A stretch of DNA of 64,000 nt, from NCBI RefSeq assembly GCF_014839805.1, contig NC_051130.1:7316001-7380000 (forward strand). The letters are read 5' to 3'. Below, piece after piece: positions 1 through 64,000 of this stretch (position 1 is its first letter; each line of letters starts with the position of its first letter). Both the position numbers and the translations under genes were made by a program. The stretch is from Manduca sexta (Eukaryota; Arthropoda; Insecta; Lepidoptera; Sphingidae). A model generated the notes under the pieces. It made no database searches. It was not told the origin of the DNA and saw nothing but the letters and a program-made list of their open reading frames with translations.

Positions 1-338
1 TATTACATCCGTTAATCACCAGTTTTTTTTTTATATTTTGGGAAGTAATGACGATAGCAATAGCTCTTTAGAATAGACTGCCCCGGTCGTGTTAAGGCAA
101 TTTATCGGATTACTACAACACATATTAAGATACCTAAGAATAGATGTATTGACGACTTGAACATACTCCTCATCATCTTCGAAACAGTGACAAATAGCAT
201 TGTCCATGCGTATCTTCGAAACTAAACATGCTAATAAGAGAATAGTTCAAAGTCCACTCATAAATAATTGACTAAACATATTTGAATGAATGCAAACAAA
301 GTATTCAATAAACTAGCTGTAAAATATACCATACTCAC
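1..338. other. Intron of the partial CSP gene
   Basis: A+T-rich sequence downstream of the CSP exon donor on the minus strand. I see no CSP exon 2 or other coding stretch here. Confidence 0.55.
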
Positions 339-519
339 TCTTGAAATCGCCAGACACGTGGTCACAGTCCGCAGTATCCATGAAACAGCCGGTAAACGCC
401 TTCATAGTATCCGCGTCTTTGATCACTCCCTCAATATCTAGGTCATCATTCTCTTCCGTATACTTCTCTTCGGCGTACACCGCCACCACCACCAGGAACA
501 ACAGACAGATACACTTCAT
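339..519 (-). CDS. Chemosensory protein, first coding exon (partial gene)
   Basis: This is the first coding exon of an OS-D/CSP-family protein, a small secreted carrier of hydrophobic ligands in sensory lymph and other tissues. The 60 codons give a signal peptide (MKCICLLFLVVVAVYA), a YTEENDDLDIE segment in the place of the family's YTDKYDNID motif, and the first cysteine pair spaced C-x6-C (CFMDTADC). The exon closes after GDFK plus one base on a consensus donor (GTGAGT at 338-333). This phase-1 intron after Lys is the classic CSP intron and matches the second CSP gene at 10372. Exon 2, with the C-x2-C pair, is not found in 1-338 and must lie left of the window. Acidic residues replace the usual basic ones in several places. 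Family assignment is firm; the ligand is unknown. Confidence 0.85.
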
Positions 520-1448
520 CTTCGAGATTAGTACTCAGTCTGTGGGATGAACATTACAGCGAGCCTTTAAAACTGGCTAGATGCAATCCGGCCATGAACC
601 AAAAACTTGTTTGTGTTTTTTAGGTCTTTTCTTTTTGGTATCGAGTGCGATAAACTTAAGCATGCGTTTAATAAAAAGTGATCTTTATATGGTTAATGGA
701 TTGGAGTTGTAATATTATGTTCAGAACGAAATAAATTCACCAATTTTGTTTGTTACTTCAGTATTACTTAACACAGTCTTCTGAAATAAGTATTCTCATA
801 CTTAATAGAAGGCTTCAACCTTAAATGATTATATAATGGGTTACTGAATAATCATCTTACTATTTCTATAGATTGACTTAATGACCAGATGCGTTTGAAA
901 AAACTAAAACAAGAGACAATGTATTTAAATATAATGATGATAATATATGACAAACAAAAATTAGTAATGAGTATACAAAGTCACTGTTTATACTTTCTGA
1001 TTATTAAACGAGATAAGTACTAAAAACACAACCGAATAAAATATTTATATTATACTAAGAGGCTATCGATACTATATTATTATTCCAATATAATCCTTTC
1101 GTAGAAATACCTACTAGAACAGATTTGTGTTTTATCATTAAAATTAAGAATATTATAAATGCATAGTTAGATTCAGTTCAATTCGTTTCTTCGTAAAAAA
1201 GATTGTTTAATAAAAATGGTGTTACGTAAATCTTATTCAAAATAAGATTATGAAAGTGGTTTGGATATTTACAAACAAACAATATTCCAAGGTTATGAAT
1301 TCACTGACATAAAGTCGCATGTATTACGAGTAATCTGGATTCAAAGCAAACTTCACGCAGAATAGAATAGTATTTTATTCTATAACAAATTTCAGTTCTT
1401 TATTACGGATTCGTTATATTCTAGCTAAAAGTTTTGATATAATTATAA
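520..1448. other. Intergenic, nothing recognised
   Basis: A+T-rich sequence upstream of the CSP start. A TTTAAAGG box near 567-574 (minus strand) could be a weak TATA element for the CSP gene. Nothing else is supported. Confidence 0.5.
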
Positions 1449-1640
1449 TCTATATTTATATTATTAAGCTAAATACCTAGTTTGTTTGAACGCATCTCGG
1501 GAACTACTAAACCGATTTTGAATTTTTATCACCAATAAGAAGCTACATTACTACCTACCTGAGTGTTACCTCTTTTTATCCCGAGAATATATTTATCCCG
1601 AAAAATCTTTTACACATGGGCAGTCGCGGGTAAAAGCTAT
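1449..1640 (+). mobile_element. Short non-autonomous Helitron (Lep1-like)
   Basis: It starts with the typical TCTATA..TATTATTAAGCT head followed by GTTTGTTTGAACGC. It ends with the 3' signature of lepidopteran Helitrons (TTATCCCGAAAAATC, then GTCGCGGGTAAAAGCT). No coding capacity. Confidence 0.65.
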
Positions 1641-1893
1641 TGTCTATACTACATTAACTTCAATTTTGAAATACGTAATATTTTTGAAACTAGTTTACCA
1701 ACGATAACTATAGAACTTGTTTCTATGAGTGCATTGCTCTGTGAAGCTCTTACAGTGTGGCGAAGTTTGGGAATACCCAAGATTAGATTTTATAAAATGG
1801 AAACTAATATTTACTTTGGTAGTTTGCTTTATACTTGTGGTCACGATATTACATAAATAACACCGTATATGACTTACATTAGAGACTAACTAT

Positions 1894-2089
1894 TGCCTAC
1901 AGCTTCGCCCGCGTGTTTATTTTTTCTGTAATAAATATTTTTCCGGGATAAAATACTTTTTATTTATCCTATAACACTCAAGAGTAAGTAGCTTCGTATC
2001 AGTGAAAAAAAATAAAATCGTTTCAGTAGTTCCTGAGATTAGCGCGTTCAAACAAATAAACTCTTCAGCGTTGTATATTAATGTAGATA
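1894..2089 (-). mobile_element. Short non-autonomous Helitron (Lep1-like)
   Basis: Reverse-strand copy: read on the minus strand it begins TCTACATTAATATACAACGC, contains TTTGTTTGAACGCGCTAATC, and ends in CACGCGGGCGAAGCTGTAGG. It lies about 250 bp from, and opposite to, the copy at 1449. Confidence 0.65.
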
Positions 2090-2304
2090 TGTGGTTGGTT
2101 TACGAATCAAAGTATATTCCTGCCAGCAATGTTAATAAATGTATAATGCATTTAAAACCTAGACATGAAATAACTCTCGAGATAATATGCGACTGTCATT
2201 CCCTATAACCTAGAAAATTAAAGCTTTTTATAAATGCTTATTTTTTATTATAACAAACAACACAAAAATATAAACATATTAACTGTTAATAAAAATTACA
2301 TTGC

Positions 2305-2577
2305 TTATTTATACACACACACTCACACCATCACGCATTTTATCCCCGAAGGGGTATGCAGAGGTGCAACCAGGACACCCACTTTTCGCCAAGTGTGTTC
2401 CGTCTCATGATGTGATAGGGGGCGAGCCTATCGCCATATCGGGCACAAATTCCAGACTCCGGGCTGATACTGAGCAGAAAAACTCAATTATCACTTTGCC
2501 CGGCCTGGGATTCGAACCCAGGACCTCAGAGCGCTGCCGTAACGCGCATGCAGTACAACTACGCCACCGAGGCAGTC
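2305..2577 (-). mobile_element. tRNA-derived SINE, family A
   Basis: On the minus strand it has a tRNA-like head with an A box (TGGCGTAGTTG) and a perfect B box (GGTTCGAATCC), a conserved body (GGGCAAAGTGATAATTG, GTGCCCGATATGGCGATAGG) and a short-repeat tail (GTGTGTGTG). At least seven further copies occur in this window. Confidence 0.75.
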
Positions 2578-2999
2578 AGCTTATTTATAAAGTTACAAGT
2601 ATCTCAAAATAAAGCATGGATGAAAAAAATAAACATAAATTATCAAACGTAATTAATATTATATCATATAATACCTTAGATGGCACCTAAAATAGTCCGA
2701 GCTTCAAGACGAAACACAAAGATAACTATAAACTATAAAACATGACTCAAGGTTTGTAACTAACTACCGACCACGTTAATTACATTATTATATGAAGGTT
2801 GTACGGAATAACACACAAATTACACGTTAATAAAAATATGGACACACAAATAAACATTTTTAATTTGTGTTCAAACGAATTAACGTATTATTTGTAAAAG
2901 TGAATGGATCTTCTATTTAACTTGGGAGTGAAACTAATAAAACAGCGATTAGCTAAAACGTTAATTATTATATAAATCTAAAATGATTAGATCGATAGC
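2578..2999. other. Intergenic, nothing recognised
   Basis: A+T-rich with no ORF, splice pattern or repeat that I can place. Confidence 0.4.
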
Positions 3000-3245
3000 C
3001 TAGTTGGTTGTGGAACGGAATGCCGAGACTTATATCCGCAGGTTCAAATCCCAAGGGCACACACCTCTGACTTTTCTAAAATTATGTGTACTCCTTGCGA
3101 ATTATCGCTTGCTTTACCGATGAAGGAAAACATCGTGAGGAACCTGCAAACCTTAGAAGTTCTCTATAGGAATTTTGAGAGGGCGTGAAGTCAACCAATC
3201 CGCACTAGGCCAGCGTGGACTAAGGCTTAAAGCCAATAATGAGAC
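3000..3245 (+). mobile_element. tRNA-derived SINE, family B
   Basis: tRNA-like head (TAGCCTAGTTGG as A box, GGTTCAAATCC as B box), then a body found in many lepidopteran genomes (GAAGGAAAACATCGTGAGGA, GCACTAGGCCAGCGTGG). A reverse copy is at 28893-29175. The organisation resembles the noctuid HaSE/HzSINE type, from memory and unconfirmed. Confidence 0.7.
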
Positions 3246-5789
3246 ATTATATAATGATATTATTACGCATTAAACGATTATTTCGATTATATATAAACTT
3301 AATTATAAAAGGTGGTGGAGATTAAAAATACCGTTAAGAAGCAAACGTGACTTTACTGTACGTTGACATTGAATATAAATTATCAAATGCAATAAAAAGT
3401 TTACTGATAATGGGCCAGTTAATAAAAATAATAAAATGTTTTTGTATTGACTCGTTAAACAGTCCATAAACTTATATCAAACGTCTTATAAATAAAGATA
3501 ATAATTAATTTAATTGGTACAACGTGGTCTATAGGATTCATTAGATGAGTTATTGACCCTTATCATACGATAATGTAAAAAATATCTTTAACAGATTACA
3601 TTATGTGCAGACTCACATAATATATTGCCAAATCTAGAAATCGCACCTACAACTTACTACATTATATACTCTATAACAAAATCGTACAGTACAATTATCT
3701 TTACCCTTTCTCCATGGCAAAATCATAAAGTTCACATCTCACATTATTCATTCTCTAGAAGGATTAATTTTCGTATAAGCTGAATTAATTTTCATGTTAA
3801 AGCTTGCCCTTTAAAAAGATCAGTTTATTTCGCCATGACATATCACCAAGGTTTTTAAAATTAACGAAGATATCTTGCATTCGAATTTTCATACCAACTT
3901 ATTAACCTGCTACGGATATGTATATATATATATTTTACTTTCTCTTCTATGAGCAATATTAATTAACATTGTTTCCCAAAGATAAATGAATATGCCTTAG
4001 AACGAACTCCTGGTACTTTTGGTTCGCTGACATTGCATATATATCCCTAACTCAAGGATCTATTTATTGTTTCTATAATACACTTTTTATACCAGAGATC
4101 TCGTAAATACTTATTTTGCGTTAGCCTTGTTTTAAAATTATACCTCAATTTATAAATATTACAGAGTTATTGATAAATATGGCAAATTCAAATAACTTTA
4201 ATAAGTTTAAACTGCAACGTTAATTAAATTATTATAACATTTGCATTTTTAAACTCGAATTAAGACTTAACTGCACTTTAAAACTCGAATTAAGACTTTT
4301 TGGTCGAATATTAAGCATTTTTTTAATATTGTGAATTTTTATTATAGTTTATGAAAACGAGTACACGCTATGAATTTGTGTGAGTGTACATTTATACATA
4401 TAAAAAAACTCACTCCACGCTTTTTCCTAGATAAAATCTCGCCTATATTAATAAAGGGCTTAACCTATCTATCTGTCAGACTTCACACAAATCCCTGCAC
4501 TAATCGCTGCCTAACAAACATCTTTATAATCTTATATCCTTCCTATGGGAAATCACCACACGAGCGCCAGTCCTTTTGCAAGACTTTCCTAGGGTTTCCG
4601 ATTAAGCACCTAGACCCTTTAACATGCTTTAATATAGTTGAGGTCTGTACACCTTGCAGGTACTCTCTCTGTCTGTACTTACAGGACATATATACGATTA
4701 TACACATAATATACAAAGACAGGCCCTACAATATAACGGCCGAACGTAACTATCATAATCGCTAGTATTCAAATAAAAACATACAATAAGATGTCCTCGC
4801 AAGTTTTTAAAGTGTGTCTAACAAAGAGTTTTTACTAGAACGTGAACTTGACCTGACTTAAAAAAATAATAAACATATGACAAATCTAAACAAAACCCTT
4901 GAGATCTTAATGTCGGCAACACACGAGGCCGAGGAATATTCCTACATAAAAATTGACCACATTAAGTTTTATGTCTCGAGATTAGAGGAAAATTCTGATC
5001 ACGTAGTATGCGCGTCGTGTATAGAGCAAAAAATATGACGAATGCGGTAACTTGAGGATTCTTTAAACATAGATAAAATCACAGTTTTTAGAAACAATGT
5101 CTTAATTAGCGTGAGAAAATAATTGTTTTATTTAATAAATACATATAATGGCCTTGAAAAATAAATTTGATGCCAAACGTATTTTTATAAAGTAATATTT
5201 TTTAAATATTAACCATGCAAAACATCATATACTTTCCTTTTTGATATTATGATATTCAAATATTCTATGGGAAAAATGAATAAGGACGAATACAATGTAC
5301 TAAAATATACAATAAAATATAACAAAAAGGAAAAAACAAATGCACATAATCTATAATATACATTATGAAATGCAAGATGCAAGATTAATACGTAACTAAA
5401 CATAAGGTCAAAATTCAAGCATCATAATTTATATGAGGTTAAAAATATCAATACACAACGGGAAAACCGTCTTAAATAAATAAAAGCGTACAAGCAAAAA
5501 GTCTTACTTTACAAGTGCGCGTCGCCTTGCCTTCTCGAACACTAACAACAAGGACAGATTTAAATACTTACTGATCTTACATATTTATGAATTACATATA
5601 GATAGCTATACACTAAGAATAAAGAAAACGATGTTTATTATTGATAAAGTAATGAGCTTATCGCCCCGCGACGTTACAAGTTGCTATGTAATAATATGTC
5701 GTAATCGCAATGGAAGTTTAAAGTTGTGTTTAAAAATATACACCACTTTATACTTATATTGCAAATGGTGAGGTGTTCGTTATCGAATA
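3246..5789. other. 2.5-kb stretch without a recognised gene
   Basis: A+T-rich. The 131-codon open frame at 4370-4765 has no domain, signal peptide or promoter I recognise, and its C/Y/I-rich composition looks like translated non-coding DNA. Confidence 0.45.
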
Positions 5790-6000
5790 TCTATATATAT
5801 AAAAATGAATTGCTGTTCGTTAGTCTCGCTAAAACTCGAGAACGGCTGAACGGATTTATCTTATCTTGGTCTTGAATTATTCGTGGAGGTCTAGGGAAGG
5901 TTTAAAAGGTGAGAAAAATTCGAATAATTGCCGGGAAAATCCTCAAAACAGCATTTTTCTATTTCCCATACAAACGTTTTCTAACTAATACGTAGAGTCA
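5790..6000 (+). mobile_element. Helitron 5' part (Lep1/MINE-1-like)
   Basis: It begins with the diagnostic head TCTATATATATAAAAATGAA, then TTGCTGTTCGTTAGTC and ACTCGAGAACGGCTGAAC. The characteristic 3' end is not seen before the next element starts at 6278, so this copy is truncated or chimeric. The right boundary is approximate. Confidence 0.65.
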
Positions 6001-6277
6001 ATTTGAGCTTTATTGCTATTGTATAAAGTTCACTGTTGTCTAAGCAATGTAGGTGTGTTCCTAACATCAAAGCAGTGTGTGTTGGAGCACAGAATATAAT
6101 AATGCAATGTCGCGTTCTGAAACTCAACAAAAGTGATATCGCGGACCCGACTAAATTGAACAGTCACAAAATTTAATATATCATTAGTTATTTGGTTGAC
6201 TTCACGATATTATTTCTTTTGTTTTACTTTAAAATGCATGTTTTCGTTATGGACAATTTTTGAGCTACTTTTGCATA

Positions 6278-6775
6278 TCTATACTTATAATAAATCTGTA
6301 GAGAGGTCAATTCTGTACATGAAATATATTTCCAAAATAACTGGGGGTGATTAGGGATCGATACTGATGCCAAAAATACAATTAGTAAAATTTTTGTGTC
6401 TGTCTGTATAACCGTTATAGAAACAAAAACTACTCGACGGATTTTAACTTAACTTAGTACAATTATTTTTCATACTCCTGAGCTGGTTATAGTATACTTT
6501 TCATCACGCTACAATTAATAGGAGCATAGCAGTGATGGAAAATGTTGGGAAAACGGGAGAAGTTACTCCATTTTTTAAGCTTCCGTCATTTCGTGTGCAA
6601 CTTTAATGGTTAAAAGTTCCTTCGATTTCACCAGGATCCCATCATCAGACCCTGACCGGACAATCGGACCAACTGCATATCACCATAAATTAAAAAAACA
6701 TCCCGACAAATTGAGCACCTTCTCCATTTTTGAAACCCGAAATCCACGCGGGCGAAGCTGCGGGCGGAAGCTAGT
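6278..6775 (+). mobile_element. Non-autonomous Helitron, complete
   Basis: Head TCTATACTTATAATAAATC, internal AAAACTACTCGACGGATTTT, and a 3' terminus GCGGGCGAAGCTGCGGGCGG that can form a small hairpin and ends GAAGCTAGT, the lepidopteran Helitron end. No coding capacity. Confidence 0.75.
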
Positions 6776-7194
6776 CTTTAATACATAATAAACCCAAAAT
6801 AATTACCTTTTGTTTATGAACATAAATACACGGTCATTTTGACATAGCGTTAATAAGTGATGTCACATATTCGTATTTACCTGTGCTAAAATGTGCAATA
6901 AATCGTCCATGAATAACATAATTTTTTTCCAAAATCCTAGTAATATTTTTTTTGTTTTATTTATCAATAGATAATTTAGTGCGTGTAAAATGAAAATGAC
7001 GTTTTATTGATATTTATTTTGTCCGTAACTTACAATTTTTTATTGTACCTCTGCTATTTGAGTAACTTATTGTAAAGTGTTATTTTCAAGAAGATAAGGA
7101 TGTCGATTCATGTATTAACGAAATGTTAAGGTGACAATATATTGTACCCGAGTACAGTATATACATATTATAAGAGAATCTTTTTAAATTAAAT
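6776..7194. other. Intergenic, nothing recognised
   Basis: A+T-rich sequence with no supported feature. Confidence 0.4.
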
Positions 7195-7620
7195 TAAATT
7201 CCTTAACGTTAAGGCGCTTCTCCAACCCAACAACCCCCCCCCCCCCCCATGTAAACGGCACGCTTACCGTATTTTTAAAGCATATCTGTTCCAAATTTAT
7301 AATGCAAATACAAATAAAAATAAATATGTTTCTGCAATATTTTATCTTCACTTTGGTTGTTTTAAATTTTTATAATGTAAATATCGTTTAGTTAATGTCA
7401 TGATGAAAATGCCGGTAAAATTGTAAATTACGTACATCTCCTAGTAAAATACACATCATGGCAATTTGCAACTAACACTATTAGAAAAACAATTTAATAA
7501 TTAGTATTATGTTACTTTTTTTTAAAGACTTAAATATATGTTTTAAAGAGATTATTCGTAAATGAATTGCTCAAGGCCGTTTGCTCGAAGAGATGCTTTA
7601 AGATTATATCATGAGCTTAT
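7195..7620 (+). repeat. Dispersed repeat, family P (copy 1)
   Basis: It starts near a 17-base C run (about 7232-7248) followed by a GGCACGC block. It shares blocks with 30890-31185 and 44847-45270: ATATGTTTCTGCAATATTTT, the CATCTCCT..ACAC segment and CAAGGCCGTTTGCTCGA. I do not recognise the element class. Boundaries are approximate. Confidence 0.5.
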
Positions 7621-9976
7621 ATTACAGCTGAGTAATTTGTTAGTCAACCCATTCTCCTTGACCAATATTATGATCGCTTATTGGTTCTTAAGATGCGTAT
7701 TTTATAAAAAATAAACTTAAGCTCAATTATTGCACATTTTGCTTCTGTGTATTTCAGGTTTAACACTTAAGTAAATACTGTAGCAATAAAGGTATTTTTA
7801 ATACCTCACTGAAAAAGACACTAGAATGTATGGCTTTAAGCTAAATTATTTTATGTTCGATATTCAGATAAAATTGTTACCTCATTTTTATGTATATTAC
7901 AAGTTCAGCGATTTTATTTAAATGAGTCATCATTTGTCCTAATTCGATAAATTGATAATAACAAGACCTAACTAATGCCATTACCTGCTGTAAATTTAAA
8001 CCAACAACATAAAAGATAGTCATGCTTATGTGAAAATAAATAAAAAAAAAACGAAATATATTAACATCACGTTACACTAATAGTTTTGAGATGAAACTTA
8101 TTTCCACGAAATATTATCCGTTTACGAACTGCTTATATATATTACTTCATAGTTTTATAAAACTGATATCCATTAGACACCACTCGTAAAATAAAGGTGT
8201 TTGTTCCGTACAAATACGATTATAACCCGGTAGTGAACTTTAAATACCAACTACCTTGTTTAACTTGGCCAAATCGAAAAGTCTAGATTATGCAATTTAA
8301 TGTATCCAGCTTTTAATCTAACGCCATAAAGTAGTACAGCTTAAGGGGTGAAATAAAATATGTTTTTATTGCTATATTCTTTGTTTTAAACATCAAGAAA
8401 GTATCTTGAATTTTGAAGATATTGTCGGTAATAATAAGACTGACGACTGTAGTTGGTTTTGTAATCGCCAAAATAAATAATAGAAGCAATAACAGAGAGT
8501 AAACTTGTTGCCATTACATAATAGTAGGCGATTAGTCGTACAAATGGCACTACTCTAATCGTTTTTGGGAATAATATATGTCAAATGGAGTGCTCTTCCA
8601 GCTATTGTGACAGCATCTTGTTTCTTGTCTTTCTTCCTTGCCTAACACGACTTAACCTTGCTGACGAAATGTGAATACTGTTACCTACATCTCTACTTAA
8701 CCATGAAAAGGGCACAAGTCGTAATTCTATTTTTTTTTTATTATATTGAAACATTTTCTCCAACAATACAAACTTTTTTTATTTCAATAAATTTGAACTT
8801 TATCACATTTTAATATATGTTAGAATTTAAGTACCACAATTTAAAAATGAGCATGCATTCGTATTTGACTGTAAGAAACAAGATAAAATCTACAAGTTAC
8901 AAAGCACAGTCTGGGCCCTTATTCTGTATGATAGTGTAAACGCGTAACGCGGCCGTGTCATGTTATCTTCGAGAAATGTGCGTGGAATGGTATTCTGTAA
9001 GCCAAATTTCTATAGTCCTAAACATGATGCGTTGTGTTACGTTCTTGTTACGCACTGTTAAAATAACGTGCGGGATAGAGAATAAGGCTCTGACTGTTAA
9101 AAATAAATGATCTATTATAGAACACAAATCGATAAGTGCAAAATACTTGAAGGCATACATGTATAATGTATATTCTGTGGTAATGTTTTAAATGATTAAA
9201 TTATAAGTAATAAGTTCTCGATTTTAATTTATGATGGCACTCAATGAACTAAATATCAAACTACGAAGCTTTAGTTATAATGTAGTCTTGAGTTCAGACC
9301 ATGACGAATGATAGATAAAAATATTTTTCTAATACCTCATCTTGGAATCAGCGATCTGTAAAAATTGTAGATTCCACCGATACTCATATTTTAAGTACTT
9401 ACACGCCTTGCAAAATAACAATAGCAATGTTAGCAATATGAAAATTAAACCAATAATTTCCGTCAGGAAATAAAGCGAGAATTAATCGTTAATAAATATA
9501 GGTTCACTCTAAGAGATATTTTAACAATATATTTCAAATGTAATATTAATTATGCTCATAGGAACTTTAATAAATTTTTCTCACCAATTAAATTAAAGAC
9601 ACGCAAACAAGATTATCTCCTTTGTAACGGACATCGATAATCACAATCGATTGGTCAATCTAGGTTCACGACAATCTAATACGATAATGTAATAAATTAT
9701 TATTTTCTTTCGTAAAAGTAAAAACTGCCATTAAAATATTAAGTTTGGGAGACGGAAAACTAGGAGGAAGGAGATTAATTTTAAAAAGCAGATTATTTTC
9801 AGTCTTAAGACTGTTATTGAATATCGAGTTGCAATCCTAACTAAGTTACATGACACTTTTGAGAATTCCCAGCAACTACCTACCACATCAACATAGTAAT
9901 ATAATTTCGAACTGGATTGAAGGTGTCAGCTCGTCTATAGAAAACCTTTATCGTATAAAATATTTAGATTAAGTTC
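7621..9976. other. 2.3-kb stretch without a recognised gene
   Basis: A+T-rich. The only open frame (8963-9160, minus) has no signal peptide, promoter or domain. Confidence 0.45.
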
Positions 9977-10203
9977 TGCCTCGGACACGTAGTTGTATTA
10001 CGATACAACTGCAGGGCTGAGGTCTCGGGACCAATCCCCGGGTCATGTGACATACGGTTTTAGTATTCAGCATCAAATCGAAGTATGGAATTTGTGCCCA
10101 ATATGGCAATAGGCTCGCCCTCTATCACATCATGAGACGGAATAGATAGGACGAAAAGTGGGTGCACGCGTTGCATCTCTGTCTAAACAACGAATGTGTG
10201 AGT
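9977..10203 (+). mobile_element. tRNA-derived SINE, family A, diverged
   Basis: Diverged head with a B-box-like ACCAATCCCCGGGTC, then the family body (GTGCCCAATATGGCAATAGG, CACATCATGAGACGGAA) and tail. Confidence 0.6.
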
Positions 10204-10371
10204 ACCTAGACTGATTTAAAATAAAACATAAAATTTAAAAAATATATTTTAATAAATAATGAGCATAATATTTGATAGTACTAATGTGATGCTTTAAATT
10301 TACAAGCCCCGTGAGTATTCAGCAAACCTTCCAAATATATGTGATCGTGAGATAATTGACAACAACTTGGT

Positions 10372-12169
10372 CTAATCGGTAGAGTTGATGAAGGCGAGGA
10401 AGTCCTCCTTGTAAATGCCCTCAGGGTCTTCCTTTTTAGCGAGCCGCTCCCAAAGGTCAGGCAACTTGGTCTGGAAGCCCTTCACTACCGTCCTTATGAG
10501 GTGTCGCTGCTTCGGCGTGCATTTTCTGCATCTGGTTCTCAGCGCATCGGGGATATTCTCTGCAAGTAATAATTAGCATTAGGCTATTTTATCGAATCTT
10601 ATAAAAATTTAAAATCTTTAAGAGAGTATAGTATAGAACTTCGAATTAAATGTAAAAATATAAGTAACCACGTTAAATACGATGTAAGTGCTGTAAGAAA
10701 CTTCAGAAAAGAGAATTCAATCAAGATTTGTCATTCAATCAAATGTACAAGGATCCATAAAGCCATTTTGCATTTCTCTATATAAAAGAGTATAGGAAAT
10801 TAATTATGCGTATGATACAAGTGCTCCAAGGATCTATAATCCCAAAAAGTAATGCAATGACTGCCTTAGTGATGGGGTAATATTATGATGCGACTGCGGT
10901 ATTGAGGTCTCGAGTTCGACCCGCTGGTCGGACAAAGTGATATTGAGCTTTTCTCCTTAGTACCACATCATGGGACGGAAAATAGGTGCACTAGTATCGT
11001 CTCTGCCTACCCCTTAGGGAATAAAAGTCGTGTATGTATGTATGTCTGTAGGATTTAAACATTATGTTATTATTACTTTTGAATTCTCTTCCTTCAACCG
11101 TGCACGGTCCCTCGTCGAGGAAGCATTTTCCGTAGTTTTTCAGTAGGCGAACGTTGCTGACCAGCTCGTTAGCATCGAAGTTGTCATACTGCGTACTGTA
11201 GTATTCTTCACACGCGACCGCTGCCACGAGCGCAAAAAGTACCAAAATTGTCTTCATGTTGCTTTCTGAAAATATTTAAATATTTATGTTGTTTAATAAT
11301 AATTTTAAATTTGTCAACATTCAGCCAGTCTGAACTCTCAAGGTAATAACTAAAGTAGGAGCCAGTAGAGTTGCCACAACACAAGTACCAAAGTAACTTG
11401 AAATTTTACTGTTAATGTCAATAGATAGACTGGAGGAAAAGTGTAGATCAAACAACTTTTTACGCTATTTCGCCCGCTTTCGACTTTTGCAGCATGTTCC
11501 TTATATATAATATCGTTAGGTATAAGGAAACCGATATCAATAGACAGTAGCGTTTCAATTAAGTAAATACCGCTGAATGAAGCTAAATAAGTGACCCAGC
11601 AATTTATATCTGAGATATTAATCAATATTCTTTGAAATGAAAATAAGACAGACTTTAATCTTGTATTTTTAAATAATATTCAAGTTATATGAATCTACAA
11701 TCTATTAAGCACTGTGTTGTACGCATTCTTATTTAACATAATAATTTACTAAGTAAGAGTGTGACCAACACTTTCTTGTTTCTATTTAATAACATTAAAA
11801 CCAGCTAAAAACGTAGGGAAAATCTGTTGAACTGCTAATATATGTATATTTACATTTTTCAACAATTATAATGAATTTAACCAAATCTAAACGTAATTAC
11901 TAAGTATATGTTTTAACTCATGTATTTAGACTGTATTGTATTTTCATGATTTAAGTCTATACGAGTATTTGAAAGCAAATAAGAGGCTAAATACAATAAC
12001 ATTGTTTCCTTGTTAGTCTAACAATTCCAGAAAATTATAGGATATTTTATTTTATGACCAAATCTATGTAGTAGTAATGTTTTCCTTATTTAAATAAATA
12101 TAACTAAAATTATGTTAGAAAATATAACTTACATAAGAAGTATCCTGCACTATTGTTCTGTCAGAACTG
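10372..12169 (-). CDS. Chemosensory protein (CSP/OS-D family), complete
   Basis: A complete three-exon gene for a secreted chemosensory protein that carries small hydrophobic molecules. Non-coding exon 1 (about 12133-12169) has a donor GTAAGTTA. Exon 2 (11077-11265) holds the start at 11257, after acceptor TTTTCAG. Exon 3 is 10372-10559. Joined, it encodes 122 residues: signal peptide MKTILVLFALVAAVAC, the family motif YYSTQYDNFD, and four cysteines spaced C-x6-C-x18-C-x2-C, exactly the CSP signature. The coding intron falls after EFK in phase 1, the family's conserved position. The C-terminal part has the expected QTKLPDLWERL helix. The coding intron contains a SINE at 10859. Promoter: TATAAAAGA at 12191-12199 with an ACAGTT initiator near 12169. 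Family call is very firm; ligand and tissue are unknown. Confidence 0.9.
10859..11040 (+). mobile_element. tRNA-derived SINE, family A, inside the CSP intron
   Basis: Starts with GACTGCCTTAGTGATGGGGT, has a B-box-like GAGTTCGACCC, then the family body (GGACAAAGTGATATTGAGC, CACATCATGGGACGGAA) and a GTAT-repeat tail. It lies antisense in the CSP coding intron. Confidence 0.65.
11276..12132. other. 5' intron of the CSP gene
   Basis: Lies between non-coding exon 1 and the start-codon exon. The open frame at 11350-11625 (minus) inside it has no supporting signal. Nothing else recognised. Confidence 0.45.
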
Positions 12170-12190
12170 TGCATTGGTATCGACCGAGAT

Positions 12191-12199
12191 TCTTTTATA
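12191..12199 (-). promoter_or_regulatory. TATA box of the CSP gene
   Basis: TATAAAAGA on the minus strand, about 30 bp before an ACAGTT initiator at about 12169 and a short non-coding exon that ends in a consensus donor at 12132. Confidence 0.65.
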
Positions 12200-12451
12200 C
12201 GGAGCTTAGAGATGGAAAATAATTCAGCATACGTATATAAATAAACAACAATCAGATCTCGCTGACGTGTCCAAACTTGCGAGAATAGGACGTGCAAACT
12301 TGACCAGTGTCGAAGCATTAATTTAACCGAACGTGATAATGACTAAAAGCAACATCACTTGGACCTTGAGACGATGGTCGTTAGGTACAAAATTTATCAA
12401 TAACTAAATGACAATTTTGCAGGCTTCCGCATTGGAACAATCCTTATAAGG

Positions 12452-12458
12452 TATAAAG
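12452..12458 (+). promoter_or_regulatory. TATA box of an orphan first exon
   Basis: TATAAAG followed by a CATTCAGAG initiator-like sequence at about 12488 and an ATG at 12516. Confidence 0.45.
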
Positions 12459-12515
12459 ACGTCAAAACACCTTTTACATTAAACTTCATTCAGAGCCTTA
12501 CATAAGATACATAAA

Positions 12516-12593
12516 ATGACCTATTTATTTGTAGTGGCAGCTTTCTTGAACACATACGTCTTGGTCACACGAACACCTCAGTCCGCCTCTTAA
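12516..12593 (+). pseudogene. Orphan signal-peptide exon, probably a truncated gene
   Basis: A 25-codon frame behind a TATA box and initiator. It starts MTYLFVVAAFLNTYVLV, a typical short insect signal peptide, and then stops (TAA) within a dispersed repeat whose left block (ACACCTCAGTCC) also occurs at 49412. The natural reading is a secreted-protein gene cut by a repeat insertion. I could not find the lost remainder to the right. The promoter and signal peptide resemble those of nearby secreted-protein genes. It could be chance, since the frame is short. Confidence 0.35.
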
Positions 12594-12625
12594 TCAGGAA
12601 GGCTGCAAAGCCTTCAAAATGTCGG
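12570..12625 (+). repeat. Dispersed repeat, family Q (fragment)
   Basis: Blocks ACACCTCAGTCC, AAGGCTGCAAAG and AATGTCGGGG match copies near 49236-49460 and 58338-58435. The CTGCAAAGTCTTCGAAACG core is a common lepidopteran interspersed sequence. Class unknown to me. Confidence 0.5.
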
Positions 12626-12845
12626 GGAAAAAAACGTGATAAAATCCGTGGTCCACCCCATAACCCAAGCGTCCAAGTGACCATCATATTTATTTGTTGG
12701 CCAGGCGATTAAGTGACTTCTAGTAAAATTTCTCATTAGTAAAAATGAGGAATTAAATAAAAATAGAAATGTTACCAATTTTATTTTAGAAATATACTTC
12801 ATTAATAAAAAAAAAATTCACGACATTCTGTAATGATTATTTATT

Positions 12846-13105
12846 TAATATATGCCAAGATTATTAAATTCGGTACGGCAGCGCTCTGAGGTCCTGGGTT
12901 CGAATCCCAGGTCGGGCAAAGTGATATTTGAGTTTTTCTGCTCAGTATCAGCCCGGAGTCTGGAATTTGTGCCCGATATGGCGATAGGCTCGCCCCCTAT
13001 CACATCATGGGACGGAACATACTTGGCGAAAAGTGGGTGCCATGGTTACGCTTCTGCATACCCCTTTGGGGATAAACTGCGTGATGTTGTGTGTGTGTGT
13101 AAGAT
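12846..13105 (+). mobile_element. tRNA-derived SINE, family A, well preserved
   Basis: Perfect B box in GGGTTCGAATCCCAGG, then GGGCAAAGTGATATTTGAG, GTGCCCGATATGGCGATAGG, CACATCATGGGACGGAAC and a GTGTGTGTGT tail. The 5' tRNA head is shortened. Confidence 0.75.
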
Positions 13106-14630
13106 TATTAAATGGAAATAAGTTGGGTCTTATTTGTTCATTTTAAAATGGTGAAATATCCGTAACATTTATACCATTAACTACAATTTTAAGTATACCT
13201 AAATATATGGTTGAAAAGTAAAAACAAGAAAAAATCTTTCGTTAGGGGTTTTATCAAGCCAATTTGGAGATTTTTGGGGTTTTTCGATTTAGCGTTAGGA
13301 GTAAATATTTTCAGATTTGGTAACCCAGGATGAAACCAAGATGAGCTAAAAACTGACCTTTAAAGATGTAAGGATTTCAAAAAGTACTATATAAGTATGC
13401 TGTTAGAAAACTTTATCTTCCACACAAAATGTAACAGTAATTTTCCAATTTATGGTTTATTTTTTATAAGAGAGTGGTACTATCCCGGAACTCCAAGTAC
13501 AAATATGTTTCGGAGAAGGTTACCATATGAAAGACTTTAGCTGCATTTGACAAGCTCTTAAAGGTCTCAAACAGTAATTTATGAAAAATTATACTCTCAG
13601 AATAATTTCAATCTTGATCTTAATTTAAAAAACATTTGGTAATTAAATTGTCAACAATAGTATCTATTGTCTTTCTTGCTATCTACAGACTTTTACTTTA
13701 AAAAGTATTTATGCCGGAAAATCAGACTTTTAGGGATCTTAGATATTTTAATAAATTGTACCTGTATTTCCAGATAAATACTTACCAAACGCGTATACTC
13801 TATTGAACGTGCACTTCCAGTTGTATTATTCTTCTTTAAAATTGCTATACATGGAATACGTTTTGACCTTCCTTAATAGCTTTATGGCATGGTTAAAATA
13901 CAGACAACATTATTGCATATATATTTGTCACAGCTACTACTGTATCTGTTCTAATAACTATAAATTAAACATATTTGTTTACCATTTTTGTCAATGATAT
14001 AGATGTTTCTTTCGCTTATTGAAGGTTAAAATTAAAATTTGATAATATGACATCGACATATTGACGAGTAACAGTTTTATGAAGATTTCGTTTTCGCAAC
14101 ATTTTTCAAGTTTTTTTATTATCCTTTCGAATAATTTTTCCTCCCTCTTTTGTTCACTTCAAATCTATATTTTATTTTATATAATATTTTATCTAATTAA
14201 GTTTCAGTTAAAAACAAAAAAAATCTTCTGTTCATTTTCCATACATTAAGGGCGGAAACCACTTTTTATGAAATTCTATCAGCTACACACTGTTAAAGTC
14301 TCTTGATCACAAATTACATCCTTTCAAACGTTTTTTTTCTAAATTATCATAGTATGTAATTTGATGTTATAACAATATCTCCGTGTTTTATATATTTTTA
14401 TAAAAAATAATTAAAAATAAATAAATAAAACAAATAAATTTAAGACGAAATTCAATAGTACTATGTTGGCTCGTTACAAATTAGTCTAAAGTAATACAAA
14501 TAACAAACATAGTAAGAGGTTTTTCGATATATTTCATAAACCAAATTTCTATATATATTTTTCCGATATTTATTACTGGGGTTTTAAATGTGTAAAAATA
14601 ATAGGATCCATAAAAAATAATGGCTTTTTG
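13106..14630. other. 1.5-kb stretch without a recognised gene
   Basis: A+T-rich. Short open frames (13803, 14061) are Y/I/F-rich translations of A+T-rich DNA, without promoter or splice support. Confidence 0.45.
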
Positions 14631-14674
14631 AGATCTTCAGCTAAGGTAATACCTTAGAGTTAGCTGAAGATCTA
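14631..14674. repeat. Inverted repeat (hairpin)
   Basis: Arms AGATCTTCAGCTA and TAGCTGAAGATCT around an inner AAGGTAATACCTT palindrome. It could be a small MITE remnant or a hairpin. Confidence 0.6.
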
Positions 14675-15000
14675 AGGATACCTTGGATTTTTTCGTGTTT
14701 CCACCGGCGGTAAGCACCTGTAGAAAATTCCGACAGTGTACTTTTCCGAAACCAACAATAACTTATATATTAATCCATGATATGATCTATATATGTAAAA
14801 TTTATCTAAATATTCCGTTACGGCTTTCTCTTTTAATAAAAATCCATATTATAATATTTATATGTAGAAGGATTAGGAATATAAATTCATGATATTAGTA
14901 AGCAAAATTTTTTTCTTTAAGATCTATTAATTATTTTTTTGCTAGAATATATTTTATATTACCCGCCCGTATAGAGACCACCGTACACATATACACCTTA

Positions 15001-15155
15001 CCCTGCCATGTAAGTGTGTCACGTACCGGTAACAGCCAGTGTATATTCAGTTCCAGAAGGCCAGCATAATTGTGTCGACTGTTGAGGGATACTCATCTGT
15101 CTTTAGCCGACATTCTATTGGACCTCATTCTACTTAGTATCAGGTGCAGTGGGAT
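15001..15155 (+). repeat. Dispersed repeat, family X (copy 1)
   Basis: Matches the reverse complement of 54562-54740: GTCGACTGTTGAGGG, CCAGTGTATATTCAGTTCC and ATCAGGTGCAGTGG blocks. Probably a LINE or SINE tail. Class uncertain. Confidence 0.5.
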
Positions 15156-15866
15156 ATTTAGCCGTGCTGACATATAAAAAGAAAGAAATTATAAAGTTTA
15201 TTTCGTTTTATTGTAACGCAGTCGCATCGCTGTGGACTACAAGTTTTCTTCACAAATACAACCGCCTCCACAAGAGGATTGTAGCTTCCGTATATATTAT
15301 ACTGTTGATTCGACTCGCTTGGTCGCTCAGGTATAGCCAGTGCTTTACCGTTATTCATATTATATTACATAGTATTTCATTAAATTATTGATAATAATTA
15401 GAGGATCATTGCAGTTAGTTGGTATAGAGTACATGCAAAAGGAATATAAAGGGCATTTTGATATAGCGTTACTAAATGAAACCACATACCTACTTAGCTT
15501 CATGAAAATAAAACTTTACAATAAATTACTGAAACTGTGGATGTAAAATAAGAATATGTAGGTTTTAAAGAAAATAAATACCAAAAAGTTTTATTTCAAT
15601 TTTAGACCTCCCAATGCCAATGTCACAACTGCAAAATAATTCCTCGCACCGCCTTGATTCCATTTACAGTCAGAAATAAACTAGCAGACTCACCATATTC
15701 GAACTAAACTAAACTAAAATCAAAGAATCAGAAAGTTAACAGGGATTATTGGTGAAAATATTCGTTATTTCCAGCAGATTTTTGGCACATTGTTAGATGA
15801 GATAAAGACGAGTATGTGATTTCATTTATTAACACAATGTCAAAATTACCCTGTATTGTGAGCGAC
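15156..15866. other. Intergenic, nothing recognised
   Basis: Opposed short open frames at 15149-15391 lack start context, promoter or domain. Confidence 0.4.
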
Positions 15867-16138
15867 TATCCTACTAATATAATAAAAGCGAAGGTTTTTG
15901 AGAGTAGTTGTATGGATGTATGTTTGTTCCTCTTACACGAAAAAACTACTGAACGGATTTGTGTGATACTTTACAATAATATTGATTATACATCAGAAAA
16001 ACACATAGGCTACAATTTATAATGATTTTGTGTAATTTAGTCATAATATAACGTTACATATCAAGTAAGTCGGAAAAAAATATTCCTTCTAAACGAAAAC
16101 TCCTTCACGCTGGCGAATCCGCGAGCAAATACTATTAG
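15867..16138 (+). mobile_element. Non-autonomous Helitron
   Basis: Head TATCCTACTAATATAATAAA, internal AAAAACTACTGAACGGATTT and ACATAGGCTACAATTTAT, and tail TTCACGCTGGCGAATCCGCG then GCAAATACTATTAG, a diverged Helitron 3' end. Confidence 0.65.
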
Positions 16139-16320
16139 TTCATAAAGCGAAAAGTTTTCTATAGTAGCTCATTGCGAAGAATTGCCTTTCAGGGTCAGCC
16201 AGTGCCCATACTACATAGTACGAGTTTACAACCACTAGGTACCAGTAAGACTTGGCGACACAATTCTACCGACTCTGTCAAAGGTCACGATGTCTTACTT
16301 TGGACGACATTGTATTTCTT

Positions 16321-16640
16321 AATTTAATGTATAAGAATTTTATTTATATTTCGAATATATTTGCCTTAAGGTTCAAATACAAACACATATCACGCCTTTA
16401 TCCCTAAAGATAGAAATAAACTGGGGCACCAACTTTTCGCCATGTATTCCTAAATTTAATGTAAAAGAATTTTATTTATATTTCGAATGTATTTGCCATC
16501 AGGTGCAAATACAAACACATATCACGCCTTTATCCCTGAAGATAAAGATAAACTGGGGCACCAAGTTTTCGCCATGTATTCCGTTCCATGGTGTGATAGA
16601 GGGCGAACCCGCCATATCGGGTTTGTATTTAACTTCTATC
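16321..16640 (-). repeat. 132-bp tandem duplication carrying a SINE-A tail
   Basis: AATTTAATGTATAAGAATTT at 16321 recurs with few changes at 16453 (period 132 bp). Each unit carries the 3' part of SINE family A read on the minus strand (ATGGCGAAAA, CCAGTTTATC). The second unit runs further into the SINE body. Confidence 0.65.
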
Positions 16641-16679
16641 TTGCAGGTGGCACTATGAATCACTACAGTGTTGTAGGAA

Positions 16680-16733
16680 CTTAAGTGGCGGAAAACGCCT
16701 ATCACGCCGGCGAAGCCGCGAGCAATTTCTAGT
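16680..16733 (+). mobile_element. Helitron 3' end fragment
   Basis: ATCACGCCGGCGAAGCCGCG then AGCAATTTCTAGT: the terminal block of a lepidopteran Helitron, without its head. Confidence 0.5.
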
Positions 16734-16861
16734 ATTGCACCAGTTGTTATAAAACATTACTCAATATCATAATCAGTAACAGTGCAGCTGCAAATCGATT
16801 CCTTCACGATCCATATTCAATTCTGATAAGGTCTGTTCTACTTCTATCTTTTATAAAACAT

Positions 16862-17118
16862 AAACAAACAAACACATATCACGCATTTATCCACGAAGGG
16901 GTATGCAGAGGCGCAACCTGGGCACCCACTTTTCGCCAAGTGCGTTGTCCCATGATGTGATAGGGGGCGAGCTTATCGCCATATCGGGCACAAATTCCAG
17001 GGCCAATACTGAGCTGAAAAGATCCAAATATCACTATGCTCAACCTAGGATTCGAACTCAGGACCTCAGACCACTGCTATACCACGCATGCAGTACAATT
17101 ACGCCACCGAGACAGTCA
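16862..17118 (-). mobile_element. tRNA-derived SINE, family A
   Basis: Minus-strand copy: tRNA head with TGGCGTAATTGTACTGCATG, B-box-like GAGTTCGAATCC, body with GTGCCCGATATGGCGATAAG and CATGGGACAACGC, and tail. Confidence 0.7.
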
Positions 17119-17143
17119 TACGCCACATTTTTATAAAACGTGC

Positions 17144-17281
17144 AATTAACTATGTACTTTTATTGTATGATTATAGTCTATACTATTATATAGACTTAAT
17201 TAACTATGTACTTTTATTGTATGATTATAGTCTATACTATTATATAGACTATAATCATACAATTAAAGTACATAGTTAATT
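17144..17281. repeat. 54-bp tandem duplication ending in a near-perfect hairpin
   Basis: AATTAACTATGTACTTTT starts at 17144 and again at 17198 (period 54 bp). The second copy is followed at once by its reverse complement (about 17241-17281), giving a roughly 40-bp-arm hairpin. Confidence 0.8.
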
Positions 17282-18404
17282 GTATCACAGTTTATTTGTT
17301 ACTACGTATTAATCGCGACTCCACCCGTCTGATTTTTCAAGGAATAGAAATCCACTGTGCACAATTCCAGAATAAAAAGTTTGCTTGTATGTGATCCAAG
17401 ACTTGGTTTATCTGTGTGCTAAATTTAATTCAAATACGTTCAGTTGTTTCGGCGTTTACATTAAACAAACACCTAAACTTGCGCACATACAAACAAACTT
17501 TCCCATTTATAATATTAGTAAGAACGATGAAGACCTATAATCAGGATGTTTCTATACTTATGATCATATTATGTCCTTTCGAGTGATTGCCTATACACAA
17601 TATCTCGTCTGTTATCTTACCAGAGGCACTTTATCCCTTAAGACATTCCCCAAACTGGGTCGCTGCCTACATCTGGGTCCTGATTGAATATTGGATGAGT
17701 GCTGAAAATTAGAACATGACGGACCGAACGGGTTAACAGCCGCACGGCCACTAATGGACAAGAAAAGTGACCAAAATTTCTGTTACGCGCCGCTATCCTA
17801 GCCGATTGACATCGGGCGTTTCCGGAAGTATTCGGCTGCTCGGGCAGGCTGGCAGAAGAGAAGATATGTCACGCGACGACTATTCTATTATTCTCTTTGG
17901 TTGCACGTAGTCAAAAATGTTTAAAATGAGTGGAATGAATGTGAAATAATGGACCACCGTAAGGATTTTCTTAAACAAAACTCAGAATATTGAACTTTTA
18001 TTGGCGTCATTTAACTTTGTTAAATTTCTTTGATATCAAACAGCATTAGTAAAATTTTAAGATCAAAAACTAAACAGTTTTTGTAAGTTCTTAAATATGG
18101 ACCATATGGTTTCAAATGGGGACCATATTGAATGTTATAAAATAAAAATTTAAATTATGTAAAATTTAATCAATCAATTATAATAACTGTTTACCCCAAT
18201 TTACCCCAGAGTAATATTTGTTCAAGTGACGATCTTACATAGGTAGTTAAAACACACATTTTATATTGACAAAATCGAAAAATGTTCCTCGTGGATTAAT
18301 CCGTGGGGGTTACTTTATGACAAGCGATATAGAAGCCGTGTTTATACGAATACGAACAACTTTCTTTGTGAAATACCGGTGGTCCGTATTAAAAGCCTGG
18401 TCCA
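17282..18404. other. 1.1-kb stretch without a recognised gene
   Basis: A less A+T-rich patch at about 17650-17890 looks like decayed transposon sequence. 17370-17520 ends in a Helitron/MITE-like TTTATAATATTAGTA. Confidence 0.4.
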
Positions 18405-18412
18405 TATATAAC
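18405..18412 (+). promoter_or_regulatory. TATA box with downstream TCAGT initiator
   Basis: TATATAAC at 18405, with TCAGTTAC at 18439-18446, a good arthropod initiator, about 35 bp downstream. Confidence 0.45.
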
Positions 18413-18541
18413 GCGTTTACTCTACACAAGTTATAACGTCAGTTACAAACCACATACAGTGATAACTGATAAAGCTCTATTAGGAATGATTGCCGATAGG
18501 TATTTAAAACACATGAATCACGAAGACAATAACTAAAGAAG

Positions 18542-18694
18542 ATGCAACATTATTTTCCTTTGTTATACACTTTCATAAGTCACTTCCTCATTTCACACAC
18601 TGAAGTAGTTAAAAATAATAGTCTATTACCTTTTATTACTAATAAAGACATTCAGTGGAACAAAAAGGAAAAAGAAAAATACAACTTGACATAA
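18542..18694 (+). CDS. Possible 50-aa secreted micro-protein
   Basis: A 50-codon frame behind a TATA box (18405) and a TCAGT initiator (18440). It begins MQHYFPLLYTFISHFLISHT, which could be a signal peptide, and continues as a Lys-rich tail (QWNKKEKEKY). Against it: a 16-codon upstream frame starts in the same leader (ATG near 18487), there is no clear AATAAA just after the stop, and the frame is short. The promoter spacing is the main support. No family recognised; it may equally be the first exon of something larger, or chance. Confidence 0.3.
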   Translation: MQHYFPLLYTFISHFLISHTEVVKNNSLLPFITNKDIQWNKKEKEKYNLT

Positions 18695-18878
18695 ATATAT
18701 ATGTTTTATATTTTCTACGAGTATGTTATTTCACGCTGTAGAGCAAAGAACTTAGATTTTTAATAGTAAAGGGCTCGAGCCAATAGTCTACAGTGTACTC
18801 CATGTCTGTACAGTGCGACTTGGTATGTCATCAATGATCAGTCAAAGCGGTTATTAAGATTGACTTCATTTTGAATTT

Positions 18879-19194
18879 ACTGGTGGCAGGTGAGTTAGAT
18901 CTCATAATATATGAAAGTTGGCCTGGGTAGGTACCACCGCAATGTCTTTTCTGCCGCCAAGCAGCAGTGTGTGGTCGCTGTTGTGTTCCGGTTCGAAGGA
19001 CATTGTAACCAGTGTAACTAATGGACATAATAAGACTTAACATCTCATGTCTCAGGATGACAAGCGCAGTGAAATACCAAACAATACTTTGTTATTCAAG
19101 GTGTTAGGTGGTGTTTTTACTATTTATGGGCGGTCGTATCACTTACCATCAGGCGAACTGCAAGCTCGTCTCGCCATTCAAAGCAATAAAAAAA
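18879..19194 (+). repeat. Dispersed repeat, family R (copy 1), probable LINE/SINE tail
   Basis: Shares long blocks with 58453-58768: GGTAGGTACCACCGCAATGT, GTGTTCCGGTT, ATTTATGGGCGGTCGTATCA, CTTACCATCAGGCGAAC, ending CAAAGCAATAAAAAAAA. The AATAAA(n) end suggests the 3' tail of a non-LTR element. Confidence 0.65.
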
Positions 19195-20194
19195 ATATGC
19201 AATATTTAAAAGAATATTAGTTAATTTATAGAATCTTAATTTTATTTGGGTAATCTAGTTTAATAATAGCCCTAAAATAATAAAATGATAATCATAGCCT
19301 AGGGAATTGCAAGTACCTGATAACTTCATATCAAAAGGTATAACCCTTGTTATTATATATGTTTGATGAAGCGAGAAAGTTCTGTTCTTAATAATTGCAT
19401 TTATTTTAATGTTATATTTCTTCGTTTTATCAAAGTGCTACGTCATTAAAACTTCGTGTTATGATGATAAGAATAAATGTTCGAAAACGCAGTTAAAACC
19501 TTCGATATTAAACAAGCGGGTCAAGAGCGAACATTTAGACTCAATTTAAAGGTCACCTAAATATATGAAGTGTTGCCAATACATAAAATTGTATTTAGTT
19601 TTTTGAATCATTTTTGTTTTTATACCTCACTGGTGATTGTGAATAAAAATTTATCTTTTCTGTACATTCATTCAATTGTTTTCGAAGTGACAAACGTTAA
19701 TTTATTATTTAATATCGTGACATAATGAAGTCTTTTTTTCCATTTTGTACGGCATCTTTATCTTATTTTTTAATTTTAAAATATACATACTCAATACTTA
19801 AACATATATTACGATTTAATAACATGTTAATTTTGTGAAACTAGTCTAATATAAGCACAAATAATCAAGCAACTACTAAAATCTATATATTTCGCACGAC
19901 GAAAACACAAGGATAATCGGTATATCAGTAAAACAAGTTTTTAAAACAAGGTAAATGCAAGATCACTACTACACAGAAACCACGCAACAGGAGAATTGCA
20001 AAGACGTATTATTGTACCCCATTGGGCTCATTGAGGCAAATTCAATCACTCCCGATGACATCACACACTAAAAGAGATACGAGTTCCAACTGACACTAAT
20101 TGAATGCGACGACTAGTGGACCGATCGGCTGCGTCGACTGTTCTAATATAACCTCGTTTGCAGCACTCGTCTGTAAAAAATACGTACAGAGAAA
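19195..20194. other. 1.0-kb stretch without a recognised gene
   Basis: A+T-rich upstream region of the gene at 20195. No clear TATA box; ATATAACC near 20153 is a weak candidate. Confidence 0.4.
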
Positions 20195-20755
20195 ATGACT
20201 GTGTATATTGCTGGATTTATATGCGCACTTGTCCTGGTAAGTCCTTTTATATCTCTGCTTACACCTACTTACATTCCATAATAAATTACGCGTCATTAGA
20301 GTTCAAAGTTTGCGTTTACGAGTGATTTTGTAGTAAATAATTTCTCTTACTACGTAATTAATGACGTAGTTACAGATTGTATAGAAAAATATTTTCTTTT
20401 TAAGGCAGCGTTAGTGTTGGCTTGGATAGCGTATTGCATGTTCGTGAGAGAGAGACACAAGTCAGAAGTGTACCAGTACAGCATCTCCGATCTGCAGCAT
20501 CGGAACTACCTCATGTCACAGACGCCGGAAAACGAGAAAAAGGAAGAGAAAGAACTGACTGTTGGTTATTTCGTTCTGCCGTCACGCAAACACAAGGAAG
20601 AGGATTACAACAACAGACCTGATTACCCGGAAAGTCCTGTTCCTATTTCACAGCCTAGTACCGATAAATTGATTGAAATATTAAATGAAGAAGAAACACA
20701 CTACAAAGATGGGATATATGAAGTTGACTCAAAGGTTATGTACAGCGAGGTATAA
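20195..20755 (+). CDS. Small single-pass membrane protein, unknown family
   Basis: Two exons (20195-20236 and 20405-20755) with consensus donor GTAAGTCC and acceptor TTTTTAAG; the phase-0 intron is 168 bp. Exon 1 gives MTVYIAGFICALVL and exon 2 continues the same hydrophobic run (AALVLAWIAYCMFV), so the splice joins one transmembrane segment at residues 3-31. RERHK follows directly, which predicts N-terminus outside and a roughly 95-residue hydrophilic tail inside the cell. The tail is rich in Glu, Lys and Tyr, with a Pro stretch (YPESPVPISQPS) and short Tyr motifs (YEVDSKVMYSEV) that could be sorting or phosphorylation sites. Length is 130 residues. An AATAAA lies at 20870. I do not recognise the family; it could be an adaptor-like or regulatory membrane peptide. 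Confidence 0.7.
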
Positions 20756-21385
20756 TATTCTTTTGACAATATTTTCTCAGAGTATTGCACAACTATAGAA
20801 TAATTATACCTACCTTCAGCACCTAAGATTTTTTTAATAATTAGCATTACTTTAAAGATATATTTTTCTAATAAAATTATTTTAGATATCGACATTTCTT
20901 TATTAATAATTCCTTCACTCACATTAAATAACCATAGATCAAATTTTAAGCACGATTAAAAATTAAAATAAAGGTATTCGTAATTAATTTTGAGACCATA
21001 TAACAAACTTTGTTTTTATTAATTACGGTCTATCAATCAAGAATAATTTTAACGGTCTTTTAGCCTTAACTATTTCACAATATTTTACTTGTTTGCAAAT
21101 AGCTATTACAAGTTATTATAAAAAAATATAACCTATAGATGTATAACTAAACCTGTAACACCGATTTGCTAGAACAATTTCCATTTTATAGTTCAGACAA
21201 CAAAGACCAATACATATAGTTTTATAAAGACTTATGAGCAAACCATCACAAACATAAAATGTGTAGTAAACATCACTTAACAATAAAGCAAATAAATACA
21301 CACAATACAACCGGCTTGCATTTTACATGGCTTCAATGCAGTTACGTAACTGCGCAGGTCATATAATACATTCGCTTGGAACTGG
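20756..21385. other. Intergenic between convergent genes
   Basis: Contains the 3' end of the membrane-protein gene. Its right half (from about 21080) is duplicated at 22550-22865. Confidence 0.5.
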
Positions 21386-22157
21386 TTATTGAGATAGACT
21401 CTTAAAGCCGTCTGCGACTTTATCGATCACGCTTTTCTCCGTTGGTTTGAACACGTGTACGACAGCGTCTCCTGCGTCGCTCATAGTTTTGACCACATCG
21501 TTCCAGGCGCTTTTTATCGAGTCAAAAATGTCGCGTTTCTCTCGAATACCTTCTGACGGGAACGCCGACACGAATGTGATGATGAGCTGAAATGTTTTCA
21601 GTCCGATATATATTGTAGACTTTTAAATTTCAAATAAATATCTAGCAATATGTACTTAATTTTGATGTGAGAATATTAGAGAAAATACTGGCTGATGAAA
21701 TTTTATCGGCATCGAAATGAAAAATATGTTTTTTTTAAATAATCTACTTATATGAACTACATTGAATATCGGATCTTTAAACAAAGTTTATTTTGATTAT
21801 TCAATAATGCACGTACTCTATAAATAGCGTTATACAGCCGATAGTGATAAAAACTAGTGCAACCAAGCGATTGACACAATATCTGGCATTGTTTTTTTAG
21901 TATACTGATACAGGCATCAAGACAAAAGTACAAGTATCGATATTCAAAAAAAAATAAAACGAGAAAAGATTTTATAAAAATCAAAATAAACTACCATGCT
22001 TAAAATCGAAAGCGCAGAACAGTAGTACTTGTGATTAATAGTAATGACCCGACCATGACATCTATGAATGGATATGGAGTACCTACAAGCAACAGCACAG
22101 GAGAGCGAAATATAAAAATCCACTTACAATGCACAAGAATATCAGCTTAAAATCCAT
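21386..22157 (-). CDS. Secreted helical peptide precursor 1 (three-gene family)
   Basis: Exon 1 is 22128-22157 (10 codons, MDFKLIFLCI) and exon 2 is 21386-21586. Donor GTAAGTGG and acceptor ATTTCAG join in phase 0 inside the signal peptide. The 76-residue product has a signal peptide ending FVSA, a short propeptide (FPSEGIREKR) ending in a dibasic site, and a predicted amphipathic mature helix starting DIFDSIKSAWNDVVK and containing AGDAVVHVF, then a KPTEKSVIDKV tail. Secreted action is likely. Hydrophobic spacing and the AGxAVxxV core match the cecropin helix pattern, but charge is near neutral, so an antimicrobial role is only a hypothesis. The neighbour at 22866 is a paralogue with conserved promoter and introns; 28632 is a more distant one. 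No family recognised by name. Confidence 0.8.
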
Positions 22158-22330
22158 GTCGACACAGATTAAATTTGTTTGCAATTACTGCAACAATAGA
22201 TGTTATCGGTACAAAGTTCTGCCTCCTACTGGAACACAAAGGAGTAGCAGGAAGATTTGAACTCGGTTTAGCCACGCATTCGAGTCAGTAATCATGCGAG
22301 GAGACGAAATTACAGGCGACAATAGATGGA
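22158..22330 (-). promoter_or_regulatory. Conserved promoter region of helical peptide gene 1
   Basis: Closely matches the region upstream of gene 2 (24256-24420): shared CTATTGTTGCAGTAATTGC initiator block, CTCCTTTGTGTTCC, and TAAACCGAGTTCAAATCTTCC with few changes. Copy 1 has a GATA motif (CCGATAAC) at a 4-base difference. Conservation may reflect recent duplication or shared control. Confidence 0.5.
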
Positions 22331-22865
22331 TGACGCACAAGGGCTGTGTGTCCGATGGCCAAACATCGTTCCAAACAATAGATTGTATTTTATGTTCATT
22401 TTAATGATTTTATTGTGGAAAAAAAATTGACCTATTTTATTAAAGTTGTTAGTACTATATACTACTACTATTACTATATAAGAATTTTGTCTGAAAAGCA
22501 GCACAAAAAATTGTTTTTATTATATATATTTTTGTCAGTACTAAATATTACACAATATTTTACTTATTTTACAAATAGCTGTTGCTAGTGAGGCTAGCAA
22601 CATAAACAATTACGTATAAACTTTACTACTAACTTATGTTGCAACACCGATTTCCTAGAGCAATTCCCATTTAATGGTTATTACATACGAAGGTAAAACA
22701 AAGGGCACTATTACGTTTGTTATTATACTTATTTATATACAGACTATTGATAATCCATCAGAAACATATTAAATATATATCACTTTACAATAAAGCCAAT
22801 AAGTATAAACACATACAAGCGGATTGCATTCTACACGGCTAATGCTTATACATAACTGTGCAGAT

Positions 22866-24255
22866 TTAATACATTCCTTCGGCAACATATATTTTCGACA
22901 GACTGTTGGTGCTCTCTGCGACGTTCTCCATCACGCCTCTTTCCGTTGTTGTTGGTTTAAATACATAAAGGACAGCGTGTTCTGCGGCCCCTAAGCTTTG
23001 AACCACTTCGTGGATAACGCTTCTCTGTGTTGTGGGTCTGAATACATTCGCGACAGCGTGTCCTGCTTTGCTCAAAGTTTTGACAACTTCGTGCCAAGCG
23101 TGTTTTATTGAGTCAAAAATGTCGCGTTTCTTCCGGTCACCTGATGGGTACGCTGACACGAATGTAACTATGAGCTGAAAATTTTTGACTCCAGTATAAA
23201 AATAAATAATCCATATTTTTTTTATTTGTCATAGCAATAACTACAACCAATAAGTGCACTGCAATCCAAACATTTCGTCTAGATATCAAACTTTGATTGT
23301 TACATTGTATTGTGTGTGCACATGTGTTTTTTACAATGTTGTTAAGTATTTACGACCAAATAAGTTTTAGTAAATTTGCAGCATGACAAAAATGTTGTTC
23401 TCAAGAAATAGTACCAAATGCCTTTATAAATTTTATGGAATCCAGATTTGTAAACTTCTACAGCCTAGGGTTAAAATTATCATGAAGTGGAATAAATGAA
23501 TAAAAATTAGAGATTCAACAAAATTTTTATACTTAACCTTCAATAAAAAAATATAAAAGATTAGTTTAAGTAGCGTTTAGTGTATTTGTCACAAAACTTA
23601 TTCTAGAACTAAAGAACCATGATGATAATGACGTGGTCAATCAATCATAAGATATTAATTATCTTGCGGTGCGTGATGACAATAATTAAATTCGATGTCA
23701 TGTTAATGACTTCAGTTCTTAACGAACTTGTATTTGACGCAAAAGTAACTAGTAAGTAGTAATTGGCAGATGTCAATCAAAACTGAGAAATGTATAAAAC
23801 TGTTTAGTAATAGTTTCCCTTTAAAGTCAACTTGTGTGTTGCCTATACACATTCGATGAATCCATCTGTTTCGATAAACACACGTTACCAAGGTTTGCAT
23901 CTTTTCTTATCTTAATTATAAATGCCATAGTTTGTGAAAATATTTAGATGTTTGAATGTTTGTTAGAAGAAAGAGCAGATACAACTGAACTGATTTAAAT
24001 GAAAAGAAGAGGATTTGAAAATGATTAACCCGAAAAGCCTTGCGGGCTAGCGAAACCGCGAGCAAAACCTAATTTTTGTATAATTTAAAATACATTACCT
24101 TAAATGGAAAGAGCAGTACGGTATCACTTGTGATTAATTGTATTGGCCCAACCATGACACCAATAAGTGAAAATGGAGAACAAACGACAGCACACTTAAA
24201 TAGAGAATAATAAACATCCGCTTACAGTGCACAAGAAAATCAGCTTAAAGTCCAT
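22866..24255 (-). CDS. Secreted helical peptide precursor 2, with internal duplication
   Basis: Exon 1 is 24226-24255 (MDFKLIFLCT) and exon 2 is 22866-23174, phase 0, donor GTAAGCGG and acceptor TTTTCAG. The 112-residue product repeats the plan of its neighbour: signal peptide ending FVSA, propeptide YPSGDRKKR with a dibasic/tribasic site, and a helix starting DIFDSIKHAWHEVVK with AGHAVANVF. It is longer because the module is partly duplicated: the segment with AGHAVANVFRPTTQRSV is followed by one with AEHAVLYVFKPTTTERGV. His and Lys make this copy more basic. The 1-kb intron holds a Helitron remnant. Function unknown; the family comparison with cecropin spacing applies here too and is inference only. 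Confidence 0.8.
23933..24073 (+). mobile_element. Helitron remnant in the intron of peptide gene 2
   Basis: Head-like TGAAAATATTTAGATGTTTG and tail-like GCGGGCTAGCGAAACCGCG then AGCAAAACCTAATTT. Short and diverged. Confidence 0.5.
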
Positions 24256-24455
24256 GTCGACACAGATCGAATTTGTTTGCAATTACTGCAACAATAGATG
24301 TCGGTACAAAATTCTGTCTTATACAGGAATACAAAGGAGTGGCAGGAAGATTTGGACTCGGTTTAACCACCCATTTGAGTCTGTATTTATGCGAGAAGAC
24401 GAATTTTCTGGCGACTATTGAAGGATGATGTACGAGGTCCACCTGTCCAATAGCC

Positions 24456-24987
24456 AAACATTATTCCAAACAATAAGTTACTTTAATACTTACATTTATT
24501 CTCAAATACTTAATACTAAGCAAGAAGGAATTAGCGTTAATGCTCTGTTTTGCGTGAAAAGCAATATCCAAAATTGTTTTTATTATAGTTCACATCTCTA
24601 CGTACTTGTTATTACCAGTCGCAAATATGCATGACAAACGATCCATAAAGTTTATGATTTAAGAATTCCATCCAATTTTTTTGGTATTTCGTTTAGTAAA
24701 CATAGAGCCAGTGTCTTGCAATCCATATTTTTTTATTTAGGTTGGTTAATAATGAAAATTGTTCCTTAATACTGATGTCTACTGACTTTAATAGCGAAAG
24801 GTATCTTATCTTCCAGGATCTTTCCACTAGGCCTAGAACAGCACCATCGGAATAGATTGGACTAACATCAAGCAAACTTGGTATGACTGAGAACCTCAAT
24901 AGAATCGGTTTAGGTTACGGCACAGACAACCTGTATGGAATTTATTATTATTGTGCAGACTTGATATTGGGTCACTTGCATCTTCTA
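24456..24987. other. Intergenic, nothing recognised
   Basis: No supported gene. Short opposed open frames only. Confidence 0.4.
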
Positions 24988-24989
24988 TA

Positions 24990-26236
24990 AGGTCAGTCGG
25001 GGGAAGTGCACCATAAAATTTTCATAGCTGGATTCAATGCTAAATAATTTCTTTTTGTGCTGACTTAAGAATGTAATTTTATTAATTTAAGAATATTTGG
25101 TATTTTGTGATAACAAAAAAATGGTAGTAGGCGCACTTGCCTCCGGAAATGGGGTAAGAGCGCCTATGTAAAAAAAACGCCAATATGAAACATTATAAAG
25201 AAAACACTCACTTTAGTCCATAGAGAAACAAGTTTTACTCGCATTGCTCTTGGATAATTTTTAATCACTCAATATTATAACAAACTATGGCTGTCAAATC
25301 AAATTCGGGGTAAGTGCGCCATATATATGTAAATCAGGGCTTGAAAACATTTTAGATTTCTTTTTTATATATAATTTTTTGCTATGTTAGAGTTTTGTGT
25401 GCGGATATGTTGGAATAAAAAAATGGTAGCCCTAATATAAAATCCATTTAATTTTTAATAACTAAAAAAAACATACAAAAATGTAGGAATTAACAATTTT
25501 GAATGCGTTATAACTCAATTACTTAGAATTTGGCCTTATGACATTTGATATGTTTTAGCTGCATTATATCCAGATAACGTGCCTGATCGAACAGTTGCAA
25601 CCTATTCACGTAAAGTCGCTCTAGACCAAGGTATTTCAATTTTTCTTTTGTAAAAACGAATTAACTAATACGCCCTTTTATTTAAGTCGGCTCAAAACAA
25701 AATACCTTGACTACAAAAAATTCTGCTGTATATAAGTATAACATTTTAATAATAATAAATCATATTAGTAAAACTTATTCTCAAAAAAGGTTGGTTATAT
25801 ATGGATCAGGGGCAAGTGCGCCATACGACTATTAACTGTGGCGCACTTGCCCTACTCGTCAATTTTTAGGTACATTTTTCGCATTGCTAAAAAATCCTTT
25901 ATTTTAGTATATATAAATAAAATACAGGCAGGAAGTTAAAATAAAAGGTTTAAACTATGTATTCACTTTACTGGTTTACAGAAATATGTTAAAAATCTTG
26001 AAATATTTGATGTTATCTTTTACGGGGTCATCTCGGTTTACAGGTCTAAATGACACTTAAAATAAAATGGCGAATAAATCGTATTAAAATGAACATAGCC
26101 ATTTATGTTTTTAGTGGAACTGTATTTCAGTTAGTAGCATAGATGTAAGATTGCGGTAATTGTATAACATCAATAGTTTTCGATTTTTTTAGGGCAGGTG
26201 CACTTACCCCGTCGGCGCACTTGCCCCACCTGACCT
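24990..26236. mobile_element. TIR DNA transposon with eight internal/terminal motif copies
   Basis: Terminal inverted repeats AGGTCAGTCGGGGGAAGTGC (left, 24990) and the complement of GCACTTGCCCCACCTGACCT (right, ending 26236), flanked by TA on both sides (a possible TA target duplication, as in Tc1/mariner elements). The 14-bp motif GGGGCAAGTGCGCC or its complement occurs eight times: 24999, 25130, 25151, 25307, 25809, 25840, 26197 and 26214. No transposase frame is visible. One 72-nt exon-like segment (25559-25630) lies inside. Confidence 0.7.
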
Positions 26237-26345
26237 TAATTATAATTGTTTTAACCTACAGTGAAAATAGTCTGCTTAAAACTTAATTTGTGTAATATGC
26301 AGCTCTATCGTGTTATTCTATAGTTATTAAGCTACTAATTTTGGT

Positions 26346-26700
26346 TCTGACTGCCTTAGTGGCGTAGTTATATTTGTACACGATACCAGTACGACTATTG
26401 CGCTGAGATCCTGGGTTTAATCCCGGGTCAGATCAAAATTGTGGCAGGGTTTTTCCAATAAAATTACTCAGTCGCAGCTCGGAGTCAGGAATTTAGCGCT
26501 GTGATATCCCCGTGCCTCGGAAAACACGTAAAGCTGTTGGTTCTGCGTATGATCTCCCTCCGGTCATGTCAGATTGCCATCTCACCGGACTATGTGAGTG
26601 AAGGAACAAAGAGTGCAGCTGTATTATTGCGCACACACTTGTTCACTACAATATCTCTTGCGTACTTGGCTGCTTCTCGTCGAGATAGGACACCGTAGCA
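26346..26700 (+). mobile_element. tRNA-derived SINE, family C
   Basis: tRNA-like head (GACTGCCTTAGTGGCGTAGT) and degenerate B box (GGGTTTAATCCCGGG) as in family A, but a different body (CCCGTGCCTCGGAAAACACG, TAAAGCTGTTGGTTCTGCG) and tail. The open frame at 26501-26698 lies in this body and is not a gene. Confidence 0.65.
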
Positions 26701-27369
26701 GAAATTCGGTTAGGAAGAAATCAATCGTTAATCAATAATAAATATATTGACAAAGTAATGTTTTGAAATTTACATGCATTTCACGCAGGTATATCGATGC
26801 ATGGGTCTAATAAATTTTCAGCAAATACGGATGCACGCACGGCATTTACGTTAAACGAAATAAATTCTTATCAACCGAAATGTCTGTTAACATTTAGCCT
26901 ACATTGATGTTTTTATTGTTCATAATAATGTATCATACAATATAAGTAAGTACTTAACTTTAAAATATTTTTTTGCAAAAAATCAAAAACCGTGAGTCGG
27001 TGACTAATTGAAATGAAATTCCATACTTTATGGCTGACTCAGAGGTGTAATGTATGAATTAAGAAAGGATGAAGGCACAGGCCTTACAGCAAACGTTTCC
27101 AGGTAAAAAGGTTTTCCAGTGCGCCTGCGCAACTTAACTAGTACAAATCGTTTATATTGCCATTTTAACTGATATTTAAATAGATAATTACATAACATTA
27201 AAACGTGTAGATTTCAATCCGTATAAGGGCTTCACCTAATATGCAAATAAATTTTCAAATCTAGAGCACACGCAACATTTCAATACAGTTTTAATTATGT
27301 TACATATTCATTTTAAATATCCATGTTATTTCAAAATTGTTTAATGTTATTTAATGCCTCCTTTAGGCC
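26701..27369. other. Intergenic, nothing recognised
   Basis: A+T-rich, no supported feature. Confidence 0.4.
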
Positions 27370-27525
27370 GATTTCAATAAACGATCCCAATATCAATCTT
27401 GAATCCAATTCCTAGAATGAACCAATCAGAAACACTCACTTGTAAGCATGTCGAAAAAACTTTGTTCTGATTGGCCCATTCTTGAGATAGATCAAATATA
27501 GCGATCGGGATTCTTTATTGAAAAT
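27370..27525. mobile_element. MITE with about 60-bp terminal inverted repeats
   Basis: Left ATTTCAATAAACGATCCC and right (complement) ATTTTCAATAAAGAATCCC begin arms that stay similar through the CCAATCAGAA block, so the element is almost all inverted repeat. Confidence 0.65.
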
Positions 27526-28631
27526 GACGTTTAGACTATTGCCGAATAATTCTTGCATTATGAGAAACTAATACTCGGATAAGCTGTTTACACACCATAT
27601 TCGTGTCTATTCTTCTGTACCCGGCAAGTATCTTAAAATCAGGGATAAAATAATATTTTTTTACACGTTGGTCACCCGAGCAATCGCTCGAATTGGGTAA
27701 TCGGCGTACACCGGAGGTGACAGGCGACTCGAAATCAACAATATAAATAGCAATACGATTCTGGGAACCGATTTGTTTTGTTACACTTGACAAAATGTAT
27801 ACGGTAAATACGATCAATGGTCACGATCGTATTGTTATGTCATTATTTAGAACGAATTGATTGCGCAAATTGACAAACTCAGCTTTAAAAGAAATTTTCA
27901 TTGTATATTTAAATATGCAAATTAAGCAGCGGAACCTACCAAGAACGCACACTGTTTTAATTAATGGGAATTGTAATTGGTGATAATTATTGAGTTATAA
28001 AGCATATTCAACATCTGGTGTGAAATGACAGCGCAGCTATAATACAACGTGTGTCGACTATTAAAACAAATAAATATAATGCGCTTATGTAAAGAAGCAA
28101 ATCTACTCATTTTTAACGCAGCTTCGTACCCATATTTATTATAATCTTCTCTCAATATAAATTATATGCATGATAGACCTCTTCCAACCGGAGCGCAGAA
28201 ATTACCTGGGGGTCATATCAATAAATAAATACGTGTTATACCTCTGTGTTCGTCACCGAGTTAATGTAAGTGTTTCATAAAGATTTTTTTTACTCTTTAT
28301 AAAGGGCTTTTGTCAATTTGTTCTAATTTTAATGTCGGGAAACTATTCTTGAATTGTAAGTTACAACGGATATTAAAATTTTAGCATGTTGGTGTTTAAT
28401 ACACGATACATCTTCAAGCTAATATTAAATGGCGACTCTTACCTGTAATGCCCCAGGAATAAAAATAAAAAATAGTTTAATGTCAATAATGCCAATTTAA
28501 ATTATTATTGTTAATAAAAGTACACTAAATAAAACAAACATAAAATAGTCATAATTATAATTAGGAACCACTTAATATATACACAAATTGAACCTACAAT
28601 CCATTCTATAAAATATAACTTATAAATATTT
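27526..28631. other. 1.1-kb stretch without a recognised gene
   Basis: The 93-codon frame at 27536-27817 (minus) has no signal, domain or splice support. Confidence 0.4.
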
Positions 28632-29699
28632 TCAATATCCCATATTTCTTTGTATCCATCGTCCCGTCTTATTGAAAAATGATTTTATACTCGATCCGGC
28701 ACTTTCCGCTGAACTCACAACTTTGTTTCCGAAATCTTTAATCGAATCCACCAAACTTTGCCATGTTTGTCTTTTGGAACGTACTTCGGCAGAATCAACA
28801 GGAACCACGGCATCAAGGGTAATTACCTGAAAAATATTTACATGATATATATTTCTTAATAATTATAATATCAGCCCTGTATTATATACTATCCTACTGC
28901 TGGGCACGGGCATCGTCTACTACTGAGAGGGATTAGGCCTTAGTCCACCACGCTAGCCTGGTGCGGGTTGGTAGACTTCACACACCCTCAAAATTCCTAT
29001 AGAGAACTTCTCAGATATGCAGGTTTCCTCACGATGTTTCCCTTCACCTTTAAAGAAGGTGACAATTCACAAAAATTCACACATCATTTTAGAAAAAACA
29101 GAGCCCTTGGGTTTTAAGCCTGCAGAGATTCGTCTCGGCAGTCCGTTCCACACCCAACTAGGCTATCGCAGCTTCAATACAATTTCTCAATGCTACCTTA
29201 ATTACAAATACGGCTGTTATTGTGTTTTAACAATAATTTTAAACACTGTAGTATAAAGTTTAGTAAATTAAAATAGTAATGTAAATAACTTAATAAACGT
29301 AAATTAATGTATATGAAAAGATTAAATTTTATTTCCAATTAATGTATATTGGAAATAATTTTACACGCATAGTTCCGACCCACACAAAGTGTATTGGGTA
29401 TTGGAAACTTCCCATTATACATTTTCTTTCTCTGTACAGGTACTGAATCTGCGATCACAAGTTAGGCTTAGTACCCACTACTCAGTAAGCATGCTGTACG
29501 AGTAAACAACCTCTATAGCAATAAAGTACTGTACAGAAGACGTGTTTAACGCGGTATTGGACACCACGAATACATTTTTAGAGCGAGAAACTGACTACTT
29601 GCGAATCAAACCCGAATCATCATTATTTAATTTAACTATTAGTGTATATGTTTAAATTAAAATTACCACAATCAATACAATAACGGCTTTCTGTATCAT
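28632..29699 (-). CDS. Secreted helical peptide precursor 3 (diverged family member)
   Basis: Exon 1 is 29667-29699 (11 codons, MIQKAVIVLIV; donor GTAATT) and exon 2 is 28632-28826 (acceptor TTTTTCAG), phase 0, giving 75 residues. It has the same plan as the genes at 21386 and 22866: hydrophobic signal peptide spanning the splice, short propeptide (VPVDSAEVRSKR) ending in a dibasic site, then a helix starting QTWQSLVDSIKDFGNKVV and an SAGSSIKSFF block that lines up with AGDAVVHVF. The tail (GRWIQRNMGY) differs and is basic. Shared intron phase and position, strand and layout support common descent; sequence identity is modest. The intron holds a SINE (28893). Function unknown. Confidence 0.7.
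28893..29175 (-). mobile_element. tRNA-derived SINE, family B, in the peptide-3 intron
   Basis: On the minus strand: TAGCCTAGTTGGGTGTGGAA head, body AACATCGTGAGGAAACCTGC, TGTGTGAAGTCTACCAACCC, CACCAGGCTAGCGTGGTGG, ending at the CCCAGCAG end typical of the family. Confidence 0.75.
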
Positions 29700-29924
29700 G
29701 TCTTACTTGAACCACAATTAAAATGGAAGAATATGATGACATCGCAATAAATATGTTTTACTTCCCATATAATGGTTTACAAGGCACGTACTTATGTGAC
29801 ATATCTGTCGAAAGAATCATCACAAGAACATGTACTCAGATCTCGCTGATTAAATCATAATGTAACATTCTTATCTTTAGAATTATTATTGTACTGATAA
29901 ACTCTTTTAAATCTTCTGTATTAG

Positions 29925-30090
29925 ATTTCTGTCTCTTGTATTGCGTGCACGGTACAATATTCTGAGGCCCCGGATTCAAATCCTGGATCGGGAGAAGTGA
30001 TATTGAGTTTTCCTGCTCTATTGGTCCGAAGTTTGGAATTTGTACCCAACATGGGGTTATGCTCACCTCCTATCACGATTAAAAAAAATC
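29925..30090 (+). mobile_element. tRNA-derived SINE, family A, partial
   Basis: B-box-like GATTCAAATCCTGG, then GGAGAAGTGATATTGAGTTT, ATTTGTACCCAACATGGGGT and CTCCTATCACGATT. Tail lost. Confidence 0.6.
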
Positions 30091-30511
30091 GATTGTTGGT
30101 GTTATTTTCTATTATAAAGAAAACCCAAAATGAAACATACATATTTATTCATTTAATTTTTTCATCTTTAGTGAATCGCGCAAATAATATCAACTTGCTG
30201 ATACTTATTATATTATGAAAAAGATAGAATAACAATCGATTATGAAAATTCTTGTTAAATAAGAATATAAATTATATAATTTTAATAAATGTATATTTTT
30301 TTAAATAGTACCCTAATATCGAGGCACTTCACATTAATTATACTTATATATCTCACTTAATGCACTCAATATTGTACGACAGGAAACCGAATACGTGTCA
30401 TAAAAACAATAAAACGCTTTATTTTACATACTTGCATTGTTATACTCAGATAATCAAAAACGAGTCAATTAAATTGAAGTAACAACGTCAATAACAAACA
30501 GATAGGGGACT
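30091..30511. other. Upstream region of the gene at 30556
   Basis: A+T-rich. Nothing besides the promoter to its right. Confidence 0.4.
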
Positions 30512-30519
30512 TATAAATA
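30512..30519 (+). promoter_or_regulatory. TATA box
   Basis: TATAAATA, 44 bp before the ATG of the mini-exon at 30556. Confidence 0.65.
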
Positions 30520-30555
30520 CGAACCAAAAATATATTTGCATACACAACAGCAACC

Positions 30556-33020
30556 ATGGCGCACAAGGTACGTATTTTCAATTTGTTTAATATTTTTTGT
30601 ACGTTATTAAAAAAAAATCCAAAATTACTCTTATAAGAATTATCAACGATATAGGCTATAATGCCTGTAGCGTAGACCTCAAAAACAAAGTTAGATCCTC
30701 TATAAGGTTGGGAGAACCTTTCTTTTAATTCCCTAGGGCATAGGTAAGAAGACTTGGGATTCATTTCTATACTATATACCTGTCCTGATGCGGATTATGT
30801 AATTTCTGTGTGATTTTTAATTAAATAATTCGAAAAATTTATAACTTATATATAGGCTACACGAAATATTTATAACAATTTGTTTTTAAGCACCCTCTTC
30901 AGTAAAACGTATTTTTAGTTGCTATCTATTCGAAATGACATATAAAAAACATATTTCTGCACAATGTTATCTTTACTATGGTAGTTCAAATTATTATATA
31001 ATGTGGATGTTGCTACATTTTCATAATGAGAACCTTAATAAAATTGTTGATGTGTGCATCACCTTCTAACGTACACATCATTTCAACATATAATCAACAC
31101 AACTAGATAAACAAATTAATACAAAAAAATTTGGTAGTTTAAAATTTTCAAAATTACAAAATTTTAACGAAGGTATTCATAAATATTTCCATATTCGCGT
31201 TTATAATTCGTGCTTCATAAATGTTTGCAACGAAAGCTAAAGTAGTTCGCTCGGAAGAAAACAAAAGAGAAACAGAGAAGAAGGGTATTTAGACTGTGGA
31301 AACCGAAACGGCGGTACCTAAGACTTGTCTTATGTTCCATTTCTTGTCTAAGCATTAAAATCTTTGTTATCGATTTTAACCATAGTTCAGGTAAGTCAAA
31401 TTCAGTGTAACTAAGGTGTTTATGGGTGAAACCTTGAACCACAGCAGGGGCGTAGCTACCGCTGTAACAGTCGTATCAGTCATACGGGACCATCGAGCAT
31501 TAAGGCCTCTCTTAGCCCCTACCTCCATTAAACTAAGCGGGCGCTCAAAAGTTCGTACTGCCCTAAAGAGCCCCCAACAAATATAGACATAGGGCCAAGC
31601 TACGCTACTGGTTCACGGCTCAAGTACTCTGCCGTGCTAGGCCACTGAGGGGCCTACATATTATCAACAAATAAATCTTAAGAATATGCAAAATAGTTAT
31701 ATGGTGAACTATATTTATATTCCTTGACTAAGAAATCAACGAACTTACGTTGAAGACGCCACTTTGCTTTTGTTTTAAGATAACCTCTATTAGTACAAGC
31801 AAATAGTTCTTTATTTTACAAGATGACGACGTTCATATTTTCTTGGTCAGATTATAAAAGGCTTAATGCCGGTTGCGGACCAATAACATTTTTTCTTTCG
31901 CAGGGAAAAAACGCGTTTTCGCTACTACCACTTGTGTTCCACTGATCGGAACGTTTATGTTGGTTTCACCAGTATTACTGCCCAATGTCGACAGTCGGGG
32001 GTATAGCATCATCCGAGCGAGCGTTGGACCGAGTCCTTTACCCTATGTATATCCTACACCAGTATATTATACAACATTCGCGGTGTCCTTCTTCGGCACA
32101 GACGGAACGGCCTCAGAGCACCTTCTTGCACTGAGATCGCTACATGAAACTATGCGTTTGTGATACCGAATGACAACACCTCTCTAATTTAGGGGACTAA
32201 GATAAAGGGCCGCCTTATCCCCGTATGCTAAAGGACGCCTTTGGCGTTTATAACATCAGAAAACCGACTACCTGCACAGTCGTCCACCTTGGAGTCGCTA
32301 TAGCCGAGCGAGCAGCTCCCCACGACTCTCCCTACGGATCTCAATACGCCCCAATTAGTCGCCTCCTACGACAATTGGGGGATGCCGTGCCGGAATTCTC
32401 ATTCACAGGGCACACGCGGACCAAGAACCAAGCTAATCATTTAGCTTAGTTCACAATGACGAAATATTATTGGGCTTAGAGTTTTCAATAGGACAGTTAT
32501 TGGGAGGTTTATCCTCCTAATAGCCCAAAAAAAAAAAAATTAAGTTGTTTAGATAAAATAGATTCATAGCTTGCTACTGTATATTATAATTGATTTATAA
32601 TTTATTGCGGAATATTTTTTTATTTATAAAAATCAATAAAAAAATAACATTGAGAAATAGTTCCTAATTATGTCGTCAGTATTAACTTAGATTAATTTTT
32701 GTTCACAGATGATAATTATGATAGTCCTTTTGTACATCTTCGGAACCTTGCACTATGCATGTGCCGATGATGATGCGGAGTTATTGAGTTTGAATCGTCC
32801 GCTTGAAGGGATTATGTTGGATCAAAATGATGACCAGGAATTATTGAGTTTAAATCGTCCCATAAAGGGAATCCTGTTTGACGAAGCAGCTGCTACTCCT
32901 GAGACAGGGGAGGCAGCTAAGCCCACAGGAGATGGTCAACATGGCATTCAAAGTTATATTGATAAATTCGGAGGGTTTATAAAGAAAAATCCGGTATTTC
33001 AGAATTTTTTCCACCAATAG
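30556..33020 (+). CDS. Secreted protein with two ELLSLNRP repeats, unknown family
   Basis: Exon 1 is only 30556-30567 (MAHK; donor GTACGT after AAG). Exon 2 is 32709-33020 (acceptor TTCACAG). Joined in phase 0 they give 107 residues: signal peptide ending YACA, then two direct repeats (DAELLSLNRPLEGIMLD and DQELLSLNRPIKGILFD), a Thr/Glu/Gly/Pro linker, and a C-terminal segment YIDKFGGFIKKNPVFQNFF that may form a helix. A TATA box lies 44 bp upstream of the start and AATAAA at 33026, six bases after the stop. The 2.1-kb intron carries a family-P repeat, a MITE and a LINE 3' fragment. The repeats could be released as separate peptides, but no dibasic sites separate them. Family not recognised. 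Confidence 0.75.
30890..31185 (+). repeat. Dispersed repeat, family P (copy 2)
   Basis: Shares CATATTTCTGCACAATGTTA, the CACATCAT block and TTCATAAATATTT with the copies at 7195 and 44847. It lies in the intron of the 30556 gene. Confidence 0.5.
31443..31612. mobile_element. MITE with GGGGCGTAGCTA-type ends
   Basis: Left CAGGGGCGTAGCTACC and right GCCAAGCTACGCTACTG form imperfect inverted ends of a roughly 170-bp GC-richer block that differs from its surroundings. Confidence 0.5.
31890..32450 (-). mobile_element. R1-type LINE, 3' end fragment
   Basis: Collinear with the 3' region of the LINE at 45851 (same orientation): TCGGAACGTTTATGTTGG, TTTACCCTATGTATATCC, CTTCTTCGGCACAGACGG and CCAATTAGTCGCCTCCTACG match at the corresponding places. 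Probably a 5'-truncated insertion in the 30556 gene's intron, with a short T run at the left edge. No coding part remains. Confidence 0.65.
32470..32538. repeat. Nested inverted repeats next to an A run
   Basis: TTATTGGGCT pairs with TAATAGCCCAA, and GGGAGGTTTATCCTCCT folds inside. A 13-base A run follows. Confidence 0.5.
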
Positions 33021-33031
33021 ATAAAAATAAA

Positions 33032-33741
33032 TACTACAGTTGAATTCGTTGTTTTTTTTAAGTTACTCTCTATAATATGATCAAAATTTTCTTTATAAAA
33101 TAGTCTTTTAAAAGCTCTTTTGAATCATCGTAAATCTATCAACTCGAACTGTTTTATCGCTGTAAAAAAAGCGGCGCAAGAAACGTCCTCACCGACATAG
33201 TCTGTCAAAATATAAAGTTTGTAGTTTGTATAGACGATGCCGGTATAATAATATACTGTTTTTCTTTGTATTAACATTTTGACAATCGAGTTAATGGTAT
33301 GAGTTCTCACTTAGACACAAACTACCGTGCAATGACGAAGAAATTATAAGTTACACTCTACAAAGACGTCATTTTACATTAGAAACTATAATATCCAACT
33401 GAAATTAAGAAATAAATACCTTCACTTAGAATGGGATAACAAGAATTTCGTATACATAAGTATATGATGCAAGAAAATTAGTGCTCTAAAAATGCTGGAA
33501 AGAAGTTCTAAAGTAAATTTGGTTTATTATAAGAAACCAATTAAAAGTAGATTTCGAATTTTATACCTTGCAATATTGTATTTACTGATTGCATAATTCG
33601 TAACAGTAGGTACCTGCAATGAAAACTATGGAAAACCCACTACATGTTACAAATTAAAAGATACAGGAGTAGAGATAACACAGTACTTACCAACACGTAA
33701 TTTCTCAGCCGATAAGAATAATTACAGTCGGTAAAAATGCT
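33032..33741. other. Intergenic, nothing recognised
   Basis: A+T-rich, no supported feature. Confidence 0.4.
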
Positions 33742-33749
33742 TATTTAAA
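33742..33749 (+). promoter_or_regulatory. TATA-like box
   Basis: TATTTAAA, 50 bp upstream of the ATG at 33799. Confidence 0.5.
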
Positions 33750-33798
33750 TCCTGGTTTGAAGCCTAAAGTTTCATTTGTGACACGACATTTTGTGAAC

Positions 33799-34137
33799 AT
33801 GTTTGCAAAGATATTTTTAATATTTATTTTGAAGAATATCGTTAGCGCTAACTCCAGTAGCGATAAAGAAGAAATTAATGATGAATGGCTACCACTTTTT
33901 GGATCATACGAAGAGCGACTTAAGCCAATCAAAATTAAAGAACCCAAGAATGAAGACAAGTTTTATTTTCAAGGTAGTTTCGGGAAGCCCTACTTTGCAA
34001 TGCCGTATGTACCAGGACTTTACACTTATCCATATTATATGTATGGAGAACAATCATTCTATCAATACCCTACGTTTCAAGACTATTTAATTAAAAAAGA
34101 AAAATACAAGCAGTATGTTCCAACTTACAAAAATTAA
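33799..34137 (+). CDS. Secreted Tyr-rich protein, single exon
   Basis: The open frame extends left to 33757, but the first ATG is at 33799 and starts a good signal peptide (MFAKIFLIFILKNIVSA), so I place the start there: 112 residues. After an acidic, hydrophilic N-terminal half (NSSSDKEEINDEWLPLFG) the C-terminal half is rich in Tyr, Phe and Pro (YVPGLYTYPYYMYGEQSF, FYQYPTFQDYL) and ends in Lys/Tyr. Such Tyr-rich tails are common in insect cuticle, eggshell and silk-related proteins, where Tyr allows cross-linking; this assignment is inference. TATA-like box at 33742 and AATAAA at 34190 frame a compact transcription unit. Unlike its neighbours it has no coding intron. Family not recognised. 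Confidence 0.7.
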   Translation: MFAKIFLIFILKNIVSANSSSDKEEINDEWLPLFGSYEERLKPIKIKEPKNEDKFYFQGSFGKPYFAMPYVPGLYTYPYYMYGEQSFYQYPTFQDYLIKKEKYKQYVPTYKN

Positions 34138-34890
34138 TTTCTTATGTATATTATAATATATTATATCATGTATATTATATGGAGAATATTTAATAAATTA
34201 ATGTAAAATAGAATGATGTTTTAGTTGGTCATTTAACGTCCATTACCTCTGCCTGTTCTGATGTATTAGAAGTGAAGGTAAGTCAATTATTAAAAAATGA
34301 TACATACAACGTTTTAAAATAGGATCAAGAATGATAATATTAATACCATATCGGAAAGAATGTTCTAACTACTGACTGGTGGATTCATTCTCATAGCCGA
34401 TTTAAAAATTTAGACATTAAAAAAATTCAAATGATGCTTTTATATTGTGAAAGGGTTTTCTGTGATTTATCCTGAATATATTATTTATATATTTTATTTA
34501 TAGCAGACGTTTTCGCTCCTGCTCCTGTTTCCTGAATTACTCCTTACAAAATAGTAACACATGAAAATATATGACCCCTATCACACTTTGCTCGTAGTAT
34601 TACATTAGGAACTAAGAGATCAGATACAGAAACTAATAATTGGTACATACAGCTACAAAATACACAATACAAGAAAACAACTTTACACTCCTTTTAAGCA
34701 CATTGCACGTGTTGAGGAATGTGAGATTTGGCGTAGTTAAAGATCATATCAAGAAAAATAAAATATTATGTGTTACAAAAATGACCACTAGCAAAGATAT
34801 TTGTTATATTTCTAAAAAATTAGAAACGAAATATGTAAAACCAAGTTAAGTTACTAAATAATTATCATGGAAATATAAAACTTGTTCCAG

Positions 34891-35127
34891 GTTTGGTTTG
34901 TGTTAATTATCGTCACCGCGCTTATATCTACAACATTATCACAAGCCCAAGACAGATTTGGGAGACCAGGTGACTTCGGTGGCTCAGGAGGCTTTGGTAG
35001 TGGATTTCGACGCCCAGACGGCTTTGGAGGTCTAGGCGGCTTTGGCAGTCAGGGTGGCTTTGGAGGCCTGGTTGGCTTTGGAGGCCTGGGTGGCTTAGGT
35101 GGCGTAGAAGGGTTTGGCCGCGGATAG
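34891..35127 (+). pseudogene. Glycine-rich secreted protein copy, exon 1 apparently lost
   Basis: Exon 2 is intact (acceptor TTGTTCCAG): [18 protein letters not shown] completes a signal peptide and a short Gly/Phe region (GGFGS, FGGLGGFGS, GGFGGLVG) ends at TAG. It is a paralogue of 38946-39905; about 200 bp of intron before exon 2 is also conserved. The equivalent of the paralogue's first exon (ATGACTAGGATTAAG then GTAAAT) seems to be ATGTATTAGAAGTGAAG then GTAAGT at 34261-34277, which carries an in-frame TAG right after Tyr. I found no other in-frame ATG exon. AATAAA follows at about 35195. So either a recent pseudogene or a gene with an exon 1 I missed; the Leu-for-Pro changes in the repeats also suggest relaxed constraint. 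Confidence 0.6.
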
Positions 35128-35281
35128 CGGAAAATAAATGAAACTAAAACCTGATGTTATTATACTTTATAAGATTTTAACTGTTAAAAACCAGAAATAA
35201 ACGTAATCTCATTAATAGTTTTCATATATTATTAAGTTGTTATTATCTTTTCAAACTGTAGTAGGATTAATTTAAATCTAT

Positions 35282-35476
35282 CTATACTAATATTGTAATA
35301 TGGAATATTTTGTAGAGAGATCTCTGGAACTATTGAACCGATTTTGAAAATTATTTTACTAATAGGAAACTACATTACTCCCGAGTGCTACAGTCTACTT
35401 TTGGGATTTATCCCGAGAAAAAATTTATCCCAGTAAAAATGTTCTCGCGGGCCGAGGCGCAGTCAAAAGCTACATT
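35282..35476 (+). mobile_element. Short non-autonomous Helitron
   Basis: Head CTATACTAATATTGTAATAT, internal GGAACTATTGAACCGATTTT, tail ATTTATCCCAGTAAAAATG then GGCGCAGTCAAAAGCTA. Confidence 0.65.
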
Positions 35477-36225
35477 TGACATATAGCTATTTATATTAAC
35501 GTAAACTACTATGTTCTTAATTACTTTATTTATTTTATTTTTGTACACACAAAACAGGTTACAATCATAATATAAACTTAATGCTACAAATGAGGTTTTA
35601 TAACATAATGATAACCCAAAAGGACATTGTTCTGTGCCCATACATAATTCGCCCTGGAACCAACAGCAATGGAAAAATGTTTGTAATATTTAGAATCATT
35701 AATAAATTCTCATGACATATTATTTATAAAACGGACAAGCTGGGATATCGCATCAATCCAAAAAACGATGAGATTTGGAGGTTATAATTGATAATAAACA
35801 TTGAAAGCTTTTCAATGTTCAAGATAGTATTTATAGTCCTATCATTTACGCTTTAAATATGCTTTTATTGATATAAGTACCTATCTAATATATATAAGCC
35901 CTAAAGATTCATCACTATGTAGGTATCTTGATTATTTTTACTTAAATCAGGCTATTTTAAGACTTGATTCATATAATTTTTTATAAGTAAAAAGGTACCT
36001 AATTATGTAGTTATAGTATTTACATCCTCTAAGAGTACCCTTCATATTTTATGTACTTTCTATATATACGTACGTCGTACGTATTCCCTGAAGAGACAGA
36101 CAGAGGCGCACTGTTGCGCATTCACGCTTTATCAGAAGCATGGCATATTTTACACACTTTTGGTAGACTCTTAGGGCATGTAGGATTAAATTAAACAAAT
36201 AAAAAAATATTTTTAGTTCATATTA
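35477..36225. other. Intergenic, nothing recognised
   Basis: A+T-rich. The open frame 35408-35641 (minus) overlaps the Helitron and is not a gene. Confidence 0.4.
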
Positions 36226-36311
36226 TTTATTTCCTCATCACCTACATTGTTTTATAAAATATTATCTGAGTATTGTGCAGGAGGGTTGTTGTTATGGTAT
36301 TATTTATCAAT

Positions 36312-36899
36312 TCAGTTTTGCCAATCACAATCACCGTGTCCGGAGTTCCAACATTCTATTACAGAGCACGCAGCTACTACTAACATTGTTACAGCTGAAG
36401 TATGTATAGGCTCTTGGGCCGTGGTCCAACATGCTGTACATACAAGATCAAGGGCTACAACCTGAAAAAAAAAAAACAAAAGCATTATTGTCAAATTATA
36501 ATGGCAATATATTAATATTGTCTCACACGGAAAGCAGATTTATGTATTCAAATCTTGCAGCTGAATTTAATTTTAGAAACCTTCAAGCATATGACACACA
36601 TTTTTAATCAACAATATACTTGCTAGTTTGCTCTTAAATTGCCACAGCCACATGCTAAAGTGTGTAGTAGGTAGTATACAGACTCTGTTCGCTGTTTCCA
36701 CGCAGTTACCAAGAACAGGAACTGAGGAGCGAACTAGAAGTTTGGCGGCAGTTACACTTGTACGATTAAAGAAAAATGTGCTTACCAAACAAGGCGCTGT
36801 CCATTGTTGTATACAATGGCGAATCTGCTCGTTCTCCAACACCATGGATTCGCCAGCAGAGCCACAATTAATGCAAAAGCAATTTCCATTTCGTATCCG
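36312..36899 (-). pseudogene. Zinc-finger-like two-exon locus, probably decayed
   Basis: Two open segments join in phase 0: 36786-36899 (donor GTAAGC) and 36312-36461 (acceptor after a long T tract, TTTTTCAG). The joined frame reads CFCINCGSAGES, then IRHCIQQWTAPCL, then LDLVCTACWTTAQ, and ends GHGDCDWQN. The C-x2-C, central Trp-x-x-Pro and VC-x2-CW pattern resembles a C2C2 zinc-binding module I associate with repeat-derived lepidopteran proteins; this is inference. The frame has no ATG upstream of the first Cys cluster (a TAA sits at 36900-36902), so the full module could not be made unless translation starts at the ATG at 36845. A TATA-like TATAAA at 36991 and AATAAA near 36226 (minus) frame it. 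Probably a decayed copy. Confidence 0.4.
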
Positions 36900-37016
36900 T
36901 TATCAATGCCAGGTAAATTGTTACATCAGTTCACAAAGTCCAGAAATCACAGCCAGTGTATGTCAATATCGTAATCAATCGCACAGAGTCTTTATAATAG
37001 CCGAATCGTCAATAAT

Positions 37017-38043
37017 ATAGTAATAGTCAGAGAATTATAATATATTATATTATATGGAAATAGAGAGTCTAGTTTATTTGTCTCTGATGAGTGAAGTGTA
37101 AGTGACATTAAATTGAATTGAAAAATGAAGTAAGAATTAGGGATACTACTCGACTAGATTCTGGATCGATTATATCGATCATTTATACAAAAATCGATTT
37201 TATTCAACATAGGGTTATTTTTATTCAGAAAAATATTTAGCGGGACCCTTATCCCGGAAAATCTTTCACACGGGCGGATCCGATAGTAATTTAATACTTT
37301 TTATATGTATAATTCATAAATATTTTGTACGACAGAAGAATAAATGTTCGCATAATATATTATGCTCTGCTATCTGTACGAAGCCAGGGCAGATCGCTAA
37401 TATAGAATCTAAATAAACAAAGTAAATCAATATGAATTAAAAACTAAAAAAAAAAAACGTTTTTCATAGACGACTTGAACTATAATCAATTTAGTCCTAA
37501 ATAAGTAGTTAGACTTATTTATTTGAGACGCATCCACTGCTCGATTAAATATTATTATAATAATTAAAGAACATATCGCCTCACAAATGGAATATATTAA
37601 AAATGTTTCAATAATTAATTATCGGTAATTAGATTTATCGTTTTGTCGAACCGGTACATCTCTATACACAATTCGTTGTAAACATGTCGGCGACTTTGGC
37701 TTTAAGTCGTTACAATATTTTTATATATTCATTTTGGATGTAGCAGCTTGTCCGTTTTATACACATATTTGCAAATAGTATAAAAAAATACATAAATAAT
37801 TATGGTGCTAGTCACACCTTTGTTGGTTCTAGGGCCGTTTTCGACAATGTCCTTTGTGTTTCACAATAACTTTATACAAGTGCGAGTGATATAACTGTTA
37901 ATATATATGACGCATTACTGCGTAACTACTCAGTTTTAAATTTAAATGATATTTCCGGAAGAATTGACGAGTAGATCTCTCCGCAAAATGTACGCATTAG
38001 TTACTAATTAAATATAATCCGGTTAGAATTATAATATATATGA
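37017..38043. other. 1.0-kb stretch without a recognised gene
   Basis: A diverged Helitron tail may lie at 37240-37290 (CTTATCCCGGAAAATCTTTC). Otherwise nothing. Confidence 0.4.
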
Positions 38044-38275
38044 CGGTGCCGTAGCTGTACTTTATGCGCGGTATGGCAGCACTCTGAGGTCCTGGGTTTG
38101 AATCCTGGGTCAGGCAAAGTGATATTTGGGTTTTTCTGCTCAGTATCAGTCCGGAGTCTGAAATTTGTGCCCGATAAGGTGAAGGGCTCGTCCCCTACCA
38201 CATCATGGGACGGAACACAATTGGCGAAAAGTGGATGCCATGGTTGCGCCTCTGCGTGCTACTTCGGGGATGATT
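38044..38275 (+). mobile_element. tRNA-derived SINE, family A
   Basis: Head CGGTGCCGTAGCTGTACTTT, B box GGTTTGAATCC, body GGCAAAGTGATATTTGGG and CACATCATGGGACGGAAC, tail CTACTTCGGGG. Confidence 0.7.
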
Positions 38276-38856
38276 TAGTTGGAACAGTTACCTATTGCCG
38301 AATAGCAAAACAACAATCATCGGCCACCTTCAAAAAATCAACCAGTAGAATTGAGTATGTAGCAACAAAGCATTTGTTTGCAATGACTAAACGCGCGGTA
38401 ATCCCCAAGCTCAAGGATACGTAATTTAATTATCAAACAACGAAGTCTTACTTTCGTCAACTGTGATTTACATAATATCTAATATTTTATATAAATATTT
38501 TCGTACACAACGTTTTTCTCCATGTGAGATCCATTCCTAGAAACATTTTTATAATAGTCAAATATACGTTCAGTTATTTAGACATGGAAACAATGATACT
38601 CAAACTTTTGAAAAAAATATTCTTATAAATAAAGATATACCTTTGTTCGAAGAAATCTTTCAATTTGAATTAAAGTATCGTCAGTTATTATCATGATATT
38701 GAAATATATATTTGATTGTTTTTAAATACAATACAAAATTATAAATTTGGGTATCAGATATACCCAATATTTACCTAAAAGAAAACTTGAGAAACATCAT
38801 TATTTGATCTACAAATTAGAAGATAATAATGAACAAACCAAACATGTAAAATATAG
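38276..38856. other. Upstream region of the glycine-rich gene
   Basis: No supported feature apart from the promoter at its right end. Confidence 0.4.
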
Positions 38857-38864
38857 TATATAAG
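38857..38864 (+). promoter_or_regulatory. TATA box
   Basis: TATATAAG, 82 bp before the ATG of the mini-exon at 38946. Confidence 0.65.
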
Positions 38865-38945
38865 CGAATGAAAACTTCCATAACAGTATAAATGTAGATA
38901 AAAAATACCCATCAATCGTGCGCAAAATAGTTTTCATTATTAAAG

Positions 38946-39905
38946 ATGACTAGGATTAAGGTAAATAATAATTCATAATGATATTTTTACGCGACTTCTA
39001 AAAGGATATTAAAAACTTAACGCTTAATAAAACCTTATTGTACCGTCAATAATATTATAAAAAATAGTACCTATCTAGTGAGAAACGATGTATGTGTTTA
39101 AGAGTTTTAATAATTCTACCGCATTTAACCTATGGAAACAACAACGACGTAAATATTCAACAGTACCCTTTGAATATTATTATTGGACCGTAAAAAAATT
39201 AACTTTATTGACATTCTATTGTAATCTAAATAAATTACACTTTCAAAATAGACAATACGTGAAGAAAAACGTTACACCCCTTTTTAAGCATATTGCACGT
39301 GCGGAGAAATATGAGATTGTCATAGTTAAAGATCATCATATGTAGAAAAATAAAACATAAGTTATATCATATGCATTACAAATACGACTAATAGTAAAAA
39401 TAATTGTTATAGTTCTAAAAAATTACATTCCCAAAACGTGTAAAACTAACTAAACTAGATAATTTTGATGGAAAAATAAAACTTCTTCCAGGTTTGGTTT
39501 GCGTTAGGTATCGTCACCGCTCTTATATCTACAACATTATCACAAGGCCGAGGCGGGTTTGGGCGACCAGGTGGCTTCGGAGGCCCGGGTGGATTTGGCG
39601 GTGGACCAGGACGCCCAGGTGGCTTTGGAAGCCCACGCGGCTTTGGAGGTCCAGGCGGCTTTGGAGGCCCGGGCGGCTTTGGCGGTCACGGTGGCTTTGG
39701 TAGACCGGGTGGCTTTGGCGGTGGACCCGGAGGGTTTGGCGGTGGACCAGGTGGCTTTGTCGGTAGACCGGGTGGCTTTGGCGGTGGACCGAGTGGCTTT
39801 GGCAGTGGACCTGGTGGTTTTGGCGGCGGACCTGGTGGCTTTGGCGGTGGACCAGGTGGCTTCGGTGGCGGCCCAGGCGGCTTTGGTGGATTTGGACGCA
39901 GATAG
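38946..39905 (+). CDS. Glycine-rich secreted protein (cuticle-type), complete
   Basis: Exon 1 is 38946-38960 (MTRIK; donor GTAAAT) and exon 2 is 39492-39905 (acceptor CTTCCAG), phase 0, 142 residues. The signal peptide spans the splice and ends LISTTLSQ. The mature part is almost wholly Gly, Phe and Pro in units such as GGFGGGP and GGFGGP, with Arg-Pro breaks (GRPGGFG) and a final GFGRR. All three frames of this 21-nt-type repeat are open, so other frames look like ORFs; only this one joins to a signal peptide and carries the GGFGG pattern. Such proteins occur in insect cuticle (CPG group), silk glue and some glycine-rich defence peptides; cuticle is the most likely, by composition and mini-exon structure. 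AATAAA at about 39976. Tandem paralogue of 34891. Confidence 0.8.
39552..39902 (+). repeat. Coding minisatellite (Gly/Phe/Pro units)
   Basis: Imperfect tandem units of 12-24 nt built on GGTGGCTTTGGCGGTGGACC. Unit number is likely to vary between individuals. Confidence 0.7.
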
Positions 39906-40170
39906 TCAAAAGTTAAAGTGCAATTATATAGTGACGTTATTATACCTCCTAAGATTCTAATTGTTAAAAAGCAAAAATAAATATTTTATCATTATTTTAT
40001 ATTTTCTAACTGTAGTAAGATTAACTACAATCTAGACTAATATTGTGTGTACCTGTTATTGGTGTATATCAGCCACAATACCTTGTAGCTTTGTTTGTGT
40101 ATAATTGTATGTATCAATATGTATGCTGCTGGTATACCATTAAATAAAAAAATAAAATATTATAATAAGA

Positions 40171-40335
40171 AAATCTTTGTAGGAGCTAATCTATAGAACT
40201 ACTCTACGGATTTCGAAAATTCTGTCACTAATAGGATAGTGAGCTACATTACTCCTGATTGCTATAGGCTTTTTATTCTGGAAAATATTTATCCTGGAAT
40301 TATTTTTCAAGCGGGTAAAGCCGCAAGCATAAACT
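40171..40335 (+). mobile_element. Short Helitron remnant
   Basis: AGAACTACTCTACGGATTTC, then CATTACTCCTGATTGCTATA and tail AAGCGGGTAAAGCCGCAAGC. Confidence 0.55.
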
Positions 40336-40757
40336 ATATTTGACACATAGCTATGTGTGCATATTTACGTAAACTACTATGTTCTTAATTTTTAAATATT
40401 TCATAACATATAATTACTGCGTAACTAGTCAGAAGAATTGACAAGTAGATCTCTCCGCAAAATGTACACATTAGTTGGTAATTAAATATAATCCGGTCAT
40501 AATTATAATAAATTACTTTCCTAAACTCTTTCATTATGTGTAGTCCAGTCAAATTAACATTTAAGTTAGGAAAAATTCGCATAGAGCTGAAAATTAGTAT
40601 AGACGTTAAATATGTCATTACCAATAAAATGTCAAAAGTCCCCATCGATCCTATGTGTGCAAAAAATTTTATTCAAGGTCAAAGGTCAAAAATCCATTTG
40701 AACCTATTGCAATATGTGAAAATACGGTCTACTTTTAGGCAATATGATATAAAACTC
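40336..40757. other. Intergenic, nothing recognised
   Basis: No supported feature. Confidence 0.4.
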
Positions 40758-41020
40758 TATATTACAGAACGAGGTTTAACTAAAAACTTTGGTTTAAACC
40801 TATACAAAGTACGGTTTATATAAAAATGGTATTACAAAAAGTGGTTTAACGATAAACCATGGACTATTTGATGGTCTAATGCTAAACCTCGGCGCCCCTG
40901 GTTTGATGATGGTCTAAATCGTAAATGTCAAATCAAATTTCAAATCATTTGTCAGATTGTGTCAGATTATCTCTTAAATTAGCGTCTGTTTCGTTGTCTT
41001 GTGTTATTTTTTACACGAAA

Positions 41021-42487
41021 ATGGATATTAACATGGTAGATTCAGTCGATATTGAGGACATTGAAGCCGTTGAGCTACTGGAAACGCCACGCCGACCAAA
41101 TAGAAATCGTGTTCGAGTCAATCCCTTCATTGATTTATCTGATGAAGATTTCAGGCAAAAGTATAGATTTACTAAATCTTTTGCAATGAAAATAGTAGAT
41201 TTATTAAAGGACCCATTAACTCGAGACACCCGTGGATGCCCGGTGTCTCCCGAAATCCAAGTGGTTTGCGCATTGCGAAGCTGGGCTCGACATGAGGTAA
41301 GTCATGAACAAAGCTTATATTTGCATTTAACAACACACTCATAATCATTTATAAAAATTATACCCAAGTTCCAAATCAATATTTTGTAATTTTTTTAATA
41401 TAGATCCAAGATGATACAGCCGATTTGCATGGAGTCTCACAGCCCTTTATAAGTAAAATATGCAAAAAATTAGCAGGAGCCATAGCCGGAATATCGCATA
41501 GATTTATAAAAATGCCTGCTACATTGGCAGAACAAGAGGAAGCAATGCGAAAATTCCATAGAATTGCAAATTTTCCTTCAGTAATTGGTGCAATTGACTG
41601 TACTCACATAAGGGTAAAAAAATTATGTGAAGATGGTGGTCAAATATATATCAATCGCAAAGGATTTCCATCTATTAATGTCCAGGTATTCTGATTTTAT
41701 ATTCATATTTTTCTTCTAAAATAAACAATAACTTGTATGCAGACCAATCCCTAAAGTACATTTGACTTTACAACCTTATACTAGGGATAGAATGTCTTTG
41801 TTTAGTGTGACTATTATACAATAAATAATAAAAATTCTAGGTCAGATAGTTATTATTTACGGTTTGCAGGGATACAGTGGAAAACTATAATTTAAATGTG
41901 ACTATGCTCTATAATATGAAATGATAATATGTATAGTCAATTCATATGTACGTGTTAGATACTAAAATAATCAACTATTGTTCCAGGTAGTCTGCGATGC
42001 AAATTTAAAAATAATAGATATTGTTGCTAGGTGGCATGGCAGTGTCCATGACTCTCGAATTTTTAGAGAAAGTCGACTAAAGCAGAGATTTGAGGCTGGT
42101 GCCTTTTCAGGCATTTTGCTTGGAGACAGTGGGTATGCATGTACACCGTATTTGTTTACTCTCTTACTGAATACCTCAACACCACAAGAAGAACGGTACA
42201 ATAGTGCTCAAATTAACACCAGAAATGCAGTGGAGAGATGTTTTGGGTTGTGGAAGCAGAGGTTCCGTTGTTTATTAAGAGGCCTTTACTGTGACATTGA
42301 AACTGCAAGAAAAACTATTGTAGCATGTGCTGTATTGCACAATATCGCAATTGATATGAAGGAAGATGTGTTTTCTAGTGGTCTCGAAGACGAAGTTAAC
42401 AGGCAATCTCACGCAGTTGTTTTGGCCGCAGAAAACAATGTTCGCGGAAATATTAGAAGAAGGCAATTTATTGAAAGACACTTTTAA
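41021..42487 (+). CDS. Harbinger (HARBI1-like) DDE transposase, apparently intact
   Basis: Catalyses cut-and-paste movement of PIF/Harbinger elements. Three exons: 41021-41296, 41404-41685 and 41987-42487, both introns phase 0 with consensus sites, total 352 residues, the usual family length. An N-terminal helix-turn-helix includes DLHGVSQPFISKICKKL. The catalytic domain shows the first Asp in VIGAIDCTHI, HGSVHDSRIF, the second Asp in LLGDSGYACTPY, and the Glu in NAVERCFGLWKQRF, with 35 residues between the last two. No stop or frameshift is seen. The frame is open upstream of the ATG to 40925, but ATG 41021 matches the family start. The required MYB-like partner in this element is broken, so mobility would need a partner from elsewhere. 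Domestication is possible but nothing here shows it. Confidence 0.9.
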
Positions 42488-42833
42488 TTAAAATAATATA
42501 TTTTTGTAATAAGCTTGAAATTATATTTTTTATACCTGAAAAAGAAAATGATATTAGACATAACTAATATGTGTATTACTGTGACACTAATATAATCATA
42601 GCATTGAAAACTTATATAATAGTGGTATATTATTATTCATATTTTTTTTCTTTGCAGTGTTTATGACACTTGCATTTTAAGTTTTACTAAGAATAAAAAT
42701 CTCCTTAAGTACACATTACCTGTTAGCAAAGATTCCTATTGTTTATATTTTATTGCAGAAGTAAATACACAATTCAAATTTAAAATTTATAATATTATGT
42801 TTGTCAAAGAAATGTTCCATTTACCATTTAATA

Positions 42834-44109
42834 TTACTCTGTACTAGATTTCTTCGTATTTTCTAATAATTCTATTTCTAGCTCTAGTTTTTTTATTTTT
42901 TATTTTGCAATTTTAATGTTGTATTCATGTTCTTCTGCTAGCATTTCCAGTTGTTATTTTTTTAATTGAGTGTTGCTCTCTAATATTTTTTCTTGTGTTG
43001 CTACTTTTCTGAAAAATCAAATATTTATCCTTTATTCCTAATTTGTTCTTAGTAAATAATAAGATTAATATAAACTTAAGGTAATCTTGCTTACATATTT
43101 TGAGGGCCCTTTTTATTATGAATGTTGTTTTTTTTTTCGTCAGTAGTAACGGCAGTCGTCACATTTTCATTTGGGGCATCTGAAAGTATTTTAGTTGTAT
43201 TAATATAGACTAAAATAAAGTCTCATTTTCATGTTTTATTTGCGTACTTTTACTTCCTTTAAATATTCGTAATATGATTACAGGTTACAATATATAATAT
43301 ATTAAAGAAGATTTTAATTAAATATAATTTTTACCTTGGTCCATTATCACTTCTACCACATCATTGTATTCAAGGGGCATGTTTGAACGAGTAAAAGCAC
43401 TACTAGATCCAGCTATTACTTCCTTAACTTCTAGGGGTTGTAATTGAACCTAAAAATATTCATTATATTGTTAAATTGTTATTTTTATATTAATTTAAGC
43501 AGTATTTTACAATAATAAATAAAAATCAATTGTGCTAACAGCTGTTTTGTTAGCATCACTGTCATAGTTATTGAATTCCACAATAAAATCATGTGGAGCA
43601 ATAGCCATAATCGCTAGATCTTCTTGCGAAGGTGACTTAGGCTTTTCACCACCCCCTGTCTGCATTTGGTGATTTCTATGGGTGGACAAATTAGCTTTAG
43701 CAGCAAGCTTCATTCTTTTCCACGCTAATTTAACATCACCATCAGACCTATTCTTTCCCATGAGTACATTAATCCTGAAAATATTTAACAAACTTTGTTA
43801 ATTTGCTTGGTAATAACTGATTATAATAATATTATAATTATAAAAAAAAAACGAAATACCTCTGTGCTATGTTTTACCATTCTTCAGTCTTTTTCTTGTT
43901 GGAAGAAGCTTTTGTATTTTTGTTCTCTATAATATGGCGGGATTGTGCAATTAATTCGCGTAGTACATCCTATAACATTTTAAATGTCGTTTAGCTTGAA
44001 ATCCATGTATTATCTTTAACAAATTAAAAACTATATGACGGATTTTTTGTTTACTTACTTTTTCCTCAATACTCCAATTTTCAGATCTTTTTTTCTTCCG
44101 GTTATCCAT
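42834..44109 (-). pseudogene. Harbinger MYB/SANT-like accessory gene, three nonsense changes
   Basis: The second gene of the element; its product normally binds DNA and carries the transposase into the nucleus. I read six exons on the minus strand: 44059-44109, 43860-43969, 43540-43774, 43335-43449, 43095-43179 and 42834-43008, with phases that agree at every junction. It begins MDNRKKKRSENWSIEEK, continues with a MYB/SANT-type domain (DVLRELIAQSRHIIE, NVLMGKNRSDGDVKLAWKRM) and ends in a Glu/Lys-rich probable coiled coil. Three in-frame TAA stops interrupt it, at 43874-43876 (after KKTEEW), 42954-42956 and 42900-42902; each would be explained by one CAA-to-TAA change. Exons otherwise keep frame, so decay is recent. 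Exon 5-6 borders are less certain than 1-4. Confidence 0.7.
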
Positions 44110-44846
44110 CACAATAGTACAAATAATCAATAATCTATATAATAATACACTGATAATAAATTTTAAAGCTATTTGCAAAAGTTACCGCAATAGTTTTGTT
44201 TATTGTTATGGTTTCATATAACGCGCGGGAAGCTTACGTTTCGTAACACGCATTTAGATGTATTACCAGCTAATACAACATTAGTCAAAACTTAAAACCT
44301 ATAAAAAAAGTGCAATCGAAGTTACAACTATTATTTATCTTGGAGCAAAATAACCACGTCTTAATATTTTTAATACTCCTAAACATTATTTAATCATTGA
44401 CATTGTTTGAAAACGTTTTCATTTTTGTGTATATGGAACGTTGCGATTGAATGATATCGTATTGAACGAATGTTGTTTGTATTTGTCTGTGGTTTATATA
44501 TAGGCCATAGTTCAGATGGCAGTACTAAGAAGTCTACGGTTTTTATGAGTTTTGTAATAAGGACAAATTTAAACCATGGTTTCTCAGATAAGCCTGGTTT
44601 TGTTAGTACAGGTTTAATCTAAGGTTTATTTCGCTTTTTGTAATAAGACGGTATATTTTTAACACATTGACAATCTGTTAAATAAATCGATAACAATTTA
44701 CGTACATTGACTTATTGATACATCCTTTGGAAATCATAGGTGAGTTTTTATGTTTCTATCGTTATGGCCTCAGAAACGTTTTTGTTATTATTACATCATT
44801 TCATTTCACGATAAACTTCGCCTTTATTAACGGACAATAACTTGTT

Positions 44847-45270
44847 AAGGTGCTCTTCCTATCAAAGCGGCACGCTAGGTGTATTTTTAGAAGCTTTCTA
44901 CAATAAATTTATAAAACATATGTAAAAATAAATTAAAAGCCATATTTTTACAAAATGTCTCTTAATTTTGGTAGTTTACATTTTTTGTAATATAGATGTC
45001 ATTAATTTACAATAAATGCCTATAAAATTGTTGTTTCCGTGCATCTCCTTCTACAGTTCACATAATTTTTAATGTGTAACCAACACTACTAGACAGATAA
45101 TTTAAGAATGATAATTTTGATAGTTTTAATTTTTCAAAAACACCCAAGCAGGTTTTGTTAAGAAATTATTCATAAATCTTAGCATCTTCCCGCTTAACTC
45201 AACCGCCGGAAACGTACGGAACGAGTGCCCAAGGCCATTTGCTCGACAGAGGATCTTAATTTTCAAATGC
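44847..45270 (+). repeat. Dispersed repeat, family P (copy 3)
   Basis: Shares GGCACGCTAGGTGTATTTTT, TGCATCTCCTTCTAC, ACCAACACTACTAGA and CCAAGGCCATTTGCTCGA with the copies at 7195 and, in part, 30890. Confidence 0.5.
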
Positions 45271-45834
45271 ATTATGTATAACAAAAAACATCCATCTTAT
45301 GTTTTTACTACCTATTATATTGAAGCGACGTTTAAGCCATGTAATTTAACAAACCAATGCTAAATCTTACAATTGTTGTTAACTATCTAAGAACAGACTG
45401 GCAGAGTTTCTCAATATTTCAGTGATATTGTAAATGAAATGAGTGTGAAAAAAATCATAATATTAAAACTGACGAAATGGTTCTAATTCTTTCAGATTAT
45501 TCTCTTTTGTCATATTTATTACTACAATAATAATTTTCTTACGGTAGTAGTCATAATTAGTTTTTTTTATTGTAGGAATTAACTTGATTAGTAACTATGA
45601 ATTCAATTCTCCTTTAAAATTATAAAGGTAATTATTTAATTGAATAAGGTTATCCTTTTAAAGTTTTTAAGTGTTAACCGGTTTATAATGGGGTTAGTAG
45701 ATAAGATAAATTTTAAGTAACTTTTTTTTTATTAATCCAATGTTTGATGAAACTATACTAAACAATTATTTGCATCAGTGGAAGAATTGTACATGCTAAT
45801 ACTCTTTAAAAAAACAATCTAATAAACTTGGATC
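45271..45834. other. Intergenic, nothing recognised
   Basis: A+T-rich flank of the LINE insertion. Confidence 0.4.
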
Positions 45835-45850
45835 ACAAGTATCTATACTT
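45835..45850 (+). repeat. Target-site duplication of the LINE, left copy
   Basis: ACAAGTATCTATACTT, identical to 47914-47929. Confidence 0.9.
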
Positions 45851-47913
45851 TTTTTTTTTTTTTTTTTTTTTTTGTTTTCGCGGAGAAAGTGTCTTATGAC
45901 TACCGCTCAGCCTTCGTGGGGGGCGACTGAACGGTTATGTTGGGGTCACCGTGCCTTACGACCCGGCATTGCGCCGCCTGGATTTGATGTCGACCTTCAG
46001 GCGACCGCCGGGCCGAGTCCCTAACCTATGTACAACGCACGGCATACCAACTAAAACTCCGCGGTGGCCCTCTTCGGCGCATTAGGGACGACTGCGAGCT
46101 TCCTCTGACGGAAATGTCTAAGTCTGCTTCCACAGCCGCCCCTGCGCGGTGCCGCCTAGTGCGGCCCGTCTCCTGTGGGGTAGGGGCTCAGGAGCCCCAA
46201 CGCACCGAAGGACGCCCTCGGCGTCTACGGCAGCATGAGGCCAACTGCACACTGCCGTCCATCCCGGGGTCAACCGAAAGATGTGCAAAAATGCACAAAA
46301 ATGTACTAGGGCGGACAGCCCCCTGCTGCCCGCCGACGACCCCCATCGTGGCCCCTATTAGTCGCCTTTTACGACAGGCAGGGGATACCGTGGTGAAATT
46401 CTCCAAACGCCCCCAATCCACAGGGCGGGAGACGCCGGTCAGTCGTCCACCCGGCGCCTCCTACGTCTCCTCTGACGACGGGAGGGATCCTCTCTCTCCC
46501 GATCCCTCTCGGCACTCTCCTTCTGCGAGAGGACCACCTCGCAGAAGTGGGCCACCGCACGCCAGGCCTCCCGGCTGCCGACCATGGAAGCGATCACAGC
46601 CGGCAGCGAGAGGTCTCCTCCGACGACTGAAACGAGAGCGCTGCGCTCCTCCTCCCAGGCTGGGCAAGACTCCAACGTGTGTTGGGCCGTATCGCGCGGG
46701 CAGTTGTCACAATGGTGACACACGGCAGACTCCTCTACCCCTACTATCTGACACAGATACTCACCGAAGCAGCCATGCCCGGTGAGTACCTGCGTCAGGC
46801 GAAATGTTGCCACGCCGTGGCGCCTGTCCAGCCACTCAGCAAAGACAGGACGCACTGCCGCGACAGTCCGGAGCCCCGCTGACGGGGCCTCCAGCCTGAG
46901 ACGCCACTCCTCCACGGCGGCTTGCCGTAGAGAGGCCTTCATGGCCTCCACCTCCTTCGGGGCCAGACTCTGCCCGCGATTTAACGCCCCTCCCTCCAAT
47001 GGAAAGTGTCGGAGAGAGTTTTGGCGTCCAGATCCCAGGGCAGGAATCCGGCCAAAAGACAAGCCGCCTCGTACGAAACCGTGCGGTACGCCCTTACGGC
47101 CCGCTGCGCCACTACTCGCTGTGGGCCCCGCAGGAGAGCGACAGAACGCTTCCTCAGAGCGTCAGCCCAGATCGGGCTACCGTATAGTGCCATGGACCGC
47201 ACGACCCCGTGGTACAACCTTCGGCAAGGGATACCAGGACCTTCCAGGTTGGGCAGCAGGCTAGAAAGAGCGCCCGCTGCCCTGGACAACTTTGTCCGCA
47301 ACTTCGTGAAATGGATGCGGAATTCCCACCGGCTATCTAAGATTAAACCTAAATACTTCATATTATTTCCGATGGGAATCCGCACCCCCTCTACCACGAT
47401 GTGGGCACCGGTTGGTGGTCCTCTCCGAGGCCCGTGGAAACAAATGGCCTCGGTCTTTTCGAGGGCCACCTTCAATCCTAGACGACGTATACGATTCACA
47501 ACGTGACCGGTACCCACCGCCGCCAGAATCGCAGCGTCCTGGAAAGTCCTGGACGTCGCCGTGACCAGCGTGTCATCTGCGTAACACGTCACACCGACGC
47601 CCCAGAGATTGGCACCACGGAGCACCCAGTCGTACCCGATGTTCCACAAGAGGGGGCCAAGAACCGACCCCTGTGGAACACCGCACGACATCGCTCTTCG
47701 GTGCCACCCGTCAGCGCCCGGATACACCACGTCCCTGTCAGAAAGGTACGCGTGCACCAGACGCCGAAGATAGGGCGGCACCACGTGATACCGCAGTGCT
47801 TCATTGATGCAGGGCCAGGGTAGCGAATTGAAGGCATTCGAGATGTCTAAAGAGACTGCAATCACTACCTCTCCTCTGGCCACTGCATCTTCCGCCTGTG
47901 ACTTGACCCGCAG
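45851..47913 (-). mobile_element. R1-clade non-LTR retrotransposon, 5'-truncated
   Basis: A GC-rich 2.06-kb insertion in A+T-rich DNA, bounded by a perfect 16-bp duplication. On the minus strand it ends in an A tail (T run at about 45851-45873) and keeps the reverse transcriptase from before the catalytic Asp to the C-terminal zinc knuckle, followed by a roughly 590-bp 3' UTR. The endonuclease and ORF1 are missing, the normal outcome of incomplete reverse transcription. Confidence 0.9.
46439..47913 (-). pseudogene. R1-type reverse transcriptase, truncated and frameshifted
   Basis: Reverse transcriptase of the LINE above. The frame is open from the truncation point (47913) and shows AVSLDISNAFNSLPW with the first catalytic Asp, the GVPQGSVLGPLLWNI motif, the CYADDTLV active site and the MKYLGLILDS thumb motif. 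It stops at 46981. The C-terminal part continues in another frame from about 47000 to 46439 (KEVEAMKASLRQAAVEEWRL) and holds the zinc knuckle CHHCDNCPRDTAQHTLESC of R1-clade elements, then an Arg run. A one-base change in the G-rich run near 46990-47000 explains the switch. No complete enzyme can be made from this copy. Clade call rests on the zinc knuckle and motif wording; TRAS, SART or Waldo subgroups are not distinguished. Confidence 0.85.
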
Positions 47914-47929
47914 ACAAGTATCTATACTT
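47914..47929 (+). repeat. Target-site duplication of the LINE, right copy
   Basis: ACAAGTATCTATACTT, identical to 45835-45850. Confidence 0.9.
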
Positions 47930-48346
47930 ATTAGAATAAACCATTACAAGAAGATTTAACTTGGTTCTATTTATTACCTGGTTCCTGCGTTAGTTTTTAT
48001 GTTTCAAGTAACCTTTTATGACTACCGAAATTAAATCCTATGCTTATAATAATACACAAATACATACAGATACAGGCACTCTCGGCTTTTATCTCCGAAA
48101 AGATACTTTTTTTTAGTTTTAGTTTTTGAAGCAACGATAGTTAGACTAATCGAGATAAAAACCGTTCATCTTGTTTTTTTATAATCAAAAGATTTATTTA
48201 ATATAAATTTTGTAACGCCACACGTAACAAAGGACTACATTTATTATATAGGAACAACTTTGAGAAACGATGATAGGCAGTTTTTCTATGAACTGGAAAT
48301 TTAAAGTAATTTCCAACTTTTTACTGGGGTTAATATACGCCCATAC
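47930..48346. other. Upstream region of the glycine-rich gene at 48408
   Basis: Contains a diverged SINE-A tail at about 48057-48112 (minus). Otherwise nothing. Confidence 0.4.
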
Positions 48347-48354
48347 TATATAAA
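48347..48354 (+). promoter_or_regulatory. TATA box
   Basis: TATATAAA, 54 bp before the ATG at 48408. Confidence 0.7.
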
Positions 48355-48407
48355 TTCAACCTTTACAATAATCAGGCTACAATTACTAAAGACGTTAAGG
48401 AATCACC

Positions 48408-49005
48408 ATGGGCTCATTCAAAGTAAGTTGTTTTGTTAGACCAATTGTTTTACTATAAAATTGGATATAATAATTATTAATGAAACATTTTTATTGGAAA
48501 TCCAGTAATTATCATAGTTAAAGATAACTAATTCACATAAATTGCTTGAGATATTTACCAATTCAACGGCATTTCTATTAAATCTCTACAAAATCTTTCT
48601 AAGATATCCCCACTGCTCAGCATTCAGATCATTGTAATTTGTGCTACTCAATGAAGGAAAGACCCACAGCCCACAGTAATCCATTAATCATAAAAGTCGT
48701 GACAATATACAAATGAATTCCTTATTCTCCAGGTTATTTTGCTCATAGCAGCAATTGCCGTGTTGCTATCAATAGTCGCTGCTCAGTTCGGTGGTCGTTC
48801 TAACGGCTTCGGAGGAGGTTTCGGGGGACGACCAGGTTACGGTGGCGGCTTCGGCGGTCGCCCAGGCTTCGCAGGTGGTTTTGGAGGTCGACCAGGTTAC
48901 GGAGGTGGTTTTAGAGGTCAACCAGGTTACGGAGGTGGTTTCGGCGGCCGACCAGGTTACGAAGGTGGTTTCGGCCAAAGAGGTTTCGGCCCAGGTTTTG
49001 GATAA
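48408..49005 (+). CDS. Glycine-rich secreted protein (GGFGGRPGY repeats)
   Basis: Exon 1 is 48408-48422 (MGSFK; donor GTAAGT) and exon 2 is 48733-49005 (acceptor TCTCCAG), phase 0, 95 residues. The signal peptide spans the splice and ends SIVAAQ. The mature protein is about six imperfect units of GGFGGRPGYG, with Tyr at the unit end and single changes (GFA, FRGQ, YEG), closing on GFGPGFG. The Gly/Tyr/Arg-Pro units point to a cuticular or other extracellular structural protein; insect glycine-rich antimicrobial peptides are a weaker alternative. TATA at 48347 and AATAAA at 49048 frame the gene. It shares structure and signal-peptide wording with 49651-50246, its likely tandem duplicate. Confidence 0.85.
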
Positions 49006-49235
49006 ATATAAATGACTATGGCTTGATTTGTATTTTTATGTATTTGCAATAAAAATGATTCTAATCTAAATTTTGTAATTTTTTTTTAGTGGATAAGTAG
49101 TAACTGACAGACATCTTGTAACCTCTCCCAAATAGTGCCGCAACCCTATCTGCCACAACGTCGTTGTTTAAAGTTTAATATAAAATATTAAAACCAAACA
49201 TATTACAACATTTAATCAATTGAAATTAAACTAAT

Positions 49236-49460
49236 TTTCGGATTCTATCGCGGTTTTAGTATTTTATTTTGTCCCGACGTTTCGAAGACTTTGCAGACTT
49301 CAAGACAGTGTGAGCTCATTCGCGTAGATCGGACCACCAACAGCTAAAAAATTTGAAAAAAAGTTGTATAATTGTAAAATGTAGGTAGATATTGTAACTT
49401 TGACTTTACGGATGAACAACACCTCAGTCCCCCCCCATGACCATGAAGGCTGCAAAGTCT
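49236..49460. repeat. Dispersed repeat, family Q
   Basis: TCGCGGTTTTAGTATTTTAT, CCCGACGTTTCGAAGACTTT and a second block (GATATTGTAACTTTGACT, AACACCTCAGTCC, AAGGCTGCAAAGTCTTCC) shared with 12570 and 58338. Two pieces in opposite orientation. Confidence 0.55.
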
Positions 49461-49590
49461 TCCTATCCTACATGGTAAAGTAAAATATGAAATAAATGAT
49501 CATCAAAGTTTGAGGAACCTTGATTTGCGGTATTACTACGAACTTGTTTGGAATGGATCTCTATTTTTTACAAAGTTTACTAAACGATCG

Positions 49591-49598
49591 TATATAAA
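49591..49598 (+). promoter_or_regulatory. TATA box
   Basis: TATATAAA, 53 bp before the ATG at 49651; the spacing is nearly identical to the 48347 promoter. Confidence 0.7.
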
Positions 49599-49650
49599 TT
49601 CGAAGGCGACAAAAATTCGGCATAATCACTATAGACGCAAAGCATTCATC

Positions 49651-50246
49651 ATGAAATCTGCCAAAGTAAGTTATATTAGTAACCACATAATTTATATTTT
49701 AGCTTAGTACGATAAGAACTTCTAGTAATTTCAAAATTTGATAAAGTGCTCACAAAAATATTGTTAAACCATATTCTTTTACAGTCTTTAAGCATGATCA
49801 CGCGGATAAAACCTTAATAATAATAATGAAACAATTTCGCACTCTTAATAAAATAATGACCCATTCCAAAATTGCCAATTTGTGGAAATTTTCAAACAAC
49901 CAATTTCTGTTTGGGACCTTTTAGTTTTTTCCCTTTTTTTTAATGCTATAGGTTTCATTTTTTACCTATGTCTGATGTCTCTCGGTATATTATTATACAT
50001 AATATATTATTGATATAAAACATTTTTGCTTCACAGGTATTTCTACTAATAGCAATGATAGCAGTTATGCTATTATCAGTTGCCGCCCAGAACGGTTTCG
50101 GACGCCCGGGCAGCAACAGTGGTTTCGGCGGACGACCCTCAGGTAGCCGACCAAACTTTGGCGGCAGACCTGGTTCTGGAAACAGCGGATGGTTTGGAGG
50201 CACCAGGCCCGGCCCCAACGGACCGGGGACTGGATTTGAATATTAA
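49651..50246 (+). CDS. Glycine-rich secreted protein, short
   Basis: Exon 1 is 49651-49665 (MKSAK; donor GTAAGT) and exon 2 is 50037-50246 (acceptor CTTCACAG), phase 0, 74 residues. The signal peptide ends LLSVAAQ, close to the SIVAAQ of the gene at 48408. The mature part is Gly-rich with Asn, Ser, Arg and Pro (FGRPGSNSGFGGRP, NFGGRPGSGN, FGGTRPGPNGPG) and ends GTGFEY. Probably a cuticle or extracellular-matrix protein. The shared exon plan, signal peptide and promoter spacing argue for tandem duplication followed by loss of the regular repeats. AATAAA at about 50321. Confidence 0.8.
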
Positions 50247-51642
50247 TATCTGAAAATACGGGCTTGTGATTTGATTTTATGTAAACATACTATAGGAATA
50301 TATTTACTCTAATTATCGTAATAAAAAAGTGCAATCAGTTAACGCTACCATTATTTCTCTATACATAGACACCATGTATGTTTTATCCTATGAGCTTTAA
50401 TAAATACTGCGATTCGACAACAAACAAATAAATAATAAGCATTTTCTTCAAATTACGAGTGACGACGCCTTTCATAAATAGGTTTCATCCGCATGCATTG
50501 ACGAATTGCGTGTAAATATTAATTGTAAATGTGCTAAGTACCGTGAAAGTGTTAAGAATTAATTAAATTGTTTTTAGTATATAATTGCTACTTTAAAGTT
50601 ACGCACGCAAATCACATTGCTATTATCTTATTCATGTAACATCGCCCTCTTGTTTTAAAACCTTGTCCATTGTGCAATATATACTCAATTATGTACTCAT
50701 CTCTTGCGAAATATCTTCATTTTGGCTTTCACTTGACAAATTAACTTCTTAGATGGTTTCGCATTATTTTCTTATAAGTAATATAGTTTTTATCCAAGTG
50801 TTTTCACTTAATTAACTTTTCACATTTTAATTTCGATTTTGACGCTACTGTCTCAATTTCTGTTCATTTAATAATTTTAAGTAGTATATAATTTATAATA
50901 ATTGCAGTTAAGATTTAATGATTTTATTCGCGTTATCGAATTCTCTAGACAGATGAGTAAACATAGTCGCATGACATACTTGTGATAAAATATCCGGAAT
51001 ATTATTTGGATACCAAAATAAATATTAGCAGTTACAAGTTAGAAGTTCTCAAACATTGTCAATAGCGATAATATGAATTGAAATAGCGTAGATAATATGA
51101 ATTCGCCGACTGCCATATATGAAACTGCGTAGGTACTACGAATTCTGCAAATTGATATAACATCATGCCATATGTCTTAGGAGTAAGCAGAGGTCCATCA
51201 AAATATCATCATGTTAACAATTGGCAAATCACAATGAATAGGTCACCAACACTGCGGCATATTTTATTTGAATCATTAGAATTCAATAAGAAATGTGCCT
51301 TGCATTATTTATTATAATAGCTATATTAACGCCTTGATTGAATAAAGTACCAATTTTCGATGATTTCTAAAACTTTCTCGAATTTTCAAGGAAAAGATAT
51401 CTCGACTATTCATAAAACCTGCACAAAATTGATCAATATTATTAACAATACTTAAAAATGTATATAATCGCAGTTTGAGATCAACTGATTTCATCGCTTC
51501 TCGGAAAACGAATGTAAATATTCCATATATAGAGACATAGGTATAGAGGTATGTACTACGTATTACTTCAATGTCTAAAGCAAACAAAAGGCACAAAAAG
51601 ATCAAGCATCGTCTAATACACACGTACTGACTTATGCATATA
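50247..51642. other. 1.4-kb stretch without a recognised gene
   Basis: A+T-rich. Minus-strand open frames at 51321 and 51613 lack support. A TATATAGA near 51533 is a weak promoter candidate for the next gene. Confidence 0.4.
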
Positions 51643-52702
51643 ATGGGAATCTTCAAGGTATTTGTTGTGGTTATTTAACTTTATTATTGTTTCACTATGG
51701 AATCGTTTGGGTAATATACGACTTTCAGAAAGAACATAATATCCGGCTACCGCACATTTTATTAGATTAGCTTTTTTCTTTATTAATTCTAAAATATTTA
51801 TAATTAATTTCCAGTATTTTAATAACGTGATTAATTTTGTGACTAAAAGTTTTTCCTGAAAAGGCTTGATTTGTTTTGACAATGCGTTTTGTGGGTCTGA
51901 AATACTTCTGATAAGCGACTACACTATCTAAAATAAGTTGTGTAAATTTAGCATTAAATTATAAACTATTTAAACCTTTTATCGAAAAGAAATAATATGT
52001 TGTTGGATATTATATAAAAAATGTTTCATTATGTTTTTGTTTGCTAATTTAAAATTTGTGATATATAATATGCCTCAAAACAAAATTATTGAAAATTAAA
52101 GATGTAAGTACTTACTCAATAACAATATGACACAGAAAGCAAAGGTAAAAAATAAAACAAGCTTTAAAGTATTTTCTAACACTTCTATACTTCAATATAT
52201 GTATAAATTACTATGATAACAATATTGTTTTCAGTTCACACTTATAGTATCTGCACTGACCTTGTTAGTCCCTGATGTAAGCGCCTATTATCGCGGCGGC
52301 TACGGAGGCTACTATAACGGTTTTAACGTCTTGGGAAATGGAAGTCCAAGTTTTGGAGGTGGATATAGACAACTTGGCCACAATGGCATCGCTTATGAAG
52401 CAGCATCGGGTCTCAGTGGAATCGGTCATGGCGGCCATACTCTGAGCGGTTTGAATACCAATTTAAACAACATCAATCGAGGCATTGAAGGTACATATTA
52501 TAGACAAAATAACCTCGCTCATGGGGCAGCTCCAGGCCTCAGTGGTTTTGGCCAAAATCATTACGGCCTTAGTGGATTCGGCCCAGGCGGCCATAGTCTG
52601 AGCGGTTTTCGACAAAGAAAGCACAGACTAAGCGGTTTTGGCCCGGGACCTTTTGAACAAAACGATTTTAGGCAGTACTATAGAAATGGTTACCGCCGTT
52701 AA
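51643..52702 (+). CDS. Secreted Gly/Tyr/His-rich protein with LSGFG repeats
   Basis: Exon 1 is 51643-51657 (MGIFK; donor GTATTT) and exon 2 is 52235-52702 (acceptor TTTTCAG), phase 0, 160 residues. The signal peptide continues FTLIVSALTLLVPDVSA and is followed by a Tyr/Gly start (YYRGGYGGYYNGFN). The body carries repeats on a G-L-S-G-F-G core: GLSGIGHGGHTLSG, GLSGFGQNHYGLSGFG, HSLSGFRQRKHRLSGFG. The end is basic and Tyr-rich (RQYYRNGYRR). Composition suggests a cuticle, chorion or silk-associated structural protein; regular His could bind metal or buffer charge. ATTAAA follows at about 52728. Convergent with the gene ending at 52802, only 99 bp away. Family not recognised. Confidence 0.75.
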
Positions 52703-52801
52703 AGGAATTTATCGAGAAACGCCCCCATTAAAGTAATGTATGTATTGCATTTATGACCTAAATTTTTTGTATCAATCTAATTTTCTTTATCATTCCGTAT
52801 A

Positions 52802-53702
52802 CTAAGCAAATGGCGTGCGCGGATTATTAAATACCTGAGTCATGAAGTGCAGGAAAGCGCTGCCGAGTTGTATAGCTAGTTTCGATCCATTTCTTAGGCC
52901 ATCTCGTTGCAAAAACCCCGAGAACAAAGAGGGAGGCGGCGTCTCCTTAACCTCTTGAACTGGTGGTACAATAACTGGAACCGATTTCTCAACACTATTC
53001 AAGTAATTATTGATTGATGGTACACGGGATATGTCTGTATTAAGATTATTTGGAATAGGTGTAGGAACTAATACTATAGGTGGAGCTTGAATTGGAATAG
53101 GAGGAACTGGCGTTATAAGTACGGGGGGCGCTTCTGTCGGAACGACAATTACTTCTTTGTGCACTATTGGTGCTGGCTCTTCTACTGGTACGATTGGAGT
53201 TTCGGATACTATATTTTCAACCACTGGTGCCGCGGAGGGCGTAACAAGAGGTATTTCTTGTTCGACTTTTTCATGTATGATTTCTTCATCATGATGCTCT
53301 ACTACTGGTGCTACTGGAAGAATTGCTGGTCGAGGAACTTCAGGCACAACGTAGGCAGGTACTGGCACTGGTGTGACAATCACTTCTGGCTCTTTTATAT
53401 TTATATCTTCCCTCTTGGCAATTTCGTGTTTCATTCCAAAACTACCGAACGGTGTCCATTTCTCTTTTATAAATGCTATAGGTTTAATTGGAAATGGTAT
53501 GAGTGAGATATCAATGCCTTTCTTGATACTTAATCCTTGGAATATCGTCACTGAGTTCACTTCTCCGAGTAGAATGGTGGTCAGTAACACAGATATCTGT
53601 TAACAAAATCAAAAGAACGACAATTAAGTACGCTTAATTTTCCTTAACATTTTGTTTAGTTAATATTTAATTATGTTTTAATACCTGAACCAGTTTCGTC
53701 AT
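52802..53702 (-). CDS. Secreted Pro/Val-rich protein, unknown family
   Basis: Exon 1 is 53685-53702 (MTKLVQ; donor GTATTA) and exon 2 is 52802-53596 (acceptor GTTAACAG), phase 0, 270 residues. The signal peptide spans the splice (ISVLLTTILLGEVNS). A short globular-looking start (IKKGIDISLIPFPIKPIAF, KEKWTPFGSFGMK) leads into about 130 residues of Pro/Val/Ile/Glu low-complexity sequence (VIVTPVPVPAYVVPEVP, PPVLITPVPPIPIQAPP) with acidic breaks (EHHDEEIIHEKVEQE). The C-terminal part (SLFSGFLQRDGLRNGSKL) looks ordered and amphipathic. Such Pro/Val tracts occur in extensible cuticle and extracellular-matrix proteins, but no domain is recognised. TATTTAAA at 53751-53758 (minus) is the likely TATA box. 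Confidence 0.8.
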
Positions 53703-53750
53703 GTTGTCGTGGATGTTGCAACAATAATAAACTGTAAACTGATTCACGAC

Positions 53751-53758
53751 TTTAAATA
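53751..53758 (-). promoter_or_regulatory. TATA-like box
   Basis: TATTTAAA on the minus strand, 49 bp before the ATG, with a TCAGTTTACAGTTT initiator-like stretch between. Confidence 0.5.
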
Positions 53759-54135
53759 TTATTATTTTTTCCCATTGAAAGTCTTGAAGAACTGAAGGCA
53801 TTTTAATGTCCTTATTGAAGAATCACGCTACTTTATTACTCACGGCATTGTTTCTACAGATTAATTATGAATAAAACATCAGTAATGAACTTTGTTCAGG
53901 GTTTCTGTGCCAGGATTTGTCTTGACCCCCTTATTTTACTTCCGATAACCTAGTTTTATGTTGTATCAATTAATATCATCTAACTATAATCTAGATCAGA
54001 TGAATTTTTCACCGGATTAAAACAAGAGGACGTAACTAAAAATACTCGTTTATAATTCTCTCTTCATGGTCAAATTATAATATGCAAAACCGCTCCCTCC
54101 ACCGTACATAATTTACCTAAGTCTAACAGGGATCT

Positions 54136-54330
54136 ACTCTTACTAATATTATAATACAAAAGTTTGTGAAAATCTTTGGATGTTTGTTAGAAATAAGCTC
54201 AGAAACAGCTGAAGGGATTTGGATGAAATTTGGCACACGGATAGACCATGTCTTGAATTAACATATAGAATATAAAATGACTATTTTTTATCCGGTAATT
54301 TTCTGAATATGGGAAATTATGGACTGTTTT
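54136..54330 (+). mobile_element. Helitron 5' fragment
   Basis: TCTTACTAATATTATAATAC then AGCTCAGAAACAGCTGAAGG and GATGAAATTTGGCACACGG, the usual head of this group; no 3' end found. Confidence 0.55.
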
Positions 54331-54561
54331 ATCTGATTCTTTTATAGATGGCGCTGACGTCGTACAATGTTTTATAGAGTTTTGTATCGGGAAAGGTGTT
54401 CCACGCAAACGAAGGCACGAGGTACAACTAGCAAAAAATCCACTCTATTAGTGTTTACTGTCCGCTTTAAAATTATAAACAATACTTTATAATCCTGAGA
54501 ATAATTCATTCAAGTCTAATGATAGGACAGCACACTTGGCTAAGCAATTAACCTTTTTTTT

Positions 54562-54740
54562 CAGTGGGCATGGCAAAGTGACGCCACTGCACCTAATGGT
54601 AAACGGACTGGGGTCCAATAGAATTTTGACTTACGAGAGATGATTACCCCTCGACAGTCGACACAATTATGCCGGCCTGTTGGAATCGAATATACACAGG
54701 CTGATCCCAGGACGCGACACACTGACGTGGGCCACTATGC
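54562..54740 (-). repeat. Dispersed repeat, family X (copy 2)
   Basis: Reverse complement of the copy at 15001: GTGACGCCACTGCACCTAAT, CGACAGTCGACACAATTATG, ATATACACAGGCTG. Confidence 0.55.
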
Positions 54741-55479
54741 TCGGTTTTAACATCTTACGGGTAACTAATTGTTGTTCCGCAGTTCTTAATTATCAGTTAT
54801 CCAATAGCTTTACACTATATTGTCTTTGTTATATTATTATTAGCATCTTATAAATACTTTTGCCTGGTAAAAACGCCGCTATACGATAATGTGCAGGGTG
54901 AACATTGGAAAAGTATTCCATACGAAACAGCTATCATGTATATAGACTGCACATAATGGCCTGCATATCCAAACAGTAGTATATCAAGAAAGTAAATCAA
55001 TCGGTTTCGAAATTATGAACTGAATACTGATTACGGCCAGAATGCATATATAGTTTTATAGAAGAATCATATAATATATATAATAGCATATACCTATACT
55101 TCAGTAATTGCAAAAGCCACGCTGTTAATAGTTTTGGAGTCTCCGATATTTCTAACTGTACAAAGCAAGGAAAAATCTCTCCTCGTAGAACATTCTAGAA
55201 GCTAGGTAATGATAATTATCATAATTTATAGTATTACCACCTTATTGGTCCTATGTCAACGCACTACGAAGGCTGCCATGCCGTCAGCAGTGAGAAACCG
55301 ATTTGTTATCAGAGCAATGCTCCGTCCTAAGATAAATAACGTCTATGAATAAGAGGGTTAGATAATAATATGACATCGTATACACACTCATCGACAGTCA
55401 GTAGTATATGACTCATTAGCCTTTTTACTTTCTATAATTTTAGTAACACGTGAAATGAAATGAAATAAAATTATTTATT
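54741..55479. other. Intergenic, nothing recognised
   Basis: No supported feature. Confidence 0.4.
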
Positions 55480-55620
55480 TGAATCCGTAAAATGTTATAC
55501 ATTATTTAGATTCCGTCAATATTAGCTCTACCACCAGTTCGGAAAGCAGTTCTCACCAGAGAAGAAAGGGCAAGAAATTCTGGTGTTGCTCGTCTCAAAA
55601 TCAGTTTAAGGTAAAGACTA
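55480..55620 (+). mobile_element. LINE 3' end remnant (CR1-like)
   Basis: TATTAGCTCTACCACCAGTT, CGGAAAGCAGTTCTCACCAG and AAGAAATTCTGGTGTTGCTC match a 3' tail I know as frequent in lepidopteran non-LTR elements. From memory, not searched. Confidence 0.45.
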
Positions 55621-58337
55621 CAATACATGATACGGAGAGGAGAAAAAAAACACAGTTGTTTTTTATTGTTGTTTGGAGCATTTCATTTATATTCTCGTAA
55701 AATAAGGAATAAATTAATTGAAATTTTTATATGAATGCACAACCCTCTCAGGAATCATGATTTTCTTCTTTCCTCTTTTTTTTTCTTCTTTAGTACATGG
55801 TACAGAATGGTACAAAAATCAAAAGCATAATAATAACTTCCTCATACATCGTAAAATGTCAATGTAGCGTGTAGAATAATATATAATGTTTCTATTAAAA
55901 TACAGATCGATAGTTGTTAGCAGGAAAAATGATTTATCGTCTTGAGCTAGAATAAATATTATTATGTAAGTGCGCGCATCACAATAAAAACATAAGCCGT
56001 CTGACGCAGAAGCTGCTTTGTGACTAAAGTGTTATTTATGTTTTTTAAACTATCTTAACTGTTTTTTACTAAGATTATCTTGACTGAGTTTGTTACTAAA
56101 GAACCGTATTTACATACACTTAGATCTAACATTGCGTATCCAAGCACAACAAAAAGGAAACACTATTTTGAAACACTTGAGAAAGTCTATTTACTTTAAA
56201 TCCACGTAACGTACGAATTTACAGTGTAGAGCTAATACATTTTAGTCACGATACACCAAAGTACCATAATATTCGCATAAAAGAAAGTTGAGCCGTGTGG
56301 GGATGATTGGTATTCCGACGAGGCAAATAAACAGACAGTAGTGTTAAAGTTGTCATTTGTATCGCAGTTAAAAATAGAATCAATAATGATAAAAAGGAAA
56401 ACAATTTTGAGGTTATAGCAAACAATTTAATGATAATGATGTGAAGTGAATTTAGGAAAGCGATAGTGAATTGGACTTCTTCTGAACGTTGTTTTTAAAA
56501 ATAAGTATTATCCGTTATTTGATATATAATTTTGAGTGAATACTAACAATTGTTTATGAAGGATTGTTATTCGAATAAAAATAAAGGTAAGCATTGAATA
56601 TGGTTTAGTATTATGACTGAAAATAAATAATTCGATTCAAAATGCGAGTTCTTGATAAAACATTTTGTAAAATTAATTTATTTGAATATTACTCCATGTC
56701 GGTAAAAATACTGTTGTACTCTACAATTTACTCTATTCTCTGTTGTTCTTGAATAAAATAAAATATCGAATGATCTTTATGAAAATATAGTAAACCAACA
56801 TAATGATTCGTCGTAGTGTGTCCAATTTAGTCAACTGGCTTAATTTTTTTTTTTATAATCTCCGCCGACCACCTTTCTAAGACTAGTTTAGAACGAATGA
56901 GAACATCAAATTATATGTGACTCATAACCTAAAATCCTTTTTGGACATTTGTAGCTAACAATCATGCAATTTTAGAACAGGAGCATAGTGTGATCGAACA
57001 TAGTCCGGTTCCCAACATACCGCATTTTTTTTAAATTAAGTATATTAAAACATTATTAACTCAATTCAAATTATGCGGGTTTATACATCTGCGATCAAAA
57101 ACGACATTGCATCTGCGGCTGGTTCCAAATACACCATTATTTTAAAAATAGCTCAAATTTTTTGTAATGCCTCGTCATGAAGCCAACTTATTATATTAAG
57201 TATATAGAAATTTAGTGTACCATTGTTTGTAATGTTACACAACAGTTTGACGCTAAATGATTATAAACTTTATTCCTTTTTGCCTCTTGTTCCATTTTCA
57301 CAAGATTTTACTGAACTCAGTTGAAAATTCATTCTCCCCCAAAAGTTTCTTATACAAAAATTATATTGTTGAAAAATAATATACTATTTATTTATGCTAA
57401 ATCATTTCGTAATGATTTGAAACTTTGTAGCTTTACTAATACTTACTTGTCGATAGCATACATGTACTTACGTTAATTTAATTATACGGGCCATGGCAGA
57501 ACTCATTTTTTTTAACACTCACAATCCATGGTTGCAAAAAAAATGTTGTAATGTAAAAACATACAAGACATTTTTGTTTATTGTTTTACTATAAAATATG
57601 TTACAATTTAATAAAAAGTTTTTCCTTATTTCCTTCATGAAACGAATTTATGCAAATTTAAAAATAAAACGGCCCGCAATAGTTCCGTTACTTAGTTGGT
57701 TATTTACATTATATTTCACTAAAACTTATACTCACTTGCACTTGTTGAGAATAACATAAGTTTTGATATTTTTTTTAACTAATTGCACAATTTAGGAAGA
57801 TAACCACCTTAATGTTGAAGAACATAATAATACATTAAACTTATACCAATTATTAATTTTAATTAATTTCATATAATTTCCCTTCCAAAGTTCGAGTTAC
57901 TCTAACATACTTAATTTATTTATTTGTTGAACTAAGGAAAGGTAAAGTGATTTGTGAGATCAATATACACTTACGTAAAACCGCAGATGACAATGAACAC
58001 GTATGAAATCAATGATATTTGAAAAAATATATCATTGTATGAATTATGTACTCATAAAGTCCTCATCGTAATCTTTTTGACGTACAAAATTGATGAAAAT
58101 TACTTACCACAGCGTTATTATAAATAATCCTTAAAAACAATATTAAACGAAATAAACATATTTATAAAGGTCGACCCCCGATAATAACAAACATAAGAGG
58201 TCAGGTAAGTTAATAATAAGTACATTTTATTTAAGTAAGACCCCGAACTGGTCAGTCAGTAAAAAAAAATAGAATAATTAATAAAGATTTAATCGCGATT
58301 TGTTATTGTATATTACAAATGTATATAATATAATTGT
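55621..58337. other. 2.7-kb gene-poor stretch
   Basis: A+T-rich. No open frame above 60 codons, no splice-joined signal-peptide exon and no clear repeat found. It could hold distal regulatory DNA or an intron. Confidence 0.45.
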
Positions 58338-58435
58338 AAACGTAGATTGATATTGTAACTTTGACTCTGTCACCAATACCCTGGTCCACCTCGTAACCAC
58401 AGGGGCTGCAAAATCTTCGAAACGTCCGGAGAAAT
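58338..58435. repeat. Dispersed repeat, family Q (copy 3)
   Basis: TTGATATTGTAACTTTGACT, then GGGGCTGCAAAATCTTCGAA and ACGTCCGGAG as in the copies at 12570 and 49380. Confidence 0.55.
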
Positions 58436-58452
58436 TTATAATATAAAAAATC

Positions 58453-58768
58453 GCTGGTGGTTACTGGTGATAGGTCTCTTATATTTGAGAGTTCGCCTGG
58501 GTAGGTACCACCGCAATGTCTATTTCTGTCGCCAAGCTGCAGTGTGTAGTCACTGTTGTGTTCCGGTTTGAAGGATATTGTAGCCAGTGTAATTACTGGA
58601 CATAATAAGACTTAACATATCATGGCTCAGGAAGGCGAGCGCAGTGGTATATCAAAAAATACTTTGTAATTCAAGGTGTTGTATGGTGTTTCTACTATTT
58701 ATGGGCGGTCGTATCACTTACCATCAGGCGAACGGCAAGCTCGTCTCGTCATTCGAAGCAATAAAAAA
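58453..58768 (+). repeat. Dispersed repeat, family R (copy 2)
   Basis: Closely matches 18879-19194: GGGTAGGTACCACCGCAATG, ACTATTTATGGGCGGTCGTA and the same CAATAAAAAAA end. Confidence 0.65.
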
Positions 58769-59474
58769 ACCGTGGTAAAACCTGATTTTTTTTTTCAAAA
58801 CATAATATTCGCCTACACTGAGAAATCATTATAGCATATTGTTATTTGGTCGAAGTAATATTTCACGAAGTTTATGCAATGTATAATATACCGGGAGGTC
58901 GTAGTTCTATAATTAGCTATTGTTTCATTAAGAAACCAGTTGCTTTCTTTACAATTCGCAAGCCAGAAATATTTTGGTCTTAATTAGGTACTTTCTACAA
59001 AAAAATGCTTCAGTTCTTGCTTCCAAACCCCCGAGAATCCACACAGTTATAGAAATAATATCAGTCTAAGTGGAACGGTTTCACACACCATTTGATTTTA
59101 CGGTCACTTCACCATAGTTACCTTATAACACCTCAATGATTATTGATTCCAGCTGTGTCGACGGACTATTTAATATGACATTACCATCGGACTACCCGTT
59201 GTATTGTGTTGTATTATATTCTGCGCAAAAGTTCGAGAAATATCTATTTTCTAATTATATCGTAATTTAACTTAAAACAGATTTATGACATTAAAAACCT
59301 TAAACCTTACCATCAAATACCTTATAGTATAATCACGAATTTTGGGACTATAATCTTTTGTTTTGTGTTCCATATAATTGGAACTACAACAAATAACTAA
59401 TAATAACTCATCTTAGTTACTCGCTTGTAAGAAATTGCATCATTAATTGTAGATAGTTTTATATTCTATTGGCC
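58769..59474. other. Intergenic, nothing recognised
   Basis: No supported feature. Confidence 0.4.
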
Positions 59475-59660
59475 GTGACTCTGCCCGCGTGCTAAAGTTT
59501 TTCCCGGATAAATATTTTCCCGGCAAAAAATCCTATAGCACCCAGGACAAATGTAGCTTCCTATTAGTAAAATAATTTATAAATAGGTTCAGTATTTCTA
59601 AAGATTAGCCCCTTCAAACAAATACTCACATTTTTTTATCTTTATAATATTAGTACAGAT
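59475..59660 (-). mobile_element. Short non-autonomous Helitron
   Basis: Minus strand: head ATCTGTACTAATATTATAAA, internal TTTGTTTGAAGGGGCTAATC and AGGAAGCTACATTTGTCC, tail TTTAGCACGCGGGCAGAGTC. Confidence 0.65.
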
Positions 59661-61393
59661 TAATGTGTTGCATGCTTTGTTAGGAACAAACATCTTGCAA
59701 CCTTATATCCCACTCAATGTATTGATTTATTTCGAAACTTATAGCGACCCACTAAAATCCGATAAAAAATGTTAAATAAAAATAAATAATTATACCTGTT
59801 GGTCATGGCTTCCTCTAATACTAAAAGAGTTTTGGTCTTATTTCGAATTGGTGAACTTCCCATACTTATTAAATGTTAAGTACTTACTTCAAGTAGATAT
59901 TAGCTCGTCTTTTATTTTCAAATAGCAAGTCAGAGACAATTTGTGCATTATTTGAATGCACCCACACTCTAAAGAACTTATTTATTTATATCCATCCCAT
60001 GATGTGATAGCAACAATACTAAAACATTGCCATCATACTCAAATGTATCCTTCGAATTAAAAACTCAGTTATATTTCTGTTAGCCGAACCAAGATTGAAA
60101 CTATACGCCCTATATCTCGGCCAAGTCCAAAGGCATTAGTTGCAAGTATTGTTCTGAGTGTCATATACCTATAGATGTAGGTAATATTACATCAGGCATA
60201 ATGAATTAACTTCACATCGTTGTTTTCGCTGCCATCATCATTGCTAGTAGTATGTCAACATTACATAACAGCTTTCCTTGAAATAAACAGGTTCTCCATA
60301 ATGCCAAGCCCCCGAATTAAATCATAAACAATGTGTTATATAACTATTTGAGTGCTAATGTAAAACATAGAAATGAGTCAATATCCAAACTGAATCTAGT
60401 TTTAAAGAGCTCATTTGTTTAGCGATATTGAGATATGTGTAAATTTAACTTATTTTTCTAAAGCGTCTAAAACATTCTGATTCATTTCATACGTTTAGTT
60501 TACAGAGTAAGAAGTCATGACAAATTAATGATTTATATGATTGCATAAAAGGTGAACTTGTATAATATTTGGTATTATTAACACATCACGGATAAAAATC
60601 CGTGGTGCTTTACAACTGACTTTTCTATATAGTTGTAAATGTCTGCATAGTTAAGGTTCAAATGCCGCCTTAGTGCATTATTATTTTGTCTCTCGCTATA
60701 CCATCGACGAAAGTGTATAAACAATATTTCCAACCCCGCCCTATCTTTCTATTTGATTGTTTTCATTGCGGGATATAGACAAATTAGTGTTTCCTGATAC
60801 TCGCCGAGCTTCACCACTCGTTGTCATAAAATGCTTGCCACTGCTGAGCCTGGCTTACAGGAGTTGTAGTGATGGATGGAGGGCGGGAAAGTCTCTAACA
60901 CAAAATAGCTTAGTTTCGATTTTTAGCTGCTATGACATAATAGCCTCTTGAAGTTACAAGTCAACGAGTAATGATCTTAACACTAATATCAAAAACTGCA
61001 TATCGGTAATGAATACACAATAATATACAATCAGACTCATATCGTCAAGTGGGTGAGTGAGCAGACGTGAAAATCGTACTTCCTATTCGCTCATTCCCGT
61101 CCTATAGATTAAGGTAACTGACCGCCAATGACCGCCATTATGAGATAATTTCCAGTCCTGAAGAAATTGTGACAGTCTTCTCACAATTCAAGTGTTTGTG
61201 GCCTTTTCTCGAGATCGGACTCAGGACTTTAGCAGTTTCATAGACTGAGTAGGCTACCATTAAAAGTGCTTTTTCGAACCAAAAAACTTCCTACCCGAAT
61301 GTAAAAACGCCTATAGAAAAATTACGATTAAATACCTCTAATAGACTATTTTGTAACAACTTTATATTCAAACGAACCGTTTTATTATTTCAG
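59661..61393. other. 1.7-kb stretch, 5' region or intron of the next gene
   Basis: The non-coding first exon of the 61398 gene must lie here or further left; I could not place it. The open frame at 60757-60951 has no ATG-associated signal or domain. Confidence 0.4.
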
Positions 61394-61397
61394 AACC

Positions 61398-61667
61398 ATG
61401 GCAGGCGTAAAACTTCTTTTTACAATTATCGTCATAGCAATGGTGATATCGACTTGCAAAGGGGGTATTTTAGAAAATATATTCCAATACATCTTCCAGC
61501 AAGCGACGGGCAAGCGCAGTATCTCAGAAGCCATCACGGATTACCTCGACGTGGCATTTCCTAAGGACGATAAAGAGACAAGGGTAATGAAACACATATT
61601 TATGATGCTTTCTGATGAAGGTGATCACGAAAGTCAGGCTGCTGGGATGGAGTACCTCTTGGATTGA
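61398..61667 (+). CDS. Small secreted protein, unknown family
   Basis: One coding exon of 89 codons, preceded by acceptor TTATTTCAG four bases before the ATG, so the 5' UTR is spliced. Start context AACCATGG is strong. The signal peptide (VKLLFTIIVIAMVISTCKG) is followed by a hydrophobic helix (ILENIFQYIFQQATGKR) ending in a Lys-Arg site and then an acidic helical segment (SISEAITDYLDVAF, TRVMKHIFMMLSDEG) with end MEYLLD. Cleavage after GKR could release an amidated peptide from the preceding helix, since Gly before Lys-Arg is the amidation signal; this is inference. AATAAA at 61710. No cysteines besides the one in the signal peptide. Family not recognised. Confidence 0.7.
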   Translation: MAGVKLLFTIIVIAMVISTCKGGILENIFQYIFQQATGKRSISEAITDYLDVAFPKDDKETRVMKHIFMMLSDEGDHESQAAGMEYLLD

Positions 61668-62622
61668 TGATTTGTGAAGCCACTACGACGATATCAACCA
61701 CCAATATTTAATAAAATACATTGTATTCGGATGTATCGACGGAGATAAAATTTAGTACAAAATTCTCCACTGTTCGTTCACACGGAAAGTGGCTTTTATA
61801 ATTTAACTAAATAATTTATTTTAATATTAAGTATTGTTATAAAATTTTCTTGTCAACCAGCCAGATGCTAATTATATAAAATATTTTATGTACAATAAAC
61901 TTATTTAAGTAAAAAGATTTTTTAATTATCATCAGTACAATACTAAACCGACTAAACATTGTAACTCAACACACGCCACCAAATAGTACCAACAAAAGAA
62001 TTGCTCTTTAACAGCATGTAGGCGCAACATCGAACAAAAAGAAACAGTCTTTGGTATATGCACTGAAGACTACTATTAGAAATAAAAGATGAACAAACAA
62101 TGCACGTGTTGATTTCAAAGTATATTGAGGAAACGTATCGGTAATTGTTTTGTCTATTAATAATATGTGCAATAAATTCAGAACTTGTACCACGCCCGTC
62201 CTTGGTATGAGTATTATTTGAAAATTGTATATTCATATCATAGGACCAATGACAACAATACAATTATTTACATCTGGGTTTTAGCACATTTCATTACTTT
62301 TATGAAGTTATTTAATAGGCCCCTATTTCCCAATAATCATGTAAATTTTATTCTACACTTATTGTATTAAACAGCTAATGTTCTCTTTGATATTTTATTT
62401 AGGAGAATAGATTCGATAGTGACTTTTGTATTTGGTTGGCTTATACTTTTATGAGACGAGTAGCATTTACTCAAAAGATGTGAAATATGCCCTCAAGATA
62501 GATAGTGTGAATATAAATTCGACTTTATGGTTGGCTTTACGTGAGGTCAATATACTTATTAACTGTGGCTTCGAAAACTTTTTATTCATTACCGCGAATT
62601 ACGCTATTAATATTTAAATCGA
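61668..62622. other. Intergenic between convergent genes
   Basis: Overlapping opposed open frames at 61952-62617 are A+T-rich with no support. AATAAA of the minus-strand neighbour is at 62581-62586. Confidence 0.4.
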
Positions 62623-63527
62623 TTACATATGAGTGCACACAATACGCTCACGAATCTCAACACATCTTGTAACGGCACTTCGATGTTTCTTCGTTGTTAA
62701 TTTGACGAGGTATTTTAATTTTTCTCTCACTTCTTCACTTTCATCGCCTTTGTCTTCCATAGGTTCGTTCACATCCTTATCTTGACTATCATTAAGTTTA
62801 TCATTCCAAGCAGGAGGTCTCCTTAGATTGGTAAAAGGCGGCTGTTGGTATCCACATTCTAATCTTCCACCGCGTATCCTGCACCCTCCGTTCAACTCAA
62901 TTGGATTATTTTTGCTAATAGGTTTGCCAACATTCAAATTGTATCCACAAAGTACCCTGTCATCAACAACTCGGCACAAGGAACTATCAAAATCGTACGG
63001 ACAACAACGGTTACGAGGTCTCGGTGTCTGGACATTTTGATCTGGAACATTCTGTTGTAAATACTCATGTCGAACAGTCGGAGAACTTTGTATTTGATTT
63101 TCAATATCTTGACAATGTCTAGGTGTGGCCAATTTTAATGATATTATTAGTATCTAATAAACGAAAAAAAAACTAAATTATCACATCTACCTTACTTATT
63201 CGAATTACGTAGTAGACACAAGAAGGAAACATTTATGCAAATGTTTCTACTAATTTAAAATCGAAAGATTTTCTAATGGGGCAATTAAAGATAATTTTAT
63301 TAAATAACAAAAAGCTAAAGATAGGGACAATACGAACATAATTTTATTCATAAAACCGTTTAAAAATAAAAATCAACACAAACCGTACATATTTCGATGT
63401 ATCTCATCACGTTATCAAAGCCAACACAAATGCATTTTAATTAAAAATAATCGAATGTACGGTTAACAAAAATAACTTGGAAAGAAAAAAGGAAATTTAA
63501 AGCAAGTCGCAAAATTTTGATCCTCAT
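62623..63527 (-). CDS. Secreted Cys-rich protein with three C-x8-C modules
   Basis: The main exon is 62623-63153 (acceptor TTTATTAG). It starts ILIISLKLA, the end of a signal peptide, followed by TPRHCQDIENQ. A candidate first exon (63477-63527, MRIKILRLALNFLFSFQ, donor GTTATT, phase 0) would complete it to 193 residues; the donor is weak, but a TATATAAG box lies at 63601-63608. The mature protein has three similar modules, CRVVDDRVLC, CRIRGGRLEC and CVEIRERIVC, each C-x8-C with Arg at the sixth position after the first Cys, the first two followed by Gly-Tyr. An acidic, low-complexity linker separates modules 2 and 3. A CCPYDFDSSLC segment precedes module 1. Probably disulphide-stabilised and extracellular. 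I do not recognise the family. Confidence 0.7.
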
Positions 63528-63600
63528 TTCGTTTCCTGCTAAAATGATTATTTGCTAATATTGCAGCTTCCTATTTTTAAATAATCTTCACCGTACATTA

Positions 63601-63608
63601 CTTATATA
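63601..63608 (-). promoter_or_regulatory. TATA box (candidate)
   Basis: TATATAAG on the minus strand, 74 bp before the candidate ATG at 63527. Confidence 0.45.
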
Positions 63609-63815
63609 TGGAGTGAAACTGGAAATAGAGCTATACTATAATACGTATAAACAAAATCATTTTTAATGTTAAGGCGTCGTTAAATATTTTGTTGGATAGA
63701 TTACTCCGTAGAAGGGCTTTGGAAAAATCACGGGCACACGTATAAGCGTAGTATTAAACTTCCCAACTTATATTTACTGTACGAGAGATTACTTACTTTT
63801 TTCAATTTTATTTCA

Positions 63816-63998
63816 TCATTTCAGCAACCATATGATCGTCCGTTTTAATATTTTGTTTTCAATACCTAACTCTTCCACATTAATCAGGCTAAGATCAACT
63901 TCGTCTATGTTTACATTGTCTATTTCTATATCATTTTCATCTAAAAGATCTGACCACTCTTTATGCGCTTTAATAACACTTTTTGCCCATTCCCATAG
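63816..63998 (-). CDS. C-terminal end of an acidic reading frame, cut by the window edge
   Basis: A 60-codon frame enters from the right edge and ends at TGA (63816-63818, with a second TGA directly after). It reads LWEWAKSVIKAHKEWSDLLD, then a run rich in Asp, Glu, Asn and Ile (IEIDNVNIDEVDLSLI), ending KRTIIWLLK. Composition is protein-like and unusual for non-coding A+T-rich DNA, so this may be the last exon of a gene, or of a transposon gene, to the right. No motif recognised. Confidence 0.35.
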   Translation of the reverse strand, partial: LWEWAKSVIKAHKEWSDLLDENDIEIDNVNIDEVDLSLINVEELGIENKILKRTIIWLLK

Positions 63999-64000
63999 CT

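Follow-up and report, generated by a model that had tools for sequence, protein, structure and literature searches.

The window analysed here is a 64,000-nucleotide stretch of Manduca sexta DNA (contig NC_051130.1, positions 7,316,001 to 7,380,000 of the forward strand); coordinates below count from its first letter. It contains three minus-strand genes, m1, m2 and m3, each with a first exon of 10 or 11 codons and a phase-0 intron inside the signal peptide. An earlier note made from the letters alone had described this architecture, and the exons were recovered at exactly the positions it gave. The public gene models are letter-for-letter the same (LOC115446271 for m1, O3G_MSEX008708, or P0054, for m2 and O3G_MSEX008678 for m3), an agreement at the level of annotation; m1, m2 and m3 are real genes. 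Their features are as follows.

21015..21020, minus strand: m1 candidate polyadenylation signal AATAAA, 366 nt beyond the stop (motif only)
21386..21586, minus strand: m1 exon 2, with the signal peptide remainder, a propeptide ending in REKR, a 48-aa mature peptide (net charge -2) and the stop
21587..22127, minus strand: m1 intron, phase 0, 541 bp, GTAAGTGG...TTTCAG
22128..22157, minus strand: m1 exon 1 (LOC115446271), 10 codons MDFKLIFLCI, first part of the signal peptide
22516..22521, minus strand: m2 candidate polyadenylation signal AATAAA, 345 nt beyond the stop (motif only)
22866..23174, minus strand: m2 exon 2, with a propeptide ending in RKKR and an 85-aa mature peptide with an internal repeat
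23175..24225, minus strand: m2 intron, phase 0, 1051 bp
24226..24255, minus strand: m2 exon 1 (P0054), 10 codons MDFKLIFLCT
28632..28826, minus strand: m3 exon 2, diverged, with a propeptide ending in RSKR and a 45-aa mature peptide (net charge +3)
28827..29666, minus strand: m3 intron, phase 0, 840 bp
29667..29699, minus strand: m3 exon 1 (O3G_MSEX008678), 11 codons MIQKAVIVLIV

All three introns combine a GT donor, a TTTCAG acceptor and phase 0, and the precursors are 76 (m1), 112 (m2) and 75 (m3) residues long. In m2 an ATTAAA lies nearer to the stop than the AATAAA, at 191 nt. Split signal peptides may occur as well in other frames of the window that encode secreted proteins; thus, the shared anatomy is weak evidence of kinship. 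A search for 4-14 codons before GT[AG]AG found no convincing mini-exon for the neighbouring frames, though acceptors look right for four of them. The same window also holds glycine-rich secreted frames.

Relatives were sought with a profile search that scored 7,979 candidates, those sharing most words with the query. There are 79 matches; the 32 sequences aligned to build the query, the three Manduca proteins included, match by construction. A source name is available for 49, of which 48 are Lepidoptera, ranging from Plutella to the butterflies; the one other, a contig labelled Klebsiella, is probably contamination. The absence of matches beyond Lepidoptera may come from the word-based search. 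Named relatives include LOC114243203 (Bombyx mandarina) and LOC125489953 (Plutella), and the m1 mature peptide is identical at 37/48 positions in Bombyx mandarina and 34/48 in Plutella. No functional name occurs among the source names of the matches, no Pfam model was found for the m1/m2 family, and NCBIfam gave no match over its cut-off for four proteins. Searches of the PDB returned a best E of 0.06 with m1 alone and 0.32 with the profile, with no antimicrobial peptide in either list. No paper with the accessions or motifs searched was found in the literature within reach, which left out supplements and most subscription journals. With regard to viral capture, 87 stretches of viral contigs fitted a pattern and none was confirmed. 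Judged from sequence, m1 and m2 are members of a so far unnamed family of predicted secreted prepropeptides in Lepidoptera; we hold the family's identity and its processing signals with high confidence.

Residue conservation and the family profile were worked out on 61 of the 79 proteins, after excluding seven fragments without a [KR]R site and 11 proteins by name (P0004, P0040, P0050, P0051, P0053, P0054, P0063, P0075, P0076, P0077 and P0079); the resulting profile is shallow (Neff 2.1). What marks the family is the signature KPTE(K)S rather than the spacing of cecropins. KPTE itself is found in 74/79 proteins, its P, T and E are invariant in all 61 sequences, and Trp stands at mature position 10 in 53/61. 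Some Parnassius duplicates are Ala/Lys-rich.

The short propeptide ending in Lys-Arg that the note had described is present in m1, m2 and m3 alike, in each case within R-x-K-R. Across the family, a [KR]R site followed by D or Q (or by S and then D or Q) occurs in 71/79 proteins, and seven of the other eight are fragments that start past the site; because D or Q was a requirement of the search, the Asp that follows the cleavage site is in part built in. Arg at -4, which completes the furin-type R-x-K/R-R, is found in 66 of the 71. The mature peptide is exactly 48 residues long in 53/71, and all 53 of these are net negative (-1 to -4). The near-neutral or mixed charge first reported is thus a conserved low charge, to which m3, at +3, is the exception.

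A mature amphipathic helix had also been proposed, and amphipathicity does exceed that of composition shuffles in all three peptides: m1 is matched by 1/300, and the first 48 residues of m2 and the m3 peptide by 0/300 each. For m1, AlphaFold2 predicts a single helix over residues 24-75 with a mean pLDDT of 72, although the pTM is just 0.37 and pLDDT ranges over 61-72 in the five models. m2 resembles m1 in its split signal peptide, its R-x-K/R-R and its helix with K/R-P-T. Two core Asp residues have been lost, and m2 carries RPTT/KPTT and an extra repeat, HEVV..HAV..VF[RK]PTT, whose copies lie 27 codons apart and are identical at 48/69 nt.

The two genes are a tandem pair. The m1 upstream region, exon 1 and intron start (21970..22380, minus strand) are 79% identical to m2 24074-24475, the footprint of the m1/m2 tandem duplication. 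Divergence between the two is dN 0.15 and dS 0.67 by NG86 (0.16/0.50 by YN00), and dN 0.18 and dS 0.66 for the mature part; signal peptide dN is 0.05, so the mature part has changed more. In a tree of 43 rows chosen from the 79 (two trimmed to 80 residues; 79 columns; 15 of 40 inner branches open), m1 and m2 are sisters (99/97) with branch lengths of 0 and 0.7, respectively.

The three-gene family of the earlier note is therefore secure for m1 and m2, and the kinship of m3 is suggestive. m3 is without KPTE, and a whole-genome search with m3 as query returns m3 itself as the sole match. In Papilio, a piece resembling m3 sits immediately upstream of the gene for the family peptide. Its score against the family is reached by 0/200 plain shuffles and by 3/300 class-preserving shuffles. 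Of the W, VV, AG and F positions said to be kept in m3, the spacing of VV, AG and F holds, but its W is misaligned with the W of m1 and m2. These comparisons suggest that m3 may be a far-diverged relative of the m1/m2 family.

Diverged cecropins were among the identities first proposed, from a match by eye to F-x2-I-x6-V-x6-A-G-x-A-V-x2-V. This pattern is literally present in m1 and m2, and the register chosen is the best ungapped one for both. It fails beyond helix periodicity for m1 and the family consensus: against five cecropins, class-preserving shuffles score as well in 10-23% of cases for m1 and 10-48% for the consensus (8.5-19% for m3), and the F of F-x2-I is found in 1/61 relatives. 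The corresponding figure for m2 is 0.2-2.5%. HHalign against the Manduca cecropins also favours m2, entered as its first 40 mature residues ('m2n'), at 12.1% and in the same register, versus 1.07% for the family, 1.05% for m1 and 0.44% for m3. As positive controls, single fly and mosquito cecropins (hand-entered sequences) reach 95% and 86%. With hand-entered cecropins the family scores 0.70%, which 15/200 column shuffles equal, and even with E allowed up to 10, PF00272 matches none of the three members and 10 relatives. Descent would predict the slow parent or the consensus to be closer to cecropins than the fast copy m2; the reverse is seen. Since four query peptides were tried against five cecropins, uncorrected, the m2 resemblance is treated as chance or secondary convergence.

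Other characters can be compared directly. Cecropins (PF00272, including the cecropin D type) are likewise short secreted amphipathic helices in tandem clusters, with a mid-peptide spacing like A-G-x-A-V-x2-V, but the present family is anionic, has a furin-type site and places its Trp at position 10 rather than at the N-terminus. A cecropin-type F or W at position 3 occurs in 1/61 sequences, yet m1 and m2 have F there and m3 has W. The A-G-P (or A-x-P) hinge is absent: residue 22, after A-G/S, is D in 57/61 and E in 4/61, and H in m2. Over the first 30 residues papiliocin has a net charge of +6, versus -2 for m1, +1 for m2 and 0 for m3. The nine Manduca cecropin matches lie at 6.68-6.73 Mb of another contig (C18 of genome G000; the window is on C16). 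All nine begin at profile position 7, with exon 2 beginning E-x-x-G, and exon 1 was located for seven of them; the intron falls inside the mature peptide, whereas in m1-m3 it lies in the signal peptide. An. gambiae cecropins likewise have the intron inside the mature peptide (PMC11554196). With intron position, hinge, N-terminal residues, charge and genomic location all different, and with the Pfam, PDB, HHalign (hand-entered and Manduca cecropins) and ungapped-register comparisons described above, cecropin kinship was rejected, and we consider descent from cecropins extremely improbable. Convergent helix periodicity, a caveat in the note itself, is the better reading of the pattern.

Moricins end in D-V-x-x-F-[FL]-[KR]-P-K and, like the family, are secreted, lepidopteran and marked by a C-terminal [FL]-[KR]-P (PF06451). 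A distant relationship would align AVVHVFKPTEK with DVFNFLKPKKR, and HHalign gives it 2.6%, with 2/200 column shuffles as good. A mosquito cecropin, however, reaches 5.4% against moricins, so that the 2.6% is background, and PF06451 has no match in the three members and 10 relatives. Moricins are strongly cationic, whereas the family 48-mers are net negative in 53/53 (m3, +3); in Manduca they are on another contig, C19, with the profile match broken into two parts, the break seemingly falling within the mature region. Kinship through the [FL]-K-P end was set aside as being at background, and a moricin origin is very unlikely.

For function, the reading we prefer, at a probability of about 0.4, is that of a peptide ligand or cofactor. 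The precursor would lose its signal peptide and, in the secretory pathway, be cut by a furin-like protease behind R-x-K/R-R; the product set free outside the cell would be an anionic amphipathic helix of 48 residues. Less surely, the apolar side of the helix, together with the nearly unchanging S-D-A-G-D ... K-P-T-E-K-S, may dock on a single, specific and conserved partner (a receptor or a carrier protein, for example), the peptide acting as a ligand or cofactor and not as a membrane-lysing antibiotic. Slow change in the parent copy m1 would go with divergence of the tandem duplicates, m2 included. The conserved polar residues lean toward a specific partner over a lytic antimicrobial: by residue type, mean entropy in the 61 sequences is 0.85 bits for polar and 0.92 bits for apolar residues. 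By helical face instead, the polar face is the less conserved (0.96 versus 0.80 bits for the apolar face), as would also be expected of a membrane- or lipid-binding helix, and this count, together with the signal and mature dN values, leans against partner binding. Defence genes, too, typically have tandem duplicates that evolve fast, a further point against it.

The more conserved apolar face would also suit a host-defence family of anionic or mixed-charge helices unrelated to cecropins, a reading that we regard as possible but tentative. Here the furin-released helix would act on microbial membranes or as a synergist of cationic peptides in the haemolymph, and duplicates would diverge under microbial pressure. 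The peptides are secreted, amphipathic above shuffles and duplicated in several lineages, and m2, without its two core Asp, has moved to +1 over its first 30 residues from the -2 of m1. A precedent exists in the anionic antimicrobial peptides described from Galleria and Bombyx (PMC10059942). Galleria anionic peptide 2 was considered as a relative, being an anionic moth peptide too; its match of just 0.28% (hand-entered sequence) indicates no detectable relation and counts against defence, as does a slow parent copy with an invariant polar KPTE. No site for the strict kB consensus lies in the 1 kb upstream of m1, m2 or m3, but its absence decides nothing, since the seven Manduca cecropin upstreams that serve as positive controls lack it too. 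A loose kB pattern has 1, 0 and 0 sites for m1-m3 versus 0-6 in the seven cecropin upstreams (17 in total), and these lower counts argue weakly against defence.

A small lipid- or surface-binding protein, apolipoprotein-like or coating interfaces in haemolymph, egg, cuticle or secretions, is unlikely. It would accommodate the one long amphipathic helix predicted, the glycine-rich frames of the window and the Ala/Lys-rich Parnassius duplicates, but lipid binding alone leaves the invariant P-T-E unexplained. The Pfam matches in its favour (m3 to ApoC-I, E 0.067; m1 to HSP9/12, E 0.098) are far under the cut-offs and chance-like.

Returning to the ligand reading, its wider form is doubtful: a Lepidoptera-wide system in which one conserved receptor or binding protein would hold the furin-released 48-residue anionic helix near constant, while the gene would repeatedly give rise to fast tandem copies, such as m2, that take on new roles, perhaps more cationic and defence-like ones. 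The peptide keeps its length, charge and KPTEKS core in Lepidoptera as varied as Plutella, butterflies and hawkmoths, which makes it a good candidate for an extracellular signal or defence factor specific to the order and so far overlooked; the order includes many model species and pests. Where, as in several lineages, fast duplicates accompany a slowly changing parent, they also offer a natural comparison of constraint and release. Slow/fast pairs like m1 and m2 also occur in Brenthis, Euphydryas and Arctia; in Leptidea both copies are fast (0.62 and 0.49), with no slow copy.

The exon positions that the earlier note had read for three minus-strand genes at 21386..29699 (members m1, m2 and m3) are borne out.

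Introns of the three genes, all in phase 0 with a GT donor and a TTTCAG acceptor
m1: 541 bp
m2: 1051 bp
m3: 840 bp

In Manduca sexta records, m1 corresponds to LOC115446271, with identity across all 76 residues, and m2 and m3 are identical to O3G_MSEX008708 (protein record P0054) and O3G_MSEX008678, respectively. When used to query the 470-Mb assembly, m1 matched m1 and m2 only, and m3 matched only itself; each query scored just the top candidates from a preliminary screen. The genes m1 and m2 arose by tandem duplication, with 79% identity over 411 bp that span exon 1 together with its upstream flank and the first part of the intron. Their shared codons give dN 0.15 and dS 0.67 (NG86), so the protein is mostly conserved; the mature part (0.18/0.66) is more changed than the signal peptide (0.05/0.61). 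Within m2 there is an internal repeat, its copies 27 codons apart and identical at 48 of 69 nt, and a PTEKS module is repeated in two relatives, P0025 and P0053.

A family profile search, in which the 7,979 best candidates were scored, returned 79 proteins, none of which has a precomputed Pfam domain. Lepidoptera account for 48 of the 49 source-labelled matches, including Plutella, Cydia, Chilo, Plodia, butterflies, Heliothis and Bombyx. Of the 79 proteins, 71 have a [KR]R site with D or Q right after it (as R-x-[KR]-R in 66 of these); the remaining eight comprise seven fragments and P0076, which has KH. The mature peptide has exactly 48 residues in 53 of the 71, and the net charge of these 53 is -2 (n = 35), -3 (n = 8), -1 (n = 5) or -4 (n = 5). 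K-P-T-E is present in 74/79, and P30, T31 and E32 are invariant across 61 aligned mature peptides, as is D1, which the site search required. The Plutella records P0020, P0022 and P0028 have two, one and no extra KR-D units, respectively, in the propeptide ahead of the final cleavage site.

The constancy of length, charge and KPTE core speaks for a fixed molecular partner, and we tentatively propose (probability roughly 0.4) that the peptide would be an extracellular ligand or cofactor binding such a partner. A role as a defence peptide is somewhat less probable, and one as a lipid or surface protein is unlikely; the secreted amphipathic helix, its less conserved polar face and the existence of duplicates would fit either defence or lipid binding. 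For 69 of 71 peptides, no more than 3.4% of shuffles equal the hydrophobic moment, and the AlphaFold2 model of m1 is a single helix over residues 24-75, at moderate confidence (pLDDT 72, pTM 0.37). In the 61 mature peptides, polar and apolar residues have about equal mean entropy (0.85 and 0.92 bits); when the two faces of the helix are compared instead, conservation is lower on the polar one (0.96 versus 0.80 bits).

Descent from moricins or cecropins takes the small remainder of the probability. The cecropin register noticed by eye in the earlier note (F-x2-I-x6-V-x6-A-G-x-A-V-x2-V) gives m1 and m2 their best ungapped alignment to cecropins. However, its score against five cecropins is equalled by 10-23% of shuffles preserving the apolar/polar pattern for m1, 10-48% for the family consensus, 8.5-19% for m3 and 0.2-2.5% for m2. 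Profile comparison with Manduca cecropins (HHalign) gives 1.07% for the family, 1.05% for m1, 0.44% for m3 and 12.1% for m2, against 94.9% and 86.3% for the Drosophila and Anopheles cecropins used as positive controls. Among 61 relatives, the F of F-x2-I is present in one, which is the Manduca sequence; m2, outside the 61, also has it. Manduca cecropins differ in having their intron inside the mature peptide, after F-K-[KE]-[IL], at the 7 loci (of 9) for which exon 1 was found, and an excerpt of PMC11554196 places the intron of An. gambiae cecropins within the mature peptide as well. The nine Manduca cecropin matches sit on contig C18 and ten moricin pieces on C19, whereas the window is on C16. 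The shuffles, low profile scores, rarity of F, intron position and separate contig led us to reject the diverged-cecropin reading, and they indicate that the spacing is most likely helix periodicity. Perhaps m2 is drifting towards a cecropin-like form as Asp residues are lost; the net charge of its first 30 residues is +1, versus -2 in m1. The cecropin cluster itself (G000:C18:6.68-6.73 Mb, loci L004-L012) consists of nine exon-2 matches, with a stop codon in the exon of L010.

By reading, the frame stays open upstream of the expected exon 2 start in several relatives, with F-Q preceding it in P0023, P0029 and P0051 and L-Q in P0027, as a phase-0 acceptor would give; P0028, P0033 and P0063, annotated models with different upstream sequence, lack these residues. 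The split signal peptide is thus putatively conserved across the family. The 49th source-labelled match, a 333-nt contig labelled Klebsiella pneumoniae (P0004), is probably contamination of a bacterial assembly: its protein includes the Bombyx mandarina family member letter for letter, and it is apparently spliced, because both signal-peptide halves are joined within it.

In the family tree (43 rows, 79 columns), where 13 of 40 inner branches are well supported and 15 open, m1 and m2 come out as sisters (99/97), with branch lengths of 0 and 0.7, respectively. A slow copy beside faster copies of the same lineage is also seen in Brenthis, Euphydryas and Arctia; Leptidea, where both copies are fast, counts against this pattern. 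Also at odds with it, Loxostege, Ostrinia and Chilo have second copies that cluster together (85/94), which marks an older duplication. In Brenthis, Euphydryas, Leptidea, Ostrinia, Chilo and Parnassius apollo, the contigs carrying paired copies have equal lengths and each pair thus probably shares one contig; in Arctia the lengths differ. The Parnassius duplicates P0073, P0075 and P0079 have turned Ala/Lys-rich and by eye recall LEA or type I antifreeze helices.

Member m3 is probably an ancient neighbour and possibly a relative. It lacks KPTE, has a net charge of +3 and stands at the tip of a branch of about 4.85; its AlphaFold2 model has two helices past the signal peptide, at low confidence (pLDDT 60, pTM 0.31). 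Its gene anatomy agrees with that of the family, and its HHalign value of 36% against the family profile is reached by 0 of 200 plain and 3 of 300 class-preserving shuffles. The Papilio machaon model P0063 runs from a segment resembling a signal peptide and an m3-like piece into the family gene, which lies directly downstream; Manduca shows this gene order too. That piece, SIKNAYNKTEDWV, compared with SIKSFFNKTGRWI of m3, gives 41% in HHalign, a value matched by 1 of 300 shuffles.

Small secreted proteins seem to be clustered in the window. Four other frames of secreted type start with an in-frame CAG right ahead of a hydrophobic stretch, and genes in this window may thus commonly have split signal peptides, which lessens the weight of m3's matching anatomy; a simple scan gave no convincing mini-exons for these four.

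Gly-rich or Pro/Val-rich frames of secreted type with a CAG start
39480-39902, plus strand
48703-49002, plus strand
52220-52699, plus strand
52805-53599, minus strand

By eye, a putative first exon of a chemosensory (OS-D type) protein lies at 10994-11275 (minus strand). A GC-rich stretch at 45988-47943 (60% GC in 46001-48000) holds a minus-strand reverse-transcriptase-like frame (YADDT), by eye a non-LTR element. Because the Rfam mir-3389 match at 47626-47692 (plus strand; 75.1 bits against a cut-off of 75) lies inside this stretch, it may be element-derived. Pieces of a PIF/Harbinger-type transposase frame were seen by eye at 40925-42484 (plus strand).
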